This document shows positions 1 through 64,000 of a stretch of 64,000 nt of DNA, one piece after another (positions within the stretch are counted from its first letter, which is position 1; every line of letters starts with the position of its first letter). The position numbers and the translations under genes are program-made. Origin of the DNA: Nocardiopsis sp. JB363 (GTDB lineage: Bacteria > Actinomycetota > Actinomycetes > Streptosporangiales > Streptosporangiaceae); contig NZ_FRFF01000045.1 in the NCBI RefSeq assembly GCF_900143625.1, positions 1-64,000 on the forward strand, given 5' to 3'. Below the pieces are notes generated by a model. The model was not told the DNA's origin. It searched no databases and worked only from the letters and a program-made list of their open reading frames with translations.

Positions 1-186
1 CTACCGATCCCGCACCCCCGCCGAGAACAAGTGCCGCCCCCGCCGCTCCCGCGCAGGTCGGACCGGCCGCGCCGCCCGGCGAGCCACCGCAAACCCCGCC
101 GCCGGATCGGCCACCTACTGACCGGCTACGCCCTGGCCGCACTGGCCGGCGCGATGGCCCAACCCCTGATCACCTTCCTGAGCTGA
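1..186 (+). CDS. C-terminal end of an unidentified membrane protein (5' cut by window edge)
   Basis: An open frame runs in from the left edge and stops with TGA at 184-186. The visible 61 residues are Pro/Arg-rich and end in one hydrophobic segment (about 23 residues, LLTGYALAALAGAM onward), so the protein probably ends with a membrane helix. Family unknown. The stop lies 18 bases before a strong hairpin, which supports a real gene end. The start and most of the protein lie outside the window. Confidence 0.5.
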   Translation, partial: LPIPHPRREQVPPPPLPRRSDRPRRPASHRKPRRRIGHLLTGYALAALAGAMAQPLITFLS

Positions 187-203
187 CCCACCCGAACCCA
201 CCA

Positions 204-246
204 GAACAGGCCGCACCGGAGCGCGGTCCCCGGTGCGGCCCCTGTT
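204..246. terminator. Bidirectional hairpin terminator
   Basis: A perfect 11-bp inverted repeat (GGCCGCACCGG at 209-219, CCGGTGCGGCC at 230-240) extends outward past a 2-base bulge by GAACAG/CTGTTC. It sits between the converging end of the left-edge gene and the PIN remnant. There is no U-tract, as is common in actinomycetes. Confidence 0.75.
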
Positions 247-250
247 CAGG

Positions 251-384
251 TCACTCGGACTGCAACTCGGCGACCGACTGATGCAGGCCATTGCGCTGTA
301 GACGGGTGAACACGTCCGAGATCGGGCCAAGAGGCCTACGCCAAGAGTCGGCGATCTGCTGTGCGCAGGACCAGACGATCTTTT
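251..384 (-). pseudogene. C-terminal remnant of a PIN-domain toxin
   Basis: Just past the antitoxin stop, in another frame, about 43 codons can be read on the minus strand and end in TGA at 251-253. They resemble the tail of actinobacterial PIN-domain toxins: a tryptophan/arginine region, then FTRLQRNGLHQSVAEL. This ends like the family pattern (two helices, 'LDRLERNGLV.SVA'). The nuclease body with its acidic residues, roughly 150 residues, is missing, and the fragment begins right where the toxin start would be. I infer an internal deletion that joined the antitoxin end to the toxin tail. The match is from memory of family sequences and was not searched. Confidence 0.55.
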
Positions 385-833
385 CAGTCCAGGCCCGGTT
401 CCCGGTTCATCGCGGACAGTTCGTCGGCGGCCTCACGGCGGCGCTGGTCGTCTCTGCGCATGTACTCCATGAGAGACGCGGCCCTCACCCGTCGATGAGT
501 ACCGACCTTCCGATACTCGATCTCCTCGGCTTGAAGCAGGCCGATCAGGTGGGGGCGAGAGACGTTGAGCATGTCCGCCGCCTGCTGAGTCGTCAGTTCG
601 GCGTGCTCGGGAACGATCGAGACCCCGCGTCCGGCCGCCATGTGCGTGAGCACACCGACCAGGAGCTCGACCGCGGCTCGTGGGAGCAGCAACTCCTCCT
701 GGTTCTCCTCGACGATCACCGGGACCGGGGTCAATGCTTCGTGGTGCTCGTCCAAGTAACGGCGAATACGGGGCAGCGCGCTCTCGGCTGCTTCGACCTG
801 CTCGTTGTCAGGGCACGAGGACAACACGGCCAT
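384..833 (-). CDS. Antitoxin-like protein with excisionase-type helix-turn-helix
   Basis: This is a 149-residue DNA-binding protein. Residues about 78-130 form an excisionase-like (HTH_17) domain (LTTQQAADMLNVSRPHL followed by a basic RKVGTHRRV wing). The N-terminal half is acidic and contains a run of glutamates. This layout is typical of antitoxins encoded directly before PIN-domain toxins in actinobacteria. Such antitoxins bind their own promoter and neutralise the RNase. The ATG at 833 has a strong GGAGG site. The partner toxin survives only as a 3' fragment, so this gene is now probably an orphan antitoxin or repressor. Three 9-bp repeats upstream are the likely operator. Confidence 0.75.
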   Translation of the reverse strand: MAVLSSCPDNEQVEAAESALPRIRRYLDEHHEALTPVPVIVEENQEELLLPRAAVELLVGVLTHMAAGRGVSIVPEHAELTTQQAADMLNVSRPHLIGLLQAEEIEYRKVGTHRRVRAASLMEYMRRDDQRRREAADELSAMNREPGLD

Positions 834-891
834 GATCCCTCCTCAGTCGTTCCAGGGATCGACACCCGACATCTATTCGCAGTATCCGCAA

Positions 892-918
892 CAAACGAAG
901 CAAACGAAGCAAACGAAA
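892..918. repeat. Three tandem 9-bp repeats, probable operator
   Basis: Units CAAACGAAG, CAAACGAAG and CAAACGAAA lie end to end, 59 bases upstream of the antitoxin start. The 9-bp period is close to one helical turn, so repressor subunits could bind on one face. Autoregulation by the antitoxin is an inference from position. Confidence 0.55.
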
Positions 919-967
919 GTGATTCGCACACTTTCACTTCTTGGGCCCTCGGCCGCTCGGCTGAGGA

Positions 968-1417
968 CTACTGCACGTCGAACTCGTTGCCCTCGGGGTC
1001 GCGCATGGTCACGTGCGAGGCCCCGGGTTCCTCGACGACGGCGACGGAGACGGCGCCCAGCCCCTCCAGACGGGCGACCTCGGCGTCGCGTTCCCCCGAT
1101 GCCGTCCGTAGGTCCAGGTGCATCCGGTTCTTCACCGTCTTGGGTTCGGGCACCTGCTGGAACAGGATGCGCCGCCCCAGGCCGGCACCGGTGAACTCGT
1201 GCACGGGGTCCTCCGGATGGCGAATGACCGCGATCGTGCGCCAGGCCTTGCGCCCGTCGACGACCGTGTAGTCGTCCTCCCCGGCCAGACCCTGAGCGAG
1301 CACGTGTTCGATGAGGGCGCTGTTGTCCTCCGGTTCGTAACCCATCGCCTCCGCCCAGAAGCGGGAGAGCGTGAGCGGCGCGGCACAGTCCACGACGATC
1401 TGGTAGTCGAGAGCCAT
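968..1417 (-). CDS. VOC-family (glyoxalase/bleomycin-resistance fold) protein
   Basis: The protein is 149 residues long, normal for a single-chain VOC protein of the Glyoxalase_6 type. It shows two beta-alpha-beta-beta-beta repeats. The first starts LDYQIVVDCAAPLTLSRFW, and the second ends in the usual VTMRDPEGNEFDV. Family members bind a metal or small hydrophobic ligand; some are lyases or drug-binding proteins, and the substrate here cannot be told. The ATG at 1417 has a GGAGGAG ribosome site. It is divergent from the CGNR gene, with which it shares a 64-base control region. Confidence 0.85.
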   Translation of the reverse strand: MALDYQIVVDCAAPLTLSRFWAEAMGYEPEDNSALIEHVLAQGLAGEDDYTVVDGRKAWRTIAVIRHPEDPVHEFTGAGLGRRILFQQVPEPKTVKNRMHLDLRTASGERDAEVARLEGLGAVSVAVVEEPGASHVTMRDPEGNEFDVQ

Positions 1418-1464
1418 CGTCCAACTCCTCCGATCGGGGACGAGACCTGCCCCGCCCTCTGATT

Positions 1465-1477
1465 CCAGTTATACTGG
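1465..1477 (+). promoter_or_regulatory. Palindromic -10 region of the CGNR gene (leaderless promoter)
   Basis: CCAGT-TAT-ACTGG is a perfect palindrome enclosing a -10 box TATACT (1470-1475). Seven bases later comes the GTG start of the CGNR gene, so its mRNA is probably leaderless. A repressor bound here would block the promoter and could also affect the divergent VOC gene. Confidence 0.6.
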
Positions 1478-1481
1478 TTAC

Positions 1482-2078
1482 GTGAGACAGAGCACAACCG
1501 GCTTGCCGATGACACCGCCCGATGGTTCCGCCTACTTCTTCGACCCGGGGAGCCTCTGCCTGGAGCTGCTGGTCACCGGCGGCCCCGGTGATTTCGCCCG
1601 GTGGGAGGTCCTGCGCGAACCCGACGACCTGGCGCACTGGCTGGCCGACTGCGGCCTGCGCCTCGACCCCGCCCGGGTCCGGGTCACCGAGGCCGAGCTT
1701 CGCGACGCCCGGAAGCTGCGCGACACCCTCCACCACGTGCTGCGCGCCCTGCCGGAGCCGCCCGACGCTGCGGACGTCGCACCGATCAACGCGGCCGCGG
1801 AGCATCCGCCGCTCGCGCCCCGGTTGATCGGTGACGGGAACACCACCTGGGTTCTGCCCTGCGACGCCGCACAGGCCCTGTCGGAGTTCGCCCGCGACGC
1901 CATCGACCTGCTCACCGGTGATCACGCCCACCGCGTCCGGGAGTGTTCCGCGCACGACTGTCGACTGCTGTTCGTGGACACCTCGCGGCCGGGCAAGCGC
2001 CGCTGGTGTTCCATGGAACGCTGCGGAAACCGGGCCAAGGTCCATGCCCTGCGCGCACGGCGGGCCGAGACCCCTTGA
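1482..2078 (+). CDS. CGNR zinc-finger (ABATE-domain) putative transcriptional regulator
   Basis: This 198-residue protein has an ABATE-like N-terminal domain (about 20-140) and a C-terminal CGNR zinc finger. In the finger, Cys residues in ECSAHDC and RRWCSMERCGNR form the metal site, followed by a basic tail. Family members are presumed DNA-binding regulators of stress or detoxification genes. The GTG at 1482 is chosen because it lies exactly 7 bases after the TATACT box; an in-frame ATG at 1509 is the alternative. It may regulate the divergent VOC gene through the palindrome between them. The stop lies 7 bases from the converging next gene. Confidence 0.8.
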   Translation: MRQSTTGLPMTPPDGSAYFFDPGSLCLELLVTGGPGDFARWEVLREPDDLAHWLADCGLRLDPARVRVTEAELRDARKLRDTLHHVLRALPEPPDAADVAPINAAAEHPPLAPRLIGDGNTTWVLPCDAAQALSEFARDAIDLLTGDHAHRVRECSAHDCRLLFVDTSRPGKRRWCSMERCGNRAKVHALRARRAETP

Positions 2079-2085
2079 ACCCGGG

Positions 2086-3159
2086 TCAGGTGCGGCGGAC
2101 CAGGAGGGTGATGGCGCCGATCAGCACCACGGCGACGGCGACGCCCCCGAGGATGAGCGGGGTCGATCCGATGGCCGCCCCCTGTTCCTCCTCGGCGTCC
2201 TCGGTCGCCCCCTCCGGGGTATCCGGGGACGACTCCGCCGGTTCGTCCACCTCCGCGTGTTCGGGCCGTTGGTCCCCTTCCAGCGGCACCCGCCAGACCG
2301 GGGCGTGTTCCCCTTCGGTGCCGGCCATGAGCGCGGTCCCCTCCGGGGTGAAGGCGATCGACTCGCCCTGATCGCTCTCCGGCAGGTCGAAGGAGCCCAC
2401 GGAAGTACCCGGGACCCCGTCCGCGGAGTCGTAGACCGTCACACCCCAGTAGGTGCGGATGGCGTAACGGGTACCGTCGGCGCTGAACGCGGCGTCGGTG
2501 GCGAACAGGGGCGCGGAGTCGACCCGCTCCAGGACGTTCTCCCCCTCGGGTCCCATGTTCTCGGGGGCCGCGTACACACCGCCGGAGAACTCCTTGGAGA
2601 CCACGTACAGGCGCCCGTCGCGCGGGTCGATCATCATGCCCTCGGCGTCGCGACCGCCGTCCTCGTAGGTGAAGGTCAGCACCGCGGGGTCCAGGACCAT
2701 GTCGCCCAGGACCTCGGGTTCGGCGAAGTGGTACACCCGGACGTTCGGCCAGCCTCCCCCGAAGTTGTCGCCGATGTCGCCGACGAACACCGCCGGCTCC
2801 CCCTCCGGCCCCTCGGCGACGCTGACCGCCTCCCAGTCGCGGCGTTCCACGTTCAGGGTGACCGTGGCGACGGTCTCGCCGGCCTCGTTCACGGCGTACA
2901 CCTCGCTGGGGTGGTCACCGCTGTCGTTGTGCGTCCACCACACGCCCTCGTGGCGCAGTGACGGGGCCAGTCCGCTGGACTCGGAGATCCGCGGGTCCTC
3001 GAACTCGAAGGCGATCTCCGACCCCTCCGGCCCCTCCCCGCCTCGCGGGTAGTCCGTCCCTCCGTCCCCGTCCTCGGGGATCTCCGGTTCGGCCACGGCG
3101 GGCGCCGCGGGAACGAGGACGAACAAGGCAGCCGCGACGAGGGCCAGAGGAGTTCTCAT
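2086..3159 (-). CDS. Secreted, membrane-anchored beta-propeller-like protein
   Basis: The protein is 357 residues long from the ATG at 3159, which has AGGA 8-9 bases upstream; an ATG at 3168 is also possible. An N-terminal signal peptide (MRTPLALVAAALFVLVPAAP) is followed by a domain of about 250 residues. Its repeated blade-like strands include THNDSGDHPSEVYAV, VFVGDIGDN and RDAEGMMIDPRDGRLYVV. An acidic Pro/Glu/Ser/Thr stalk and a single C-terminal membrane helix with a short RRT tail complete it. The body recalls WD40-like or phytase/esterase-like propellers exposed on the cell surface. Ligand unknown. Confidence 0.7.
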   Translation of the reverse strand: MRTPLALVAAALFVLVPAAPAVAEPEIPEDGDGGTDYPRGGEGPEGSEIAFEFEDPRISESSGLAPSLRHEGVWWTHNDSGDHPSEVYAVNEAGETVATVTLNVERRDWEAVSVAEGPEGEPAVFVGDIGDNFGGGWPNVRVYHFAEPEVLGDMVLDPAVLTFTYEDGGRDAEGMMIDPRDGRLYVVSKEFSGGVYAAPENMGPEGENVLERVDSAPLFATDAAFSADGTRYAIRTYWGVTVYDSADGVPGTSVGSFDLPESDQGESIAFTPEGTALMAGTEGEHAPVWRVPLEGDQRPEHAEVDEPAESSPDTPEGATEDAEEEQGAAIGSTPLILGGVAVAVVLIGAITLLVRRT

Positions 3160-3250
3160 ACCGGCCATCCTGCCAGGGGAGGGCACAAGTGGCTTGCACC
3201 CGAGCGTGAACGGGCACATTCGGCTTACAGAGCGCCGTAAGGAGAGTCCC

Positions 3251-3976
3251 ATGAGGATCGTCGCCTGTCTCAACGGTGATCGCCGCCCGGGCGCCCACCC
3301 CTCCCTGCCCGTGTCCATCGATCAACTCGTCGCCGACGCCCACTCGGTGGTGGAGGCCGGCGCGACCGGCCTCCATGTCCATCCGCGCGACCCGAGTGGC
3401 GCCGAGTCCCTGGATCCGTCCGTGGTCTCGGCGCTGATGGAGCGGTTGCGAGCCGACGGACCCGACGTCCCGGTGTCCCTGACCACGTCCCTCTCCGCCG
3501 AGTCCGACCCTTGGAGACGCTACGACCTGGTCCAGAGATGGGCGTCGCCGGCCTTACCCGACTCCGTGTCGGTGAACCTGCACGAGGCGGGGTCGGTGGA
3601 CCTGGTCCACCTGTTGGGCGATCGCCGGGTCGAGGTGGAGGCCGGGGTGTGGACGGTGGAGGCGGCCCGGATCCTGGTGGCCACGGGGATCGAGGTCGCC
3701 ACGGTACTGGTGGAGCCCACCCAGGTGGCGGTGGAGGACGCGCGGCGCAACGCGGACGCGATCAACGCCCTGCTCGACCGCGCGAAGGTGGGGGCGCCGC
3801 GGTTGCTGCACGGAGCGGACGCCACGGCGTGGCCGATGTTGGAGGTCGCCCTGGACACCGGGTGCGATATTCGGATCGGGTTGGAGGACACGATGCGCCT
3901 GCCGGACGGGACGGAGGCCTTCGACAACGCGGCACTGATCGCGCACGCCGTCGGCCTGGCCGCCACCACCGCCTGA
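3251..3976 (+). CDS. BKACE-family beta-keto acid cleavage enzyme (DUF849)
   Basis: This 241-residue TIM-barrel-like protein belongs to the beta-keto acid cleavage enzymes, which use zinc and acetyl-CoA to split beta-keto acids such as 3-keto-5-aminohexanoate. The family HxH zinc motif is visible in GLHVHPRDPSG near residue 40. The C-terminal IRIGLEDTMRLPDG strand is also typical. It is shorter than the usual 270-310 residues, mostly in loops. The ATG at 3251 has AAGGAGAG in front. No lysine-fermentation or carnitine genes are nearby, so the substrate is open. Confidence 0.8.
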   Translation: MRIVACLNGDRRPGAHPSLPVSIDQLVADAHSVVEAGATGLHVHPRDPSGAESLDPSVVSALMERLRADGPDVPVSLTTSLSAESDPWRRYDLVQRWASPALPDSVSVNLHEAGSVDLVHLLGDRRVEVEAGVWTVEAARILVATGIEVATVLVEPTQVAVEDARRNADAINALLDRAKVGAPRLLHGADATAWPMLEVALDTGCDIRIGLEDTMRLPDGTEAFDNAALIAHAVGLAATTA

Positions 3977-4023
3977 ACCCCGACTGTCCCTGCACCTCGA
4001 CCGTCCCTGAACGGGCGCGGGTC

Positions 4024-4377
4024 CTACGTCCCGCGGCTCTCGGTGAGCCGGCGTTCGAGGCGTTCCTCGGTCGCCGCGAGCGTGTCGATGCGTTCGCGGA
4101 CCGCCTGGAGTCTTTGCTCGTAGAGGGCGACGGCCTCGGCGCAGTCGGGTTCGCGGACCAGGTCCAGTTCGAGGCAGGCCCGCAGTTCTCGGATGTCCTC
4201 GGAGGTCAGCCCGGACTCCAGGAGCAGTCGGATGTTGCGGACCCGTTCGACCGCGTCCGGCCCGTATTCGCGATACCCGTTCTGTGCCCGTTCGGAGGCC
4301 AGGAGCCCACGTTTCTCGTAGTAGCGCAGGGAGCGCACGCTGGCGCCACTGCGTTCGGCGAGTTCTCCGATGCGCAT
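4024..4377 (-). CDS. MerR-family transcriptional regulator
   Basis: The protein is 117 residues long from the ATG at 4377 (GGAGGAATC site). The N-terminus is a MerR winged helix (MRIGELAERSGASVRSLRYYEKRGLL) followed by a second HTH and a dimerisation coiled coil rich in Glu/Arg. No cysteine cluster for metal binding is apparent beyond C residues at about 78 and 89, so it is probably a drug- or redox-type regulator. It lies 39 bases after the MFS gene on the same strand. The operon promoter has a MerR-type stretched spacer with a palindrome, so autoregulation together with the transporter is likely. Confidence 0.88.
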   Translation of the reverse strand: MRIGELAERSGASVRSLRYYEKRGLLASERAQNGYREYGPDAVERVRNIRLLLESGLTSEDIRELRACLELDLVREPDCAEAVALYEQRLQAVRERIDTLAATEERLERRLTESRGT

Positions 4378-4416
4378 GATTCCTCCGTGCCCCGGTGTCG
4401 TGACCACCGTCCCAGC

Positions 4417-5634
4417 CTAGGTTCCGCTCCCCTGAGGGGCCAGAGGCTCCGGGACCGCGGTGGGATATCGGCGGACGGACAGCGCCATCACCACCAGGGC
4501 CACGAATCCGACGCAGGCCGCGGCCACGGGCACCGCCGCGCCACCGGAGGAGGCCACCACCGCACCGCCGACCATGCCCGCCACCGCGGTCCCCACGTAG
4601 AGTCCGCCGGTGTTGAGGGCGAGGGCCTCGGTGCCGGCCTCCCCGGCCAGGCCGAGCAGCCGGGCGCTCATGGGCGCGGCGAACCCCCAGGCGGCGAACC
4701 CCCACACCGCGAGGACCCCGCCCAGGGCCCACGCCGGGAGTCCTCCCCCGGTCAGCGGGGCGAGGAGCGCCAGGACGACGCTGGTGGCGACCATCCCGAC
4801 GAAGGTGACCAGGAGGACCCGGTCGGCGCCCCACCGGTCGGTGGCCCGACCGCACACCAGGGTGCCGAGCGCGCCGGCCACACCGATCGTGGCGATCAGG
4901 GGAGCCAGGACCACGCCCGAGGAACCGGTGAGGTCCACGGTGATCGGAGCGATGTAGGTGTAGGTCATGAACCCGCAGCTCGCACCCAGGACGGTCCCGG
5001 TGACGCAGAACAGGATCGCGGGACGGGACAGCGCCCTGAGCTGCTCACGCGGGCCCGCCTGCGAGGATCCGGGCAGCGAGGGGAGCAACGCGGCCGAGGC
5101 GAGCAGGACCAGGCCGGTGAAGACGGCCACGGCGACGAAGGCCGCACGCCAACCGAAGGCGGCCCCGAGCACGGTGCCGGCCGGTACACCCAGGAACAGC
5201 GACACGGTGAGGCCCGCGGCCACCATTCCGACCGCGCGACCGGTGCGTTCGGGTGCGGACAGCCCCGCGGCCATGGCGAAGGCGACCGGGGTGATGAGGG
5301 CCGCCACCAGCGCGGCGCAGACCCGCAACGCCATCAGCGTGACGTATCCGGGAGCCAGCGCGGTGACCAGGTTGACCAGTGCGAACAGGGAGAGCGCGCC
5401 GAGCAGCAGGGTGCGTCGGGGCAGCCGGGCCGTGGCCACCGCCAACGGCGGGGCCGCCACGGCATAGGTGATCGAGAAGAGGGTGACCAGCTGTCCGGCG
5501 GCGGCCATGCCCACATCGAGGTCTTGGGCGATGACGGGCAGCAGGCCGGCGATGAGCAGGTCGTCGGTACCGACGGCGAAGGCGGCCAGGGTCAGGCAGA
5601 GCAGCCGGCCCGGGCCCAGTGTGCGTGAGGACAT
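4417..5634 (-). CDS. MFS drug/solute efflux transporter (DHA1 type)
   Basis: The protein is 405 residues long with about 12 membrane helices. The N-terminal AVGTDDLLIAGLLPVIAQDL resembles AraJ/CmlR-type proton antiporters, with motif A reduced (LARLPRRTLLL-like loop). Such transporters export chloramphenicol-like drugs or sugars; the substrate is unknown. It is the first gene of an operon with merR. The ATG at 5634 directly follows a promoter whose predicted start point is 0-2 bases upstream, so the mRNA is leaderless or nearly so. Confidence 0.85.
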   Translation of the reverse strand: MSSRTLGPGRLLCLTLAAFAVGTDDLLIAGLLPVIAQDLDVGMAAAGQLVTLFSITYAVAAPPLAVATARLPRRTLLLGALSLFALVNLVTALAPGYVTLMALRVCAALVAALITPVAFAMAAGLSAPERTGRAVGMVAAGLTVSLFLGVPAGTVLGAAFGWRAAFVAVAVFTGLVLLASAALLPSLPGSSQAGPREQLRALSRPAILFCVTGTVLGASCGFMTYTYIAPITVDLTGSSGVVLAPLIATIGVAGALGTLVCGRATDRWGADRVLLVTFVGMVATSVVLALLAPLTGGGLPAWALGGVLAVWGFAAWGFAAPMSARLLGLAGEAGTEALALNTGGLYVGTAVAGMVGGAVVASSGGAAVPVAAACVGFVALVVMALSVRRYPTAVPEPLAPQGSGT

Positions 5635-5640
5635 GGCGGA

Positions 5641-5673
5641 ACGCTAGAACCCTGACACAGGTGTCAGGGTCAA
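5641..5673 (-). promoter_or_regulatory. MerR-controlled promoter with long spacer and palindromic operator
   Basis: Read on the minus strand, -35 TTGACC (5668-5673) is separated by 19 bases from TCTAGC (5643-5648), or by 21 from TAGCGT (5641-5646). The spacer holds a perfect 10-bp palindrome: ACCCTGACAC, two bases, GTGTCAGGGT (5649-5670). A long spacer filled by a dyad is the hallmark of promoters that MerR regulators activate by DNA twisting. Confidence 0.85.
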
Positions 5674-5703
5674 GTCGCGCCCGGGGAGGAGCCTCGGGTC
5701 CGG

Positions 5704-5802
5704 TCAGCCGAGAAGGGCGCCCAGGATCACGATGGCCATGATCGAACCGAGCACCACGGGCAACAGCCAGCGCTGCTTGCGGTTGTTGGTGAGCATGCTC
5801 AT
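5704..5802 (-). CDS. 32-residue single-helix membrane peptide, coupled to the upstream gene
   Basis: The peptide starts MSMLTNNRKQRW, followed by one hydrophobic helix of about 20 residues, and ends LG. The ATG at 5802 overlaps the TGA of the RNA phosphodiesterase gene as ATGA, so translation is probably coupled. A second ATG at 5796 is possible. No function is known. A positive N-terminus before one membrane helix predicts the N-terminus inside the cell. It could be a regulator or partner peptide. It is a real gene only if the peptide is conserved in relatives. Confidence 0.55.
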   Translation of the reverse strand: MSMLTNNRKQRWLLPVVLGSIMAIVILGALLG

Positions 5803-6380
5803 GACGTGCCGCACTCCGGTGCTCGTTGGGATTCGCCTTCCCAGGGTAGTCGCCAGGTCCGGACGGTCCGGTAGCGGTCCGCCCTTCCGGGTCGACTCTC
5901 CACCAGGTCGACCCGATCGGCCCGCCAGCCGACCCGGGGCGGTTCGCCCAGCGTGTGCGGAAACCCGGCCGGGGAGCGCGGTGGGCGGGCCCGCGCGAGG
6001 GTGAGGTGCGGCACGAAGGGACGTGACGCGACGGGCACGTCGTTGGTTCGCGCGGCCGTGGTCAGGTCGTGGACCAGCCCGTCCAGTGGGCCGCCCACCC
6101 CGGCCCAGAACACGGAGGCGGATCCGCTGTTGCGAGGAAAGGTGCCCCAACCGTCGAGCGTCAGGTCGGGTGCGGGACGTCCGTGGAGGCACTCCCCCAA
6201 CGCGTCGGCGAGCCGGGGGACCCGTTCGTCGACGACCTCTCCGAGGAAGAGCAGGGTGAGGTGCCATTCCTCGCTGCGGGTCCAGCGAAGCTCCGGCGAG
6301 TGCCGACGCGTACGCCGAACGGTCTCCTCCAGCGCGTCGATGACCTCCGGCGGGGGCCATAGCGCGACGAACAGTCTCAC
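5799..6380 (-). CDS. thpR: RNA 2',3'-cyclic phosphodiesterase (2H/LigT family)
   Basis: The protein is 193 residues long, the normal size for ThpR. It opens 2',3'-cyclic phosphate ends of RNA to 2'-phosphates (historically called 2'-5' RNA ligase). Both catalytic H-x-T motifs are present: HLTLLFLG near residue 40 and HLTLARARPP near residue 128. The GTG at 6380 (VRLFVALWPP) is chosen because family members begin here; GGAGG lies about 11 bases upstream. It is divergent from the TauE gene and overlaps the small membrane peptide by four bases. Confidence 0.88.
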   Translation of the reverse strand: MRLFVALWPPPEVIDALEETVRRTRRHSPELRWTRSEEWHLTLLFLGEVVDERVPRLADALGECLHGRPAPDLTLDGWGTFPRNSGSASVFWAGVGGPLDGLVHDLTTAARTNDVPVASRPFVPHLTLARARPPRSPAGFPHTLGEPPRVGWRADRVDLVESRPGRADRYRTVRTWRLPWEGESQRAPECGTS

Positions 6381-6457
6381 AGCGGATCGGCCTCCTCCGG
6401 TGCGCGGAACGATTAGGGTCACCTGGTCCCCTCCCATCCTCCCTTGGAGACGTACCC

Positions 6458-7189
6458 GTGTCCGTCCTCGTCGGCGTGTTCGTCACCCTCACCCTGGCCG
6501 CGCTGGTCCGGATCGCCGCCGGGTTCGGCTTCTCGTTGGTCTCGGTCCCCCCGCTGGCCCTGCTCCTGGACCCGGTGACCGCGGTGGTGATCGCGGCGAC
6601 GCTGGCCGTGCCGTTGAACCTGTGGGTCGCGGTGGGCGATCGGGCCCACGTGGACCGACGCGGCGCCCTGGTGTTGTTGGTGTGCTCTCTGGCCGGCGTG
6701 CCGTTCGGTCTGTGGGCGCTCAACGTCCTGTCGGAATCGACCCTGTTGTCGCTGATCGCGGTCACGGTGGTCGCCGGAACCCTGTTGGTGGGGCTACGGG
6801 TGCGCGTGCCCGGTGGTATGAGCGCGGCGGGTGGGATGAGCGCGCTCTCGGGCGCCTCGTTCGCCGCGACCGCGATCGACGGGCCGATCCTGGTCGCCGG
6901 TATGCAGGGCTCGCGCCTGGCCGACCTGGAACCACGGGAGCAGCGCGCCACGCTCGCCGTGGTGTTCTCGGCGACGAGCGTGGCGACGCTGGTGGGGTTC
7001 GGCTTCGGTGGTCAGCTGACCCCGGAGGTGGGGACCCTGGTGGCCGTGGGCGTCCCGGCCCTGTTGGTGGGCACGTTCGCCGGAGAACGGCTGTTCCGGA
7101 GGTTGAACGCCGAACTCTTCCGACGCACCATCCTGGTGCTGCTCGTGGTGAGTTCGGTGTCGATGCTCACGCGTGTGGTCACCGCCTGA
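6458..7189 (+). CDS. TauE/SafE-family sulfite/anion exporter
   Basis: This 243-residue membrane protein has about 7-8 helices and two TauE/SafE half repeats. Each begins with a small-residue-rich helix: AALVRIAAGFGFSLVSVPPL, then SGASFAATAIDGP. Relatives export sulfite, sulfoacetate or other organosulfonates. The GTG start at 6458 has TTGGAG upstream. The 3' end overlaps the converging MFS gene by 11 bases. No sulfur-oxidation genes are adjacent, so the substrate is uncertain. Confidence 0.85.
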   Translation: MSVLVGVFVTLTLAALVRIAAGFGFSLVSVPPLALLLDPVTAVVIAATLAVPLNLWVAVGDRAHVDRRGALVLLVCSLAGVPFGLWALNVLSESTLLSLIAVTVVAGTLLVGLRVRVPGGMSAAGGMSALSGASFAATAIDGPILVAGMQGSRLADLEPREQRATLAVVFSATSVATLVGFGFGGQLTPEVGTLVAVGVPALLVGTFAGERLFRRLNAELFRRTILVLLVVSSVSMLTRVVTA

Positions 7190-8579
7190 CTTCGGGTGAA
7201 TCGCCGGATACCGGCTCCGGGATCCGCTCCGCCTCCGGCGCCCCCTGTGCACCGGGGGCCGCGGTGGCGTTCGGTTCGACGGCGTCCATCGGCTCCGTCC
7301 CGCCGGTTTCCCCACGTTCCACCGTGGCGGCCTCCGGCCCGCGGAAGCGTCGCGGCAGCAGGTCGTGCACGCGCACGCCCTTGGTCCTCATCAGCAGGGC
7401 GGAGATCACCCCGACCGCCACGATCGTCACCGCACCGCCCACGATGAAGCTGTACTGCGGGCCGAAGGCGTCGGCGAGCAGACCCACCACCGGGGCGCCG
7501 ATCGGGGCCACCCCCATGAACACCAACAGGAACATGCTCATCGCGCGGCCGCGCATCCGGGGGTCGACGCTGAGCTGGAAGGTGGCGTTGAGGGTGGTCA
7601 CGTAGGTCATGAAGAGCGCGCCCATGGGCACCAGGACCACGACGAACGCCACGTAGCCCGGCATGAACCCGGCGACCAACTGGGCGACGCCGAACCCCAT
7701 CGACCCGATGAGCACCAACCGCAGCTTGGGGACTTCGCGTCGGGCCGCCAACAGCGCACCGGCCAAGGCCCCCACCGCGAGCGCGGCGGCGGCCACACCG
7801 AACGCCTCGGCCCCGGTCTCGAACACGTTGTTGACCATGAGCGCGATCTGGTTCTGGCTGTTGGCGCCGAAGAACTGCACCGAGGCGGCCAGGATCAACA
7901 GCAGGACGAGGTCGCGTCTGCCACCGATGTAGCGCAGTCCCTCGCGAATCTGTCCCTTGCCGCGCGGCATGCGTTCGGTGGGGTTGAGTTCGGCGGTGCG
8001 GATCATCAGCAACGCCACGATCGTGAACCCGAACGAGACGCCGTTGATCATGAAGACGGGGCCACTGCCGATCAGACCGATCAGCAGGCCGGCGATGGCG
8101 GGCCCGGTGACCCGACCGAGCTGGAAGCTGGCGCTGTTGAGCGCGATCGCGTTCGGCAGGAGTTCACGGCTGACCATCTCCGGCACGAACGTCTGTCGCC
8201 CGGGGTTGTCGAGCACGGTGATCATGCCCAGCCCGAAGGCGAAGAGGTACACGTGCCAGACCTCGGCGGCGCCGAGGATGGCCAGGACACCGAGGCCCAC
8301 CGCGAGCACGCCCATGGCGGACTGAGTCAAGATCAGCAGGCGGCGCTTGTCGAAACGGTCGACCATGGCACCGCCCCAGAGCCCGAAGAAGAGCATGGGC
8401 AGGAACTGCAGGGCGGTGGTCATGCCCAGCGCGATGCCGCTGCCGCCACTGAGCTGGAGCACCAGCCAGTCCTGGGCGATGCGCTGCATCCAGGTGCCGG
8501 GGTTGGACACGAGCTGGCCGAGGGCGTAGATCCGGTAGTTGCGCACGCCCAGCGAGCGGAACATCGCGATACGTCGCAT
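7179..8579 (-). CDS. MFS transporter (EntS/MFS_3-like)
   Basis: The protein is 466 residues long from the second of two adjacent ATGs (8579; ATG 8582 possible), both behind GGGGAGG. The family signature GQLVSNPGTWMQRIAQDWLVLQ lies near residue 20. Twelve helices are followed by a charged tail of about 60 residues (from residue 405) that carries several Glu/Pro repeats. MFS_3 proteins export siderophores or drugs. The tail is longer than usual and probably cytoplasmic. It shares the strand with the purine permease but is separated by a terminator. Confidence 0.85.
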   Translation of the reverse strand: MRRIAMFRSLGVRNYRIYALGQLVSNPGTWMQRIAQDWLVLQLSGGSGIALGMTTALQFLPMLFFGLWGGAMVDRFDKRRLLILTQSAMGVLAVGLGVLAILGAAEVWHVYLFAFGLGMITVLDNPGRQTFVPEMVSRELLPNAIALNSASFQLGRVTGPAIAGLLIGLIGSGPVFMINGVSFGFTIVALLMIRTAELNPTERMPRGKGQIREGLRYIGGRRDLVLLLILAASVQFFGANSQNQIALMVNNVFETGAEAFGVAAAALAVGALAGALLAARREVPKLRLVLIGSMGFGVAQLVAGFMPGYVAFVVVLVPMGALFMTYVTTLNATFQLSVDPRMRGRAMSMFLLVFMGVAPIGAPVVGLLADAFGPQYSFIVGGAVTIVAVGVISALLMRTKGVRVHDLLPRRFRGPEAATVERGETGGTEPMDAVEPNATAAPGAQGAPEAERIPEPVSGDSPEVRR

Positions 8580-8658
8580 CATCCCCTCCCCTGTCGGGCG
8601 CACCCGTGGAGAAAGGCTGAAACCAGCATCGTGGTGGAGGCACGGGAACCATGAAGTA

Positions 8659-8693
8659 AACGGCGTTGACTCATCACCTGAGCCAACGCCGTT
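8659..8693 (-). terminator. Hairpin terminator after the purine permease gene
   Basis: AACGGCGTTG (8659-8668) pairs perfectly with CAACGCCGTT (8684-8693). The stem continues after one mismatch with CTCA/TGAG around a 5-base loop. It lies about 80 bases past the permease stop. A shorter dyad, CGCGG/CCGCG at 8752-8766, follows the stop immediately. Confidence 0.65.
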
Positions 8694-8771
8694 CACCACT
8701 GCTTCCATTCCCCGTCACCCGTGGGACGACCCCATGAGTGACGGAGAACGCGGTTCGATCCGCGAAAGGGA

Positions 8772-10229
8772 TCAGCCGATCAGGGCGTAGATGGCCGGTT
8801 CGGCGAAGTGGATCAGGAAGACCACCGAGATGAGCCAGAGCAGCGGGTGCACGCGACGCGCACGCCCCATGACCAGCATGACGAAGGCGTAGCCGAGCAG
8901 ACCGAAACCGATACCGTTCGCGATCGAGTACGTGAACGGCATCATGATGATCGCCAGGAAGGAACCGATGCCGAGCGCCGGGTCCTTGAAGTCGATGCTG
9001 GTGACCTGGGTGAGCATCATGAAGCCCACGATCACCAGCACCGGTGTGGCGGCCTCGAAGGGCACGAGGCTCACCAAGGGGGTGAAGAGCGTCGCGATCA
9101 TGAACATCGCGCCGGTGACGATCGGCGCGATACCGGTACGAGCGCCCTCACCGACACCCGCGGCGGACTCGGCGTACAGGGTCGCGACCGAGGCCGAACC
9201 CAGACCACCGAGGATGGTGCCCACGGAGTCGGCGATCAGGACCTCACGGGTGCCCTCGATGTTGCCGTCCTCGTCGGCCAGGCCGCCCTGGTGCGCGACG
9301 CCCACCATGGTGCCCATGGTGTCGAAGAAGTCCGCCAACAGCAGCGTGAAGATCAGCATGACGACAGTGGCGACACCGACATCGGACCACCGCTCGGCGA
9401 TGTTGAACCCGCCCTCGGTGAAGAGACCGAGGAGGGAGACGTCGGGCATCGCCACGAGGTCGTCGACGCTGGTGGGAAGGCTGGGAACGGTGAGCGCCCA
9501 GCCCAGACCCTCACCACCGTCACCGAGCAGGCTCTCCACCACGATGGAGAGAACGGTGGCGACCACGATGCCCAGGAGGAGGGCACCTCGGACATTGCGC
9601 ACGTAGAGGGCGATGCTGACCAGGAGGCCGATCACGAAGATCAGGATGGGCCAGCCGTTGAGACCGCCGTTGCCCAACTGGACCAGGGTGCCGTCACCGG
9701 CCTGGATGAAGCCGGCGTTCACCAGGCCGATCAAGGCGAGGAAGAGACCCACACCAACGGCGATCGCGACCTTGAGACCGGACGGAATGGCGGCGAACAC
9801 GGCGGTACGGAACCCGGTGAGCACCAGGATCAAGAGCACGACGCCCTCGATGATGATCAACAGGAAGACGTCCGCCCAGGACATCAGGGGCGCGATCCCG
9901 TAGGCGACGACCGCGTTGAGGCCCATGCCCGCGGCGATGGCGAACGGGTAGCGGCTGACCACGCCCATGAGGACACAGGAGAGGGCGGCCACCAGCGCGG
10001 TCATGGCGGCGACACCCGGAAGCCCCAGGGTGTCCCCGTTGACGTCCTCGGCCGTGCCGAGGATCAGGGGGTTGAGGACCACGATGTAGGCCATGGCGAA
10101 GAAGGTCGCCATGCCGCCACGGATCTCGGTTCCGAGGGTCGAGCCCCGCTCCGTGATCTTGAAGTAGCGGTCGATGGGGCCCTTGGGCCTTCTGGTGTGT
10201 TCGGTGGGGGATGGATTCGGTGCGTTCAC
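8772..10229 (-). CDS. NCS2-family purine permease (AzgA/PbuG-like)
   Basis: The protein is 485 residues long with about 13-14 membrane helices and belongs to the AzgA branch, which takes up adenine, guanine and hypoxanthine. The first helix region EIRGGMATFFAMAYIVVLNP is diagnostic, as is GMGLNAVVAYG in the substrate-binding half. The GTG at 10229 starts MNAPNPSP. It is transcribed alone, with a 218-base divergent control region upstream containing dyads. No purine riboswitch was recognised there. Confidence 0.88.
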   Translation of the reverse strand: MNAPNPSPTEHTRRPKGPIDRYFKITERGSTLGTEIRGGMATFFAMAYIVVLNPLILGTAEDVNGDTLGLPGVAAMTALVAALSCVLMGVVSRYPFAIAAGMGLNAVVAYGIAPLMSWADVFLLIIIEGVVLLILVLTGFRTAVFAAIPSGLKVAIAVGVGLFLALIGLVNAGFIQAGDGTLVQLGNGGLNGWPILIFVIGLLVSIALYVRNVRGALLLGIVVATVLSIVVESLLGDGGEGLGWALTVPSLPTSVDDLVAMPDVSLLGLFTEGGFNIAERWSDVGVATVVMLIFTLLLADFFDTMGTMVGVAHQGGLADEDGNIEGTREVLIADSVGTILGGLGSASVATLYAESAAGVGEGARTGIAPIVTGAMFMIATLFTPLVSLVPFEAATPVLVIVGFMMLTQVTSIDFKDPALGIGSFLAIIMMPFTYSIANGIGFGLLGYAFVMLVMGRARRVHPLLWLISVVFLIHFAEPAIYALIG

Positions 10230-10292
10230 GTCATCAGCCTGACCTGCTCGTGTTACGGGACATCAAGGATTCTGCGCCAGATTAGTTGCATC

Positions 10293-10381
10293 TTCGTACA
10301 ACAGCATCCCCAAAGTTCACTTCAAGCTCGTACGAATCACCATGCGATCGGATGATCGGATCTTTTGATGTGAGTCACATC
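10293..10381. promoter_or_regulatory. Dyads in the divergent purine permease/DUF2530 region
   Basis: Three symmetrical elements are visible: TTCGTAC (10293-10299) with its inverse GTACGAA (10330-10336), and the perfect palindrome GATGTGA-G-TCACATC (10367-10381). Between them GATCGGAT occurs twice in tandem. They are candidate regulator sites for the permease gene. None matches an operator I can name. Confidence 0.4.
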
Positions 10382-10435
10382 TCCGCTATGACCTGCTGAG
10401 ACACATCGGTTCTCCCTCGCCCTGGCGGCACCGGA

Positions 10436-10441
10436 TAACCT
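10436..10441 (+). promoter_or_regulatory. -10 box TAACCT of the leaderless DUF2530 gene
   Basis: TAACCT ends 7 bases before the GTG at 10448, the same spacing as several other leaderless genes in this window. No good -35 hexamer is seen. Confidence 0.45.
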
Positions 10442-10447
10442 GAACCC

Positions 10448-10723
10448 GTGCGCAAACCTCGCCGACCAGATCCGGAAGTCCACGAGACCGACTACCGAGT
10501 GCCGGCCGCCCTCGGCACCGCCGCGTGGGTGGTCGCCCTCATCGTGTTGCTCGCCATGGGCGACGCCCTTCCCGACTCCGAACGCTGGTGGATCGGTGTC
10601 TGTGTGACCGGAATCGCCCTCGGCGTCTTCGGGTTCCTCTACATCCCCTATCTCCTCCGCAAACGCGGGGAGACGGTCGAACACGCCGCCGAGCGAGTCG
10701 AGGGTCGATCCGAAACCCCCTGA
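10448..10723 (+). CDS. DUF2530 two-helix membrane protein
   Basis: This is a 91-residue actinobacterial protein of the DUF2530 family. A charged N-terminus is followed by two membrane helices (about 22-41 and 52-72) and a basic/acidic tail (LLRKRGETVEHAAERVEG). Function unknown. The GTG start is predicted leaderless. It lies 41 bases before the methyltransferase gene, which has its own promoter. Confidence 0.8.
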   Translation: MRKPRRPDPEVHETDYRVPAALGTAAWVVALIVLLAMGDALPDSERWWIGVCVTGIALGVFGFLYIPYLLRKRGETVEHAAERVEGRSETP

Positions 10724-10745
10724 CCTGTGCCGGCCGCACCGTGAA

Positions 10746-10765
10746 CCTGCCCGATAATGGGCAGG
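10746..10765 (+). promoter_or_regulatory. Leaderless promoter with operator wrapped around the -10 box
   Basis: CCTGCCC (10746-10752) and GGGCAGG (10759-10765) form a perfect 7-bp inverted repeat whose 6-base spacer is the -10 hexamer GATAAT (10753-10758). The GTG start codon of the methyltransferase begins at the last base of the repeat, 7 bases after the hexamer. Confidence 0.65.
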
Positions 10766-12261
10766 TGTCTGAGACAGAATTCCCGCGCGGTCTCGCCGAC
10801 CGCCTTCGCGGCATCCTCATCGACGCCGACTACACGGTGTCCGGTGTCCGCGACCGGCTCGGCGACGCCGCCGCAAAGGCCCTGGCCCGCGAACAGCTGG
10901 TGCCCGCCCTGCGCGCCACCGGCGGAGAGGAACGCCTCGGACTGCTGCTGCGTCTGTGGTGGCTACGCGGGGCCGTCCCGCTCCGCGCCGCCCGTGGCAT
11001 CCTTCCCGTGGACGAACTCGCCGAAGCCGGCCTGGTGCGCGTCGACGACGGACCCGAGGGCCCGGTGGTGCGCGCACTCGTGCACCTCGGTCCTTGGGAG
11101 CTGGAGGACGGCCGGCCCGGGTTCGTGGTCTCCGACCCCAAGGTGCACCCGGGCAGCGGTGACGTCCCTCGCCACGACCACGTCGTCGGCACGGGTGGAG
11201 CCTCCGCCAACCTGTCCCGTCTGATGGTCGACGGACCCTTCGAGCGCGCCCTGGACCTGGGCACCGGGTGTGGTGTCCAGGCCCTGCACCTGGCTTCCAG
11301 GGCCCGTGAGGTGGTGGCCACCGACCTCAACCCACGCGCCGTCCACCTGGCGGGGATCAGCCTGGCCCTGTCCAGTGTCCACGACGCCCGACTGGCCCAG
11401 GGTTCGTTGTTCGAACCGGTCAAGGGCGAACGCTTCGACCTCATCGTGTCCAACCCGCCGTTCGTCATCACCCCGGAGGCGGCCCGGTACACCTACCGCG
11501 AGTCCGACCTGCCGGGCGACACCGTCTGCGCCGAACTGGTCCGGCAGGCGCCCGCCCACCTCACCGAGGGTGGATGGGCCCAGTTCCTGGCCAACTGGAC
11601 GCACACCGACAGCGACGACTGGGAGGACCGGGTCGGCGGGTGGATCACCGGCACCGGCTGTTCGGGCTGGGTGGTCCAACGCGACGTCCAGGACCCCGCC
11701 GAGTACGTGGAGCTGTGGCTGCGCGACTCCTGTGAGCACGGCACCCCCGAGTACACCCGCCGCTACGACGCCTGGCTGGACTACTTCGAGCGCGAGGGCA
11801 TCAAGGGCATCGGTTTCGGCTGGATCAGTCTGCGCAACGACGTCGCGCAGGACGCCACGGTTCGGGTCGAGGAACTACGGCACGACGTCGAGCAACCGGT
11901 GGGGCGTTACCTGCCGGACGTGGTGGATGGAGCGATGACCGCGCACCGGCTCACCGACGCCGCCCTGTTGTCCGCGCACGTGGCGCTCGCCCCCGGTGTG
12001 GTCGAGGAACGGGTGGGCGTGCCCGGCGCACCCGACCCGGAGAAGATCCTGCTCCGTCAGCGCGAGGGCCTGCACCGAGTGGTCCGGATCGACACCGTGG
12101 AGGCGGCCCTGGCCAGCGTCTGCGACGGCACCATGCCGGTCGGTCCGCTGCTGGACGCGATCGCCGAGCTCATGGGCGAGGACCAGGAGACGATCCGCGA
12201 ACGCACACCGGACGCGCTGCGCACCCTCATCTCCGAGGGGTTCTTCCGCGTCACCCGCTGA
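10765..12261 (+). CDS. Large class I SAM methyltransferase (DUF7059-type, NPPF motif)
   Basis: This 498-residue, three-part protein has an N-terminal helical domain (1-130) and a central Rossmann methyltransferase domain (about 150-320). The last part is a C-terminal domain (about 330-498). The SAM motif is ALDLGTGCGVQAL, the acidic loop is ATDLNPRAV, and SNPPFVI is the catalytic N-P-P-F motif. That motif is used by enzymes that methylate amide or amino nitrogens (HemK, RlmG, N6-adenine enzymes). The target is probably RNA or a translation factor. It is leaderless from the GTG at 10765; the next gene converges 15 bases after the stop. Confidence 0.8.
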   Translation: MSETEFPRGLADRLRGILIDADYTVSGVRDRLGDAAAKALAREQLVPALRATGGEERLGLLLRLWWLRGAVPLRAARGILPVDELAEAGLVRVDDGPEGPVVRALVHLGPWELEDGRPGFVVSDPKVHPGSGDVPRHDHVVGTGGASANLSRLMVDGPFERALDLGTGCGVQALHLASRAREVVATDLNPRAVHLAGISLALSSVHDARLAQGSLFEPVKGERFDLIVSNPPFVITPEAARYTYRESDLPGDTVCAELVRQAPAHLTEGGWAQFLANWTHTDSDDWEDRVGGWITGTGCSGWVVQRDVQDPAEYVELWLRDSCEHGTPEYTRRYDAWLDYFEREGIKGIGFGWISLRNDVAQDATVRVEELRHDVEQPVGRYLPDVVDGAMTAHRLTDAALLSAHVALAPGVVEERVGVPGAPDPEKILLRQREGLHRVVRIDTVEAALASVCDGTMPVGPLLDAIAELMGEDQETIRERTPDALRTLISEGFFRVTR

Positions 12262-12276
12262 TCCGACGGGGGCGAC

Positions 12277-13809
12277 TCAACCTTGTGCCCGGGTCGCCTC
12301 CGGGGCGCTCCCGCGCTTGTACGACAGAGCGAACAGACCGCTCGCCGTCAGTACGACGACGGCGATGAGCAGGGTCGCTCGATAGCCGTTGTCGAAGGCG
12401 TGGACGGCCTCCTCCATCAGCGCGGCCGCGGCGTCGACGTCCAACCCCGCTGCGACCGTGCGGGCCTCGTCCAGGCCACCGGCCGCGTCGGCGGGGGCTC
12501 CCTCGGGCAGGGTGACGGTTCGGGTGTAGACGGCGGAGAGCAGGCTTCCCAGGATCGCCACGCCGGTCAGGCTGCCGAGCTCATAGGACACCTCCTCCAC
12601 CGAGGAGGCCATCCCCGCCCGGTGTTCGGGCGCGTATCCCACGATCGCCGCCGAGGCGGCGGTCATCGCGGCCCCGGTGCCGGCACCGGCCACCAGCAGC
12701 CCGGCGACCGTCCAGGCGAGCGGGGCGTTCGGGGTGAGCAGAACCAACGCCGTGCCCGCCGCGGTCACCAACAGACCGGTGCCGATCACCGGCCGGGTGC
12801 CCAAACGGGACAGCAGCGCACCCGCGGTGATGCCCACCGGCAGTGCGCCCAGGGCCATGGCGGCCACCACCAACCCCGCGCGGAACGGTGTCAGGTCCAG
12901 CACCAGTTGCAGGCGCTGGGTCAGGACCAGCTGTACGCCGGCGACGGCGAACATCGCCATGGCCGCGGCCAGTACCCCGATGAGGATGCGGGGGTCGCGC
13001 AGCAGCGCGAAGTCGATCAGCGGGTAGGGACGTCCGCGCTGGCGACGCACGAAGGTCCACCACCCCACCGCCGAGACCAGCAGTGCCACGAGTACCGCCA
13101 CGGCCCGGGGTTCGGGTCCGGTGACCTCTTTGATCGCGTACACCGCGCCCGCCAGACCGGCCATCACCTGGGCCGAACCGAGCAGGTCCCAGGGGCGGTC
13201 GGAGCCGCCCGACCCGCCCGGTGCGACCAGCGCGGCCAACACCAGGGCCACGAGCACGATCGGCACGTTCACCAGGAAGACCGAACCCCACCAGAAGTAC
13301 TCCAGCAGCAGTCCGCCCACGATCGGTCCGATGGCGGCGCCGACCATGGCCATGGTCCCCCACACGCCGATCGCGATGCCCCGCTCGTGTTCGTCGGTGA
13401 AGGTGATCCGGATCAACGACAGGGTGGCGGGCATCATCGCGGCGGCGCCCACGGCCAGGAAGGCCCGCCCGGCGACCAACAGTTCCGGGGTCGTGGCGTA
13501 GGCGGCGACCAGGGACGCGGTACCGAACAGGACCAGCCCGATCAGGTACATGCGTTTGTGTCCGACCCGGTCGCCGAGGGTTCCGGCGCCCAACAGCAGA
13601 CCCGCCATGACCAGGGGGTAGGCGTTGATGATCCACAGACGCTGGGAGGCGTTCGCGCCGAGGTCGGCGCTGAGGGTCGGCAGAGCCGTGTACAGCACCG
13701 TCATGTCCACCGAGATCAGCAGCAGCCCGGCGGAGACCGCCGCCAGGACCAGCCACCTTCGGGCCGGACTCAGGACCGGCGCATCGGTCCCACTCGTCAC
13801 GTCGCTCAC
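12277..13809 (-). CDS. MFS multidrug exporter (DHA2/EmrB-QacA type)
   Basis: The protein is about 510 residues long with 14 membrane helices. DHA2 motifs are clear: LLLISVDMTVLYTALPTL (helix 1), LGDRVGHKRMYL (motif A) and GPIVGGLLLEYFWWGSVFLV (motif C region). It exports cationic drugs or endogenous metabolites by proton exchange. The GTG at 13809 (VSDVTSG) is preferred because of GAAAGGGG upstream; an in-frame GTG at 13824 is possible. Its end converges with the methyltransferase. No linked regulator is present. Confidence 0.85.
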   Translation of the reverse strand: MSDVTSGTDAPVLSPARRWLVLAAVSAGLLLISVDMTVLYTALPTLSADLGANASQRLWIINAYPLVMAGLLLGAGTLGDRVGHKRMYLIGLVLFGTASLVAAYATTPELLVAGRAFLAVGAAAMMPATLSLIRITFTDEHERGIAIGVWGTMAMVGAAIGPIVGGLLLEYFWWGSVFLVNVPIVLVALVLAALVAPGGSGGSDRPWDLLGSAQVMAGLAGAVYAIKEVTGPEPRAVAVLVALLVSAVGWWTFVRRQRGRPYPLIDFALLRDPRILIGVLAAAMAMFAVAGVQLVLTQRLQLVLDLTPFRAGLVVAAMALGALPVGITAGALLSRLGTRPVIGTGLLVTAAGTALVLLTPNAPLAWTVAGLLVAGAGTGAAMTAASAAIVGYAPEHRAGMASSVEEVSYELGSLTGVAILGSLLSAVYTRTVTLPEGAPADAAGGLDEARTVAAGLDVDAAAALMEEAVHAFDNGYRATLLIAVVVLTASGLFALSYKRGSAPEATRAQG

Positions 13810-13890
13810 GAACGCCCCTTTCACCGCACCCCATCCTGCCGCGCGAACCGACCGAACGCACCGTCGGGGCGGCCCTGACGCTCGGGTCGG

Positions 13891-14367
13891 TCAGGCGTCG
13901 GTGAAGACGACGACGCCCTCGCCGTTCTCCTTGCCGCCCTCGACCAGGAGGAAGCCCGGTTCGTCCACGTGCACGGTGACCTCCTCCTCGCACTCCAGAG
14001 CCACCAGGTGGGTCTCGCCCGGGGCGAACTGTTCGAGCTCGTCGGGGAGCTGGACCGCGCAGGTCACGGACAGGTCGGGGTGATCGAACGCCACGGTGGG
14101 CCGGAACCCGGAGAAGAAGGGGGTGTGGCGGCCGCGATCCTCGGAGGCGTACATGGTGAGCTCGACGGTGATCTGCCCGCCGGTCGGGTACGTGTGCACC
14201 TCGGTGTCCTCTTGATCGGCGTCGTCGCCCGCTCCCTCGGTATCGGCGTCCCGGGCCGCACCCTCCGCATCGGCTTCGTCCGGGGCGGGCGCGGGTTCGT
14301 CCGTCGACGCCGCGCACCCGACGGTGAGCAGCAGGGCGAGGAGAGCGATGACCGGGGTGGCGCGCAT
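13891..14367 (-). CDS. Secreted lipoprotein, unknown function
   Basis: The protein is 158 residues long from the ATG at 14367. A lipoprotein signal peptide ends in the lipobox LTVGC. Next comes a very acidic Ala/Asp/Glu linker of about 35 residues that should hold the domain off the membrane. A small beta-rich domain of about 100 residues follows, with TGGQITVELTMYASE and conserved-looking Cys pairs (VTCAVQL, ALECEEE) that may form a disulfide. Family unknown. Confidence 0.7.
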   Translation of the reverse strand: MRATPVIALLALLLTVGCAASTDEPAPAPDEADAEGAARDADTEGAGDDADQEDTEVHTYPTGGQITVELTMYASEDRGRHTPFFSGFRPTVAFDHPDLSVTCAVQLPDELEQFAPGETHLVALECEEEVTVHVDEPGFLLVEGGKENGEGVVVFTDA

Positions 14368-14447
14368 GGGGGATCCCGTCTTTCGGAAAGAGTGGGGCAC
14401 CTGAGAAGACGCTCGGCTTCCCCGGGTGGTTCCACCAGTGGTTCCGC

Positions 14448-14453
14448 TAGCTT
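14448..14453 (+). promoter_or_regulatory. -10 box TAGCTT of the leaderless MOSC gene
   Basis: TAGCTT ends 7 bases before the ATG at 14460 and no ribosome-binding site precedes that ATG. GGTGG-TT-CCACC and a repeated TGGTTCC lie just upstream and could bind a regulator. Confidence 0.5.
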
Positions 14454-14459
14454 GATGGC

Positions 14460-15323
14460 ATGGCCCCTGAACCCATCGCCCATGTGAGCGCGCTCGTCAC
14501 CTACCCCGTGAAGGGATGCGCGGGTGTTCCCCTCTCCGACTCCGAGGTCACCTCCGCCGGGCTCGCCCACGACCGCACGTTCATGGTGGTCGACGACTCC
14601 GGCACCTTCCGCAGCCAGCGCAAGGATCCCCGGATGGCGCGCATCGTCCCGGAGATCGACGCCGACGCCTCCCGTCTGACTCTGCGCACCGGTGGCACCG
14701 AACCCCTCGAACTCAAGACCGCCTCGGACGGCCCGCGCCTGGACGTCACCGTGCACGGGAACCCCTTCCAGGGCGTGGACCAGGGTGACGAGGCCGCCGC
14801 GTGGCTGACCGGGGTGTTCGGTTCGTCCAGCCGTCTGGTGCGAGTGCCCGAGGACCACCGGCGCGAGACCACGGGTCTGACCACCGGCACCGCGGGCTTC
14901 GCCGACGGCCACGCCGCCGTGGTGGGTTCGCTGTCCTCACTGGACCTGCTCAACGAACACATCCTCGCCACCGGTGGCGAGCCCGTGCCGATGGCACGGT
15001 TCCGGCCCAACGTCGTCGTGTCCGGCTGGCCGGAGGCGCACACCGAAGACCGGGTGCGCAGGGTCCGTCTGGGCACAGCCGAGCTCGGTTACGCGAAGGT
15101 GTGCATTCGGTGCGCGGTCACCACCGTCGACCAGGAGACCGGTCGAAAACGCGGTCCCGAACCACTGCGCGCCCTGGCCGGGTACCGCCGCGCGGACGAC
15201 GGCGGCGTGGCCTTCTGCTCGAAGTTCGCCGTGACCGTCCCCGGAACCGTGTCCGTCGGCGACCCCTTGGAGGTCACCGAGTGGGCCGAGCCCGAGCAGG
15301 GCCTGACAGCCGCTCTCCCCTGA
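14460..15323 (+). CDS. MOSC-domain molybdenum-cofactor protein (mARC/YcbX-like)
   Basis: The protein is 287 residues long, with an MOSC N-terminal beta-barrel (1-115, starting VSALVTYPVKGCAG) and an MOSC domain (about 130-270). RFRPNVVV and RCAVTTVDQETG correspond to mARC-family motifs; Cys218 in the latter is the expected molybdenum ligand. Such enzymes reduce N-hydroxylated compounds. It lacks the C-terminal ferredoxin domain of YcbX, so electrons must come from a separate partner. Its stop codon is the first three bases of a long terminator stem. Confidence 0.82.
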   Translation: MAPEPIAHVSALVTYPVKGCAGVPLSDSEVTSAGLAHDRTFMVVDDSGTFRSQRKDPRMARIVPEIDADASRLTLRTGGTEPLELKTASDGPRLDVTVHGNPFQGVDQGDEAAAWLTGVFGSSSRLVRVPEDHRRETTGLTTGTAGFADGHAAVVGSLSSLDLLNEHILATGGEPVPMARFRPNVVVSGWPEAHTEDRVRRVRLGTAELGYAKVCIRCAVTTVDQETGRKRGPEPLRALAGYRRADDGGVAFCSKFAVTVPGTVSVGDPLEVTEWAEPEQGLTAALP

Positions 15324-15362
15324 TCCGTGACGCTTCTTGCCACCGGCAAGCGTCACGGATCA
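15321..15362. terminator. Long bidirectional terminator overlapping the MOSC stop codon
   Basis: TGATCCGTGACGCTT (15321-15335) and AAGCGTCACGGATCA (15348-15362) are perfect 15-bp arms. An alternative inner stem, CTTGCC/GGCAAG, can form with a 3-base loop. The first TGA is the MOSC stop. The converging sacsin-like gene ends 11 bases beyond. There is no U-tract. Confidence 0.85.
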
Positions 15363-15372
15363 AGGGGAGGGG

Positions 15373-18300
15373 CTACTCCAGGTCGGACTCGGCGAGCAGG
15401 TGGGCCGCGGCCGACGGGTCGCGCAGCACCGCCGCCACCAGGTGGCGGCGCGACCACTGCCCGGCCCGCAGGCACAGCGCCCGGGCCAGCCCCTCGGTAC
15501 CGGAGGCGTGCACCGCTCCGTCGCCCGTGTACCAGTCCACCTCCACCCCGTCCACGGTGAGTGTCCGGTGGTGCAGGTAGGTACGGTCCGGTTCCCCCGA
15601 CCCGGCGAGGAACAACGCCGCCTCGTCCGGCACCGCGCGGATCTGCCCCGACGAACTCACCTTCCCGGTGACGACCTCCGAGGCCAGATCCAGATCGAGC
15701 ACGTCGGCCAACCGTTCGGCCACGTCGGCGGCGGCCAACACCAGTGCACGCCCCTCCAGCAGTGGCAGGAGGTCCGGTGAGTCCACCACCACGGCGTCCT
15801 CGGCGTCGGCGACCACGATCGACCCGCCCTGGACCGCCCGCACCAGAGTGGGCGGGGTGACCAGGTCCGCGTCCAGATCCGCCAGGTCGGTCCACAGTCG
15901 CCGCAGCGAGGCACGGTCGACATGACGGGCCGGGTCGGCCAGCCGGGTCAGCAGGTCGTCGGGGCCGTCGGGGTCGGCGAGCAGGTCCGCGAGGGTCCTA
16001 CGCACACCCAGGGCCCGGGCGAGCTCGGGGTCGACGTCGGCGGGCACCTCGTCGTAGAGGCCCAGGAGCGCGGGTTCGGCGTCGGCGGTGCGCAGCTCCA
16101 CCGGGGCGCGATCGTTCAACAGGGCGCGGGTGCGCAGCCACCAAGCGGTGTAGGAGGGCACGTCCACGACCCGACCGTCCGACATCAACAGCCGCGCCGG
16201 TTCGGTGACGGCCGCGCGCAGCGGACCGGAGGAGAGCATCGTCAACGCCTGTGGCCAGGCGCCGTCGGCGATGTAGTCGAGGTCGGCCACGCACACCAGC
16301 TCGGGGACGACCGGTGGCAGCTCCGGGTCACCGAGACGATCCAGGAGCTCGTCCGACCAGTCCTCCAGCCCTTCGGGGCCGTCCTCGCCCGCGGCCCCGT
16401 CGAAGATCGAGCCCGGGTCCTCCCCCAGGGCGACCTCCTCGGCGCGCACCACGGTGAGCGTCCACAGGGCGCCCACGGCGCGCAGGGCGTCGGATCCGTG
16501 CCTGCGCACGAGGTCTTCGTGCACGGTGCCGAACGGGGCGTCGTGGACCAACAGGTCGGCCAACGGGGCACCGGGGACCAGGAGTTCGGCGGCGATCGAG
16601 TATCCGTCCTCGTCGTCGCGCAACGCCAGCTCCGACAGCCAGGGCAGGTCCTCGACGGTGGTGCCCGCTGCGGCGACCAGGTCCAGGACGGCCTCGGCGA
16701 TCGGTTCGGGATCCTCGGCGTCCAAGGACGTACGAACGGCGCCCTCGGTGTTGGGGTCGGCCAGGACCGTGGCGGCCTCCGCCTCGACCGCGCCCAGGCG
16801 CAGCAGAAGCGGGTGGGCGGCGTCGGGGTGGACCACGCGCACGCCCAGGGTCGCCAGGACGGCGGGATCGATCCGGTTACCCTCGGCGTCGACCACCCGG
16901 GCCCAGTCGTCGGTCGGCAGCAGCAGGGAGCGAGGGCCGCGGACGAGCCGGTCATCGGCCAAGGGCACCGGCAGGGAGCCGAGTTCGTCGAGATCCGCGC
17001 CGGCGGCTCCCGCGGTGGCCAGGGCCTTGTACAGCGAGGCCCACCAGGAGGGCGCCCGCTGGGCGTCGCCGAGCAGGTCGGCGAGGTCGGCCAGACCCAG
17101 GCGGTGCACCCGGAGCGAGACGAGCGCCGGGTGGCGTGGGCTCCACGCGCCGGGCAGCAGCGGGGGAACCGACTCCGCGAGCAGGTCGACGAGGTCGGGG
17201 GCCCCGCCGGAGCCGCCGGTGTCCAGGAGGACGGCGTCGCGCGGTGTGACGGGGCGCCCGGCGGCGGTGACCAGGAACGAGGTGTCCAGGAGCGGTTCGG
17301 CGACACGGGCTCGGAAGACCGCGTCGATGGCGCCGCCGCCCACCCTGGTGGCGGGCACCAGGTCGAGGGCATCGCGTGGGTCGAAGCCGCGCAGCAACGC
17401 GCAGTAGGCGGTGGCCGCCTCCATGAGCAGCAGGTCGGTGGTGGCGCCGGGCTGTACCGAACGTCGGTCCGAACCCAGCGGGAACGTTCCGATGAGCACC
17501 GCGGAGAGGTCGAGTTCGGTGTCGGTGGGTGTGGGCGCGTGCACGACGCTCTCGACGTCGGCGGGCAGCGCCCCGACCCGGCCTTCCTTGTCGACCGGCA
17601 CGGCCCAGGTCAGCGACCACGCGGTGCGTTCGCGATCCTCGGTGGGCCGGTCCGAGAGCAACCGCGGGTCGAACTCACCGGAGCGGGACAGGGTCCGCCA
17701 GTGGGTGACCCGGGTGCCGTCGCCGTTGTGGTGGGTGGTGACGAGGTCGGTCCCGGCGGCTTCGTCACCGTCGGAACGCGTGAGCAGGCGTTCGGTGCCG
17801 TCCACCACCACGCACACCTCGGACAGGCCGTCCAAGGCGAGCAGCAGCGCTTCACCGGTCCGGTCCAGCAGTTCCCGCACCCGTTGGCGGGCTCGGTCGT
17901 CCCGGAGCACCAGGGTGACGACCGTGTCGAAGTCCCCCTCGGGACGTTCCGGCAGCAGGTCGGCGGGAAAGGGCAGCCTCAGCATCGGTACGTGCCCGGA
18001 GCGGCGCCCCACCTCGTCGGCGAGGTCGGCGTGGGTGCCGTCGGCGTCCAGCAGGTCGGTGACCACGGCCCGGGCGCGTTCGGCGGAGAAGTGCACGGCC
18101 CCGGACCCGGAGTCCACGATGACGTTGTCGCTGAGCGCCGCCACCGCGGAGAACCCGACCCCGAACCGGCCCACGGAACCCTCGTCACCGCGTTTGGTGG
18201 AGGCGCGCAGGGTGGCGAGGGACTCCACACCGTCCGCGGTCAGGTGAGCACCGGTGTTGGCCGCGGTGAGACGGTCGCCGTCCAGTGCCAGGCGGAGACG

Positions 18301-18513
18301 CCCGGGCACCCCGGCTCGGCGGGCGGCGTCGGCGGCGTTCTGCGCCAGTTCCACCACGACCCGGTCACGGTAGCCGCCCAGCGCGAAGTCCTCTTCGGCG
18401 TTGGCGTCCTCCCGGAACCGGGCGGGCGCGTCCGCCCACGCCGACAACACACGTCTGCGCAGCTCGGCGGTGTCGTAAGGATCGGTTACCGACGCGGTCA
18501 CCGGCTCGGCCAT
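15373..18513 (-). CDS. Sacsin-N-terminal/Hsp90-like GHKL ATPase domain protein
   Basis: The protein is 1046 residues long from the ATG at 18513 (GAGGAG site). Residues about 10-270 form a GHKL ATP-binding fold of the sacsin/Hsp90 type. The N-box is ELAQNAADAA (E55, N59), a shortened G1 loop ANTGAHL replaces the Hsp90 DNGxG, and the G2 loop is GRFGVGFSA (115-123). The remaining 770 residues are acidic and leucine-rich without a recognised domain. By analogy it may be an ATP-dependent chaperone, but no client is known. Actinobacteria often keep it near DUF3027 and cold-shock genes, as here. Confidence 0.78.
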   Translation of the reverse strand: MAEPVTASVTDPYDTAELRRRVLSAWADAPARFREDANAEEDFALGGYRDRVVVELAQNAADAARRAGVPGRLRLALDGDRLTAANTGAHLTADGVESLATLRASTKRGDEGSVGRFGVGFSAVAALSDNVIVDSGSGAVHFSAERARAVVTDLLDADGTHADLADEVGRRSGHVPMLRLPFPADLLPERPEGDFDTVVTLVLRDDRARQRVRELLDRTGEALLLALDGLSEVCVVVDGTERLLTRSDGDEAAGTDLVTTHHNGDGTRVTHWRTLSRSGEFDPRLLSDRPTEDRERTAWSLTWAVPVDKEGRVGALPADVESVVHAPTPTDTELDLSAVLIGTFPLGSDRRSVQPGATTDLLLMEAATAYCALLRGFDPRDALDLVPATRVGGGAIDAVFRARVAEPLLDTSFLVTAAGRPVTPRDAVLLDTGGSGGAPDLVDLLAESVPPLLPGAWSPRHPALVSLRVHRLGLADLADLLGDAQRAPSWWASLYKALATAGAAGADLDELGSLPVPLADDRLVRGPRSLLLPTDDWARVVDAEGNRIDPAVLATLGVRVVHPDAAHPLLLRLGAVEAEAATVLADPNTEGAVRTSLDAEDPEPIAEAVLDLVAAAGTTVEDLPWLSELALRDDEDGYSIAAELLVPGAPLADLLVHDAPFGTVHEDLVRRHGSDALRAVGALWTLTVVRAEEVALGEDPGSIFDGAAGEDGPEGLEDWSDELLDRLGDPELPPVVPELVCVADLDYIADGAWPQALTMLSSGPLRAAVTEPARLLMSDGRVVDVPSYTAWWLRTRALLNDRAPVELRTADAEPALLGLYDEVPADVDPELARALGVRRTLADLLADPDGPDDLLTRLADPARHVDRASLRRLWTDLADLDADLVTPPTLVRAVQGGSIVVADAEDAVVVDSPDLLPLLEGRALVLAAADVAERLADVLDLDLASEVVTGKVSSSGQIRAVPDEAALFLAGSGEPDRTYLHHRTLTVDGVEVDWYTGDGAVHASGTEGLARALCLRAGQWSRRHLVAAVLRDPSAAAHLLAESDLE

Positions 18514-18708
18514 GGTGGTCTCCTCTTGCGCGGGGCGCACGATGCGATCGGCTCGGCGCGTGGGCGCGCACAATCCGGGCGAGGTGAGCGAATGGGATAG
18601 CTCGACCCTAGCCCAACCCGATCCCCGCGTCCCCCGGTCCTCGAAGTGGCGCGGCGCGTGGAGTCCGGGGTTCGGGAAGTGCTCAGGAGCGGACCGAACG
18701 TGGACGTG

Positions 18709-18743
18709 CGAGGGCCCCGCCGCGGAGTGTGGCGGGGCCCTCG
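18709..18743 (-). terminator. Hairpin terminator after the DUF3027 gene
   Basis: CGAGGGCCCCGCC (18709-18721) and GGCGGGGCCCTCG (18731-18743) are perfect 13-bp arms with a 9-base loop, 40 bases downstream of the DUF3027 stop. Confidence 0.85.
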
Positions 18744-18782
18744 TGTCGTGTTCTTCGGGTGGATCGGCCCGTGGTGGGACTC

Positions 18783-19598
18783 TCAGGACTCTGAGGAGAC
18801 CAGTTCCAGTTCCGTGGTGTCGTCGAAGACGATGTGGTCGTACCCCATCTCGTCGACGACCGGTGCGACCGGCTCGTTCTTCGGGCCGGGTCGACGGACC
18901 TCGGAGTGGGCGCCACAGCCATGGTCGAGCGAGACGACCTTGCCGTCGTCGGGGGCGAACTCATTGGTGCACGCCCCGAACATCTGACGCAGCTCGCCGG
19001 CCAGCGGGGTCATGAAACCGCAGGTGCCGCAACGGTCCGGTGCGGCCGTCGCGACGGGGCTGCGCGGTCCGGCGTCGCCGTTGTACCAGCGCTCCGCGGC
19101 CTGTTCACGGCCGATTTCGGAGAGTACCTGGCGACGGCCCAGTCCGAGCTCCCACACCATCTGCTTGTCCATGCCCTCGGCGTCGAGTTCGCTGTCGGGC
19201 ACCTGCGCGTAACCGGGGACGAGTCGTTCGTCGCCTTCCTCGGTGGGGAGGAGGTCTCCCGCGCCGAGGTCGCCGGGGCGCACTCGTTCCTTCCAGGGAA
19301 CCCACGCGGGTGTGACGAGCGCACCCTCTCCGGGGAGCTGGACCACCTCGTTGACCGTGACATCCCTGGCACGCGAAGCGCGCACCACGGTGACCGCGTA
19401 GGTCCATCCCGGGTAAGAGGGGTCCAGGCACTCGAAATAGTGGGTGACCAGGCGTGTGTCCTCGACCTGGGCGGTGAGGTGCTCACCCACCCATTCGGGT
19501 CGCCCGACCTCCGCTGCCACCGAGCGGGCCAGATCCACCGCGTCGATACATGCCTTGTCCGGTACAGGAGAACGTCGAGAAGGGCTCACGTTCCCCAT
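18783..19598 (-). CDS. DUF3027 protein with a cysteine/histidine cluster
   Basis: This 271-residue protein belongs to an actinobacterial family of unknown function. A possible zinc-binding cluster near residues 190-240 includes CGTCGFM, FGACTNEF and DHGCGAHSE, which supply Cys and His ligands. An N-terminal helix bundle and a mixed domain precede it. The ATG at 19598 is used; a GTG three codons further in is possible. It is regularly found beside a cold-shock protein gene, as in this window. A dyad TTGACC/GGTCAA lies 24 bases upstream. Confidence 0.8.
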   Translation of the reverse strand: MGNVSPSRRSPVPDKACIDAVDLARSVAAEVGRPEWVGEHLTAQVEDTRLVTHYFECLDPSYPGWTYAVTVVRASRARDVTVNEVVQLPGEGALVTPAWVPWKERVRPGDLGAGDLLPTEEGDERLVPGYAQVPDSELDAEGMDKQMVWELGLGRRQVLSEIGREQAAERWYNGDAGPRSPVATAAPDRCGTCGFMTPLAGELRQMFGACTNEFAPDDGKVVSLDHGCGAHSEVRRPGPKNEPVAPVVDEMGYDHIVFDDTTELELVSSES

Positions 19599-19621
19599 TC
19601 TCACTGATCCCGGGCACCGAT

Positions 19622-19641
19622 TTGACCACAACGCGGGTCAA
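19622..19641 (-). promoter_or_regulatory. Dyad upstream of the DUF3027 gene
   Basis: TTGACC, 8 bases, GGTCAA is a perfect 6-bp inverted repeat 24 bases before the DUF3027 start codon. It could be an operator; TTGACC could also serve as a -35 box, but no matching -10 is seen. Confidence 0.35.
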
Positions 19642-19802
19642 GGTTCGTCCGATTGCTACCTCTTGGTCGTCTCTTGTCACGCGGACTGCCAGGAAGGTCG
19701 GGCCGACCGGCCGACACCGGCCGCACTTCGCCCCTTCCCCGGCGTCTCTCGTAACGATTGCCTCCGGATTCGTCACATCCGACGGTTCCGGAGTGTCGAA
19801 GA

Positions 19803-19856
19803 GGTGAGGGGCGAAGCGAGGAGTCGGCCGGCGTCTCCTCGCCACGGCCCCTCACC
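19803..19856 (-). terminator. Long hairpin terminator after the cold-shock gene
   Basis: The outer arms GGTGAGGGGC/GCCCCTCACC (10 bp) and inner arms GCGAGGAG/CTCCTCGC (8 bp) are separated by a small internal loop. The structure begins three bases after the cold-shock gene stop. Confidence 0.8.
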
Positions 19857-19858
19857 GA

Positions 19859-20242
19859 TCAGGCCTCCAGGTCGTCCGCCACCACACGCAGTACCTGGGA
19901 GACCTTGCCGGCCTCGCGTTTGTCCGGATGACGACCCCGACGGTAGTTGTCGGAGACGTTCTCCAAGAGGTTGATGAGGTCCTCGATGATGACCACCATC
20001 TCGTCGGGTTTCTTGCGCCGCGCCTTGGCCACCGAGTGCTGGGTATCGAGCAGTTTCACCTGTAGCGCCTGGGCGCCCTTGCGCCCCTCGGCCACACCGA
20101 ACTCGACTCGTTGACCGGGCCGTAGGGAGGTGGTTCCGGGGGGCAGGGACGTGGAATGGACGAAGACCTCACCGCCGTCGTCCCGAGTGAGAAAGCCGAA
20201 ACCCTTGTCGCCGTCGTACCACTTGACCTTGCCGGTGGGCAC
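19859..20242 (-). CDS. Cold-shock protein with a C-terminal extension
   Basis: This is a 127-residue protein. Residues 1-66 are a cold-shock domain with RNP1-like KGFGFLTRDD and RNP2-like VFVHSTSL, which binds single-stranded nucleic acid as an RNA chaperone. The remaining 60 residues form a basic KARRKKPDE stretch and a helical region (VVIIEDLINLLENV), about twice the length of a classic CspA. The GTG at 20242 has a GAGG site. A likely TAGCCT -10 (20348-20353) would give a leader of about 100 bases, as often seen for temperature-controlled csp mRNAs. Confidence 0.85.
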   Translation of the reverse strand: MPTGKVKWYDGDKGFGFLTRDDGGEVFVHSTSLPPGTTSLRPGQRVEFGVAEGRKGAQALQVKLLDTQHSVAKARRKKPDEMVVIIEDLINLLENVSDNYRRGRHPDKREAGKVSQVLRVVADDLEA

Positions 20243-20762
20243 GGTAGAGACCTCATGCTTTCACTGGCGGGCGACGCGAGGGCGTGGAAAGCGGTGCCGT
20301 CCACCTTTTCCCACCCCGGCGACCCCTGGTTTCCATAGGTGTGGCCAAGGCTAGTACCCGGGTGCTTCCCAAAGCGAGAGGGAATTGCGCGGGACCGATA
20401 TGGGGCCGCCGGGGGCGGGGGCCCGGACATGAGAACGAGGCCCGGATACGGCTCACCCGGGCCTCGTGGGTGTCGACGTCGCCCTCGTCACCGCTGGGTG
20501 CGGAGTGTGGGACGGGACTCGGCGGAGCCGAGGACGCCGTCGACGAGACGGTGCCCGGTCTGGAGGCCGGACCACCTGACGCGACCGCCGTGAAGCGAAA
20601 GCGGCGGTGTACCGACATGACTACCCGAAGTGCCCGCCGCGGGTACGCGGTAACGGGCCGACCGGAAAAGGTTATTCCTCAGGATTTACCAAGCGATGAC
20701 CAGCGGGTCCGAGTCCGGGGCGAATGCTCCCGGCTCGATCGATCGCTCGGTTCCGGACCGGG
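20243..20762. other. 520-base intergenic region with two hairpins
   Basis: No convincing gene is seen. On the cold-shock side it holds the csp leader and probable promoter. Two hairpins follow: ACGAGGCCCGG/CCGGGCCTCGT (20435-20467, 11-bp arms) and ACCGCCG/CGGCGGT (20584-20608). CTCGGC-GGA-GCCGAG is a smaller one near 20520. They are placed to terminate the upstream HAAS-domain gene or to isolate the csp promoter. Confidence 0.5.
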
Positions 20763-21521
20763 TCAGGCCCCGACCCGGTCGGCGGCCCGTGCGGAGCGGG
20801 CGACCTTGGGGAAGAGATAGAGCACGCACACGAGGGAGGCGATCCCGAGTGCCGGAGCACCGGTCGCGGGCAGGGCCTCCTGGATGTAGAGGTCGATGAA
20901 CTTCGCGTCACCGTTCCACAGGGCCACCCCGACCACACAGGCCAGGAGCGGAAGCCCCACCCCGACCCATTTGTCGCGGGCCTCCCATACCTGGCTGAGC
21001 AGGATGAGCACGGCTCCGAGCACCCAGACGAAGGCCACGTTCCACCACACACCGGCGAGAACGAACAGGGCCAGGCCGACCGCCTCGGGGGCGTGGTGGC
21101 GAAGCACGAGGAGGCTGTTACGCATCATCCCTGGTGGGCGCGTGGTCCGGCCGTCCATGCGCATGTCGGTCTGGCCGGGCCCCTCCAACAGGGACAGGAA
21201 GCCCTGGCTGGGACCACCACGCCAGGGCGGTGGTGGTCGGTCCGCGTGGCGGGGCTTGTCCGGGATCCTCTCGTCGTCCTCCAGGTCGAAGGTCTCGCCG
21301 GTCAGCTCCTCCTGCACGAGGTGTTCGGGTGCCCCGAAGCCACGGAGGATCCGCCGCACGGTGTCGACGTCGTCGTCTTCAGCCGATTCTCGACGTTCGT
21401 CGATACGCGCGCGCAGACCACGCAGGTAAGCGGTCCGTTCCTTCGCCGAGACACGACCGTACAGCGCGAGTCCGACCTCGGAGAGATAGTCGAGTACCAA
21501 TTGTTCCGAGCGCTGGTTCAT
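20763..21521 (-). CDS. HAAS-domain membrane protein
   Basis: The protein is 252 residues long from the ATG at 21521. Residues 1-75 resemble a HAAS (DUF1700-like) signalling domain: LVLDYLSEVGLALYG, then a heptad-rich helix and RRILRGFGAPEHLVQEEL. A proline-rich linker follows, then about four membrane helices. Such proteins often accompany PadR regulators and sense membrane state. The promoter is TTAAAA (21551-21556), 17 bases, CAATAT (21528-21533), and the start codon is 7 bases on, so the mRNA is probably leaderless. Confidence 0.72.
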   Translation of the reverse strand: MNQRSEQLVLDYLSEVGLALYGRVSAKERTAYLRGLRARIDERRESAEDDDVDTVRRILRGFGAPEHLVQEELTGETFDLEDDERIPDKPRHADRPPPPWRGGPSQGFLSLLEGPGQTDMRMDGRTTRPPGMMRNSLLVLRHHAPEAVGLALFVLAGVWWNVAFVWVLGAVLILLSQVWEARDKWVGVGLPLLACVVGVALWNGDAKFIDLYIQEALPATGAPALGIASLVCVLYLFPKVARSARAADRVGA

Positions 21522-21527
21522 AGCCCC

Positions 21528-21556
21528 ATATTGGCCCACAATGACCTGCCTTTTAA
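21528..21556 (-). promoter_or_regulatory. Leaderless promoter of the HAAS-domain gene
   Basis: On the minus strand, TTAAAA is followed by a 17-base spacer and CAATAT. The last base of the -10 box is 7 bases from the ATG at 21521. Confidence 0.5.
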
Positions 21557-21686
21557 CCCCTCCCTGCCAATTTCGGCCGGCGAATTCCCACCCGAATCGG
21601 TCAGAGAGCGTGTGATCATCGCGTCGGAGGCTTCTGGTGTGGAGGCCGTGCGATCCGAGGAGCAAGATCGCTTAGCGTTGAACCCG

Positions 21687-24128
21687 ATGACGCACTACGC
21701 ACGGCCCGAGTCCTCAGGCGACAGCACCGACGGCCCCTCGTCGGGCCGGCGCCCCACGTTCACCTCATGGCTCCGGTCCCGCTCGGACGAGGAACTCACC
21801 GCCCTCCTACGTGCCCGCCCGGACCTGGCCCGTCCGGTCCCCGCGGACATCGGGGCGCTGGCCCACCGTGCGACATCGCGCAACGCGACGCTGCGCGCCC
21901 TGGAACGGCTGGACCGGTTCACGCTCCAGGTGTTGGAGTCCGTGGTCGCCTTGGGCGACGACCGTCTGTCGGAACCCGTGGGGGCGCTTCCCGCCGACCT
22001 CGCGCACGGGCTCGGTCTCACCCCGTCCACCCGGCCCGGGACGGACCCGCTCGACGCCGCCCTGGGCACTCTGATGGCCCAGGCCCTGGTCTGGCCCGAC
22101 CAGGGGCGTCTGCGCCCGGTGCAGGTCCTGCGCGAACTGCTGCCACATCCCGCCCGGCTCGGTCCGCCCGCGCGGGTCCCGCTGGCGGCCCTGCCGCACG
22201 GGACGGTCAAACGTCTGGCCGACGACCTGGTGCCGCACTCCACCGCCGAGTCGCCGGTGGAGTCGGTCGCCACCGCCTTGTCCGACCCCGACCGGATCCG
22301 TGCCCTCGTCGCCCAGGTCGACGCCCCCGCCCATCGGCTGCTGGACAGTCTCACCTGGGGACCGCCCAACGGCACCGTCACGGACGCCCGACGTGAGGTC
22401 TCCCTCGCCACGGCCTCCTCACCGGTGGATTCCCTCATCGCCCGCGGGTTGCTCCTGCCCACCGGCGACGACACGCTGACGCTGCCGCGCGAGATCGGCC
22501 TGTTCCTGCGTTCGGGGTCGCTGTTCCAGGACGTCGGCACCACCCCGCCCGCGTTCGAGGGGCGTTCCGTCGAACCCGACACGGTGTCCCGCGCCGCCGC
22601 GGGGCAGGCCTTCGTGGTGTTGCGCGCCGTCGAGGAGCTCATGGAACGCTGGTCCCAGGAACCCGCCGCGGTGCTGCGCAACGGGGGGCTGGGCGTGCGC
22701 GACCTGCGTCGCGCCGCGCAGAGCATGGACACCGACGACACGACCACCGCCCTGTTGCTGGAAACGGCCCGCGCCGCCGGGTTGCTCGCCCCCGACGACC
22801 GGTTGTCCGGCGAGTGGCTGCCCACCCGCGAGTACGACCTGTGGCGGGAGAGCCCTCCGGAACGTCGGTGGTCGCGTCTGGTGCGTGCCTGGGCGGACTC
22901 GGACCGGGTGCCCTCCCTGGCCGGGTCGCAGGACTCCGGTGGGCGCGTGCACAACGTGCTCGGCCCGGGTCTGGTGCGCCCGGCCGCGCCACAGGCGCGC
23001 CGTGACGTCCTGACCGAACTCGCGACGGCCGAACCGGGGACGGCCCCGGAGACCGAATCCCTGATGTCCCGTCTGGCCTGGCGCCATCCCCGCCGCCAGT
23101 CGCCCCTGTACACCGAACTGGTCGAGGCGACGGTGGCCGAGGCCGCCGCCCTGGGACTGACCGGAATGGGCGCGCTCGCCGCCCACGCCCGCCCTTGGCT
23201 CTCCGGCGACGAGGACGCCTCCGACGCCCTCCTCTCCACCGAGTTGCCCCAGCCCTTGGACTACGTGCTGGTGCAGGGCGACATGACCGCGGTGGCCCCG
23301 GGACCGTTGGTGACCGAACTGGCGCGCGAACTCGCCCTGACCGCCGATGTGGAGTCCACCGGCGGTGCCACGGTCTACCGTTTCACCGAGTCCTCCGTGC
23401 GCCGGGCCCTGGACGCCGGGCGCGGGGTCGCCGACCTCACCGCGATGTTGGAACGCCACTCACGTACTCCCCTGCCCCAGGCGCTGCGTTACCTGATCCT
23501 GGACATGGGTCGTCGGCACGGCCGGCTGCGAGCCGGTGCCGCCTCCAGCTACCTGCGCTGCGACGAGCCCGCGCTGCTCACCGAACTGGTCGGTGACCGC
23601 CGGGCCACCGACCTGGAGCTGGTGCTGTTGGCGCCCACCGTCGTGGTCAGCGGGCTCACCCGCGCCGCCCTGATGGAGCGGTTGAGTCGGCTCGGCTACC
23701 ACCCGGTGGCCGAGAGCGGTGACGGAACCATGCGGTTGAGCCGTCCGGAGATACGCCGCGCCGAACCGGACGCGGGCCCCTCCGTCGAGCACACCGGCGA
23801 CCCGGAACTCGCTCGTGCCGCCGTTCGGGCACTGCGCGCCGGGGACGAGGCCGCCACCATCGCGCGGGTTCCGGTGGAGTTGCCGGAGAACAGCAGCGCG
23901 GCGGCGCGCGTGAACGCGCTCGTGGAGGTACTCGAACGGGTCCTCGCCGACGAGCGCCGGGTGTGGATCGGCTACACCGACACCGACGGCCGCCAGGTCA
24001 GCCGGATCGTGGTGCCCACCCGTGTGGACGGGGGGTTCCTCACCGCCCACGACACCACTCGGGACGCCGTCCACCGGTTCGCGCTCCACCGGGTGACGGG
24101 TGTGGCCGAACTCTCCGCCGACTCCTGA
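21687..24128 (+). CDS. Helicase-associated/WYL-domain protein (partner of XPB)
   Basis: This 813-residue protein begins FTSWLRSRSDEELTALLRARPDLA, typical of actinobacterial helicase-associated proteins. Winged-helix-like repeats fill the N-terminal half and a helicase-C-type region lies near 480-640. A WYL-like domain ends it (WIGYTDTDGRQVSRIVVPTRV). No Walker A or DExx motif is seen, so it is not itself a helicase. In mycobacteria the homologous gene lies next to the XPB helicase gene; here three small membrane-protein genes separate them. It may regulate or load XPB. The start is the ATG at 21687, 9 bases after TAGCGT, without a ribosome site. Confidence 0.8.
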   Translation: MTHYARPESSGDSTDGPSSGRRPTFTSWLRSRSDEELTALLRARPDLARPVPADIGALAHRATSRNATLRALERLDRFTLQVLESVVALGDDRLSEPVGALPADLAHGLGLTPSTRPGTDPLDAALGTLMAQALVWPDQGRLRPVQVLRELLPHPARLGPPARVPLAALPHGTVKRLADDLVPHSTAESPVESVATALSDPDRIRALVAQVDAPAHRLLDSLTWGPPNGTVTDARREVSLATASSPVDSLIARGLLLPTGDDTLTLPREIGLFLRSGSLFQDVGTTPPAFEGRSVEPDTVSRAAAGQAFVVLRAVEELMERWSQEPAAVLRNGGLGVRDLRRAAQSMDTDDTTTALLLETARAAGLLAPDDRLSGEWLPTREYDLWRESPPERRWSRLVRAWADSDRVPSLAGSQDSGGRVHNVLGPGLVRPAAPQARRDVLTELATAEPGTAPETESLMSRLAWRHPRRQSPLYTELVEATVAEAAALGLTGMGALAAHARPWLSGDEDASDALLSTELPQPLDYVLVQGDMTAVAPGPLVTELARELALTADVESTGGATVYRFTESSVRRALDAGRGVADLTAMLERHSRTPLPQALRYLILDMGRRHGRLRAGAASSYLRCDEPALLTELVGDRRATDLELVLLAPTVVVSGLTRAALMERLSRLGYHPVAESGDGTMRLSRPEIRRAEPDAGPSVEHTGDPELARAAVRALRAGDEAATIARVPVELPENSSAAARVNALVEVLERVLADERRVWIGYTDTDGRQVSRIVVPTRVDGGFLTAHDTTRDAVHRFALHRVTGVAELSADS

Positions 24129-24209
24129 GCCGCCCTGGTCCCGCTACGGCTCTCGACGACACGGACTAGAGTGGCGTTGGTCGACCACCAACGGCGAGAG
24201 ACACCCCGA

Positions 24210-24641
24210 ATGAGCAACGCTTCGCTGCCCCCCGGAGCCTCCTCCCCCCGTGACCGGGGGAGGGAGGACCGCGAGCCCGAGGGACGGGACCGTGCGCCCG
24301 AAAGGGAGCGCGACGAGGACCGCTCCGCCTCCACCACGTCCTCCTCTCCCGCCGCGGGCGGAGGCGCCAACAGCTCCACCATGGCGCTGATCCTGCACCT
24401 GGTCACGGCGTTGTGCTGCGCGAACTGGATCTTCGGTATCGCGGGGATCACCTTCGCGGTCCGGGCGGCGCACGCCCGCGACCGGGGTCGCGCGGACCAG
24501 GCCGAGGTCCTGACCCGGTACTCCTGGTACTGCCTGGGCGCGGCGGTGGTGATGTTCTTCGTGATGGCCGTGTTGACGTTCGTCATGTTCACCCAGGCGG
24601 GCGATTGGATCCAGGGGATCGTCGACGTGACGCAGTACTGA
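24210..24641 (+). CDS. Two-helix membrane protein, tandem paralogue 1
   Basis: The protein is 143 residues long. A very charged Arg/Glu/Asp/Pro N-terminal half (1-65) precedes two membrane helices (about 73-93 and 110-132) joined by a loop with FAVRAAHARDRGRADQAE. The pattern of a disordered N-terminus, a helix, a basic loop with 'A...A', then a second helix resembles CD225/dispanin and DUF4190-like proteins. Function unknown. It is the first of three consecutive genes of the same design between the helicase-associated gene and XPB. Confidence 0.68.
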   Translation: MSNASLPPGASSPRDRGREDREPEGRDRAPERERDEDRSASTTSSSPAAGGGANSSTMALILHLVTALCCANWIFGIAGITFAVRAAHARDRGRADQAEVLTRYSWYCLGAAVVMFFVMAVLTFVMFTQAGDWIQGIVDVTQY

Positions 24642-24758
24642 CCGTCGGTTGGCAGAACCGGGAGGCTCCCTACCGCGTCCGACAGGAACGGGGCGGGTAT
24701 GCGAACAGGGGACCGGACCCGACATTTCCGTCTTTCGACAAGGGAGGCACGGTAGGCC

Positions 24759-25250
24759 TTGCACGGTGACCGGAGCGATCCCCGGGCCTTCTGGGAACGA
24801 GGACAGGGCACGGCCGACGTCGCGGCCACGCCCCGACGTTCCGCGCGTCCGGTGGGCGCCGCACCCATGAGGACCGCACCCACGGCGACGACGCCCCCCG
24901 GTACCGGTTTCCAGGCCGCCTCGGGGCAGCGCTTCGCCCCGGCGACCCCACCCCCTTCCGGCCCTCCGGCCAGGGTCGGCGGAGCCGTCGCCGCACTGGT
25001 CGTCGCAGGACTCACCCTGATCGTCCCGGCCCTCGGCCTCTCACTCGGGTTGTGGTTCTTCGTACTCGTCGCCAATGCCCCCGGCGTCGTCCTCGGGATC
25101 ATGGCCCTGCGGAAGATCCCCGACGCGGTCCAGGTGGAGAAGTACATCCGCTACACCTGGGCCTGTAACTTCGCTTATGTGGCGCTGTCCGTGGTCTTCG
25201 CGGTCCCCGTGATCGTCTTCGCGGCCTTGGCCCTGCTCCTCGGATTCTGA
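24759..25250 (+). CDS. Two-helix membrane protein, tandem paralogue 2
   Basis: The protein is 163 residues long if it starts at the TTG at 24759; the resulting MHGDR matches the MHDDR start of the next paralogue, and AGGGAGG lies 11 bases upstream. An ATG at 24867 would give 127 residues. A Pro/Thr/Ala-rich N-terminus is followed by two long hydrophobic segments (about 77-107 and 133-163) and a loop MALRKIPDAVQVEKYIRYTW. Both helices are longer than in paralogue 1. Function unknown. Confidence 0.62.
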   Translation: MHGDRSDPRAFWERGQGTADVAATPRRSARPVGAAPMRTAPTATTPPGTGFQAASGQRFAPATPPPSGPPARVGGAVAALVVAGLTLIVPALGLSLGLWFFVLVANAPGVVLGIMALRKIPDAVQVEKYIRYTWACNFAYVALSVVFAVPVIVFAALALLLGF

Positions 25251-25300
25251 CCGCCTCATCCCCCGGCTCCCGATGCGAGCCCGAACTCCTAAGGCAGGAC

Positions 25301-25768
25301 ATGCACGACGACAGGTACCCGGGTCCGCCGGAGGGCGAACACACGGGTGGTTACTCCGCACCCGGACCGTACGGCGGCCCGGGTTACGGACCGGGGTACG
25401 GACCTCCCCCGCCCGGCCCGTACCAGGCCCCCTATCAGGACCCCTACATGGCGCAGCAGCCCGCCTATCCGCCCCCACCTCCGCCGCAGGCGTACCCGGC
25501 CTACCCGATGTACCCGATGTACCCGGCGCCGCTGTCGAAGGGCGGCGCGATCGGCGCCCTGGTCACGTCGATCCTCTTGGTGATGAGCTGTTACGGGTTC
25601 CTCTCGGTGATCGGGCTCATCTTCTCGATCATCGCGGTCAGCGAGTCTCTCGACCAGGAGAAGGTCTCGCGGTTCACCCGTTACGCCTGGATCGCCAACG
25701 GGGTGGTCATCGGTCTCCTGGTGCTGTTCTTCGGGTTCATCGTCACCATGCTCATCATCGACCCCTGA
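25301..25768 (+). CDS. Two-helix membrane protein with Pro/Gly/Tyr-rich head, tandem paralogue 3
   Basis: The protein is 155 residues long. The first 75 residues are Pro-, Gly- and Tyr-rich (repeats such as YPMYPMYP and PGYGPGYG) and surely disordered. Two membrane helices follow (about 84-108 and 128-152), with a loop IIAVSESLDQEKVSRFTRYAW that is similar in place and spacing to paralogue 2. Pro/Tyr-rich heads of this sort drive clustering or bind partner proteins. The ATG at 25301 has an AAGGCAGG site. XPB begins 73 bases later. Confidence 0.72.
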   Translation: MHDDRYPGPPEGEHTGGYSAPGPYGGPGYGPGYGPPPPGPYQAPYQDPYMAQQPAYPPPPPPQAYPAYPMYPMYPAPLSKGGAIGALVTSILLVMSCYGFLSVIGLIFSIIAVSESLDQEKVSRFTRYAWIANGVVIGLLVLFFGFIVTMLIIDP

Positions 25769-25841
25769 CGGGCATGTTCGGGCGGCGTTCGGTGTTGCAC
25801 CTGGGGCCACCCCCTCTCAGAGCGCTTCGGAAGGTCCCTGC

Positions 25842-27488
25842 GTGTCCTGTTTGATCGTCCAATCCGACAAGACCCTCCTCCTCGAAATCGACCACGAACA
25901 GGCCGGCGAGTGCCGCCGGACCATCGCCCCGTTCGCGGAACTGGAACGTGCTCCCGAGCACGTGCACACCTACCGGATCACCCCACTGGCCCTGTGGAAC
26001 GCGCGGGCCGCCGGGCACGACGCCGAGCAGGTCGTGGACGCCCTCATCCGCTTCTCCAAGTTCCCGGTGCCGCACTCGCTGCTCGTGGACATCGCGGAGA
26101 CGATGGGCCGGTACGGGCGGCTGAAGCTGGTCGGGGACCCCAGGCGCGGCCTGGTGCTGGAATCCTCCGACCGCGCGGTCCTGGAGGAGGTCGTCCGGGC
26201 CAAGAAACTCAAGGGCATGCTGGGCGAGCGTCTGAGCGAGGACTCCGTCTCGGTGCACCCCAGCGAGCGCGGCAACCTCAAGCAGGGGCTGATGAAGATC
26301 GGGTGGCCCGCCGAGGACCTGGCCGGGTACGTCGACGGTGAGGCGCACCAGATCGACCTGGCCGACGGCGATTGGGAGCTGCGCGGCTACCAGCGGGAGG
26401 CCGCCGAGAGTTTCCACGCCGGCGGATCCGGCGTGGTGGTGCTGCCGTGCGGCGCCGGCAAGACGATCGTGGGCGCGGCGGCCATGGCGATGACCGGGAA
26501 GACCACGCTCATCCTGGTGACGAACACGGTCTCGGCGCACCAGTGGAAGACCGAGCTCCTGCGCCGCACCTCCCTCACCGAAGACGAGATCGGCGAGTAC
26601 TCGGGCACCAAGAAGGAGATCCGGCCGGTCACCATCGCCACCTACCAGGTGATGGCGGCGCGCAAGAAGGGCGTGTACACGCACCTGGAGCTCTTCGACG
26701 CCCGGGACTGGGGCCTGGTCGTCTACGACGAGGTGCACCTGCTGCCGGCGCCGATCTTTCGGATGACCGCCGACCTCCAGGCCCGTCGGCGCCTGGGACT
26801 GACCGCGACCCTGGTCCGAGAGGACGGCCGCGAGGGGGACGTGTTCTCCCTGATCGGCCCCAAGCGCTACGACGCCCCGTGGAAGGACATGGAGAACCAG
26901 GGGTGGATCGCCCCGGCGGACTGCGTGGAGGTCCGGGTGGACCTGACCGAGTCCGAGCGTTTCGCGTACGCGACCGCCGAGCCGGAGGACCGGTACCGGT
27001 TCTGTGCCTCCACGGAATCCAAGACGTCGGTCGTGCGCGAGATCGTGGAACGGCATCCCGAGGAGCAGGTGCTGGTGATCGGCTCCTACATCGACCAGTT
27101 GGACGAACTCGGCGAGCGCTTGGGCGCCCCGGTGATCAAGGGCGAGACCCGCAACAAGGAACGTGAGCGGCTGTACGACGCGTTCCGCTCCGGGGAGCTG
27201 CGCACCCTGGTGGTGTCCAAGGTCGCGAACTTCTCGATCGACCTGCCCGAGGCGGGCGTGGCGGTGCAGGTGTCGGGTTCCTTCGGTTCCCGGCAGGAGG
27301 AGGCCCAGCGACTGGGCCGGGTGCTGCGCCCGAAGTCGGACGGTCGGACCGCACGGTTCTACGCGGTGGTCGCCCGCGACACCTTGGACCAGGACTACGC
27401 CGCCCATCGGCAGCGGTTCCTGGCCGAACAGGGGTACGCCTACCGGATCGCCGACGCCGGTGACCTGCTCGCCGGCGAGGAGATCTGA
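25842..27488 (+). CDS. DNA repair helicase XPB (superfamily 2)
   Basis: This is a 548-residue 3'-to-5' DNA helicase of the bacterial/archaeal XPB type. An N-terminal XPB domain (1-150) is followed by RecA-like domain 1: Walker A LPCGAGKT near 205, DEVH in VVYDEVHLLPA near 295, LTATLVREDG motif III. RecA-like domain 2 carries QRLGRVLRP motif VI near 490. It would unwind DNA in nucleotide-excision repair or recombination. The GTG at 25842 is the family start. It follows the helicase-associated gene at a distance, a conserved partnership. Confidence 0.92.
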   Translation: MSCLIVQSDKTLLLEIDHEQAGECRRTIAPFAELERAPEHVHTYRITPLALWNARAAGHDAEQVVDALIRFSKFPVPHSLLVDIAETMGRYGRLKLVGDPRRGLVLESSDRAVLEEVVRAKKLKGMLGERLSEDSVSVHPSERGNLKQGLMKIGWPAEDLAGYVDGEAHQIDLADGDWELRGYQREAAESFHAGGSGVVVLPCGAGKTIVGAAAMAMTGKTTLILVTNTVSAHQWKTELLRRTSLTEDEIGEYSGTKKEIRPVTIATYQVMAARKKGVYTHLELFDARDWGLVVYDEVHLLPAPIFRMTADLQARRRLGLTATLVREDGREGDVFSLIGPKRYDAPWKDMENQGWIAPADCVEVRVDLTESERFAYATAEPEDRYRFCASTESKTSVVREIVERHPEEQVLVIGSYIDQLDELGERLGAPVIKGETRNKERERLYDAFRSGELRTLVVSKVANFSIDLPEAGVAVQVSGSFGSRQEEAQRLGRVLRPKSDGRTARFYAVVARDTLDQDYAAHRQRFLAEQGYAYRIADAGDLLAGEEI

Positions 27489-27528
27489 CCCCGGTGGTGG
27501 CGGGCCGAGGCGAACCGCAGGCGCGAGG

Positions 27529-27765
27529 CTACAGGGAGGGCAGGCCGCCCATCACGTAGGTACCGGCGGCGATCCCCCAGGCCACGAGGGAGTAGCTGAG
27601 GGTCCGGGTGCGCAGTAGTCGGTCCCCGCGAACGGAGGGCGCCGTGAAGGCGGCCACCATCAGGGCCAGGCCGAGTAGCGCGGGGATCACCGAGGCCAAC
27701 GCGAAGAGTTGGGACTGGGCGGCGCACGCGGAGTAGCCCGCACTGCCGGGATCACCACAGAACAC
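27529..27765 (-). CDS. Small two-helix membrane protein
   Basis: The protein is 78 residues long from the GTG at 27765 (GGGGGACGAC ahead). Two hydrophobic helices (about 18-42 and 56-75) flank a basic loop [13 protein letters not shown]. Cys residues at about 3 and 14 lie in a short outside N-terminus. It resembles small actinobacterial integral membrane proteins of unknown function and converges on XPB, 40 bases from its stop. Confidence 0.6.
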
Positions 27766-27899
27766 GTCGTCCCCCGATCGGATCGTTCATGCGGGCGTAT
27801 TCCCTCGACCGTACCGTTTCGGCGGTGTCGGATCGCCGCCGGCTACGACCGGATCCCGTTCCCGCCAGGCGATCCGGACGGAACCCGACCTTCCGGTGA

Positions 27900-27916
27900 C
27901 CTGGAACACTTCCAGG
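27900..27916 (+). promoter_or_regulatory. Dyad upstream of the R2lox gene
   Basis: CCTGGAA-CAC-TTCCAGG is a perfect 7-bp inverted repeat 67 bases before the R2lox start codon, in a 217-base upstream region otherwise without recognisable signals. It is a candidate operator. Confidence 0.4.
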
Positions 27917-27982
27917 GGTTTACACGGGCGCCTTCCATGTCCAATCATGAGGGCGACCCCACCCCCCACGGAGGTACCCCAC

Positions 27983-28957
27983 ATGGCCACGACAGCCCCC
28001 GACAGACCCCACCGCGAAGGCTTCCACTCCCTGCGCGGCGGCGGCCTGAACTGGGACTCGCTCCCCCTCAAACTGTTCGTCAAGGGCAACGCGAAGTTCT
28101 GGAACCCGGCCGACATCGACCTGGATCAGGACGCCGAGGACTGGAAGAAGCTCGACGACGAGGCCAGGACACGCATCCTGCGGTTGTGCTCGCTCTTCGT
28201 CGCCGGGGAGGAGGCCGTCACCGAGGACATCCAGCCGTTCCTGCGCGCCATGGCCGCCGAGGGACGCCTGGGCGACGAGATGTACCTGACCCAGTTCGCG
28301 TTCGAGGAGGCCAAGCACGTCCAGGCGTTCCGCCTGTGGTTAGACGCGCTCGGGGTTCGCGAGGACCTGCACGGTTTCGTCGACAGGAACCCCGGCTACC
28401 GGGCGCTGTTCTACGAGGAACTCCCGAAGTCCCTGGAAGCGCTCCTGGACGACCCGAGCCCACGCAACCAGGTACGCGCCTCGGTCACCTACAACCACAT
28501 CATCGAGGGTTCACTCGCGCTGACCGGCTACTACGCCTGGAACCACCTGTGCACCGTGCGCGGGATCTTCCCGGGGATGCGGCAGATCATCCGCAGGATC
28601 GGGGACGACGAGCGTCGCCACATGGCGTGGGGCACCTTCACCTGCCGACGCCACGTGGCCGCCGACGACCGCAACTGGGACGTGGTGAGCGAACGTCTCG
28701 ACGAACTGCTCCCCCACGTGCTGGGCACCGTCGAACAAGGTGAGGCCCCCTCCGCCGACCCCGAGACGCAGCGATACGAACTGCCTCCCGGCAAGTTGCT
28801 CGACTACGCCGCTGACCGGGCGACGCGCCGGCTGGGCGCCATCGAGTCGGCCCGAGGGGTGCCGGTGGCCCGGATCGACCTGGACGCCTCCCCGGAGGCC
28901 CTGGAGGAGCGGTTCGGCGAGGAGGACCGCGCCGCGATGGCCGCACTGGAGAGATGA
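27983..28957 (+). CDS. R2-like ligand-binding oxidase (R2lox), Mn/Fe protein
   Basis: This 324-residue ferritin-like four-helix protein is related to ribonucleotide reductase R2. All six metal ligands can be assigned by spacing: E76, E109 and H112 (in FEEAKH), E175, E210 and H213 (in DDERRH). Val79 and Tyr170 fall exactly where R2lox forms its valine-tyrosine ether crosslink, so it should assemble the Mn/Fe cofactor and bind a long-chain fatty acid. The physiological substrate of the family is unknown. The ATG at 27983 (GGAGG site) is the family start. It is transcribed alone. Confidence 0.93.
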
Positions 28958-28993
28958 ACGACCGGAGCCTCGCGGGGCGGGCGAGGCCTCGGG

Positions 28994-29581
28994 TCACTTT
29001 CCTTCCTTCAGCACCAGGTCGATGGCGATGGCGGAGGCCACCACCAGCGTGCCCAGGGGCTGGGGCAGCGACGGGTAGCGCTGGTGCAGCGCGTAGCTGT
29101 CGGCCGCGGTGAACAGCTCCCCCAGATCGGGCATGCGACGGTCCACGCGGGCGATCTCGTGTTCGGCGTGGTCCTTGAGCCGGAAGTCCATACCGATGAA
29201 GTCGCCCTCGATGCTGCCGACCACCCGTTTCCAGGGGTCCATCAGGGTGAACTTGGAGCCGAAGAACTTCAGGTCCTGTTCGATGGTGCCCACGGGATGC
29301 CCGTTCGGCAGGTTCACGCTGGTGGAGGCGGTCATCCAGGACCAGTGCTTCTGGATGACGAGCCGGGTGTGCCCGTACATGTCGTTGACGTGCACACGCC
29401 GTTCGAACCCACCGGTGTTCCGGGACAGGGCCCGGAGCACCTGCATGCCGCCGTCCGCGCTCTGTTCGCGCACCTGCGCGATGGGGCGACCGTAGGCGTC
29501 GTACACCTCGTAATCGGAGACGTCGACCATGAAGCGCTTGGGTTGGCGCACCACGAGGGGGTTGGCGTTGAAAATATCCAT
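28994..29581 (-). CDS. LURP-one-related/phospholipid-scramblase-like protein
   Basis: The protein is 195 residues long with the tubby-like beta-barrel pattern of LURP-one and scramblase proteins. Repeated strands include YEVYDAYGRPIAQVRE, FGSKFTLMDPWKRVVGSIEGDF and MDFRLKDHAEHEIARV. A hydrophobic C-terminal helix (about 173-191) could sit in the barrel or membrane. Function in bacteria is unknown; lipid binding is an inference. It begins 11 bases after the zeta-toxin gene, so the two are almost certainly one operon. Confidence 0.78.
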   Translation of the reverse strand: MDIFNANPLVVRQPKRFMVDVSDYEVYDAYGRPIAQVREQSADGGMQVLRALSRNTGGFERRVHVNDMYGHTRLVIQKHWSWMTASTSVNLPNGHPVGTIEQDLKFFGSKFTLMDPWKRVVGSIEGDFIGMDFRLKDHAEHEIARVDRRMPDLGELFTAADSYALHQRYPSLPQPLGTLVVASAIAIDLVLKEGK

Positions 29582-29592
29582 GGGCAGGGATC

Positions 29593-30690
29593 CTAGACGT
29601 CGTCCTCAAGGCGCCAGAGGTCGCGTCGGTCCCTTTCGGCCTCCAACGCGATCCGGCCGAACGGCGCGCGGTACCGCGCGCCGTCGTCCTGGTGATCGGT
29701 GTACAACACCTCGCCCTCGCGGGACAGCACGTACATCGAGTCGACCAGGTGGTGGGTCTCCAGGAACTCGATGCTGTTGGGCACCCCGAGGTAGAAGCGA
29801 TCATGGTGGATCTGCGGCAACCATCGGCCGAAACCCTGGTCGCGAGTGGCGCGGGCGTGCCGGTCCACGAGGGCGAAACGGCTGTTGGACGAATGGGTGG
29901 CCACGAACGCGACCTCGACCCGGTAACCGGCTTCCTTGAAGCCCAGCACCCAGGACGCCGCCCAGTCGGCGCGGCCCAGGGGATGGCTGCACACGACGTC
30001 GTAGCGCCCGCGTCGAACGTGCTCCATGGCCCGCTGGTGCAGGGCGCCGACCTGCTTGGACACGGATGTGGAGGCGACCTTGTCGTCGGCGCTCATGGCC
30101 CATTCGTAGTCGGGCGACAGGCGCAGCAGGTCGTCCCCGTCGTAGCTGACGGTGCCCCGTGGCAGGTCCGGCAGGAGCAGGCGTTGGAGGGTGGACTTGC
30201 CCGTGCCCGGCTGGCCGCCGAACAGCAGCAGCCGCGGTCGTTCGCGCGGGGTTCCGGTGAGCCGGTCCCGCAGGGCCAGGTCGAACAGGGAGTCCAGCGC
30301 CTCATCGGACAGTTCACGTAGATCATCGGGGGTGGAACCGGCGGGGCCGCGCGCGGGCGCACCGCGCAGGCCGGTGACGACACCGGGCAGGGCGGCGCAG
30401 ACCCGATCGACCTCCTCGTGGGTGAGGAAGGGCAGGCGTGCCTCCTCGGCAAGGAGGAGGGCGGCACGCTCGACCAACCCCGGGTCGTCCTCCCCGCGGG
30501 CCAGGCAGGCACCGATGGCCGCGCTGTAGAGGTTGTAGGCGCGTTCGCGGGCCTCGCGTCGCGCGGTGGTCTGGAGTGGGACACCTCCGCTGGAGCTCTC
30601 CGCGAGCAGCGGGGTGACGGGCTTTCGGAGCGTCTCACCGGCGGGGTCGGGGCCGAGTCCGGGTTCGGTTCCGGTGCTGGAGGAGGTCAT
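29593..30690 (-). CDS. Zeta-toxin-like P-loop kinase
   Basis: The protein is 365 residues long. The zeta domain (about 155-345) has Walker A GGQPGTGKST, then SYDGDDLLRLSPDY, which matches the zeta substrate-binding acidic region, and a VVCSHPLG strand. Zeta toxins phosphorylate UDP-N-acetylglucosamine and stop wall synthesis. Here a helical N-terminal domain of about 150 residues precedes the kinase. No epsilon-like antitoxin gene is next to it; the neighbour is a LURP-one gene. The N-domain could be a fused inhibitor, or the protein may act on another metabolite. The ATG at 30690 has only a weak ribosome site. Confidence 0.8.
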   Translation of the reverse strand: MTSSSTGTEPGLGPDPAGETLRKPVTPLLAESSSGGVPLQTTARREARERAYNLYSAAIGACLARGEDDPGLVERAALLLAEEARLPFLTHEEVDRVCAALPGVVTGLRGAPARGPAGSTPDDLRELSDEALDSLFDLALRDRLTGTPRERPRLLLFGGQPGTGKSTLQRLLLPDLPRGTVSYDGDDLLRLSPDYEWAMSADDKVASTSVSKQVGALHQRAMEHVRRGRYDVVCSHPLGRADWAASWVLGFKEAGYRVEVAFVATHSSNSRFALVDRHARATRDQGFGRWLPQIHHDRFYLGVPNSIEFLETHHLVDSMYVLSREGEVLYTDHQDDGARYRAPFGRIALEAERDRRDLWRLEDDV

Positions 30691-30811
30691 GTGCGTCCGA
30701 TCTCTGCCGTGCCACGCCCCCGTGGGACGTGCGGGTGGGCTACCGCCGCCATCCGGATGTTAGTGCTTCGCGTCACCTCCGGTCGGCGATCGGCCCGGGT
30801 CCGGTCCGGCC

Positions 30812-30817
30812 TAAAGT
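30812..30817 (+). promoter_or_regulatory. -10 box TAAAGT of the leaderless Nudix gene
   Basis: TAAAGT ends 7 bases before the ATG at 30824 and is flanked by GGCC on both sides. No ribosome site precedes the ATG. Confidence 0.55.
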
Positions 30818-30823
30818 GGCCAC

Positions 30824-31252
30824 ATGTCTTCGATCTCCTCCACCACCGCAGCGCCCACCGTCATCGAGGCGCTCTCCTGGATCCACGTGCGCGACGGACG
30901 TCTGCTGTGCGTACGCCCGGAGGACCGCGACCGGCTGTACCTGCCCGGCGGCAAGCGCGAGCCGGGTGAAACGGACGAGCAGGCCGTGGCGCGTGAGGCG
31001 TTGGAGGAGGTCAGCGTGGTGTTGCGCCCCGGCACGTTCGCACGCGTGGCGGTGATCGATCAGGAGGCTCACGGTCAGGCGCCGGGGACCCGCGTGGAAC
31101 TGGTGTGTTACACCGCCGAGCACGACGGGGAGATCGTCGCCGACAACGAGATCACCGAGGTGGTGTGGATCGGCCACGACGAACGCGAACGGTGCGCGCC
31201 CGCCGTCCGCGACCTGGTGGGTCTGCTCCACGCTCGTGGCCTGGTCACCTGA
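30824..31252 (+). CDS. Nudix hydrolase
   Basis: This 142-residue protein has the Nudix box GKREPGETDEQAVAREALEEVSV-like segment near residues 47-69. It matches G-x5-E-x7-REUxEE, but the usual Gly after EE-x is Ser. It would hydrolyse a nucleoside-diphosphate-linked substrate such as an oxidised nucleotide; the exact one is unknown. It is leaderless from the ATG at 30824. The end overlaps the converging CPBP gene by 8 bases. Confidence 0.85.
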   Translation: MSSISSTTAAPTVIEALSWIHVRDGRLLCVRPEDRDRLYLPGGKREPGETDEQAVAREALEEVSVVLRPGTFARVAVIDQEAHGQAPGTRVELVCYTAEHDGEIVADNEITEVVWIGHDERERCAPAVRDLVGLLHARGLVT

Positions 31253-32120
31253 CCGTTTCCACCACGGGGTCGGGCGCCCTCCCCGACCAGGATCCGGTAT
31301 CGCGCAGCAGCAGCATCGCGACGGTCACCCCGAGCACGAACGGAAGCAGGAAGACGGTCCCCATGACCGTGTCCAGGCCCTCCACCTCGAAGAGTTCCCA
31401 GCTCAACAGGGCCTGGGCCGCGACCTGGAAGGCCAGGTGGAAGCCCACACAGGCCCAGACGTTCCCGGAGACCACCCGGATACAGCCGAGCACCAGTCCC
31501 ATGCCCAGGAACAGTGGCAGACGTTCGGCCAGCACCTCCCAGCCACCGCCGAGCACCCACAGACCCGTGCCCCACAGGGTGAACAACACCGCCTGCCCCA
31601 CCACCACGGCCCAGGCCGACATCGCGGTGTTGAGGTTGCGGAACACGTAGCCCCGGAAGATCAGTTCCTCCGGAAGGGCCTCGTAGAGCAGCACCAGAAG
31701 CGTCAACGCGGCCAACGAGACCACGAGCTCGACCATCGAGACGCTCAGGGTGATCGAAGCGCCCAGCGCCAGGGCGATCCCCAGCCCCAGCGAGGCGGGC
31801 AGCAACCACGCCAGCGCGCCGACGAGCAACGGACGCCAGGCCCGGCCCGGTCCCGTCAGGCGCAGACCGCTCCACGGACACCGGTCCAGGAAACGGCGGG
31901 CCGCCCAGACCATCGGCAGCGCCAGGACGGTCACGTACAGGGTGTTCATCCAGTGGGTGAGGTTGCCGGAGCCACCGGGTTCCAGGGGCAGCAGTTCGTT
32001 GAGCGCCGACAGCGAGTACCAGATCAGCGTGGCCCCCACCATGACGGTGAGGATCCGCAGGGGGAGATTCGGGCGAGGGGTGTCGTCGACACGGACTTCC
32101 CGGGGGCTGGTTTCGTCCAT
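31245..32120 (-). CDS. CPBP-family intramembrane glutamic protease
   Basis: The protein is 291 residues long with about eight membrane helices. The CPBP (Abi/CAAX-like) motif EExxxR is present in LPEELIFRGYVFRNLN near residue 150, and the later catalytic His lies in VGFHLAFQV near 235. Relatives mature prenylated or bacteriocin-like peptides or give self-immunity. It is divergent from the asymmetric ABC exporter, 167 bases away; a shared role in peptide export or immunity is possible but not shown. The ATG at 32120 has an AAGGATG site. Confidence 0.85.
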   Translation of the reverse strand: MDETSPREVRVDDTPRPNLPLRILTVMVGATLIWYSLSALNELLPLEPGGSGNLTHWMNTLYVTVLALPMVWAARRFLDRCPWSGLRLTGPGRAWRPLLVGALAWLLPASLGLGIALALGASITLSVSMVELVVSLAALTLLVLLYEALPEELIFRGYVFRNLNTAMSAWAVVVGQAVLFTLWGTGLWVLGGGWEVLAERLPLFLGMGLVLGCIRVVSGNVWACVGFHLAFQVAAQALLSWELFEVEGLDTVMGTVFLLPFVLGVTVAMLLLRDTGSWSGRAPDPVVETVR

Positions 32121-32287
32121 GTCAGCATCCTTCCCCTCCCACCGCTGTCGGCGACATCCGGAATGACCCGGAGACCTCCCTGAGTCCGCTCCGGACGTGA
32201 CGCATTCTCTGGTCCGCGCGGGCCGCTCATCCTGGACGCGAGAAAATCAGTGGCCGTCTTCGATTCCCCTGGTTAGAGTCCCTGAAC

Positions 32288-34021
32288 GTGCGCCACTTGC
32301 CTCAGCCTCCGGGCACCCCCGACCACCGTTCGGCCGACCACTACCTGTTCTGGCTGACCCGACGGGAGTGGCCTTCCCTGCTGTGGTCCTCGGCGATCAC
32401 CTCGGTCTACGTCCTGGGCACGATCCTGGTGTCCTACCTGCTCGGCGCCGCCCTGGACTCGGACCTGGCCGCCGGTGACCTCGGTTCCCTGCTGTACTGG
32501 TTCACCCTCATCGCACTGTGCTCCCTGGTGGCCGCGTCCATCGTCCCCCTGCTCGAACGGGCCGCCTGCTTCAACTGGTACGCCTCCGCCTACCGCACGG
32601 TGCAGCTGGTCACCCGCCGCTCCTCCCGACTCGGCCCGACCCTCACCCGGCGCCTTCCCACGGGCGAGGTGGTGGCGGTCGGCACCGACGACATCGATCG
32701 CATCGGCGACTTCTTCGAACGCTCCAACCTGATGGTCTCCTCCGTGGTCTCGGTGCTGGTGGTCGGCTTCCTTATGCTGACCTCGCACGTCACCTTCGGG
32801 CTGATCGCGCTGATCGCGGTACCGGTGATCGTCGTCGGCATGAGCCCACTGCTACGACCGCTCAACCGTCGTACGCGCACGCACCGGGATCGGCAGGCCG
32901 ACCTGACCACCAGGGCCACCGATCTGGTCGCCGGACTACGGGTCCTGCGCGGAGTGGGCGGCGAACGTTCGGTGGGCGAACGCTACCGGGCCGAGTCTCA
33001 GCAGGTGCGCGCCGCCGGGGTCCGCGTCGGATGGATGGACGCGGCCCTGGAGGCCGTCCGCACCCTCTATCCGGGGCTGCTGTTGGTGGGGATCGTCTGG
33101 TACGGCGCGCGACTGGCGTTGGTCGGCGAGATCACCGTGGGCCAACTGGTCGCCTTCTACGGATACACCGGTGCCTTGGCCACGGCGGTGCGCTTCTTCA
33201 TGCATTTCTTCTCCGACCTGGTGACCGCCCGGGTGGCGGCCTCTCGGGTGGTTCGGGTCCTGAGCCTGGACCACGATCTGCCCGATCCCGAGGACCCCGC
33301 GGAGTCCCCCACCGGCCCGTGCGATCTGCACGACAGCACCAGCGGGGTACGACTGGCCCACGGTCACATCACCGGGGTGGTCTGCGCCGACCACTCCGAC
33401 ACGATCGCCCTCGTCGAACGGCTGGGCCGCTACCGCGACGATGGTGAGGGCGCCTCGCTGGTCGGCGACCGGACCGTCCGGCTGCGCGACCTCCCGCTGC
33501 GGGAGGTACGCCATCGCGTCCTGGTCACCGGCAACGACGCCCATCTGTTCTCCGGGCGACTGCGCGACGAACTCGACCCCCGCGGTGCCCGCTCCGACGA
33601 GGAACTGACCGCGATGATCCGGGTCGCCGCGGCGGAGGACGTACTCACCCAGTCCCCGAAGGGCTTCGACGCGGAACTCACCGAACGCGGCCGCGAGTAC
33701 TCCGGAGGTCAGCAGCAACGGCTCCGACTCACCCGCGCCCTACTCCTGGACCCCGAGGTGTTGTTGCTGGTCGAACCCACCTCCGCGGTGGACGCCCATT
33801 CCGAGGCGGCCATCGCCGAACGTCTCGCCGAGGCCCGCCTCGGTCGCACCACCGGGGTGGTCACCACCAGCCCGCTGTTGCTCGACCACACCGACCACGT
33901 CCAGTTCGTCGAGGACGGCCGTGTGGTGGCCGAGGGTTCCCACCGGGACCTTCTCCACGTGGACGCCTACGCCGCGACCGTCCTGCGCACGGCGGAAGAG
34001 ACGACGGGAGAGAAGGTATGA
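32288..34021 (+). CDS. ABC exporter subunit with degenerate ATPase (no Walker A)
   Basis: The protein is 577 residues long: six membrane helices (1-330) and an ATPase domain (about 345-577). The Walker A site is missing; its place holds GVVCADHSDTIAL without the GxxGxGKS loop. The Q-loop Gln is lost (VTGNDAHLF), Walker B reads LLLVEPTSAVD with Val for Asp, and the H-switch reads VVTTSPLLL without His. The signature YSGGQQQRLRL is intact. So this subunit cannot hold ATP itself but can complete the partner's site. ATGA overlap with the next gene ensures paired synthesis. GTG start at 32288. Confidence 0.88.
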   Translation: MRHLPQPPGTPDHRSADHYLFWLTRREWPSLLWSSAITSVYVLGTILVSYLLGAALDSDLAAGDLGSLLYWFTLIALCSLVAASIVPLLERAACFNWYASAYRTVQLVTRRSSRLGPTLTRRLPTGEVVAVGTDDIDRIGDFFERSNLMVSSVVSVLVVGFLMLTSHVTFGLIALIAVPVIVVGMSPLLRPLNRRTRTHRDRQADLTTRATDLVAGLRVLRGVGGERSVGERYRAESQQVRAAGVRVGWMDAALEAVRTLYPGLLLVGIVWYGARLALVGEITVGQLVAFYGYTGALATAVRFFMHFFSDLVTARVAASRVVRVLSLDHDLPDPEDPAESPTGPCDLHDSTSGVRLAHGHITGVVCADHSDTIALVERLGRYRDDGEGASLVGDRTVRLRDLPLREVRHRVLVTGNDAHLFSGRLRDELDPRGARSDEELTAMIRVAAAEDVLTQSPKGFDAELTERGREYSGGQQQRLRLTRALLLDPEVLLLVEPTSAVDAHSEAAIAERLAEARLGRTTGVVTTSPLLLDHTDHVQFVEDGRVVAEGSHRDLLHVDAYAATVLRTAEETTGEKV

Positions 34022-35847
34022 CCCGGGCCGATGGACCCCCGACCTCGACCGGACCGGCGCCCGCTGGTCCGCCCACCGCACCGATCGATCCGACGGCGCT
34101 GCCGGTGGCGCCCACGTCCGCCGTGTGGGGGCGCCTGCGTCGCGCCTTCCGCGAGCACGGTCCGCTCCTGCTGGCGGTGGTGGTGCTGTACGCGCTGGCC
34201 ACCGCTTCGGCGCTGGTCGCCCCGTGGATGCTCGGGATGATCGTGGACGCCGTTCGCGAGGGCGCCGCCCCGGCGCGCGTGGACGTCATGGCCCTGCTGA
34301 TCGTGGCGTCCCTCCTGGTCAACGCCGCCCTGTTGCTCGGGGCCGTGTCGCAGTCGATCCGCTTCGGTGAGGGGCTACTGGCCGAGCTACGTGAGGAGTT
34401 CGTGCGGGCGGTCCTGCGGCTGCCCCTCGGAACGGTGGAACGCGCGGGCACCGGCGACCTGGTCTCCCGCACGGGGCGCGACATCAACTCGCTCAGCGTC
34501 ATGGTGCGCCGATCGGTGCCGGTGATCGCCACCGGTCTGACGACCGTGCTGGTCATCCTGGCGGCCCTGGTCGTGTTGCACCCGGCCCTTCTCCTCGCGT
34601 GTGTACCGTCCACCCTGCTCATCTGGGTGACCACCCGCTGGTACGCCCGCCGGGCGGCGGACGGCTACTTGGCCGAGATGGGCACGTACTCGCGGCTGAC
34701 CCAGGGTGTGTCCGACACCGTGGAGGGCGCGCACACGCTGGAGGCCCTGGGTCGCCAGGAGTGGCAGGACCTGCGCACCGACGCCGACGTACGCCGCGCC
34801 TTCGCCGCCGAGCGGTACACGCTGTGGCTGCGCTGCGTGTGGTATCCGCCGCTGGAGTTCTCCTACCTCATCGTCACGGCCGCGACGTTCCTGGTGGCCG
34901 GGTTGCTGTTCACCCAGGGCGAGCTTTCCCTGGGACAGATCGCCACGGCCGTCTTCCTGACCGTGCAGATGTCCAAACCCCTGGACCACATGATCGACCA
35001 GGTCGACAACGTGATGGTGGGCTTCACCGCGCTGCGTCGACTGTTGGGCGTTCGGTTCGCCGCCGAGGACACCCTCCCCGGAACCGAACCCGACCCCGAA
35101 CCCCACCGCCCCGGAACCGTGGCGATCCGCGACGTCCGGTTCGGCTACACGCCCGACGTCGAGGTGCTGCACGGGGTGGACCTGGACCTGCGCCCGGGCG
35201 AGCGGCTGGCCATGGTGGGACCCAGCGGTGCGGGTAAGTCCACCCTCGGCAAGCTGCTGGCCGGGGTGCACCTACCGGGTTCCGGCAGCGTGCGCGTGGG
35301 CGGTGTGGACCTGGCGGCCCTCTCCCCCGAGGAGCGCCGCGAGCGGGTGATCCTGCTCAGCCAGGAGAGCCATGTCTTCCGCGGCACCATCGCCGAGAAC
35401 CTCGCGTTGGCCCTCGACGAGCAGGACACGGAGCGCACCCGCCTGTGGCACGCCTTGGCTGCGGTGGACGCCGACGCCTGGGTGCGTTCCCTGCCGGACG
35501 GACTGGACACGAGGGTGGGTTCGGGTCAGGTCGCCCTCGACCCGGCCCACGTGCAACAACTCGCCCTGGCCCGAGTCGTGCTGGCCGACCCTCAGGTAGT
35601 GGTGTTGGACGAGGCCACGTCCCTGATCGACCCCCGATCGGCCCGCCACCTGGAGCATTCCCTGGCCGGTGTCCTGTCCGGCCGCACCGTGGTCGCGATC
35701 GCCCACCGTCTGTACACCGCCCACGACGCCGACCGTGTCGCGGTGGTCGAACACGGAGGGGTCGCCAAACTCGGCACCCACGAGGAGCTGCTGGATCGAG
35801 GAGGTTCCTACGCCCGGCTGTGGCACGCCTGGCACGGCGACGCCTAG
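34018..35847 (+). CDS. ABC exporter subunit with intact ATP site but degenerate signature
   Basis: The protein is 609 residues long: a Pro-rich cytoplasmic head, six membrane helices and an ATPase domain (about 370-609). Walker A GPSGAGKST (401-409), Q-loop ILLSQESHVF, Walker B VVVLDEATSLID and H-switch AIAHRLYT are all intact. The signature motif is gone: where LSGGQRQR is expected the sequence reads ALDPAHVQQLALAR. Its good Walker A pairs with the good signature of the upstream subunit, giving one working and one dead ATP site in the heterodimer. Substrate unknown. Confidence 0.88.
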   Translation: MTRADGPPTSTGPAPAGPPTAPIDPTALPVAPTSAVWGRLRRAFREHGPLLLAVVVLYALATASALVAPWMLGMIVDAVREGAAPARVDVMALLIVASLLVNAALLLGAVSQSIRFGEGLLAELREEFVRAVLRLPLGTVERAGTGDLVSRTGRDINSLSVMVRRSVPVIATGLTTVLVILAALVVLHPALLLACVPSTLLIWVTTRWYARRAADGYLAEMGTYSRLTQGVSDTVEGAHTLEALGRQEWQDLRTDADVRRAFAAERYTLWLRCVWYPPLEFSYLIVTAATFLVAGLLFTQGELSLGQIATAVFLTVQMSKPLDHMIDQVDNVMVGFTALRRLLGVRFAAEDTLPGTEPDPEPHRPGTVAIRDVRFGYTPDVEVLHGVDLDLRPGERLAMVGPSGAGKSTLGKLLAGVHLPGSGSVRVGGVDLAALSPEERRERVILLSQESHVFRGTIAENLALALDEQDTERTRLWHALAAVDADAWVRSLPDGLDTRVGSGQVALDPAHVQQLALARVVLADPQVVVLDEATSLIDPRSARHLEHSLAGVLSGRTVVAIAHRLYTAHDADRVAVVEHGGVAKLGTHEELLDRGGSYARLWHAWHGDA

Positions 35848-35857
35848 GGCGGCGACC

Positions 35858-36118
35858 TCACGAAGGCCACTGCTCCGGACGAGGGAACCGGGAGGTGTCG
35901 ATCTCCAGGTCGAAGAGCTCCGGAAGCCGGATCTTCTCGCCGAAGTCCACGGTGGTGGCGTGGTTGTAGCGACCGTTTCCAGGCTGTTCGTACAACGTGA
36001 CGGAAGGTCCGGTCTCGTCCCAGGCGTCGACCAGCAGGTAGAGCGGAACAGGAGCGTGCGCGTAGTCCCATCGCGACATCCCCGTCGCCGGAACGGTCTC
36101 CGTCATCGCCGGACTCAT
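35858..36118 (-). pseudogene. C-terminal fragment of a Uma2-family nuclease
   Basis: These 86 codons match the last third of Uma2 (PD-(D/E)XK fold) proteins: YAHAPVPLYLLVDAWDETGP, LYEQPGNGRYN and FGEKIRLPELFDLEID. The N-terminal two thirds with the catalytic acidic residues are absent; the first 15 codons are unrelated. Uma2 genes are abundant and quickly lost in actinomycetes. A short non-nuclease protein is still possible because the frame is open. Confidence 0.65.
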
Positions 36119-36243
36119 TTCCTCGCACCTCCGGACAGGAACCTAGCGCCTTGCGCACCCGTCCACCCGACACTTCGCACGATAACCCCGACGGGCACGG
36201 AAAAACATTGGACGAGCCCGGCGGGGCGAAGGACACTGCTCGG

Positions 36244-36996
36244 ATGACCTTCCCGACGATCCCTCCCATGCACCGCGACCTCGACTTCAACGGCCCGCTC
36301 TCCGACGAGCGGGCCGCGCGCCTGATCCACTCGCTCGGCCCCTTGAAAGGGCACCACGTCGTGGACCTGGGCTGTGGCTGGGCCGAACTCCTTCTTCGCA
36401 CGCTGGCCACCGAGCCCGAGGCCACCGGCTTCGGTATCGACCTCGGGGAGGAGAACATCCGGCATGGTCGGGCCGGCGCCGAGGCCAGGGGGCTGGCCGA
36501 CCAGGTGGAACTGGAGGTCGGGGACGCCGGCGCGTGGAAGGGCGAGGCCTCCGATGTGGTGTTCAACGTGGGTGCCACCCATGTGTGGGGCGGCGACCCC
36601 GTCGTGCACACCGAAAACGCGCTCACCGCCCTGGCCGACCTGACCCGTCCGGGCGGTCGGGTGCTGTTCGGTGAGTGCTTCTGGAAACGTCCGCCGACCG
36701 CGGAGGAGATCACGGCCATGGCGGTGATCCCCCGTGACCAGTACCGGCCGATGCCCGACCTGGTCGATTTCGCGCTCTCCCACGGTTTCCGCCTGTACTC
36801 CCTGTCGGAGGCCACGGTCGACGAGTGGGACACCTTCGAGAACGGCAACGCGTGGGGTCTGGAGGACTGGATCCGGGACAACCCCGACTCTCCCGACTTC
36901 GACGAGGTCGTCCGGCTTACCGACGCCCACCGACGACTCCGCCTGTACGGCCGGGACGTGCTCGGCTTCGCCTACCTGACCCTCCTGCGGGTCTGA
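36244..36996 (+). CDS. Class I SAM-dependent methyltransferase
   Basis: The protein is 250 residues long from the ATG at 36244. The SAM-binding motif is VVDLGCGWAELLLRTL (about 41-56), the acidic residue following strand 2 is in GFGIDLGEENI, and a post-motif region reads FNVGATHVWGG. It resembles small-molecule methyltransferases; the substrate is unknown. GAAGGAC lies about 12 bases upstream of the start. The Nudix gene follows 101 bases later. Confidence 0.82.
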   Translation: MTFPTIPPMHRDLDFNGPLSDERAARLIHSLGPLKGHHVVDLGCGWAELLLRTLATEPEATGFGIDLGEENIRHGRAGAEARGLADQVELEVGDAGAWKGEASDVVFNVGATHVWGGDPVVHTENALTALADLTRPGGRVLFGECFWKRPPTAEEITAMAVIPRDQYRPMPDLVDFALSHGFRLYSLSEATVDEWDTFENGNAWGLEDWIRDNPDSPDFDEVVRLTDAHRRLRLYGRDVLGFAYLTLLRV

Positions 36997-37097
36997 GAGC
37001 AGTCGTCCACAGGTTCCCCGGGCGCCGGTTGCGCACGCGTCCCCGCGCACGCATGCTCGTTTCCAAGGGAGCCGACCGGTTCCCGGGGAGGAAGCAG

Positions 37098-37565
37098 ATG
37101 GACACGCGGGCACTCGTCCACGACGCTCACCAGGCGGGGATCGAGGGGTTCTCGGCGGGCGCGATCGTTCACCGGGACGCCGGGCAGGAGATCCTCCTGC
37201 TGCGCCGGCGCGACGACGAGACGTCTTTTCCCGGGGCGGAGAGCCTGCCCTCGGGCGGGGTGGAACCGGGCGAGACCCTCCTCGAAGGGTTGGCCCGGGA
37301 ACTAAGCGAGGAAATCGGGTTTCCGGAGGGTTTTCCCCTTCGGTTGGAGTCCTTCGTGACCTGGTTCGACTACGAATCCCGGCACGGAGAGCTTAAACGC
37401 CAGTTCACGTTCGCTCGACCACATGACGGCGCGCCGGTGCGGTTGTCGCAGGAGCACACGGACTTCCGGTGGATCCCGGCGGAGAAGTACCGGGACAGTG
37501 ACCTCACCCCGCACGTGAAGGCCGCGGTCCGGGAGTGGCTGGAACAGCGCGACTCCCCCGCCTGA
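37098..37565 (+). CDS. Nudix hydrolase
   Basis: This 155-residue protein has a perfect Nudix box, GVEPGETLLEGLARELSEEIGF-type, near residues 54-76 (G-x5-E-x7-RELSEEIGF). The preceding SFPGAESLPSGG and the following FVTWFDYESRHGELKRQF are typical of broad nucleotide-sugar or oxidised-nucleotide hydrolases. The ATG at 37098 has a GGGGAGGAAG site. It is followed by a terminator shared with groEL. Confidence 0.87.
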   Translation: MDTRALVHDAHQAGIEGFSAGAIVHRDAGQEILLLRRRDDETSFPGAESLPSGGVEPGETLLEGLARELSEEIGFPEGFPLRLESFVTWFDYESRHGELKRQFTFARPHDGAPVRLSQEHTDFRWIPAEKYRDSDLTPHVKAAVREWLEQRDSPA

Positions 37566-37584
37566 CGTCCCCGGAAACGGCGAA

Positions 37585-37614
37585 ACCGGGCGGCCCCGTG
37601 AAGGGCCGCCCGGT
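37585..37614. terminator. Bidirectional terminator between Nudix and groEL genes
   Basis: ACCGGGCGGCCC (37585-37596) and GGGCCGCCCGGT (37603-37614) form perfect 12-bp arms with a 6-base loop. Confidence 0.85.
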
Positions 37615-37660
37615 CGTCGCGGGCGAGGTCGCGTATCCCGACCCCGGGCTCCTGGACTTC

Positions 37661-39418
<1,758 letters not shown>

Positions 39419-39445
39419 TTAGCACTCGACCATACTGAGTGCTAA
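39419..39445 (-). promoter_or_regulatory. CIRCE operator 1 (HrcA site), perfect
   Basis: TTAGCACTC, 9 bases, GAGTGCTAA matches the CIRCE consensus exactly. It lies downstream of the -10 box, around and just after the predicted transcription start. Confidence 0.97.
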
Positions 39446-39454
39446 CCACTCATA

Positions 39455-39483
39455 TTTTTAGCACTCGACCATGGAGAGTGCAA
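39455..39483 (-). promoter_or_regulatory. groEL promoter
   Basis: On the minus strand, TTGCAC (39478-39483) and TAAAAA (39455-39460) are separated by 17 bases. The -35 box overlaps one arm of the second CIRCE element. Confidence 0.75.
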
Positions 39484-39484
39484 A
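39458..39484 (-). promoter_or_regulatory. CIRCE operator 2 (HrcA site), one mismatch
   Basis: TTAGCACTC, 9 bases, GAGTGCAAA differs from the consensus at one base. It covers the promoter spacer, 39 bases centre to centre from CIRCE 1. Confidence 0.92.
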
Positions 39485-39661
39485 CGATGTGGTCACGATT
39501 TCCACAGCCCGAACAACGCCCTTACCTGGGGAGACATGCCCGAACCTGGGCATTTGAGCGTTGGGCGAACAGATGGTGACACCTGAGCTCGGTGGCGGCT
39601 CCGTTGCTCTCCCTACCCGGGAAGGGCCGGGCGAGCACCCGCCGTCACCGATCGATTCGGC

Positions 39662-40459
39662 TCAGGTGCTCAGCCCTCGCATGGCACGCGATCCCACCGC
39701 CAGGGCCAGGACGGTCATCCCGAGCGCCACGGCCCAACCGACCAGGACCGTCGTGTCCCAGGGACCACCGCCGAACAGCACCCGGGCGGCGTCCACCACG
39801 TGTGCGATCGGGTTGAACCGGGACAGTGTGTACAGCCACCCGGGCGCCAGCTCCATCGGCAGCAGCACCCCGGACAGCAGGAGCAGCGGCATCATCACGG
39901 TCTGGATGATCGGCGCGAACACATAGGTCTGCCTGGCGACCAGCGCGGCCAGGTAGGACAGCGTGGACAGCCCGATCCCGAGAACCGCCAGTAGGGCGAC
40001 CCCCGCCAGGGCGCCGATCGGTGTGGTGTGGAAGCCCAACGGCACCACCACCACGAGGATCAGCAGGATCTGCGCCACCACGATCACCATGTCCCGCAGG
40101 ACTCGGCCCAACAGCAGGGGCACCCGGCCGGCCGGCGTGGCCAGGAGGCGTTCGTGCGCCCCCGAGGCCATCTCCGGCAGCAGCCCGAACCCGGCGAACC
40201 CGGCGGAGAAGAGCGCCAGCATCACCAGCAGTCCGGGGACGAACCACTGCCAGGGGTTCTCGCCCTCGGCCCCGGCCAGACCACCCAGCAGGGGTGCGAA
40301 CAGCACCAGGTAGAGCAGGGGTTGCAGCATCCCGAAGGCAACCAGGTACGGCCGGTACAGCATCGGGCGGAGCTGCCGGGCGAACACGACTCCGGTGTCG
40401 CGTACCGACCCGAAAACGACGTGTCGCGGGGTCGCCGTGTCGGTGGTGGTCTCGCTCAT
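39662..40459 (-). CDS. ABC-2 type exporter permease (DrrB-like)
   Basis: The protein is 265 residues long with six membrane helices and the ABC-2 layout: a long loop after helix 1-2 and the family motif HERLLATPAGRVPLLLGRVLRD near residue 100. It pairs with the preceding ATPase, as in daunorubicin DrrAB exporters, for drugs or lipids. Its ATG at 40459 overlaps the ATPase TGA by one base (TGATG), so translation is coupled. The substrate is unknown; control by the upstream PadR repressor is likely. Confidence 0.88.
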   Translation of the reverse strand: MSETTTDTATPRHVVFGSVRDTGVVFARQLRPMLYRPYLVAFGMLQPLLYLVLFAPLLGGLAGAEGENPWQWFVPGLLVMLALFSAGFAGFGLLPEMASGAHERLLATPAGRVPLLLGRVLRDMVIVVAQILLILVVVVPLGFHTTPIGALAGVALLAVLGIGLSTLSYLAALVARQTYVFAPIIQTVMMPLLLLSGVLLPMELAPGWLYTLSRFNPIAHVVDAARVLFGGGPWDTTVLVGWAVALGMTVLALAVGSRAMRGLST

Positions 40460-41427
40460 CACCCCTCCTCGCGCAGGCTGCGGCCGGTCAGGGTCAGGAA
40501 GACATCGTCCAGGGTGGGCCGCTGCACCTGGACACTGCCCGGGTGGACACCGGACTCGTCGAGTGCGCGCAACAGCCCCGGCAGGAAGGCGTCGCCGCGG
40601 TCGACCCGCAGGGCCACCTCGGCGCCGACCCCCTCCACCTCGGTGACCTCGGTCGGTGTGCCGTCGCTCAGCTCCGCGGCCACTTCCGCGGCCTTCTCCG
40701 CCAGATGCGCCTCGTCGATGGTGAACCGGACGAGGTCCCCGAAGACGCGGCCCTTGAGCTCGTCGGGGGTGCCGTCGGCGATCAGGCGGCCGTGGTCGAT
40801 GACCAGGACCCGCTCCGCGGCGTTGTCGGCCTCCTCCAGGTAATGGGTGGTGAGGACGACGGTGGTCCCGTACTCCGACCGGAGCCGGGCGACGTGTTCC
40901 CACAGGTCGGCGCGGCTCTGTGGGTCCAGGCCGGTGGACGGCTCGTCGAGGAACAGCAGGCCGGGCCGGTGGATGAGCCCCATGGCGATGTCGAGCCTGC
41001 GCTGTTGACCGCCGGAGAGGGTGGTCGTCTCACGGTCGGCGGCCGCGGCGAGGTCGAGCATCTCCAGGAGCTCGTCGGTGCGGGATCGGGAGGTGCGGCG
41101 ATCGAGTCCGTAGAGCCGCCCCTGGTAGTAGAGCTCGTCGCGGGCGCGTTGGTCACCGGACGCGCTGTGTCCCTGGCCGACGAAGCCGATCCGCCGTCGT
41201 ACCTCGGCGGGTTCGGCGCGCACGTCGTGTCCGGCGACCATCGCGGTGCCCGAGGTGGGTTCGAGCAGGGTGGTGAGCATGCGCAGGGTGGTGCTCTTAC
41301 CCGCCCCGTTGGGCCCCAGGAGCGCGACGAGCTCCCCTTCGGCGACCTCCACGTCGACTCCGCGCACGGCTTCGACGGTGTCCTTGCCGACCCGGAAGTC
41401 CCGGGTCAGCTCGCGTGTTCGGATCAT
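40459..41427 (-). CDS. ABC exporter ATPase (DrrA-like)
   Basis: The protein is 322 residues long. Walker A GPNGAGKSTT (about 38-47), signature LSGGQQRRLDIAMGL (about 138), Walker B LLFLDEPSTGLDP and H-loop TTHYLEEAD are all intact. The C-terminal 90 residues form the DrrA-type regulatory extension ending PTLDDVFLTLTGRSL. It powers the adjoining ABC-2 permease. The ATG at 41427 has AGAGGGGATC ahead. A 15-bp inverted repeat lies directly upstream. Confidence 0.9.
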   Translation of the reverse strand: MIRTRELTRDFRVGKDTVEAVRGVDVEVAEGELVALLGPNGAGKSTTLRMLTTLLEPTSGTAMVAGHDVRAEPAEVRRRIGFVGQGHSASGDQRARDELYYQGRLYGLDRRTSRSRTDELLEMLDLAAAADRETTTLSGGQQRRLDIAMGLIHRPGLLFLDEPSTGLDPQSRADLWEHVARLRSEYGTTVVLTTHYLEEADNAAERVLVIDHGRLIADGTPDELKGRVFGDLVRFTIDEAHLAEKAAEVAAELSDGTPTEVTEVEGVGAEVALRVDRGDAFLPGLLRALDESGVHPGSVQVQRPTLDDVFLTLTGRSLREEG

Positions 41428-41438
41428 GCGATCCCCTC

Positions 41439-41500
41439 TATTAAAACTTGAATGCCAGGATCAGAATGCATCACCGAAGGGACATATTCAAGTTTTAATA
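41439..41500 (-). promoter_or_regulatory. 15-bp inverted repeat at the padR/ABC exporter promoter
   Basis: TATTAAAACTTGAAT (41439-41453) and ATTCAAGTTTTAATA (41486-41500) are perfect inverses separated by 32 bases, in a sharply AT-rich patch. One arm sits 12 bases before the ATPase start codon, next to its ribosome site. They are probably two binding sites for the PadR repressor encoded just upstream. Confidence 0.7.
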
Positions 41501-41544
41501 CCGGGACACGATCGGCCCGGACCGGAGTCCCCTGGGGTCGTCGG

Positions 41545-42141
41545 TCAGGAGGGCGCGGTGGGCGGGGTCCCGAAGGCCTCGGGCGAGTCGTCGGCCATCA
41601 CGTACTTCCCCGCCTCCAACTCCGCGAGGAGCCGCCGGGTCCACTCGGCCCCCGCCTCGATCGTGACGTGCCACAGGCGGAAGAGCTCACGCACGTGGGC
41701 GGGCTTGCCCCACTCCTCCACGGAGGAGTGGATCGCCGCCTCCGTCTCGGCGTTGCTCTTCTCCAGTGCGATCAACCGCTCTCGCAGGGACTCGATCACC
41801 TCCGCCCTGGGCAGGCAGGGCATCAGGGTGACCCCGGCGTACAGCAGGGCCTGGTCGTCGCCGGTGTGGCCCAACGCCCCGCGCAGCAGGCGGTGGAACT
41901 CGACCTCACCGTCGTCGGTGAGCTCGTAGGAGGTGCGGTCGGTGACCTCGTCGCCCGGAGCCACGAACTCGCGGAGCTTTCCCTGCTCGGCGAGTTTGCG
42001 CAGGGCGTGGTAGATCGAGCCCCACTTCACATTGGCCCACTCTTTCGCGCCCCAGTCCATGAGGTCACGGCCCACGCGGTAGCCGTGTGTCCACCCGTGG
42101 ATGCGCACCACACCCAGCACCAACAACCGTGTCGCCGACAT
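41545..42141 (-). CDS. PadR-family transcriptional repressor
   Basis: The protein is 198 residues long from the ATG at 42141 (GAGGGTGG site). Its N-terminal winged helix has the PadR pattern LLVLGVVRIHGWTHGYRVGRDL, then VKWGSIYHALRKLAEQGKL and a beta wing with TSYELTDDGEVEF. A C-terminal dimerisation helix domain follows (about 110-180). PadR proteins bind drugs directly and release exporter promoters. It is the first gene of the strand group padR, ATPase, permease; the inverted repeat between it and the ATPase is its likely target. Confidence 0.88.
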   Translation of the reverse strand: MSATRLLVLGVVRIHGWTHGYRVGRDLMDWGAKEWANVKWGSIYHALRKLAEQGKLREFVAPGDEVTDRTSYELTDDGEVEFHRLLRGALGHTGDDQALLYAGVTLMPCLPRAEVIESLRERLIALEKSNAETEAAIHSSVEEWGKPAHVRELFRLWHVTIEAGAEWTRRLLAELEAGKYVMADDSPEAFGTPPTAPS

Positions 42142-42199
42142 CGCCACCCTCGTCCCGGAAGAAACCTCATCCCAGGTTACGAGGCCCCTGGAAGACGAA

Positions 42200-42232
42200 G
42201 AGGGGGCGGACGCACCGAGCGCCCGCCCCCTC
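42200..42232 (-). terminator. Terminator after the sulfur-carrier gene
   Basis: GAGGGGGCGG (42200-42209) and CCGCCCCCTC (42223-42232) are perfect 10-bp arms, 13 bases past the sulfur-carrier stop codon. Confidence 0.85.
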
Positions 42233-42245
42233 CCGATGCGTACGG

Positions 42246-42524
42246 TCAGCAGCCGCCGGCGACGGCGGGGATGATCGACACCTGCTGACCGGCCTTGACC
42301 TCGGTCTGCAGACCCTTCTCGAAACGCACGTCCTCGTCACCGACGTAGACGTTCACGAAACGGCGCACCTTGCCGTTGTCATCGAGGATGCGGGCCCGGA
42401 TACCCGGGTGGTTGGCCTCCAGGTCGTCGAGGATCTCGGCGAGGGTGGCGCCCTCGGCGGTGACCTCGGAGGCGTCGTCGGTGTAGGTGCGCAGGATGGT
42501 GGGGACGCGGACGCTGGCGCTCAT
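42246..42524 (-). CDS. MoaD/ThiS-like sulfur carrier protein ending in Gly-Gly-Cys
   Basis: This 92-residue ubiquitin-fold protein is close to mycobacterial CysO: PTILRTYT at the start, RRFVNVYVGDEDVRF in the middle and VSIIPAVAGGC at the end. Sulfur carriers act through a C-terminal Gly-Gly that is adenylated and converted to a thiocarboxylate. Here an extra Cys caps the Gly-Gly, so a JAMM (Mec+-like) peptidase would have to remove it first. It follows the threonine-synthase-like gene by 68 bases on the same strand. It therefore probably shares that gene's SAM-riboswitch-controlled transcript. ATG at 42524, CCAGGAG site. Confidence 0.88.
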   Translation of the reverse strand: MSASVRVPTILRTYTDDASEVTAEGATLAEILDDLEANHPGIRARILDDNGKVRRFVNVYVGDEDVRFEKGLQTEVKAGQQVSIIPAVAGGC

Positions 42525-42592
42525 GCTGGAACTCCTGGTGGGTGCTGTGGCGGATCGTGGCGAGCGGCGGCCGGAAGGCCTGGGGCGGACGC

Positions 42593-43852
42593 TCAGACCA
42601 GGCCCTCGGCCTTGAAGGCGTCGAGGGAGGGCTTGATGGTGGCCGTGACGCCGGAGTCGACGGCGTTGAGGGTCTTGAGCCCGTCACCGGTGTTGACGAT
42701 CACGGTCTCGGCCTCGGTGTCGAGCCTGCCCTCGCGGACCAGCTTGCGCAGGACACCGGTGGTCACGCCGCCCGCGGTCTCCGCGAAGACGCCCTCGGTG
42801 CGGGCCAGTAGCTTGATGGCGTCGACGATCTCGTCGTCCCCGACGTGCTCGACCGAGCCGCCGGTGCGCTGAGCGATGTCCAGGACGTACGGACCGTCGG
42901 CCGGGTTACCGATGGCCAGGGACTTGGCGATGGTGTCCGGCTTGACCGGCTGGATGACGTCGTGGCCCTCTTCCCACGCCTTGGCGACCGGGGAGCAGCC
43001 CGTGGCCTGCGCGCCGAACACCTTGTAGGGGCGGTCCTCGACCAGGCCGACCTCGATGAGCTCTTGGAAGCCCTTGTCGATCTTGGTGAGCTGCGAACCG
43101 GAGGCGATCGGGATGACGATCTGCTCGGGCAGACGCCAGCCGAGCTGCTCGGCGATCTCGTAGGCCAGCGTCTTGGAACCCTCGGCGTAGTAGGGCCGAA
43201 GGTTGACGTTGGTGAAGCCCCAGCTCTCGCCGGCCTCGTCCCCGATGAGCTCGGAGCAGAAGCGGTTGACGTCGTCGTAGTTGCCGTCGATGGCGATGAC
43301 CTTGCCGCCGTACACGGCCGCCATGACGACCTTGCCCTCCTCCAGCCCGGCCGGGATGAACACGCACGACTCGAAGCCGGCACGCGCGGCCGCGGCACCG
43401 ACCGCACCGGCGAGGTTACCGGTGGAGGAGCAGGACAGGGTGGTGAACCCGAAGGTGCGGGCGGCCTCGACGGCGATCGCGACCACGCGGTCCTTGAAGG
43501 AGTGCGTGGGGTTGGCGGAGTCGTCCTTGACGTGCAGGGACTTCAGGCCGAGTTCGGCGGCGAGGCGGTCCGCCCTGACCAGCGGGGTCAGGCCGGGGTT
43601 CATGTTGGGCAGCTCGGCCACGTTGTCGGGGACCGGCAGGAGGGAGCGGTAGCGCCAGATGTTCTTGGGGCCGCTCTCGATCTCCTCGCGGGTGACGTTC
43701 CCGAAGTCGTAGGCGATCTCCAGGGGGCCGAAACAGAACTGGCAGGCGAAGCTCGGCGATAGTTCGTAACGCTCGCCGCACTCCCGACAGGAGAGGGCGG
43801 TTCCGGGACCGAAGGCGCGGACGGCGGTGGGTTCAGCGGCGGCAATCGCCAT
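42593..43852 (-). CDS. thrC: Threonine-synthase-like PLP enzyme under a SAM riboswitch
   Basis: This 419-residue fold-type II PLP enzyme looks like a threonine synthase. A small Cys-rich N-terminal segment (SCRECGERYE, ACQFCFGPLE) could bind zinc. The PLP lysine lies in NPTHSFKDR near residue 112, the phosphate loop in SCSSTGNLAGAVG, and VIPIASGSQLTK is in the second domain. The family acts on O-phosphohomoserine. A SAM-I riboswitch before it and a sulfur-carrier gene after it point to homocysteine formation (methionine route) over threonine formation. This is an inference from context; the sequence alone would be called ThrC. ATG at 43852. Confidence 0.85.
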   Translation of the reverse strand: MAIAAAEPTAVRAFGPGTALSCRECGERYELSPSFACQFCFGPLEIAYDFGNVTREEIESGPKNIWRYRSLLPVPDNVAELPNMNPGLTPLVRADRLAAELGLKSLHVKDDSANPTHSFKDRVVAIAVEAARTFGFTTLSCSSTGNLAGAVGAAAARAGFESCVFIPAGLEEGKVVMAAVYGGKVIAIDGNYDDVNRFCSELIGDEAGESWGFTNVNLRPYYAEGSKTLAYEIAEQLGWRLPEQIVIPIASGSQLTKIDKGFQELIEVGLVEDRPYKVFGAQATGCSPVAKAWEEGHDVIQPVKPDTIAKSLAIGNPADGPYVLDIAQRTGGSVEHVGDDEIVDAIKLLARTEGVFAETAGGVTTGVLRKLVREGRLDTEAETVIVNTGDGLKTLNAVDSGVTATIKPSLDAFKAEGLV

Positions 43853-44324
43853 GGCGAGGCGTCTCCCCTCATCTTTCCTGGTGGCCACCTTGACCCCAGG
43901 CCGGAGTTGGCACCTGCCTCGACGGGTACGCGATGGTGCGTCCACATGTCGAGATGGTTGCCGGGGCTTCGCAGGGCCGGTCCCTCCACCCCTCTGGATG
44001 AGCAATATGAAGTTGTCGCGTGTCCGCTTGGGGAACGCACCGTCACTGTAACGGACGTGGTGACCGGTTTTCCATGCCTGGTGATCCGGATTACACAAGG
44101 CGTCTCGTAATTTGAGACCCGATGAGACGCCACCGAACGGCGCGACGCCGTGCGCGCTCCGCGTTCCGGGAGCGTGATGCTCCTCCCCCTTGACCAGGGG
44201 TGGGTTTGGGGCAGGGGTGCTCCGGCGAGACCTAGGATGCGCCTCCGTCTCGCCGGGGGCGCACCGACGACTTCCCTGCATTCCCACCGCGGCACCCGTT
44301 CGCGCGCTCGAAAGGACCCCACAC
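43853..44324. other. 472-base divergent region: riboswitch leader, promoters, dyad
   Basis: Besides the riboswitch it holds GGCGTCTC/GAGACGCC (44099-44131), an 8-bp inverted repeat. TGTAAT, a good -10 candidate (44090-44095, minus strand), would give the riboswitch gene a leader of about 230 bases. The right end contains the upstream region and ribosome site of otsA. No gene is seen. Confidence 0.55.
43868..44002 (-). promoter_or_regulatory. SAM-I (S-box) riboswitch
   Basis: Read on the minus strand from 44002, P1 begins CTCATC and closes with GATGAG at 43873-43868. Between them lie the S-box core elements: AGAGGGGTGGAGGGAC, then CGGCCCTGCGAAGCCC and CGGCAACC (kink-turn and P2/P3), then GGTGCCAACTCC (P4/J) and GGAAAGATGAG. 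All are in the right order and spacing over 135 bases. The GGGGAG ribosome site of the next gene follows P1 at once, so SAM probably represses translation. Confidence 0.95.
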
Positions 44325-45761
44325 GTGGACAAGGCACAGATCCTCATCGCCTCCAACAGAGGACCGGTCTCCTTCTCCACGACGGTCGACGGCGCCCTGG
44401 AGTACCGCAGGGGCGGTGGCGGACTGGTGTCGGGGATGAGTTCGGTGGCGACCGAGATCGACGCCCTGTGGGTGTGCGCGGGCCTGTCCGACGCCGATCG
44501 CCGCGCCGCGTCCGAGGCCCCGGAGGCCCGTCTGGACCGAACGCACGACCTCGACGGCATGCGCGTCCACATGTTGGACATTCCGGAGGAGACACTGACC
44601 GGTGCCTACACCGAGGTGGCCAACTCGATCCTGTGGTTCGTGCAGCACATGATGTACGACACCCCGAACAAGCCCTCCTTCGGTTCGGACTTCCGCAAGC
44701 GGTGGGAGGACTACTCCGCCTACAACAACGCGTTCGCCGAGGCGTTGGTGAGCGGTGCCGCGGACAACGCCCGGGTGGCCGTGCAGGACTACCACCTGGC
44801 TCTGGTGCCGCGCATCCTGCGCACGCGCCGCCCCGACCTGCGGATCGCGCACTTCTCGCACACCCCGTGGGCTCCCCCGGAGTACTTCCGGATGCTGCCG
44901 ACCCAGGTGGGGCGGGAGCTGTTGGAGGGCATGCTCGGCGCCGATCGGCTCGGTTTCCACAGCCCCCGCTGGGCCGATGCCTTCCTGCGCTGTTGCGCCG
45001 AGATCCTGCGCGCCGACGTCGACCTGGAGCGGCGCACGGTCGAATACGGCGGACGTGTGGTCGAGGTGGGCGTGCACGCCCTGGGCGCGGACGCCGACGG
45101 GCTGCGGGAGAGCGCTTCGGAGCCCGCCGTGGCCGAGCGCAGGCGGATGCTGACCGACCTGGTCGGCGACACCAGACTGATCGTGCGGGTGGACCGCACC
45201 GAACTGTCCAAGAACATCGTGCGCGGCCTGGAGGCCTATCGGGAACTCCTGAGGGCGCACCCGGAGTGGCGAGGACGGGTCACTCACCTGGCGTTCGCCT
45301 ACCCGAGTCGGGGCGACGTGCCCGAGTACCGGGCGTACACCGATTCGGTGCTGCGGACGGCCAAGGAGATCAACGAGGAGTTCGCCACCCCCGAGTGGAC
45401 GCCGGTGGTGCTGGAGGTCAACGACGACTACCCGCGGTCGCTGGCGTCGTTCCAGATCGCGGACGTGCTGCTGGTCAACCCGATCCGGGACGGAATGAAC
45501 CTGGTGGCCAAGGAGGGACCGGTGCTGTCCGAGCGCGACTCCGTCCTGGTGCTGTCCCGCGAGGCGGGCGCGGCCGACGAGTTGGGCGAGGACTCGCTGT
45601 TGGTCAACCCCTACGACACGGTGGAGACCGCGGAGGCGCTGCACGAGGCGTTGACGATGCCGGAGGAGGAGCGGCGCAAGCGTCGGGAACGCCTCGCGGA
45701 GGCGGCGGTGGCGCTGCCGCCTCGGCGTTGGTTCCGCGAGCAGCTCCGTTCCCTGGGTTGA
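44325..45761 (+). CDS. otsA: Trehalose-6-phosphate synthase
   Basis: This 478-residue GT20 glycosyltransferase joins a nucleotide-activated glucose to glucose-6-phosphate. Family motifs are visible: ASNRGPVSF at the start, RRGGGGLVSG glycine loop, VQDYHLALVP, HFSHTPW, RVDRTELSKNI and NPIRDGMNLVAKEG. The GTG at 44325 has a GAAAGGA site. The partner phosphatase gene otsB is about 3.8 kb downstream on the same strand but in a separate unit. Trehalose would protect against osmotic and drying stress. Confidence 0.95.
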   Translation: MDKAQILIASNRGPVSFSTTVDGALEYRRGGGGLVSGMSSVATEIDALWVCAGLSDADRRAASEAPEARLDRTHDLDGMRVHMLDIPEETLTGAYTEVANSILWFVQHMMYDTPNKPSFGSDFRKRWEDYSAYNNAFAEALVSGAADNARVAVQDYHLALVPRILRTRRPDLRIAHFSHTPWAPPEYFRMLPTQVGRELLEGMLGADRLGFHSPRWADAFLRCCAEILRADVDLERRTVEYGGRVVEVGVHALGADADGLRESASEPAVAERRRMLTDLVGDTRLIVRVDRTELSKNIVRGLEAYRELLRAHPEWRGRVTHLAFAYPSRGDVPEYRAYTDSVLRTAKEINEEFATPEWTPVVLEVNDDYPRSLASFQIADVLLVNPIRDGMNLVAKEGPVLSERDSVLVLSREAGAADELGEDSLLVNPYDTVETAEALHEALTMPEEERRKRRERLAEAAVALPPRRWFREQLRSLG

Positions 45762-45773
45762 GGGAGGCCGGGG

Positions 45774-46370
45774 TCAGTTCGGGCTCTGGCTCGCCTTCCA
45801 GGTCGCGGCCTCGGCCATGAGCTCGGCGACGATCTCCGACTTGGCCGCGGTGTAGTCCTGGAGGCGTTCCCACGAGCGTTCGCCCAGTTCTCGCTTGACG
45901 GAGGCATACCGTTCGCGCGCGCCGGTGTCGGCGGTCAGGTAGTCGCGGAACAGGCTCATGCGTTCGAGCTCCGCGCACCCCTCCCCGCCGACGTACAAGC
46001 TCACGTTGACGCGTGATCCCTTGAGGATCCGGTGGTCGTACTCGCCTTCGAAGCGGTCGAGGACGCTGTACCCGTTCTCCTCCAGTTCCGGAAGGTAGGC
46101 GGGCTCGTCGGTGGGGTCGGCCACCGCCAACCGAATGTCGATGCAGGGATTGGCGTCCAGGCCGGGCACGGCCGTGGACCCGATGTGTTCGATCGCCAGC
46201 ACACGCTCTCCGAGGACCTGACGGATGCGGTCGGCCTCCCGTTGGAACAGATAGGGCCACTTGGGATCGTAGGAGGCGATGTTGACCCGGCCGTTGACCA
46301 GGTTGTGGTTGTGCGCATCGGTCCGGGCGGCGCCACGCGAGGGCAGGGACGGGGATTCCAGGGAGGACAT
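45774..46370 (-). CDS. GrpB/UPF0157-family nucleotidyltransferase-like protein
   Basis: The protein is 198 residues long from the ATG at 46370. The GrpB core is clear: VNIASYDPKWPYLFQREADR, AIEHIGSTAVPGLDANPCID and VNVSLYVGGEGCAELERM. This is a nucleotidyltransferase-type fold (GS and D-x-D-like residues in the second motif) with unknown substrate, sometimes found fused to dephospho-CoA kinase. The end converges on otsA with 12 bases between stops. Confidence 0.85.
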   Translation of the reverse strand: MSSLESPSLPSRGAARTDAHNHNLVNGRVNIASYDPKWPYLFQREADRIRQVLGERVLAIEHIGSTAVPGLDANPCIDIRLAVADPTDEPAYLPELEENGYSVLDRFEGEYDHRILKGSRVNVSLYVGGEGCAELERMSLFRDYLTADTGARERYASVKRELGERSWERLQDYTAAKSEIVAELMAEAATWKASQSPN

Positions 46371-46607
46371 CCACAAAGCCTTGTCGTCCGCGCCGTCCGC
46401 GTCAAGTGCCTTCGCGTGGCTTACATATGCACGCGCATTCCGACCGTGACCATGTGTCGACCTGCGGTGACGTTCGGCGATGACGCTTTCCGCCGTTTCT
46501 TCCCCGGTACCGGGAACCAAACTTCGGCACACCCGCCGAAGGTACTCGGACGGTCGCCCGAAGGTCCGTGGGAACAACGACGAACGGCCCCCGGGCGACC
46601 ATCCGAC

Positions 46608-47384
46608 TCACTCCGGGACGGAGACGACCAGGATGAGGGAGCCCTCCAGTTCCGGGGTCGAACGCAGGTGGCCGTGATCTCGGTCCCACGTTCCGTCCTT
46701 CAGGGCACGGGACAGGTCCGCGTGGAAGCGTTCGTGGACCTCCTCCGAGACGAAACTCCACGCCGAACAGGCCTGCCGGGCCGTGGGGTCCAGGAGTCTT
46801 TCCGGCCTCCCGTAGTAGGCCTCGTTGAAACCGTCCGAACAGTCGAGGGGGATCGACACCGGTGTGACCGTGGTGCGCCCGCCCAGGCCCTCGGTCAGGT
46901 CGGACACGGTCGGGTAGCGTCGCGCCTCGGTGTCCAGGACCTCCGGGGCGTAGTCGTGGAGCCAGAACCGGCGCACCAGGTCCGGGTCGCAGGTGAGCAC
47001 CGCGACCGGGCCGTTGGTGACCCGCCGTACCTCGGTGAGCCCTGCCGCGAGCTCCGACCATTGATGGACGCTGAACGTGGTCATGGCGGCGTCGAAGGAG
47101 CCGTCGGCGAAGGGCAGGGACTCGGCGGTCGCGTTCACCGCCTCGGGGAGGGTGGCGGGCCTACGGGCCCGCATGCTGGACGAGGGTTCCACCGGGGTGA
47201 CCTCCCGGTCGCCTGGTTCGTAGGAACCGGCACCGGCACCGACGTTGAGCACCGTGCGCGCGTCGCCCAGTGCCGCGTGCACGAAGGAGGCGATCCGGGG
47301 GTCGGGCCGACGGTGATCGGTGTAGGTCCGAGCGATCACGCCGTAGTCGGCGTCACCCGCGCTTCCGTCCGCTTTACGCGCCAT
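46608..47384 (-). CDS. Class I SAM-dependent methyltransferase (UbiE/Methyltransf_11 type)
   Basis: This 258-residue protein has the SAM loop VLNVGAGAGSYEPGD (about 45-59), then VEPSSSMRARRP and the post-II segment ESLPFADGSFDAAMTTFSVHQW typical of Methyltransf_11. The C-terminal half with conserved-looking Trp/Tyr residues would form the substrate pocket. The target is a small molecule, not identified. A TAGAGT -10 (47424-47429) predicts a 33-base leader with a GGGAG site. GrpB lies 237 bases downstream on the same strand. Confidence 0.83.
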   Translation of the reverse strand: MARKADGSAGDADYGVIARTYTDHRRPDPRIASFVHAALGDARTVLNVGAGAGSYEPGDREVTPVEPSSSMRARRPATLPEAVNATAESLPFADGSFDAAMTTFSVHQWSELAAGLTEVRRVTNGPVAVLTCDPDLVRRFWLHDYAPEVLDTEARRYPTVSDLTEGLGGRTTVTPVSIPLDCSDGFNEAYYGRPERLLDPTARQACSAWSFVSEEVHERFHADLSRALKDGTWDRDHGHLRSTPELEGSLILVVSVPE

Positions 47385-47697
47385 GCGGTTTCTCCCGTCG
47401 TGGAGGGGTCGGGGGGCGGCGCCACTCTAACCGGTTCCTCTCCCCGCCCCCAGAGGTTTTCCACAGGCACGGAATCGCCCCTGTTCCGGTACCCACGCGA
47501 GGCCGTAGCGTCGTATTCGGGGGGACTCGCGTCCCCGCCCACCTCGTGCTGCCCGCCCCCCGCTGCCCAGTCCTCGTACCGCCCCGCGCCGGCCCGAACA
47601 CGCAAGTGGGGGCACTCCCACCCGGGAACGCCCCCACTGCGACCTCGTCCACCCGCTCCGGGCGGCACATGTCTTCGTCTCGCCGCTACCTGGGCCG
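47385..47697. other. 313-base intergenic region with a terminator
   Basis: No gene is seen. It contains a hairpin, AGTGGGGGC/GCCCCCACT (47605-47638), about 60 bases after the subtilisin-like gene, and the probable promoter of the methyltransferase gene at its left end. Confidence 0.6.
47605..47638 (-). terminator. Hairpin terminator after the subtilisin-like gene
   Basis: Perfect 9-bp arms AGTGGGGGC and GCCCCCACT enclose a 16-base loop that contains a smaller dyad, 60 bases past the stop at 47698. Confidence 0.65.
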
Positions 47698-48864
47698 CTA
47701 CCTGGTCTTGCGGCGACGGCCGCCCTTCTTGCGCCGGGAAGGACGTTCTTCGGCCCTGGCCTGCTCGGCCCGAGCCGCCGCCAACTCCGCGTCCTCGGCC
47801 TCGCGTTCGGCCTTCACCCCGTACGGGTCGGCGCTGCTGCGGCGCACCCACAGCACCAACAGCAGCACGACGAGCACGATCACCACACCGACCAGGGCGA
47901 ACCACACCCACACCGGGACGCCCGAGTCCTGCTCCTGCACCAGGTCCTCGTCGATGAGGGAGATGTCCTCGGCCGTGCCGGAAGCCTGCGCCACCGCGTC
48001 GCCCACGTGCAGCGAGGGCAACCCGCCGGGCCCTTCTCGGGAGCCCTCCACCAGGGCCTCGCGCACCTGGTCGGGGCCCAACTGCGGGTACTCGGCGGAC
48101 AGCAGGGCGGCCGATCCGGCGACGACGGCGGCCGCGTAGGGCGCCCCGGTCACGTCGGCCTGGCGCAGATCCTGCCCGGCGGTCCGCAAATCGGCGCCGG
48201 GGGCGACGAGGTCGATCTCGGCGGCATCGGGCGACTCGGGGATGAGCGCGCCGTCCTCGTCCACACCGGCCACCGCGAGGACGTTCGGGTCCTCGTTCCC
48301 CCCGGCGGGTCCCACCACCAGGGCGCCACCGCTCGCGGCCGCCGCCGTGGCCTCCGCCAGGTCCCCGTCGTCGCCGATCTCCTCGGGCAACAGGATGACC
48401 TGAGCGTCCTCGTCCGTGGCGTGGCGGACCGCGCCGGCCAGGTCGTCCTCGGTGGGCAGCACCAGCACGTTCGCCTCCGGGGCGACCCCCAGCACGCCAC
48501 CATCGGCGTCCATGCCGTGCCCGTGCCCCGCCACCAGGCCTGCCGCCGCGGTGCCCTGCTCGTCGTCGGCCCCGTTGTCGCCGAACTCGGTGACGATCTC
48601 CACGTTGTCGCGCAGGTCGGGGTGTTCCTCGTCCACGGACACCCCTGGCAACGCCACGGTGATGCCCTGGCCCTGCGTGCTGTCCCAGACGTCCTGCGCC
48701 CCGATGGACGCCAGGGCCCACTGATCAGGGCGGAAGTCGGGGATCTCCGCGGAGGCGGCGGGTGCCGCCGTCAACCCCAATACGACCAAGGACGCACAGG
48801 TCCCGGCCGTGGCGCTCAGCAGATGGCGCGAATATGTCCTGCTACGGCTGTTGCCCCCGAGCAC
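47698..48864 (-). CDS. Catalytically dead subtilisin-fold (mycosin-like) membrane protein
   Basis: The protein is 388 residues long from the GTG at 48864 (GAGGGAG site). It has a signal peptide to about residue 39, an S8-like domain (45-300), a membrane helix (about 325-347) and a basic tail rich in Arg/Lys. The layout is that of type VII secretion mycosins. But the Asp position reads VALPGV (Leu72 for Asp), the His position DEQGTAAAG (Gln103 for His) and the Ser position TGAPYAAAVVAG (Pro for Ser). All three catalytic residues are lost, so it should be a binding or scaffold protein, not a protease. Confidence 0.8.
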   Translation of the reverse strand: MLGGNSRSRTYSRHLLSATAGTCASLVVLGLTAAPAASAEIPDFRPDQWALASIGAQDVWDSTQGQGITVALPGVSVDEEHPDLRDNVEIVTEFGDNGADDEQGTAAAGLVAGHGHGMDADGGVLGVAPEANVLVLPTEDDLAGAVRHATDEDAQVILLPEEIGDDGDLAEATAAAASGGALVVGPAGGNEDPNVLAVAGVDEDGALIPESPDAAEIDLVAPGADLRTAGQDLRQADVTGAPYAAAVVAGSAALLSAEYPQLGPDQVREALVEGSREGPGGLPSLHVGDAVAQASGTAEDISLIDEDLVQEQDSGVPVWVWFALVGVVIVLVVLLLVLWVRRSSADPYGVKAEREAEDAELAAARAEQARAEERPSRRKKGGRRRKTR

Positions 48865-49094
48865 GTCAGGCTCCCTCGAACGTTGCGGTCGGCGTTCCGC
48901 CGGGCCCTCCCCGGACCCACGCGATTCTGTCACGAGCACAGGATCCAAGCTTGGACAAGTGACCAGAGGGGTAGGGAAGGCAACTGTAGCCCGGGTGACA
49001 CTCCTGGGTTCTCCGCTCCTCATCCGGCATGTCGAGTCGCTAGCATGAGTCACGCCGATCCGGACAAACCAATTACCCGTCCAGGGGGTGTCCC

Positions 49095-49379
49095 ATGCCG
49101 TATATCGGTCCGTCAAAAGACGGTCAGTCGGCCCTCGCCGAACGCGAACAGCGCATCCTCGCCTTCGAACGCCAGTGGTGGAAGTTCGAGGGCTCCAAGG
49201 AACAGGCGATCCGCGACGAGTTCGGGTTCTCCGCGACCCGGTACTACCAACTGCTCAACGGTCTGGTCGAGCGCCCCGAGGCGCTCGCCTTCGACCCCAT
49301 GACCGTCAAACGTCTGCGCCGTCTACGCGCCGACCGCCGACGACAACGCAACGCCCGCCGCCTCGGCATCCAGATCTAG
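49095..49379 (+). CDS. DUF3263 protein
   Basis: This 94-residue actinobacterial protein is almost entirely helical. ILAFERQWWKFEGSKEQAI and FGFSATRYYQLLNGLVERPEAL form an HTH-like pair, and the C-terminus is very basic (KRLRRLRADRRRQRNARR). It looks DNA- or RNA-binding. Its function is not established. The ATG at 49095 has CCAGGGGG ahead. It is divergent from the dead subtilisin gene across 230 bases. Confidence 0.85.
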   Translation: MPYIGPSKDGQSALAEREQRILAFERQWWKFEGSKEQAIRDEFGFSATRYYQLLNGLVERPEALAFDPMTVKRLRRLRADRRRQRNARRLGIQI

Positions 49380-49550
49380 TCCCACCGGTTCCGGCTCCAC
49401 CGATTCATCCGTACCGGTCCGGCACGTGCGACAGGGACGATCCCCGCGTCCGCACGACCCCGATTTCCGCGCACTCCCCCGGCGAAGACCACACGTCCAC
49501 GCCAGGGCCCGCGCCGCGCGGCCCATTGACGACTACGACGAGGTCTTCGC

Positions 49551-50396
49551 ATGTCCCCAGCCGAGCCCGGCAGCCCGCTCGAACCCGGCACCGAAGCCGG
49601 ACGCGCCGCCATGAGGGCGCTGGTCGGTGCACCTTCCACGGCGCTGACCGCCTTCGACTTCGACGGCACCCTCGCCCCCATCGTCGCCGACCCCCGCGCC
49701 TCCGCCCCCCAACCCGGGGTCGTGGAGGCGCTGGCCACCCTGTCCTCGTTGGTCGGAACCGTCGCGGTGATCACCGGTCGACCCGCCGCCACCGCGGTGG
49801 ACCTGGGCGGGCTGGATCGGATACCCGGCATCGTCGTCCTGGGGCACTACGGGGCCGAACGCTGGGTGGACGGCAGCGTCATCGCCGCGGACCCACCGCC
49901 GGGAGTGGCCTTGGTCCGCGCCGAACTCCCCGCTCTGGTCGACGCCTCCGGGGCGCCCGCGGGCACCTGGATCGAGGACAAGGGCCGTTCGCTGGCCGTG
50001 CACACCCGCCGCGCCGACGACCCCGACCGGGCGTTGGAACTGCTGTCCGGCCCACTGGCCGACCTGGCCGAACGCGCCGACCTGCGGTTGGAACCCGGAA
50101 GGATGGTGATCGAACTCCGCCCCCGGGGCGTGGACAAGGGTGCGGCCCTCACCTCCCTGGTGGAGGAGAAGGCCGCGCGCTCGATCCTCTACGCCGGTGA
50201 CGACCTCGGCGACCTGCCGGCCTTCGCGGCCGTCACCGCCCTGCGCGAACGCGGAACACCCGGGCTCACCGTGTGTTCGTCCTCCGACGAGGTCACGGCG
50301 GTGGCCGAGGCCGCCGACCTGACCGTTCCCGGCCCGGCCGGACTCGCCACGTTCCTCCAGGGACTCACGGCGAGGATTCGTGGGCCTGTGGAGTGA
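49551..50396 (+). CDS. otsB: Trehalose-6-phosphate phosphatase
   Basis: This 281-residue HAD-superfamily phosphatase completes trehalose synthesis after OtsA. Motif I is FDFDGTLAPIV with the nucleophile Asp (about 37), the motif II region is AVITGRP, and motif IV is ILYAGDDLGDLPAF. The cap carries the OtsB signature GTWIEDKGRSLAVHTR. The ATG at 49551 has a GAGG site. The 171 bases before it hold no clear promoter. The end overlaps the converging serine-hydrolase gene by 32 bases. Confidence 0.93.
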   Translation: MSPAEPGSPLEPGTEAGRAAMRALVGAPSTALTAFDFDGTLAPIVADPRASAPQPGVVEALATLSSLVGTVAVITGRPAATAVDLGGLDRIPGIVVLGHYGAERWVDGSVIAADPPPGVALVRAELPALVDASGAPAGTWIEDKGRSLAVHTRRADDPDRALELLSGPLADLAERADLRLEPGRMVIELRPRGVDKGAALTSLVEEKAARSILYAGDDLGDLPAFAAVTALRERGTPGLTVCSSSDEVTAVAEAADLTVPGPAGLATFLQGLTARIRGPVE

Positions 50397-51402
50397 GCGC
50401 CGACCGGGCGGCGCTGCGCAGGTCCACCAGACCGGTGCGGTCCCGCCCGTAGTGAACGGCGTTGGTGAGGACACCCACGTACCGTCCGCTCTCGGGGTGC
50501 ATGAACAGACTCGTCCCGGTGAACCCATTGTGGTAGACCACCCCTTCCGGGGTGACGAGCCAACCCAGACCGCGGGAGAGGCGCCCTCCGGCGTCCACCT
50601 GCGCGGTCCAGCTCTCTCGCACGTACGAACCGGGGATCGCCCCCTCCGCCCCGACCTCGTGCAGACGCAGCATCTCCCGAGCGAAGGCACCCAGGTCGAT
50701 GGCGGTGGTGAACGCTCCGGCGTGCCCGGCCACACCGCCCATCAGCGCCGCCGCCTCGTCGTGCACCACACCCCAGTTGGGCGCGGTGCCGACGAGACGA
50801 CGTTCGGTGGGAGCCACGGCGGGTGAACGCGGCAGCGGCCCGAACGTGGTGGAGCGCATCCCCAGTTCGGCCCAGAAGTCGGCGGCCAACCGGTCCAGTC
50901 CCTTGCCGTACAGACGCTCCAGCAGCAGCCCCAGCAGGATGAATCCGCGGTCGATGTAGAGGTATCCGGGTTCCTCCAGCGGGTCCGCCAGGATGGCCTC
51001 GGCCAGATCCTGGTCGGTGCCCACGTACCGCTCCAACCAGGTCACCTGGTTGAGTCGACTGGTATGCGTGAGGATCTGCCGTGCCGTCACCCAGGCCCCG
51101 GGAAGGTCCTCCCCCTCGAAGTATTCGGACATCGGAGCGTTGAGGTCCAACACCCCCTCGGCGACCGCTCTACCCACCAGCGGCCAGGTCGCCATCACCT
51201 TCGTCAGGCTCGCGACGTCGTAGGAAACATCCGGAGCGGTGTCGTGCTCCGCGTCGACCCGACCGACCGCGACGAACTCCCACATACCGCCGGTTCCGAT
51301 CACCGCGGCCCCACCAGGAAGCCAATCGGCGTCCACCATCACCTTCAGGACCCCACGGATCCGCGCCCCCGTCTCCGTGAGCCAGTCACCATCGTGCACC
51401 AC
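50365..51402 (-). CDS. Serine hydrolase of the class C beta-lactamase fold
   Basis: This 345-residue protein lacks a signal peptide, so it is cytoplasmic. The S-x-x-K motif is SLTK in YDVASLTKVMATWPL (about 66), a Y-x-[ND]-like motif is YIDRGF near 148, and the K/H-x-G motif is YHNGFTGTS near 290. Such proteins act as esterases, D-amino-acid peptidases or related hydrolases; a true antibiotic-hydrolysing role is unlikely in the cytoplasm. Two adjacent GTG codons (51402, 51399) follow GGGGGGAGG. Confidence 0.85.
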   Translation of the reverse strand: MVHDGDWLTETGARIRGVLKVMVDADWLPGGAAVIGTGGMWEFVAVGRVDAEHDTAPDVSYDVASLTKVMATWPLVGRAVAEGVLDLNAPMSEYFEGEDLPGAWVTARQILTHTSRLNQVTWLERYVGTDQDLAEAILADPLEEPGYLYIDRGFILLGLLLERLYGKGLDRLAADFWAELGMRSTTFGPLPRSPAVAPTERRLVGTAPNWGVVHDEAAALMGGVAGHAGAFTTAIDLGAFAREMLRLHEVGAEGAIPGSYVRESWTAQVDAGGRLSRGLGWLVTPEGVVYHNGFTGTSLFMHPESGRYVGVLTNAVHYGRDRTGLVDLRSAARSALTPQAHESSP

Positions 51403-51574
51403 ACGCCTCCCCCCGAGCGGTCTTCCCCCACTCTCGGCGGATACCCCGTTCGATCCGGCTTGTCACACCCGTGTCGTCACCGCACAGTACGAAACCCCCG
51501 CAGGTGGAGGCCGTAATCGAGGTGGTCGGGCGTGGCGCAGTAGGCTTGCCGTCAGGAGTTTTCCGAGGAGGACG

Positions 51575-52735
51575 ATGAGCGACCACACCCCCGTTCCCGC
51601 CGGTTTCGTCGGCGTGGCCGGAAACATGGGGATCAAGGACCCCGACGACGACTTCTTCGCCGTCGTCTCCCAGACCCCGGCGGCGGTGTCCGCCGTGTTC
51701 ACCAGGTCCACGTTCGCCGGGCCCAGCGTGCGCCTGAGTCGGGACGCGGCCGCCGACGGTCGGGCCCGAGGAGTCACCGTGCTGGCCCGCAACGCCAACG
51801 TGGCCACCGGGCAGATCGGGACCAGGGACGCACGCGAGGTGCGCGAACGGGTGGCCCGGGCCGCCGGCATCGACCCCGAGGACCTCCTGCTCGCCTCCAC
51901 CGGGGTCATCGGTCGCCCCTATCCGATGGAGCGGATCCGCGCGTACCTGGACGACCTGCCCGCCGAGTTCCCGCCGGCCGACCTGGACCGCGCCGCGTCG
52001 GCGATGATGACCACCGACACCCACCCCAAGATCGTCAGTGTGAAGGTGGGCGAGGCGACCCTCACCGGCATGGCCAAGGGTGTGGGCATGATCGAGCCGA
52101 ACATGGCGACCATGCTGGCCTGGTTCTTCACCGACGCCGACCTGGAGCAGCCTGTTCTGGACGAGGTGTTCCGCCGGGTCGTGGACCGCACCTTCAACGC
52201 GTTGAGCATCGACACCGACACCTCCACCAGTGACTCCGCGGCGATCCTCGCCAACGGCCTGGCCGGCCCGGTGGACGTCGCCGAGTTCGAGGAGGCGCTG
52301 TACGGGGTGGCGCTGAAGCTGGTCCGGATGATCGCCTCCGACGGCGAGGGCGCGGGCAAGCTCATCGAGGTGCGGGTCACGGGAGCTCGCGACGACGCGC
52401 AGGCCAAGCGCGTCGGCAAGGCCGTGGTGAATTCTCCGCTGGTCAAGACCGCCGTGCACGGGGCCGACCCCAACTGGGGCCGGGTCGCGATGGCGGTGGG
52501 CAAGTGCTCGGACGAGACCGACGTGCTGCCGGAGAACGTGCGCATCGTCTTCGGTGACGTGGAGACCTTCCCCAGCGAGGCCACCGAGGAGACCCTGGAG
52601 CGCGCCGCTCGGCACATGAAGGGCCGGGAGGTGCTGATCGGTGTCGACCTGGGCATCGCCGACGGGGACTTCACCGTCTACGGCTGTGACCTGACCGAGG
52701 GCTACATCCGGATCAACGCCGACTACACGACCTGA
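51575..52735 (+). CDS. argJ: Ornithine acetyltransferase family enzyme (ArgJ-like), stand-alone
   Basis: The protein is 386 residues long. ArgJ proteins move the acetyl group from N-acetylornithine to glutamate and cut themselves before a Thr nucleophile. The cleavage motif KGVGMIEPNMATMLAWF is intact near residue 170, so alpha and beta chains should form. NALSIDTDTSTSDSA and PNWGRVAMAVG are further signatures. No other arg gene is near, so it may be a second copy like the Oat proteins of biosynthetic clusters. Strong CCGAGGAGG site; TAGGCT -10 at 51541-51546. Confidence 0.9.
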   Translation: MSDHTPVPAGFVGVAGNMGIKDPDDDFFAVVSQTPAAVSAVFTRSTFAGPSVRLSRDAAADGRARGVTVLARNANVATGQIGTRDAREVRERVARAAGIDPEDLLLASTGVIGRPYPMERIRAYLDDLPAEFPPADLDRAASAMMTTDTHPKIVSVKVGEATLTGMAKGVGMIEPNMATMLAWFFTDADLEQPVLDEVFRRVVDRTFNALSIDTDTSTSDSAAILANGLAGPVDVAEFEEALYGVALKLVRMIASDGEGAGKLIEVRVTGARDDAQAKRVGKAVVNSPLVKTAVHGADPNWGRVAMAVGKCSDETDVLPENVRIVFGDVETFPSEATEETLERAARHMKGREVLIGVDLGIADGDFTVYGCDLTEGYIRINADYTT

Positions 52736-52756
52736 GTCGCACCTCACGGACGACGT

Positions 52757-52792
52757 CGTGGCCCCGGAGGAACGAAGTCCTCCGGGGCCACG
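52757..52792. terminator. Bidirectional terminator between argJ and the MFS gene
   Basis: CGTGGCCCCGGAGGA (52757-52771) and TCCTCCGGGGCCACG (52778-52792) are perfect 15-bp arms with a 6-base loop. Confidence 0.92.
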
Positions 52793-52814
52793 TGTGGTGA
52801 GGGCCGCACCTCGA

Positions 52815-54389
52815 TCAGATGTGCACGACGGGCCCGTCGGTCATCTTCCCCCCGCGCATGAACAGCGACAGGATCGCGCCCGCCAACAGCAGCCCCGCCG
52901 CGATGAGGAAGGCCAGGTGCAGGCCGTCCAGGAAGGCCAGGTTGCTCGCCGTGGTGATCGCGGAGACGGTGTCGGGGTCGGCCCCTTCGGGCAGGACGGC
53001 GCCGCCCTGGGCGATGACGCTCTGCATGCCGTTCAGTTCACCACCGGAGGGCGCGTCCTGACCGAACGCGGTGTAGTGGTCCGGCAGCTTCGTGACGATG
53101 GTCGCGGACATGACCGCGCCCAGGACCGCCGTGCCCAGCGAACCACCGAGCTGCATCGCCGCCTGCTGCACGGCGGAGGCGACACCGGCGAAACGCACCG
53201 GCGCGTTCCCGATGATCGCGGCGGTGGACCCGGTCATCACCAGGCTCAGACCCACACCCAGCAGGACGAACCCCACCGACAGGTACACCACCGAGGTGTC
53301 CACCGTCAGACGGGAGAGCAGGAACATGCCCGCCCCCGCCGACAGCAGGCCGATGGTGGTGGGCAACCGTGCGCCGACCCGGTCGAGGATCCGTCCCGCG
53401 ATCGGCGAGACGATGGCCATGGTCGCGGTCATCGAGATGAGCTGCATTCCGGTCTGGGCGGGGCTCATCCCCCGCACACCCTGTAGGTAGAAGGTGATGA
53501 AGAACAGCGACCCCATCAGGCTCACGGCCATGAACACCATCAGCACCACACCGATGGCCAGGGACGGGTTGGCGAACAGCGCGAGCGGGATGAGCGGCTG
53601 CTCGGGCTTGCGCTCCCAGAGCACGAAGGCGAGAGCGAACAGGAGCGCCCCACCCAGGGAGCCCAGGGTGACGGGATGGCCCCAGCCGATGCTCGGCGCC
53701 TCCACCAGCGCCCACACCAGGGCGAAGACGGCGACGCTGATGAGGACGATGCCGGGCAGGTCCATGCGGCTTCCCGGGTCGGTGGGCCGGTTCGCGGCCA
53801 GCAGCCACAGGCCCAGACCCAGGGCGATCGCGCCCACCGGGACGTTGATGTAGAAGACCGCTTCCCAGCTGAGCGCGTCGACGAGGATGCCGCCCAGGAT
53901 GGGTCCCCCGGCGGTCGCCGCGCCGATCAGGCTGCCGAACACCCCGAAGGCCCGGCCGAGCTTGCTGGGCGGGAAGCTCGCGCGCATCAGGCCCATGGCG
54001 GAGGGCAGCAGGAGCGCTCCGAAGATCCCTTGGACGATCCGGAAGGCGACCAGCATGATGACGCCGGAGGACAGGGCGATGGCCACCGAGGCGATGACGA
54101 AGCCGACCACGCCCACCAGGTAGGTGTTCCGGTGACCGAAGCGGTCGCCGAGTTTGCCCGCGGTGATGAGGAAGACGGCGAGGCCCAGCAGGTAGCCGTG
54201 GGTGACCCACTGCAACTCGGCGAGGGAGGCCCCCAGGCTCGCCCCGATCGCCGGGTTCGCGACGGCCACGATGGTCCCGTCCAGGGCCACCATCATCACA
54301 CCGAAGGCGATGGCGACCAGCGTCGCCCACGGGCTTCGAGTAAGGCGTTCGACGGCCCGTGTCGGTGGTGCGGCGGTCTGTGCGGTCAT
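52815..54389 (-). CDS. MFS multidrug exporter (DHA2/EmrB type)
   Basis: The protein is 524 residues long with 14 membrane helices. Typical DHA2 motifs are ALDGTIVAVANPAIG (helix 1), KLGDRFGHRNTYL (motif A) and GPILGGILVDALSWEAVFYINVP (helix 5 region). It exports hydrophobic drugs with proton exchange. The divergent TetR gene and a promoter whose spacer is an operator show classic repression that a drug ligand would relieve. ATG at 54389 with GGGGGAAG. Confidence 0.9.
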   Translation of the reverse strand: MTAQTAAPPTRAVERLTRSPWATLVAIAFGVMMVALDGTIVAVANPAIGASLGASLAELQWVTHGYLLGLAVFLITAGKLGDRFGHRNTYLVGVVGFVIASVAIALSSGVIMLVAFRIVQGIFGALLLPSAMGLMRASFPPSKLGRAFGVFGSLIGAATAGGPILGGILVDALSWEAVFYINVPVGAIALGLGLWLLAANRPTDPGSRMDLPGIVLISVAVFALVWALVEAPSIGWGHPVTLGSLGGALLFALAFVLWERKPEQPLIPLALFANPSLAIGVVLMVFMAVSLMGSLFFITFYLQGVRGMSPAQTGMQLISMTATMAIVSPIAGRILDRVGARLPTTIGLLSAGAGMFLLSRLTVDTSVVYLSVGFVLLGVGLSLVMTGSTAAIIGNAPVRFAGVASAVQQAAMQLGGSLGTAVLGAVMSATIVTKLPDHYTAFGQDAPSGGELNGMQSVIAQGGAVLPEGADPDTVSAITTASNLAFLDGLHLAFLIAAGLLLAGAILSLFMRGGKMTDGPVVHI

Positions 54390-54425
54390 GACTTCCCCCG
54401 ATGGTTCCCCGTTGGCTACCGAGAG

Positions 54426-54454
54426 AGATTATGTCAGCCGCTGACACTTCGCAA
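54426..54454 (-). promoter_or_regulatory. DHA2 exporter promoter with TetR operator filling its spacer
   Basis: On the minus strand, TTGCGA (54449-54454), 17-base spacer, TAATCT (54426-54431). The spacer holds TGTCAG-CCG-CTGACA (54432-54446), a perfect dyad; repressor and polymerase cannot both bind. Confidence 0.85.
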
Positions 54455-54466
54455 TTCATGCAAGAA

Positions 54467-54479
54467 GTCAGTGACTGAC
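54467..54479 (+). promoter_or_regulatory. Second TetR operator, before tetR
   Basis: GTCAGT-G-ACTGAC is a perfect dyad sharing the GTCAG/CTGAC core of the first site. It lies before a possible CATACT -10 box (54482-54487) of the TetR gene, suggesting autorepression. Confidence 0.65.
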
Positions 54480-54548
54480 GTCATACTGGCCCGCATGTAT
54501 CCTCGCAGTAGGTGCGAGATCCGAGGCCGCAGGGGAAGGAGGCCGTCC

Positions 54549-55187
54549 ATGACCGTGACGAGCTCCGAACCGACCGGTCTACGTGAGCGCAAGAAGGCGC
54601 GCATGCGCAGGGACCTCATCGACGCGGCGATCCGCCTGTTCCACGAGCGCGGGTTCGAGGGGACCACCACGGAGGAGATCGCCGCCGCCGTCGACGTATC
54701 CCAGCGCACGTTCTTCCGGTACTTCGCCTCCAAGGAGGACGTGGTCCTGGAGGCCGCGGAGGGCGTGGACCAGAGTCTGTTCGACTCCCTGCGCGAACGC
54801 CCCGCCGACGAGGCGCCGTTCCGCGCCCTGCGCAACGCGATGCGCGACCACTGGGAGTATCTGGAGCGCGAGGACCTGCACCTCCAGGGCAGCGCGGTCA
54901 ATCTCATCGCCCGCAGCCCGGAACTGATCGACACGAACATGCGCTACTACCATCGGCGCCAGGCACGCCTCGCGGATGCCCTGGCGGAACGCGCGGGGGT
55001 GGACCCGACCACCGACCACCGCCCGTCGCTGGTCGCCTCGGTGTTCTTCGCGGCCCTGAGCAACGGCCACCAGATCTGGTGCGCCTCCGGGTGCGAGGAC
55101 CTCGGCCTCCTGCTCGTCCACATCCTGGAGCAGTTGGATCTGGTCCCCCAAGCCGTCGGCGACGGTTGGGGCACCCCCGACGCCTGA
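54549..55187 (+). CDS. TetR-family repressor
   Basis: The protein is 212 residues long from the ATG at 54549 (AAGGAGG site). The TetR HTH is clear: RRDLIDAAIRLFHERGFEGTTTEEIAAAVDVS, split here as AIRLFHERGFEGTT and VSQRTFFRYFASKED, at about residues 18-62. The C-terminal half is the ligand-binding, dimerising domain. It is divergent from the DHA2 exporter, whose promoter carries the matching operator. The inducer is unknown. Confidence 0.9.
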   Translation: MTVTSSEPTGLRERKKARMRRDLIDAAIRLFHERGFEGTTTEEIAAAVDVSQRTFFRYFASKEDVVLEAAEGVDQSLFDSLRERPADEAPFRALRNAMRDHWEYLEREDLHLQGSAVNLIARSPELIDTNMRYYHRRQARLADALAERAGVDPTTDHRPSLVASVFFAALSNGHQIWCASGCEDLGLLLVHILEQLDLVPQAVGDGWGTPDA

Positions 55188-55239
55188 CGCGCCCGTCACC
55201 ACCGCAGACCCACCCACGGGGGCCGGCACCCTGAAAGCG

Positions 55240-55280
55240 ACGCTCCGGGGAAGACCCGGACGGTGGGTTCCCCGGAGCGT
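55240..55280. terminator. Bidirectional terminator between tetR and ptsI
   Basis: ACGCTCCGGGGAA (55240-55252) and TTCCCCGGAGCGT (55268-55280) are perfect 13-bp arms; the loop can fold further by ACCC/GGGT. Confidence 0.9.
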
Positions 55281-55316
55281 TCCGGTGATGGTCGTCGGGG
55301 GCGGGCCCCGTCCCGG

Positions 55317-57047
55317 TCAGAGCCGAAGGGCCTCCGGGTGCGCCGCCTCGCGCACCACCTTCCTGGCCTGCTCCGGGTCCTCCGCGGCCAAGGCGAGCTC
55401 GGCGAGGCGTCGGCACTCGGCATGCGTGTGCCGGGCCAGGACGTAGCGCACCGCGGGCAGTGCCGGTGGCGCCATGGACAAGCTGGTCGCCCCGAGCCCC
55501 ACCAGCACCACGGCGAGCAGCGGGTCGGCGGCGGCCTCACCGCACACCCCCACGGGTTGGCCGAGCGCCTCCCCCGCCCGCCCCACCTTGGCCAGCAGAT
55601 GCAGCAGCGATGGCTGCCATGGGTCCAACAACTCCGGCAGGCTGTCCAGTGTCCGGTCGGCCCCCAGGGTGTACTGCGCCAGGTCGTTGGTACCGATCGA
55701 CACGAAGTCGACTCTGCGCAGCACCCGATCGGCCAACAGCGCGGCGGAGGGCACCTCCACCATCACACCGACCTCGTTGACCCCCGCCGACCTCGCCAGC
55801 GCGGCGAACTCGCCCGCCTCCGCCGGGGTGGACACCATCGGCGCCATCACCCGGACCCGGGCGGAGGCGCCATCGGTGTCGGCCGCGTGCACGGCCGCGG
55901 AGATCGCTGTGAGCTGGTCGGTGAGCAACCGTGGGTGGAGCTTCCAGGTGCGGAAACCCCGTACGCCCAGGGCCGGGTTGGCCTCCTCGCCGGTGGGCGC
56001 GAACTCCAGGGGTTTGTCCGAACCCGCGTCCAGGGTCCGCACCGTCACCACCCGACCGGCGAACGCCCGGAACAACCGGGTGTAGGCCTCGGTCTGCTCG
56101 GCGACCGTGGGTGGCTCCGCCCGGTCGAGGAAGAGGAACTCGGTGCGCAACAACCCGATCCCCTCGCTGTCGTGCGCGCCCGCCTCCTCCGGGTCACCCT
56201 CACCGGCGTTGAGCAGCAGCGCGACCGGTACCCCGTCGGCGGTACGACCGGGCCCACCGGATTCCGCCAACAGGGTCCGGCGCCGTTCGACCCGCCCCTG
56301 GATACGCTCGACGACCTCGGGGACCGGATCCACCTCGACGGTGCCCGCGTCGCCGTCCACCGCCACCGTCGCCCCTTCCCGCAGGTGATCCGCGCCCGAG
56401 CAACCCACCACCGCGGGCAGACCGAGGGAGCGGGCCAGGATCACGGTGTGGCTGGTGGGACCACCGAGACGGGTGACGATGGCCTTCACCCGCGCCGGGT
56501 CGAGCCGCACCGTGTCGGCCGGGGCCAGGTCCCGGGCGACCAGCACGAACGGATGCCCCGGGTCGGGCAGTCCCGGCATCGGGAGCCCGAGCAGCACCGC
56601 CACCGCCCTGTCCCGGATGTCGGCCAGATCCGCGGCGCGCTCGGCCAGGTATCCACCTGCGGCCAGGAGGAGTTCCTGGTAGTGGCCACAGGCGGTGTGG
56701 ACCGCCCAGGCCGCCGGCCGACCTTCCCGGGCGAGTTCGCCGACCTGCCGACGCAGGTCGGGGTCACGGGCCATCAACGCCAGGGTGGTCAGCACCGCGG
56801 CGGCCTCACCCTCCACGTCGGCCGCCCGCGCGTCCAGTTCCGCGCCCACCTCGTCCAGGGCGGCGAGGGCCGCGTCCTCCTCCGCCGCCGGATCGTCGAC
56901 CACCGGTTCGTGTTCGGGCAGCGCGGGCGGGTCGGCCATCCGGGCGACGGGCGCCACCGCGGCGCCCGGTCCGGCGGCGATGCCCTTGAGCAGACCTGCG
57001 GGGGCGGGGCCGGACGTCGGGTTCGGGGCGGGTTCCGTCTGCGCCAT
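55317..57047 (-). CDS. ptsI: PTS enzyme I (phosphoenolpyruvate-protein phosphotransferase)
   Basis: The protein is 576 residues long from the ATG at 57047 (AGGAGAG site). Enzyme I takes phosphate from phosphoenolpyruvate on its His and passes it to HPr. The active His lies in GGPTSHTVILARSLG (about 195). The PEP-binding barrel shows GIGLLRTEFLFLDR, DFVSIGTNDLAQYTLG and VGVCGEAAADP. An Ala/Pro-rich head of about 30 residues precedes the helical HPr-binding domain. It is last in the PTS strand group, 165 bases after the dehydrogenase gene, so it may also have its own promoter. Confidence 0.95.
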   Translation of the reverse strand: MAQTEPAPNPTSGPAPAGLLKGIAAGPGAAVAPVARMADPPALPEHEPVVDDPAAEEDAALAALDEVGAELDARAADVEGEAAAVLTTLALMARDPDLRRQVGELAREGRPAAWAVHTACGHYQELLLAAGGYLAERAADLADIRDRAVAVLLGLPMPGLPDPGHPFVLVARDLAPADTVRLDPARVKAIVTRLGGPTSHTVILARSLGLPAVVGCSGADHLREGATVAVDGDAGTVEVDPVPEVVERIQGRVERRRTLLAESGGPGRTADGVPVALLLNAGEGDPEEAGAHDSEGIGLLRTEFLFLDRAEPPTVAEQTEAYTRLFRAFAGRVVTVRTLDAGSDKPLEFAPTGEEANPALGVRGFRTWKLHPRLLTDQLTAISAAVHAADTDGASARVRVMAPMVSTPAEAGEFAALARSAGVNEVGVMVEVPSAALLADRVLRRVDFVSIGTNDLAQYTLGADRTLDSLPELLDPWQPSLLHLLAKVGRAGEALGQPVGVCGEAAADPLLAVVLVGLGATSLSMAPPALPAVRYVLARHTHAECRRLAELALAAEDPEQARKVVREAAHPEALRL

Positions 57048-57212
57048 GTGTGCTCTCCTGCGGCTGGTGGGGTCCGACTGTGATGGTGGGGGCGATGGTC
57101 CGTCAGGTCCAGCCAACCGCGAAAACGGCGCCGGCGCCGGCCCCGATTCCGAATCTGTGGACAACCGGACCGAATCCGTCTCCGGGGCCGGGCGCGCGCC
57201 TTCTCGGAACGG

Positions 57213-58253
57213 TCAGGGCTCGATGGTCACCTTGACCGCGGTGCCCGCCGCGACCGTCTCGATCGCCTTGTGCACGTCGGACAGCGGCATCCGCTCGGTG
57301 ATGAGGTCGGCGACCGGCACCGCCCCGGTGGAGATGAGGTCGAGGGCGCGCTTGTTGTGTTCGGGGCTGGAACCGTTGGCTCCGAAGATCGAGATCTCCC
57401 GGTAGTGGACCGCGTTGGCGTCCAGCTGGATGATCGGGGCGTCCTTGGGCAGCCCGCCGAAGAAACTGATCCGGCCACTGCGGGCCACCATTCGCAACCC
57501 GTCCTCCTGTGCCTTGCCCGAAGCGGCCGCGGTGATGACCAGGTCCGCGCCCCGGTCACCGGTCAGCTTCAGCACCTCGGCGACCGCGTCGGTCTCCGAC
57601 CCGCAGATCGCGGCGTCGGGGCGCACCAGTGCGGCGGACATGTCCAGTCGACCCCGGTTCAGGTCCACCAGGTACACCTCGGAGGCGCCCTTGGCCCGGG
57701 CCAGACGAACGTGCAGGCAGCCGATGGGTCCAGCGCCCATCACCACCACCTTGTCGCCCTCTCCGACCCCGGCGATCTCCTGGCCGTTGAGCACGCAGGC
57801 GAGGGGTTCGGCCACGGACGCCTCGGCGAGGGAGACGTTGTCGGGCACCCGGTTGACGCCGTCCACGGCGAGGACCGCTTCGGGGATGATCATGTACTCG
57901 GCGAACCCGCCGTCGTAGTGGTAGCCCATGGACTCCTGGCGCGAGCACACCGTGAACCGACCGTCGGCGCACTCCACGCAGGTACCGCAGGGGATCGCGG
58001 CGATGACCTGTACCCGGTCGCCCTCGGACCAGCCGGTGACGCCCTCTCCGACCTCCACGATCCGACCGGCGATCTCGTGTCCGATCACCCGGGGCGGACG
58101 GATGTGGTGGTGTCCGTGTCGGGAGATCTTGACGTCGGTACCGCAGGTGGAGCAGTTGACGACCGCGATCTTGAGCTGCCCGGCGCCCGGCGTGGGCTCG
58201 GGCGCCTCTTCCAGACGGATGTCCCCGGGGGCGTAGAAACGGGCGACGAGCAT
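57213..58253 (-). CDS. Zinc-dependent polyol/sugar-phosphate dehydrogenase (MDR family)
   Basis: This 346-residue alcohol-dehydrogenase-fold enzyme has catalytic zinc ligands Cys37 in STCGTDVK and His/Glu in VIGHEIAG. The structural zinc Cys set is IPCGTCVECADGRFTVC, and the NAD(P) loop is VVMGAGPIGCLHVRLA. It resembles sorbitol and galactitol-1-phosphate dehydrogenases. Placed between PTS EIIA and EI genes, it should oxidise the phosphorylated polyol made by the PTS to a ketose phosphate for the PfkB kinase. The substrate is not fixed by sequence. Confidence 0.87.
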   Translation of the reverse strand: MLVARFYAPGDIRLEEAPEPTPGAGQLKIAVVNCSTCGTDVKISRHGHHHIRPPRVIGHEIAGRIVEVGEGVTGWSEGDRVQVIAAIPCGTCVECADGRFTVCSRQESMGYHYDGGFAEYMIIPEAVLAVDGVNRVPDNVSLAEASVAEPLACVLNGQEIAGVGEGDKVVVMGAGPIGCLHVRLARAKGASEVYLVDLNRGRLDMSAALVRPDAAICGSETDAVAEVLKLTGDRGADLVITAAASGKAQEDGLRMVARSGRISFFGGLPKDAPIIQLDANAVHYREISIFGANGSSPEHNKRALDLISTGAVPVADLITERMPLSDVHKAIETVAAGTAVKVTIEP

Positions 58254-58343
58254 GGTGGGGCCTTTCTTGTGGGGTCGGGGCGGGGTCGCCGCCCCGACCG
58301 TTCGAGGAAGTGGTGGACCGGATCCACCGCGGATACGTGGGGA

Positions 58344-58784
58344 TCAGCCCGCGGCGGGTGCGAGCAGTTCGAGGACCTCGTCGGGGTCGTCGGCCGATCG
58401 GAGTCGGGCCGCCCGTTCGGGGTCGGTGAGCACCCCGGCCAGGGAGGACAGCACCCGGAGGTGTTCCTCGCCCGACGAGGCGATGCCGATGGCGACGTGC
58501 ACGGTGGGCCCGCCCCAGTCGACCCCTTCGGGGAACTGGACGACGGCGAGCGCGGCCTTGTGCACGAGGACGCGGGAGGCGTCGGTGCCGTGCGGGATGG
58601 CCACGCCCTCGCCCACGAAGGTGGGGATGGAGGCCTCCCGTTCGTGCATGGCGGTCACGTATCCCGGCTCGACCGCCCCCAGCTCCACCAGCAGGGCGCC
58701 GCACTGGTCGATGGCGTCGGCGCGGTCGCGTGCGGTGCGACCGAGCCGGACGGCGTCCGCACTGAGGACGAGGTCAGTCGCCAA
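58344..58784 (-). CDS. PTS EIIA component (mannitol/fructose type)
   Basis: The protein is 146 residues long from a TTG at 58784 behind GGGGGGACCC; it overlaps the EIIB end by 11 bases. The phosphorylated His lies in GVAIPHGTDASRV (about 65). MHEREASIPTFVGEGVAIPH is the PTS_EIIA_2 signature. It carries phosphate from HPr to the Cys of EIIB. No ATG suits this frame, so the rare start is needed; coupling to EIIB translation would help it. Confidence 0.87.
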   Translation of the reverse strand: MATDLVLSADAVRLGRTARDRADAIDQCGALLVELGAVEPGYVTAMHEREASIPTFVGEGVAIPHGTDASRVLVHKAALAVVQFPEGVDWGGPTVHVAIGIASSGEEHLRVLSSLAGVLTDPERAARLRSADDPDEVLELLAPAAG

Positions 58785-59082
58785 GGGTCCCCCCGTCCCG
58801 GATGGCCGCCTCCACCTTGGCGAACACTGGGTCGCCGAGGAACATCTGGAAGCCGATGACGACGGTGTCGGGCACCCGGGTACGGGCCCGGCCGACCAGA
58901 CCGGCGTGGCAGAGCACCAGGTCGGCGTCGGCGGGGACACGGTCCACCGGGGCGTGCTCCACGGTGACGTCGTAGGGGGCGAGGGTCTTCTTCAGCTGGG
59001 TGGTGAGCAGGACGCTGCTGCCCATGCCGGCGTCACAGGCGACGACGACCTTCTTGACGGCGGAACCTTCGATGGTGGCCAT
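58774..59082 (-). CDS. PTS EIIB component (mannitol type)
   Basis: This 102-residue protein has the phosphocysteine loop VVACDAGMGSSVLL (Cys about 15), characteristic of mannitol-type EIIB. It passes phosphate from EIIA to the sugar alcohol bound by EIIC. ATG at 59082 with AGGAGGGCC. In many bacteria EIIC and EIIB are fused in MtlA; here they are separate genes 62 bases apart. Confidence 0.9.
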   Translation of the reverse strand: MATIEGSAVKKVVVACDAGMGSSVLLTTQLKKTLAPYDVTVEHAPVDRVPADADLVLCHAGLVGRARTRVPDTVVIGFQMFLGDPVFAKVEAAIRDGGTLGD

Positions 59083-59144
59083 GTGGCCCTCCTGTACTGA
59101 ACCTGCGCTGGGGGTGGTCTCAGGCCTCGCTGGGACCTGGGTGG

Positions 59145-60224
59145 CTACTTGGCCTCTGCGGCTGCTCGTTCGGCCTTGCGTTCGGCGCGTCCGAAGCCGA
59201 GGAGGGCGGAGGCGATGAGGAACGAGACGGCTGTTCCGATGACGACACCGGCGAGGACCGCGATGTGGTCGCCGCGCGGGGTGACCGCCATGAGGGCGAT
59301 GATGCTGCCGGGCGCCGGGGTGGCGACGAGACCGGCGTCGAGGAGCATGAAGGTGGTGACGCCGGACATGCCGCCGCCGATCACGGCCAGGAGGAGCTTC
59401 GGCTGGGCGAGGACGTACGGGAAGTAGATCTCGTGGATGCCGCCGAGGAAGTGGATGATGATCGCGCCCGGGGCGGTGGCGCGGCTGAGTTTGGGGCCGA
59501 AGAGCATGCAGGCCAGCAGGATGCCCAGGCCGGGGCCGGGGCTGGTCTCGATGAGGAACTCGATCGCCTTGCCCTGCTCGGCCACCCGGGCCACGCCCAA
59601 GGGACCGAGGACGCCATGGTTGATGGCGTTGTTCAGGAAGAGGATCTTGGCGGGTTCCACGATCAACGACACCAGCGGCAGCAGTGACATGTCGATGAGG
59701 AACTGGACCCCGGAGCCCAACCAGCCGGCGACGGTGGTCACGATCGGGCCGATGGCGTACAGGCCCAGACCCGCCATGATGCCGCCGAGGATGCCGGCGC
59801 TGAAGTTGTTGACGAGCATCTCGAAGCCGGCCGGGGTACGCGGCTGGACGAGGCGGTCGAACGCCTTCAACAGGTAGGCGGCGAGCGGACCGACCACCAT
59901 GGCGCCGAGGAACATCGGGATGTCCGCGGAGACGATCACGCCGATGGTGGCGATCGCGCCGACGACACCACCGCGCTTGTCGTAGACCAGGTGGCCACCG
60001 GTGTAGCCGATGAGCAGCGGCAGCAGGTAGGCGATCATCGGGTCGACGAGCTGGGCCAGGTGTTCGTTGGGCCACCAGCCGTCGGGGATGAACAGCGCGG
60101 TGATCAGCCCCCAGGCGATGAAGGCGCCGATGTTGGGCATGACCATGCTCGCGAGGAAGCCGCCGAAGCGTTGGACTCCGGAGCGGACCGAGGAGAATCG
60201 GCTCTCGCTCTGCTGGGTGGACAT
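59145..60224 (-). CDS. PTS EIIC component (mannitol-type permease)
   Basis: The protein is 359 residues long with about eight membrane segments. Mannitol-family marks are [20 protein letters not shown] at the start, [13 protein letters not shown] in the substrate region and [15 protein letters not shown] with the conserved GIHE. It binds and translocates the polyol while EIIB phosphorylates it. The charged tail ([12 protein letters not shown]) replaces the EIIB domain of fused MtlA. ATG at 60224. Confidence 0.9.
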
Positions 60225-60284
60225 TGGGGGGTCCTCCTGGGAGGTACGGCGGAGTGTCCCGCCGAGGGAGTGGACGGTGTGGGG

Positions 60285-61046
60285 TCAGACCACTTGGACC
60301 GCCGGGCCCGCGGATTCGAGTTCGTCGGCCAGGCCGTCGGCGAGTCCGTTGTCGGTGACGATCAGATCGAGGTCCTCGACGTTGGCGAAACGGGCGAAGT
60401 GGTCATTGCCGACCTTGGTGTGGTCGGCGAGCAGGACTGCGCGTCGAGCGGAGGCGATCATGGCCCGCTTGACCTCGGCCTCGGCCGGGTCGGGGGTGGT
60501 GAGCCCGCGCTCGACGGATACTCCGTTGGAGGCCATGAAGGCGACGTCGACGTAGGACTCGGCGAGGGAGCGCAGTGCCCAGGCGTCGACGCTGGCCTGG
60601 GTCCGGTTTCGTAGCCGGCCGCCGAGCAGCATGAGGTTGATGTTGGGTCGGGTGGTGAGTGTGAGGGCGATGGAGAGGGAGTTGGTGACGACGATGAGTT
60701 CCCGGTCCGTGGGCAGCTGTTCGGCCATGCGGCCGGTGGTGGAGCCCGCGTCGAGGAGGACCGCGCCCTCCTCGGGGAGTTCGGCCAGCGCCGCCTTGGC
60801 GATCCGTTCCTTCTCCTCGGTCATGACGGAGTCGCGCACGTTGAGCGCGGGTTCGAAACCCAGTCGCTCGACGGGAATCGCGCCACCGTGGACCCTGCGC
60901 AGGACCCCGTGCCGTTCGAGGGCGGTGAGGTCGCGGCGGATGGTCTCGTAGGTGACGTCGAACTCCGAGGCGAGCCCCGTGACGTCGACCCGGCCGTCAC
61001 GGCGGGCGCGTTCGAGGATCACCTTCTGGCGCTCTTCCGCGTACAT
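60285..61046 (-). CDS. DeoR/GlpR-family repressor of the PTS genes
   Basis: This 253-residue protein has an N-terminal DeoR HTH (VTGLASEFDVTYETIRRDLTAL split as SEFDVTYETIRRDL, about 18-45) and a C-terminal sugar-phosphate sensor. Sensor motifs are LLDAGSTTGRMAEQL and TKVGNDHFARF. DeoR proteins respond to phosphorylated sugars. It is the first gene of the PTS strand group and divergent from fruK-like and ptsH genes, so it can control both directions from the 284-base region between them. Confidence 0.92.
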   Translation of the reverse strand: MYAEERQKVILERARRDGRVDVTGLASEFDVTYETIRRDLTALERHGVLRRVHGGAIPVERLGFEPALNVRDSVMTEEKERIAKAALAELPEEGAVLLDAGSTTGRMAEQLPTDRELIVVTNSLSIALTLTTRPNINLMLLGGRLRNRTQASVDAWALRSLAESYVDVAFMASNGVSVERGLTTPDPAEAEVKRAMIASARRAVLLADHTKVGNDHFARFANVEDLDLIVTDNGLADGLADELESAGPAVQVV

Positions 61047-61061
61047 GTGGGATCACCTGTG

Positions 61062-61110
61062 TTTCGGTGTGGTTTTCGGTGAGTTTAATCGTGTTGCGTG
61101 GGACACACAA
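61062..61110 (-). promoter_or_regulatory. deoR/PTS promoter with repeated TTTCGGTG boxes
   Basis: On the minus strand, TTGTGT (61105-61110), 17 bases, TAAACT (61082-61087). Two direct TTTCGGTG repeats (61062-61069, 61074-61081), 12 bases apart, lie just downstream and could be DeoR sites. Confidence 0.65.
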
Positions 61111-61249
61111 GGGGTATCCCCACCCAATATCCCAGCACCTCCGACCACCGCGCCAGCCTTGGAAGACTCCGACCCACCACGCCGGCGACCAGGACAGGAA
61201 ACGGTAGGGCCATCCGACCCGTACACTTCCCACCCCGCACGGCACACTG

Positions 61250-61279
61250 TTGACACACACAAGCAAACACACATAATCA
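61250..61279 (+). promoter_or_regulatory. Promoter of the fruK-ptsH unit
   Basis: TTGACA (61250-61255) is followed by CATAAT (61272-61277) at 16 bases, or TAATCA at 18. The spacer is an unusual C/A repeat (CACACAAGCAAACACA). This is the most consensus-like housekeeping promoter in the window. Confidence 0.75.
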
Positions 61280-61330
61280 AAGACATCCACACACGCAGGC
61301 CGGGCGCCACACCCCTCGAAAAGAGCTCCC

Positions 61331-62272
61331 ATGATCCTGACCCTCACCCCGAACCCGAGCGTCGACCACACCCTGGAGGTCGACGACCTCGTCCGAGGCG
61401 AGGTCCTGCGGATTCGCGCCACACGCGCCCAGGCCGGCGGTAAAGGCGTCAACGTCGCCAGTGCCCTGCTCAGAGCGGGTGTCGACACCCGCGCGATCCT
61501 TCCCGTCGGCGGGGGCGGCGGAGCCGAGCTCACCACCCTCCTCGGTGACCTGCCCCGGGTCACCGTGCCCATCGGGGGCGAGACCCGCGGCAACGTCGCC
61601 GTCACCGAGCCCGACGGCACCACCACCAAGCTCAACGCCGCCGGCCCCACCCTCTCCCCCGCGGAGATCCAGGCCCTACTCCGGGCCCTGACGGACGAAA
61701 TCGCCAAGGGACCCGACTGGGTGGTGGCCAGCGGTAGCCTGCCCGCCGGAGCCCCCGACGACCTCTACGTGCGCGTGGCCGAACTCGCCGCGGACCACGG
61801 AGTGCCGCTCGCGCTGGACGCCTCGGGCGCCCCGCTCAGATCCGCGGCGGAGGCGGGTTCGGTGGAACTGCTCAAGCCCAACCTCGAAGAACTGTCCGAC
61901 CTGGTCGGCCGCGCGCCGACGACCGTCGGGGAGGTCACCGACGCCGCCCGTGAGGTCCTCGCCAAAGGGAACGGCGCGGCCCTGGTCACCCTCGGCGGGC
62001 ACGGGGCCCTGTACGTGAGCGCCGAGGACGTGTTGTGGGCGCGGGGTCCCCGGGTACGCACCCGGAGTACCGTGGGCGCGGGTGACAGCGCGCTGGCCGG
62101 TTTCCTCGCCCACGAGGGCACCCCCGAGGAACGGCTGCGTCGGGCCGTCGCCTGGGGCACCGCCGCCGTGTCCCTGCCGGGGACCACCGTCCCCCGCCCC
62201 GAAGACGTGACCGACGACGGCGTCACATCGACGACCGTCCCCGACCCCCTGTGGCGGATCGACGAGCTCTGA
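61331..62272 (+). CDS. fruK: PfkB-family sugar-phosphate kinase (1-phosphofructokinase-like)
   Basis: This 313-residue ribokinase-fold enzyme has TLTPNPSVDHTLEVDD at the start, the AGGKGVNVA signature, KPNLEEL in the middle and the catalytic STVGAGDSALAGF near 245. Named 1-phosphofructokinase by similarity, but the same subgroup includes tagatose-6-phosphate kinase (LacC). Given the polyol dehydrogenase in the divergent unit, either fructose or tagatose phosphates are possible. ATG at 61331; ptsH follows by 67 bases. Confidence 0.88.
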   Translation: MILTLTPNPSVDHTLEVDDLVRGEVLRIRATRAQAGGKGVNVASALLRAGVDTRAILPVGGGGGAELTTLLGDLPRVTVPIGGETRGNVAVTEPDGTTTKLNAAGPTLSPAEIQALLRALTDEIAKGPDWVVASGSLPAGAPDDLYVRVAELAADHGVPLALDASGAPLRSAAEAGSVELLKPNLEELSDLVGRAPTTVGEVTDAAREVLAKGNGAALVTLGGHGALYVSAEDVLWARGPRVRTRSTVGAGDSALAGFLAHEGTPEERLRRAVAWGTAAVSLPGTTVPRPEDVTDDGVTSTTVPDPLWRIDEL

Positions 62273-62339
62273 CCGCCCATCGCGGCGGCCCACGAACACC
62301 CGACCACCGGCCACGAACCACGAGACCCCGAGGAACGAC

Positions 62340-62609
62340 ATGCCCGAACGCACCGTAGCCATCGCCTCCCGGCTGGGCCTGCACGCCCGGCCCGCGGCCC
62401 TGTTCGTGCAGGCCGTCAACGAGACCGGCCTGCCCGTGATGATCTCCCGTGAGGGCCACAAGGAGGTGGACGCGCGCAGCGTCCTCGCCGTGATGGCCAT
62501 GGGCGCCGCCCATGAGGAGACCGTCACCCTGACCTGCGACGCCGAGGGCGCCGACGAGGCGCTGGACGGCCTCGTGGAGCTGCTCGGCAGGGAACTCGAC
62601 CCGAAGTAG
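62340..62609 (+). CDS. ptsH: PTS phosphocarrier protein HPr
   Basis: The protein is 89 residues long. The active His is in SRLGLHARPAAL (about 16) and the regulatory Ser region reads DARSVLAVMAMG. HPr carries phosphate from enzyme I to EIIA. With ptsI in the divergent unit the whole phosphorelay is encoded here. ATG at 62340 behind GAGGAACG. Confidence 0.94.
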   Translation: MPERTVAIASRLGLHARPAALFVQAVNETGLPVMISREGHKEVDARSVLAVMAMGAAHEETVTLTCDAEGADEALDGLVELLGRELDPK

Positions 62610-62616
62610 GCGCGTG

Positions 62617-62642
62617 GGCCCCTCACCCGGCGGTGAGGGGCC
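62617..62642. terminator. Bidirectional terminator between ptsH and the acyl-CoA synthetase gene
   Basis: GGCCCCTCACC (62617-62627) and GGTGAGGGGCC (62632-62642) are perfect 11-bp arms with a 4-base loop. Confidence 0.9.
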
Positions 62643-62649
62643 GGCCGCG

Positions 62650-64000
62650 TCACCCGAGGAGGTGGATGGCCTCCTCGCGCATCTGCACCTTGCGGACCTT
62701 GCCGGTCACCGTCATCGGGAACTCCTCCACCACGTGGACGTAGCGCGGGATCTTGTAGTGGGCGATGCGGCCCTCACAGAAGGTGCGCAGGGACTCGACG
62801 GTCAACGGGTCGACCCCCTCCCGCATCCGGACCCACACCATGAGTTCCTCGCCGTACCGCTCGTCCGGGACCCCGATGACCTGGGCGTCCAGCAGGTCGG
62901 GGTGCGTGTAGAGCAGTTCCTCGATCTCGCGCGGGTAGACGTTCTCCCCGCCGCGGATCACCATGTCCTTGATCCGGCCGGTGATGCTCACGTAACCGTC
63001 CTCGTCCATGACGGCGAGGTCGCCGGTGTGCATCCAACGTCCCGTGTCGATGGCCTCGGCGGTCTTCTCCGGTTCGTTCCAGTACCCGAGCATCACCGAG
63101 TAGCCGCGGGTGCACAGTTCTCCCGATACGCCGCGCGCAACGGTGACCCCGGAACCCGGGTCGATCACCTTGACCTCCAGGTGCGGGCCGACGCGTCCCA
63201 CCGTGGACACGCGACGCTCCAACGAGTCGTCCCGGCGGGTCTGGGTGCTCACCGGAGAGGTCTCGGTCATGCCGTAACAGATGGAGACCTCGGACATGCC
63301 CATCCGGTCGATGACCTGGCGCATGATCTCCGCCGGGCAGGGCGAACCGGCCATGATGCCGGTGCGCAGCGAGGACAGGTCGTAGTCGTCGAAGTCGGGC
63401 AGGGCGAGTTCGGCGATGAACATGGCGGGGACGCCGTACAGCGAGGTGCAGCGTTCGGCCTGGACCGCCTCCAGCGAGGCCGCCGGGTCGAATCCGGGTC
63501 CGGGGATGACCATGCAGGACCCGTGGCTGGTGGCCGCGAGATTCGCCATCACCATGCCGAAGCAGTGGTAGAACGGCACCGGAATCGCGATCCGATCCTG
63601 CTCGGTGTACCCCAGCAGCTCCCCCACCGAGAATCCGTTGTTGAGGATGTTGTGGTGGGACAGGGTCGCGCCCTTGGGGAACCCGGTGGTGCCGGACGTG
63701 TACTGGATGTTGACCGGGTCGTCCGGGGACAGGGTCGCCGCCACCTCGGCCAGCCGCGACCGGTCACCGCGCCCGCCCGCTTCGAGCAGGGAGTCCCATG
63801 CGGACCCGCCGAAGAGCACGACCTCGCGCAGGTCCGGGCACTTGCCGCGCACCTCCTCGATCATGCCCGCGTAGTCGGAGGTCTTGAAGGAGGGAGCGGC
63901 GACCAGGACGGAGATCCCCGACTGCTGGAGGACGTACTCCAGTTCGTGGGTGCGGTAGGCGGGGTTGATGTTGACCAGTACCGAGCCGATGCGCGCCGTG
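62650..64000 (-). CDS. AMP-forming acyl-CoA synthetase (5' end beyond the window)
   Basis: About 450 C-terminal residues are visible and the frame stays open to the right edge, so the start is outside. Adenylating-enzyme motifs are in order: [18 protein letters not shown] (P-loop), [43 protein letters not shown] and the catalytic lysine in [11 protein letters not shown] near the C-terminus. It activates a carboxylic acid, probably medium- or long-chain, to its CoA thioester. The FadD-like subgroup is not resolved. Confidence 0.92.

Follow-up and report, generated by a model that had tools for sequence, protein, structure and literature searches.

A SAM-I riboswitch upstream of a metM/metO-like gene pair in Nocardiopsis sp. 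JB363, a probable homocysteine route

Within the window, by which we mean the whole 64,000-nucleotide stretch of contig NZ_FRFF01000045.1 analysed here, a SAM-I riboswitch precedes a gene for a threonine synthase (ThrC)-like protein, itself followed by a gene for a small sulfur carrier (Table 1). Sequence comparison makes it very probable that this pair belongs to the MetM/MetO homocysteine route, as a copy of Nocardiopsis type. The system itself is already published (Hasebe et al. 2024, Appl Environ Microbiol 90:e01247-24, cited in PMC12172450), and evidence from its distribution among genomes is added here. The direct basis of this explanation is the gene order, the riboswitch, orthology, conserved residues and genome distribution.

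Table 1. Features of the metM/metO-like locus in the window
Feature	Position	Strand	Description
SAM-I (S-box) riboswitch aptamer	43866-44004	minus	RF00162 match; same site in whole-genome search
Shine-Dalgarno-like GAGGGGAG	43863-43870	minus	sequence and Rfam alignment
metM-like gene, predicted homocysteine synthase	42593-43852	minus	419 aa, ATG at 43852
metO-like sulfur carrier gene	42246-42524	minus	92 aa, ThiS family, ends PAVAGGC
Strong hairpin 3′ of metO	about 42196-42235	minus	fold; possible terminator

The riboswitch, the carrier and the loci of relatives

A first-pass annotation of this DNA had placed a complete S-box riboswitch at 43868-44002, directly before a thrC-like gene that was followed by a CysO-like carrier gene, and this arrangement was confirmed. 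The Rfam model RF00162 differs from the proposed limits by 2 bases at each end, and its match scores 77.3 bits (gathering score 44.4, E 2e-16) over all of model positions 1-108. It is the sole match at or above the gathering score within the 64 kb, and no second SAM-I riboswitch was found in the 7.07 Mb genome, where 150 of 449 candidates were scored. The aptamer ends 13 bases before the metM-like ATG, the protein exceeds the cut-off of the 'thrC' model TIGR00260 (282 bits vs 167), and the carrier start lies 68 bases past the metM-like stop.

For comparison, the best 80 of at least 585 relatives were kept, all of them named, so that these 80 loci are near relatives. The named MetM proteins closest to the window protein come from Nocardiopsis, and named copies from Streptomyces, arranged in the same way, share 72-76% identity with it. 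Among these best 80, the riboswitch lies upstream in every locus and the carrier downstream in 78, the other two loci being at contig ends; the metM stop and metO start touch or overlap in 13 of the 78. More distant loci of the phylum carry the riboswitch in 14 of the 19 scanned (the five without it are L132, L134, L136, L138 and L141) and a carrier adjoining metM in 28 of 29. One phylum locus (L145 of genome G204, 5204-6632) has the riboswitch and metM, but the 12 kb taken gave no match to a carrier; its next gene resembles an aldehyde dehydrogenase, a name given in this analysis. Near the pair in the window there is also a groEL-like gene (37661-39397), as there is immediately after the pair in Acidimicrobium ferrooxidans, and this neighbourhood may be old.

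The first bases of GAGGGGAG belong to the 3′ strand of helix P1 of the aptamer. When a loose motif of four bases is used, a Shine-Dalgarno-like site is present in all 80 named loci and overlaps the 3′ end of the aptamer in 75 of them. We considered a terminator of transcription within the leader and rejected it, as just 10-19 bases separate the aptamer from the start codon throughout the 80 loci; with so little room, translational control is the likely mode of action of the predicted riboswitch. A CCTC lies within 14 bases 3′ of the aptamer in 79 of the 80 loci. In the window (between 43853 and 43865) as in relatives, it could pair with the GAGG of the Shine-Dalgarno-like site, and is a possible piece of the expression platform. 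Folded as a single sequence, the leader had a z of -1.1, a stability no better than that of many shuffles, which means that the case for the riboswitch structure comes from the Rfam model and not from energy. No promoter-like site was found at the locus.

The solved chains nearest to the carrier are 4n6e_B (E 9e-28) and 3dwg_C (E 7e-25), the latter of which we take to be mycobacterial CysO. The window carrier runs one residue, a Cys, past Gly-Gly. Carrier ends among the 80 named loci are GG in 46, GGC in 27 and other short tails in 5, the carrier not being found in 2. The idea of a conserved carrier end was consequently dropped: the final Cys is not general, and is thus itself unlikely to be catalytic. 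Downstream, a 71-base stretch containing the hairpin folds at -39.6 kcal/mol (z -2.8), and a search of the locus for a T-run terminator after metO found none. The terminator that had been proposed after the carrier is therefore only partly supported, the hairpin being there and the T-run not.

A second carrier of the same genome, CysO-like (L019, contig C159), is likewise tailed past Gly-Gly (AVAGGSR). Only one Prok-JAB protease was found in the genome. It reaches no NCBIfam cut-off, and the name Mec-like used here derives from its location next to cysO- and cysM-like genes (so named in this analysis). As both carriers have tails, both seem to need this single JAMM-type protease. The chemical end of a Gly-Gly-Cys protein equals that of the CysO-cysteine adduct, which suggests Mec trimming: the tail would have to come off before thiocarboxylation, most simply by the action of the Mec-like protein. 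Cleavage of the CysO-cysteine adduct by Mec is described in passages of PMC3227635.

An enzyme that resembles threonine synthase

The metM-like protein has an N-terminal four-cysteine domain (C22, C25, C37, C40) and a PLP domain, matched by Pfam PALP, with lysine 120 in the motif SFKDR. Its structure was predicted with a pLDDT of 89.7, and the best structural matches are threonine synthases. TIGR00260 cannot part MetM from ThrC, as 20 of 20 MetM rows of set A2 match it, and the six NCBIfam models that match MetM rows at E 1e-40 are every one named threonine synthase. The cysteate synthase model matched the window protein weakly (58 bits for a cut-off of 325). Identity to the ThrC of its own genome is 34%.

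R219, Y222, S226, A250-S251-G252, K257, T359, G361-G362 and T394 are invariant in 98 of 98 MetM rows, and the same positions hold N, R, Q, G-N-A, A, P or L, S-A/C and D, respectively, in 5 of 5 ThrC rows. The window protein thus has Y222, A250-S251-G252 and T394 where ThrC proteins share the R of PYR/PHR, the GNA and the D at 394. The replacement of the PYR/PHR arginine by tyrosine, and of the GNAGN asparagine by serine, holds for all 98 MetM rows; in Thermus ThrC, these two residues presumably bind the substrate phosphate. A literature search on ThrC active-site numbering returned nothing. In the tree, MetM is a separate clade with 100/100 support that includes named Streptomyces rows (S. albulus itself is not among the rows). 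The program warned that long branches meet; each of the three groups of the tree lies on one side of a branch, and no order among them is claimed. The residue pattern tells MetM from threonine synthase by sequence alone.

A third ThrC-like subfamily, with a residue pattern of its own, was seen at loci L149-L155 and L164-L166. Its N-terminal domain has four Cys (or three Cys and one His) in 9 of 10 rows as cut. A protein of this subfamily may be the real threonine synthase of G275 and G335, two genomes with MetM and no ThrC match.

Homocysteine routes in this genome and across the phylum

The genome of the strain (99.96% complete) was examined for other routes. A separate hom-thrC-thrB cluster was found, as the first-pass annotation had predicted, with a ThrB at 208 bits (cut-off 168). 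The genome also encodes a MoeZ (731 bits, cut-off 647). A metX gene (550 bits, cut-off 475) adjoins metY (797 bits, cut-off 703), cystathionine beta-synthase- and gamma-lyase-like genes lie together on another contig, and a mec-cysO-cysM-like cluster with its own carrier is on contig C159 (names given in this analysis). The metO-like carrier is not located with cysM and mec, as a CysO would be. That annotation had also held that its reading would fall if the genome lacked another thrC and had a complete conventional homocysteine pathway: the other thrC is there, but so is a complete O-acetylhomoserine route. Because of this metX-metY route, MetM/MetO is not needed by elimination. Judged from its genes, it is best taken as a parallel homocysteine route here; no other such route was found under a SAM-I riboswitch.

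Five queries (MetM, MetX, MetA, ThrC and the SAM-I riboswitch) were then run against 396 Actinomycetota genomes, giving matches in 139, 148, 50, 280 and 199 genomes, respectively. The MetM figure derives from 147 genomes at E 1e-60 or better, of which the 8 weaker ones were dropped. Counting all 147 was rejected since the weak ones examined (7 of the 8, all except G315) form another group, with the third residue pattern and a separate clade; near these 7 hits, no carrier match was found in the stretch taken. A ThrC match at E 1e-60 was present in 131 of the 139 MetM genomes and absent from 8. By an eye count, six of the 131 matches have E values above 1e-100; these could be hits to MetM itself, and setting them aside would leave 125.

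MetM and homoserine acylation tend not to occur together. MetX was matched in 37 of the 139 MetM genomes, and MetA in 5. Among the 301 good genomes (completeness of 90% or more, contamination of 5% or less; 111 with MetM and 190 without), MetX or MetA was found in 37 of 111 with MetM vs 129 of 190 others (Fisher p 6e-9; shared ancestry is ignored here and in the other genome counts), leaving 74 and 61 genomes, respectively, with a match to neither. The imbalance persists when all 147 genomes are kept (MetX in 39/147 with MetM vs 109/249 without), and in the window's own class MetX occurs in 6 of 14 genomes with MetM vs 23 of 24 without.

The position of the riboswitch was studied for 150 listed places (more exist), taking 500 bases as the upstream window. 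For this count, 139 MetM places were used, weaker and second hits being left out, and 149 MetX places, one fragment being left out. Of the 150 listed places, 57 had metM as the downstream gene and 30 had metX. The listed riboswitches of MetM genomes (n=68) were at metM in 57 cases and at metX in none, those of genomes without MetM (n=78) were at metX in 29 cases, and 4 of the 150 fell in weak-MetM genomes, outside both groups. Genomes without MetM thus often have the switch on the acyltransferase gene, and where MetM exists the switch is on metM. It is at metM also in genomes having both metM and metX, such as G000, G107 and G161. Phylum genomes with the riboswitch upstream of metX include G011 and G026.

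One phylum genome bears on a published question, the homocysteine source of Acidimicrobium ferrooxidans. Strain DSM 10331 is listed among those without a known homocysteine route in passages of Price et al. 2018 (PMC5764234), which also reference a protein-thiocarboxylate methionine route in Wolinella; our literature search on homocysteine or methionine biosynthesis in A. ferrooxidans found nothing beyond this paper. The MetM of genome G080 is 100% identical to a DSM 10331 protein recorded as threonine synthase. Its locus (L144) holds a SAM riboswitch (60.0 bits), metM, a carrier ending PAVAGG, and then a groEL-like gene (498-2150). The genome has a ThrC match at E 3e-111, no MetX match at E 1e-70 and no MetA match at E 1e-40. 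From these genes, MetM/MetO would fill the homocysteine gap of A. ferrooxidans, and the pair offers a direct test of that question. The wider proposal, that in much of Actinomycetota the SAM-controlled synthesis of homocysteine runs mainly through MetM/MetO, that it fills the Acidimicrobium gap, and that the Gly-Gly-Cys carrier is a Mec-requiring precursor resembling the CysO-cysteine adduct, seems to us evenly balanced when taken as a whole.

Proposed reaction, other readings and known systems

From the above we infer the substrate, sulfur donor, product, trimming and SAM response of the system. Once the extra C-terminal Cys is removed, MoeZ would adenylate the carrier's Gly-Gly and lead to the thiocarboxylate, in analogy with CysO. 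MetM, a PLP enzyme of fold type II and a relative of threonine synthase, would take O-phosphohomoserine made by ThrB and eliminate the phosphate. It would then put sulfur from the carrier on the gamma carbon, rather than water on the beta carbon, and release homocysteine and the carrier. When SAM is plentiful, helix P1 would form, the ribosome-binding site would be partly covered and translation of the pair would fall.

The reading of homocysteine rather than threonine, put forward in the first-pass annotation, is supported, with activity assigned through orthology. The Streptomyces precedent that it named proved real in passages of PMC12172450, where MetM is a homocysteine synthase of Streptomyces; in our literature search, the names MetM and MetO were found in this sense in that source only. 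Its statement that SAM-I riboswitches govern methionine, cysteine and SAM genes and not threonine genes is slightly too strong, as tandem SAM riboswitches precede hom in some Bacillota, according to passages of PMC12452182. Counting against homocysteine are the NCBIfam names, the genome's own metX-metY, and a relative from a cyanobacterium, which lacks the riboswitch and shares 51.6% identity with S. albulus MetM. According to passages of PMC12172450, this protein yielded threonine when given O-phosphohomoserine in vitro, and failed to raise methionine in threonine-treated cells. With the TIGR00260 score, the structural matches and the 8 MetM genomes devoid of a ThrC match, this relative speaks for a true second threonine synthase having the carrier as a chance neighbour. 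We hold this very improbable, given the riboswitch in all 80 nearest named loci, the conserved carrier, the separate ThrC match in 131 of 139 MetM genomes, and the loss of the ThrC arginine and asparagine from 98 of 98 rows.

Still less probable is that homocysteine is made mainly from free sulfide, the carrier being dispensable or serving another enzyme. Na2S was employed in the mSystems study to imitate MetM activity (passages of PMC12172450), so sulfide may serve in vitro, and L145 has the riboswitch and metM with no carrier match; against this, the carrier gene is beside metM in 78 of the 80 named loci and in 28 of 29 others from the phylum, and the two genes overlap or touch in 13 of 78. 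We give scarcely any weight to another sulfur replacement, at the gamma or beta position, under SAM control, yielding for instance cysteine or a special metabolite. Thiocarboxylate carriers do supply several pathways, and there is the weak similarity to cysteate synthase, but the genome has its separate mec-cysO-cysM-like cluster, the presence of MetM runs against homoserine acylation, and the riboswitch is often at metX in genomes without MetM. If the homocysteine route is the correct reading, a methionine enzyme carries the label threonine synthase in the named relatives of many actinobacteria, and pathway predictions can then be mistaken in showing gaps in methionine synthesis and additional threonine synthases.

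Among known systems, ThrC (TIGR00260; 1uim, 2d1f, 6cgq, 2zsj) shares with the window protein its fold and the PLP lysine motif SFKDR; the window protein differs by its four-cysteine N-terminal domain, its changed active-site residues and its separate clade. The Wolinella methionine route is reportedly alike in binding the sulfur for homocysteine to a carrier, and is said to differ in using an enzyme of another family, acting on O-acetylhomoserine. Mycobacterial CysO-CysM-Mec, in passages of PMC3227635, has a thiocarboxylate carrier, a PLP partner and MoeZ activation in common with the proposed route, but makes cysteine from O-phosphoserine, and the similar-looking cluster is separate in the Nocardiopsis genome. 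Closest is MetM/MetO of Streptomyces albulus, which according to passages of PMC12172450 comprises, like the window, a ThrC-like enzyme, a carrier-like metO gene and a SAM riboswitch upstream of metM; in a comparison made without the S. albulus sequence, the difference is that the window's genome also has metX-metY.
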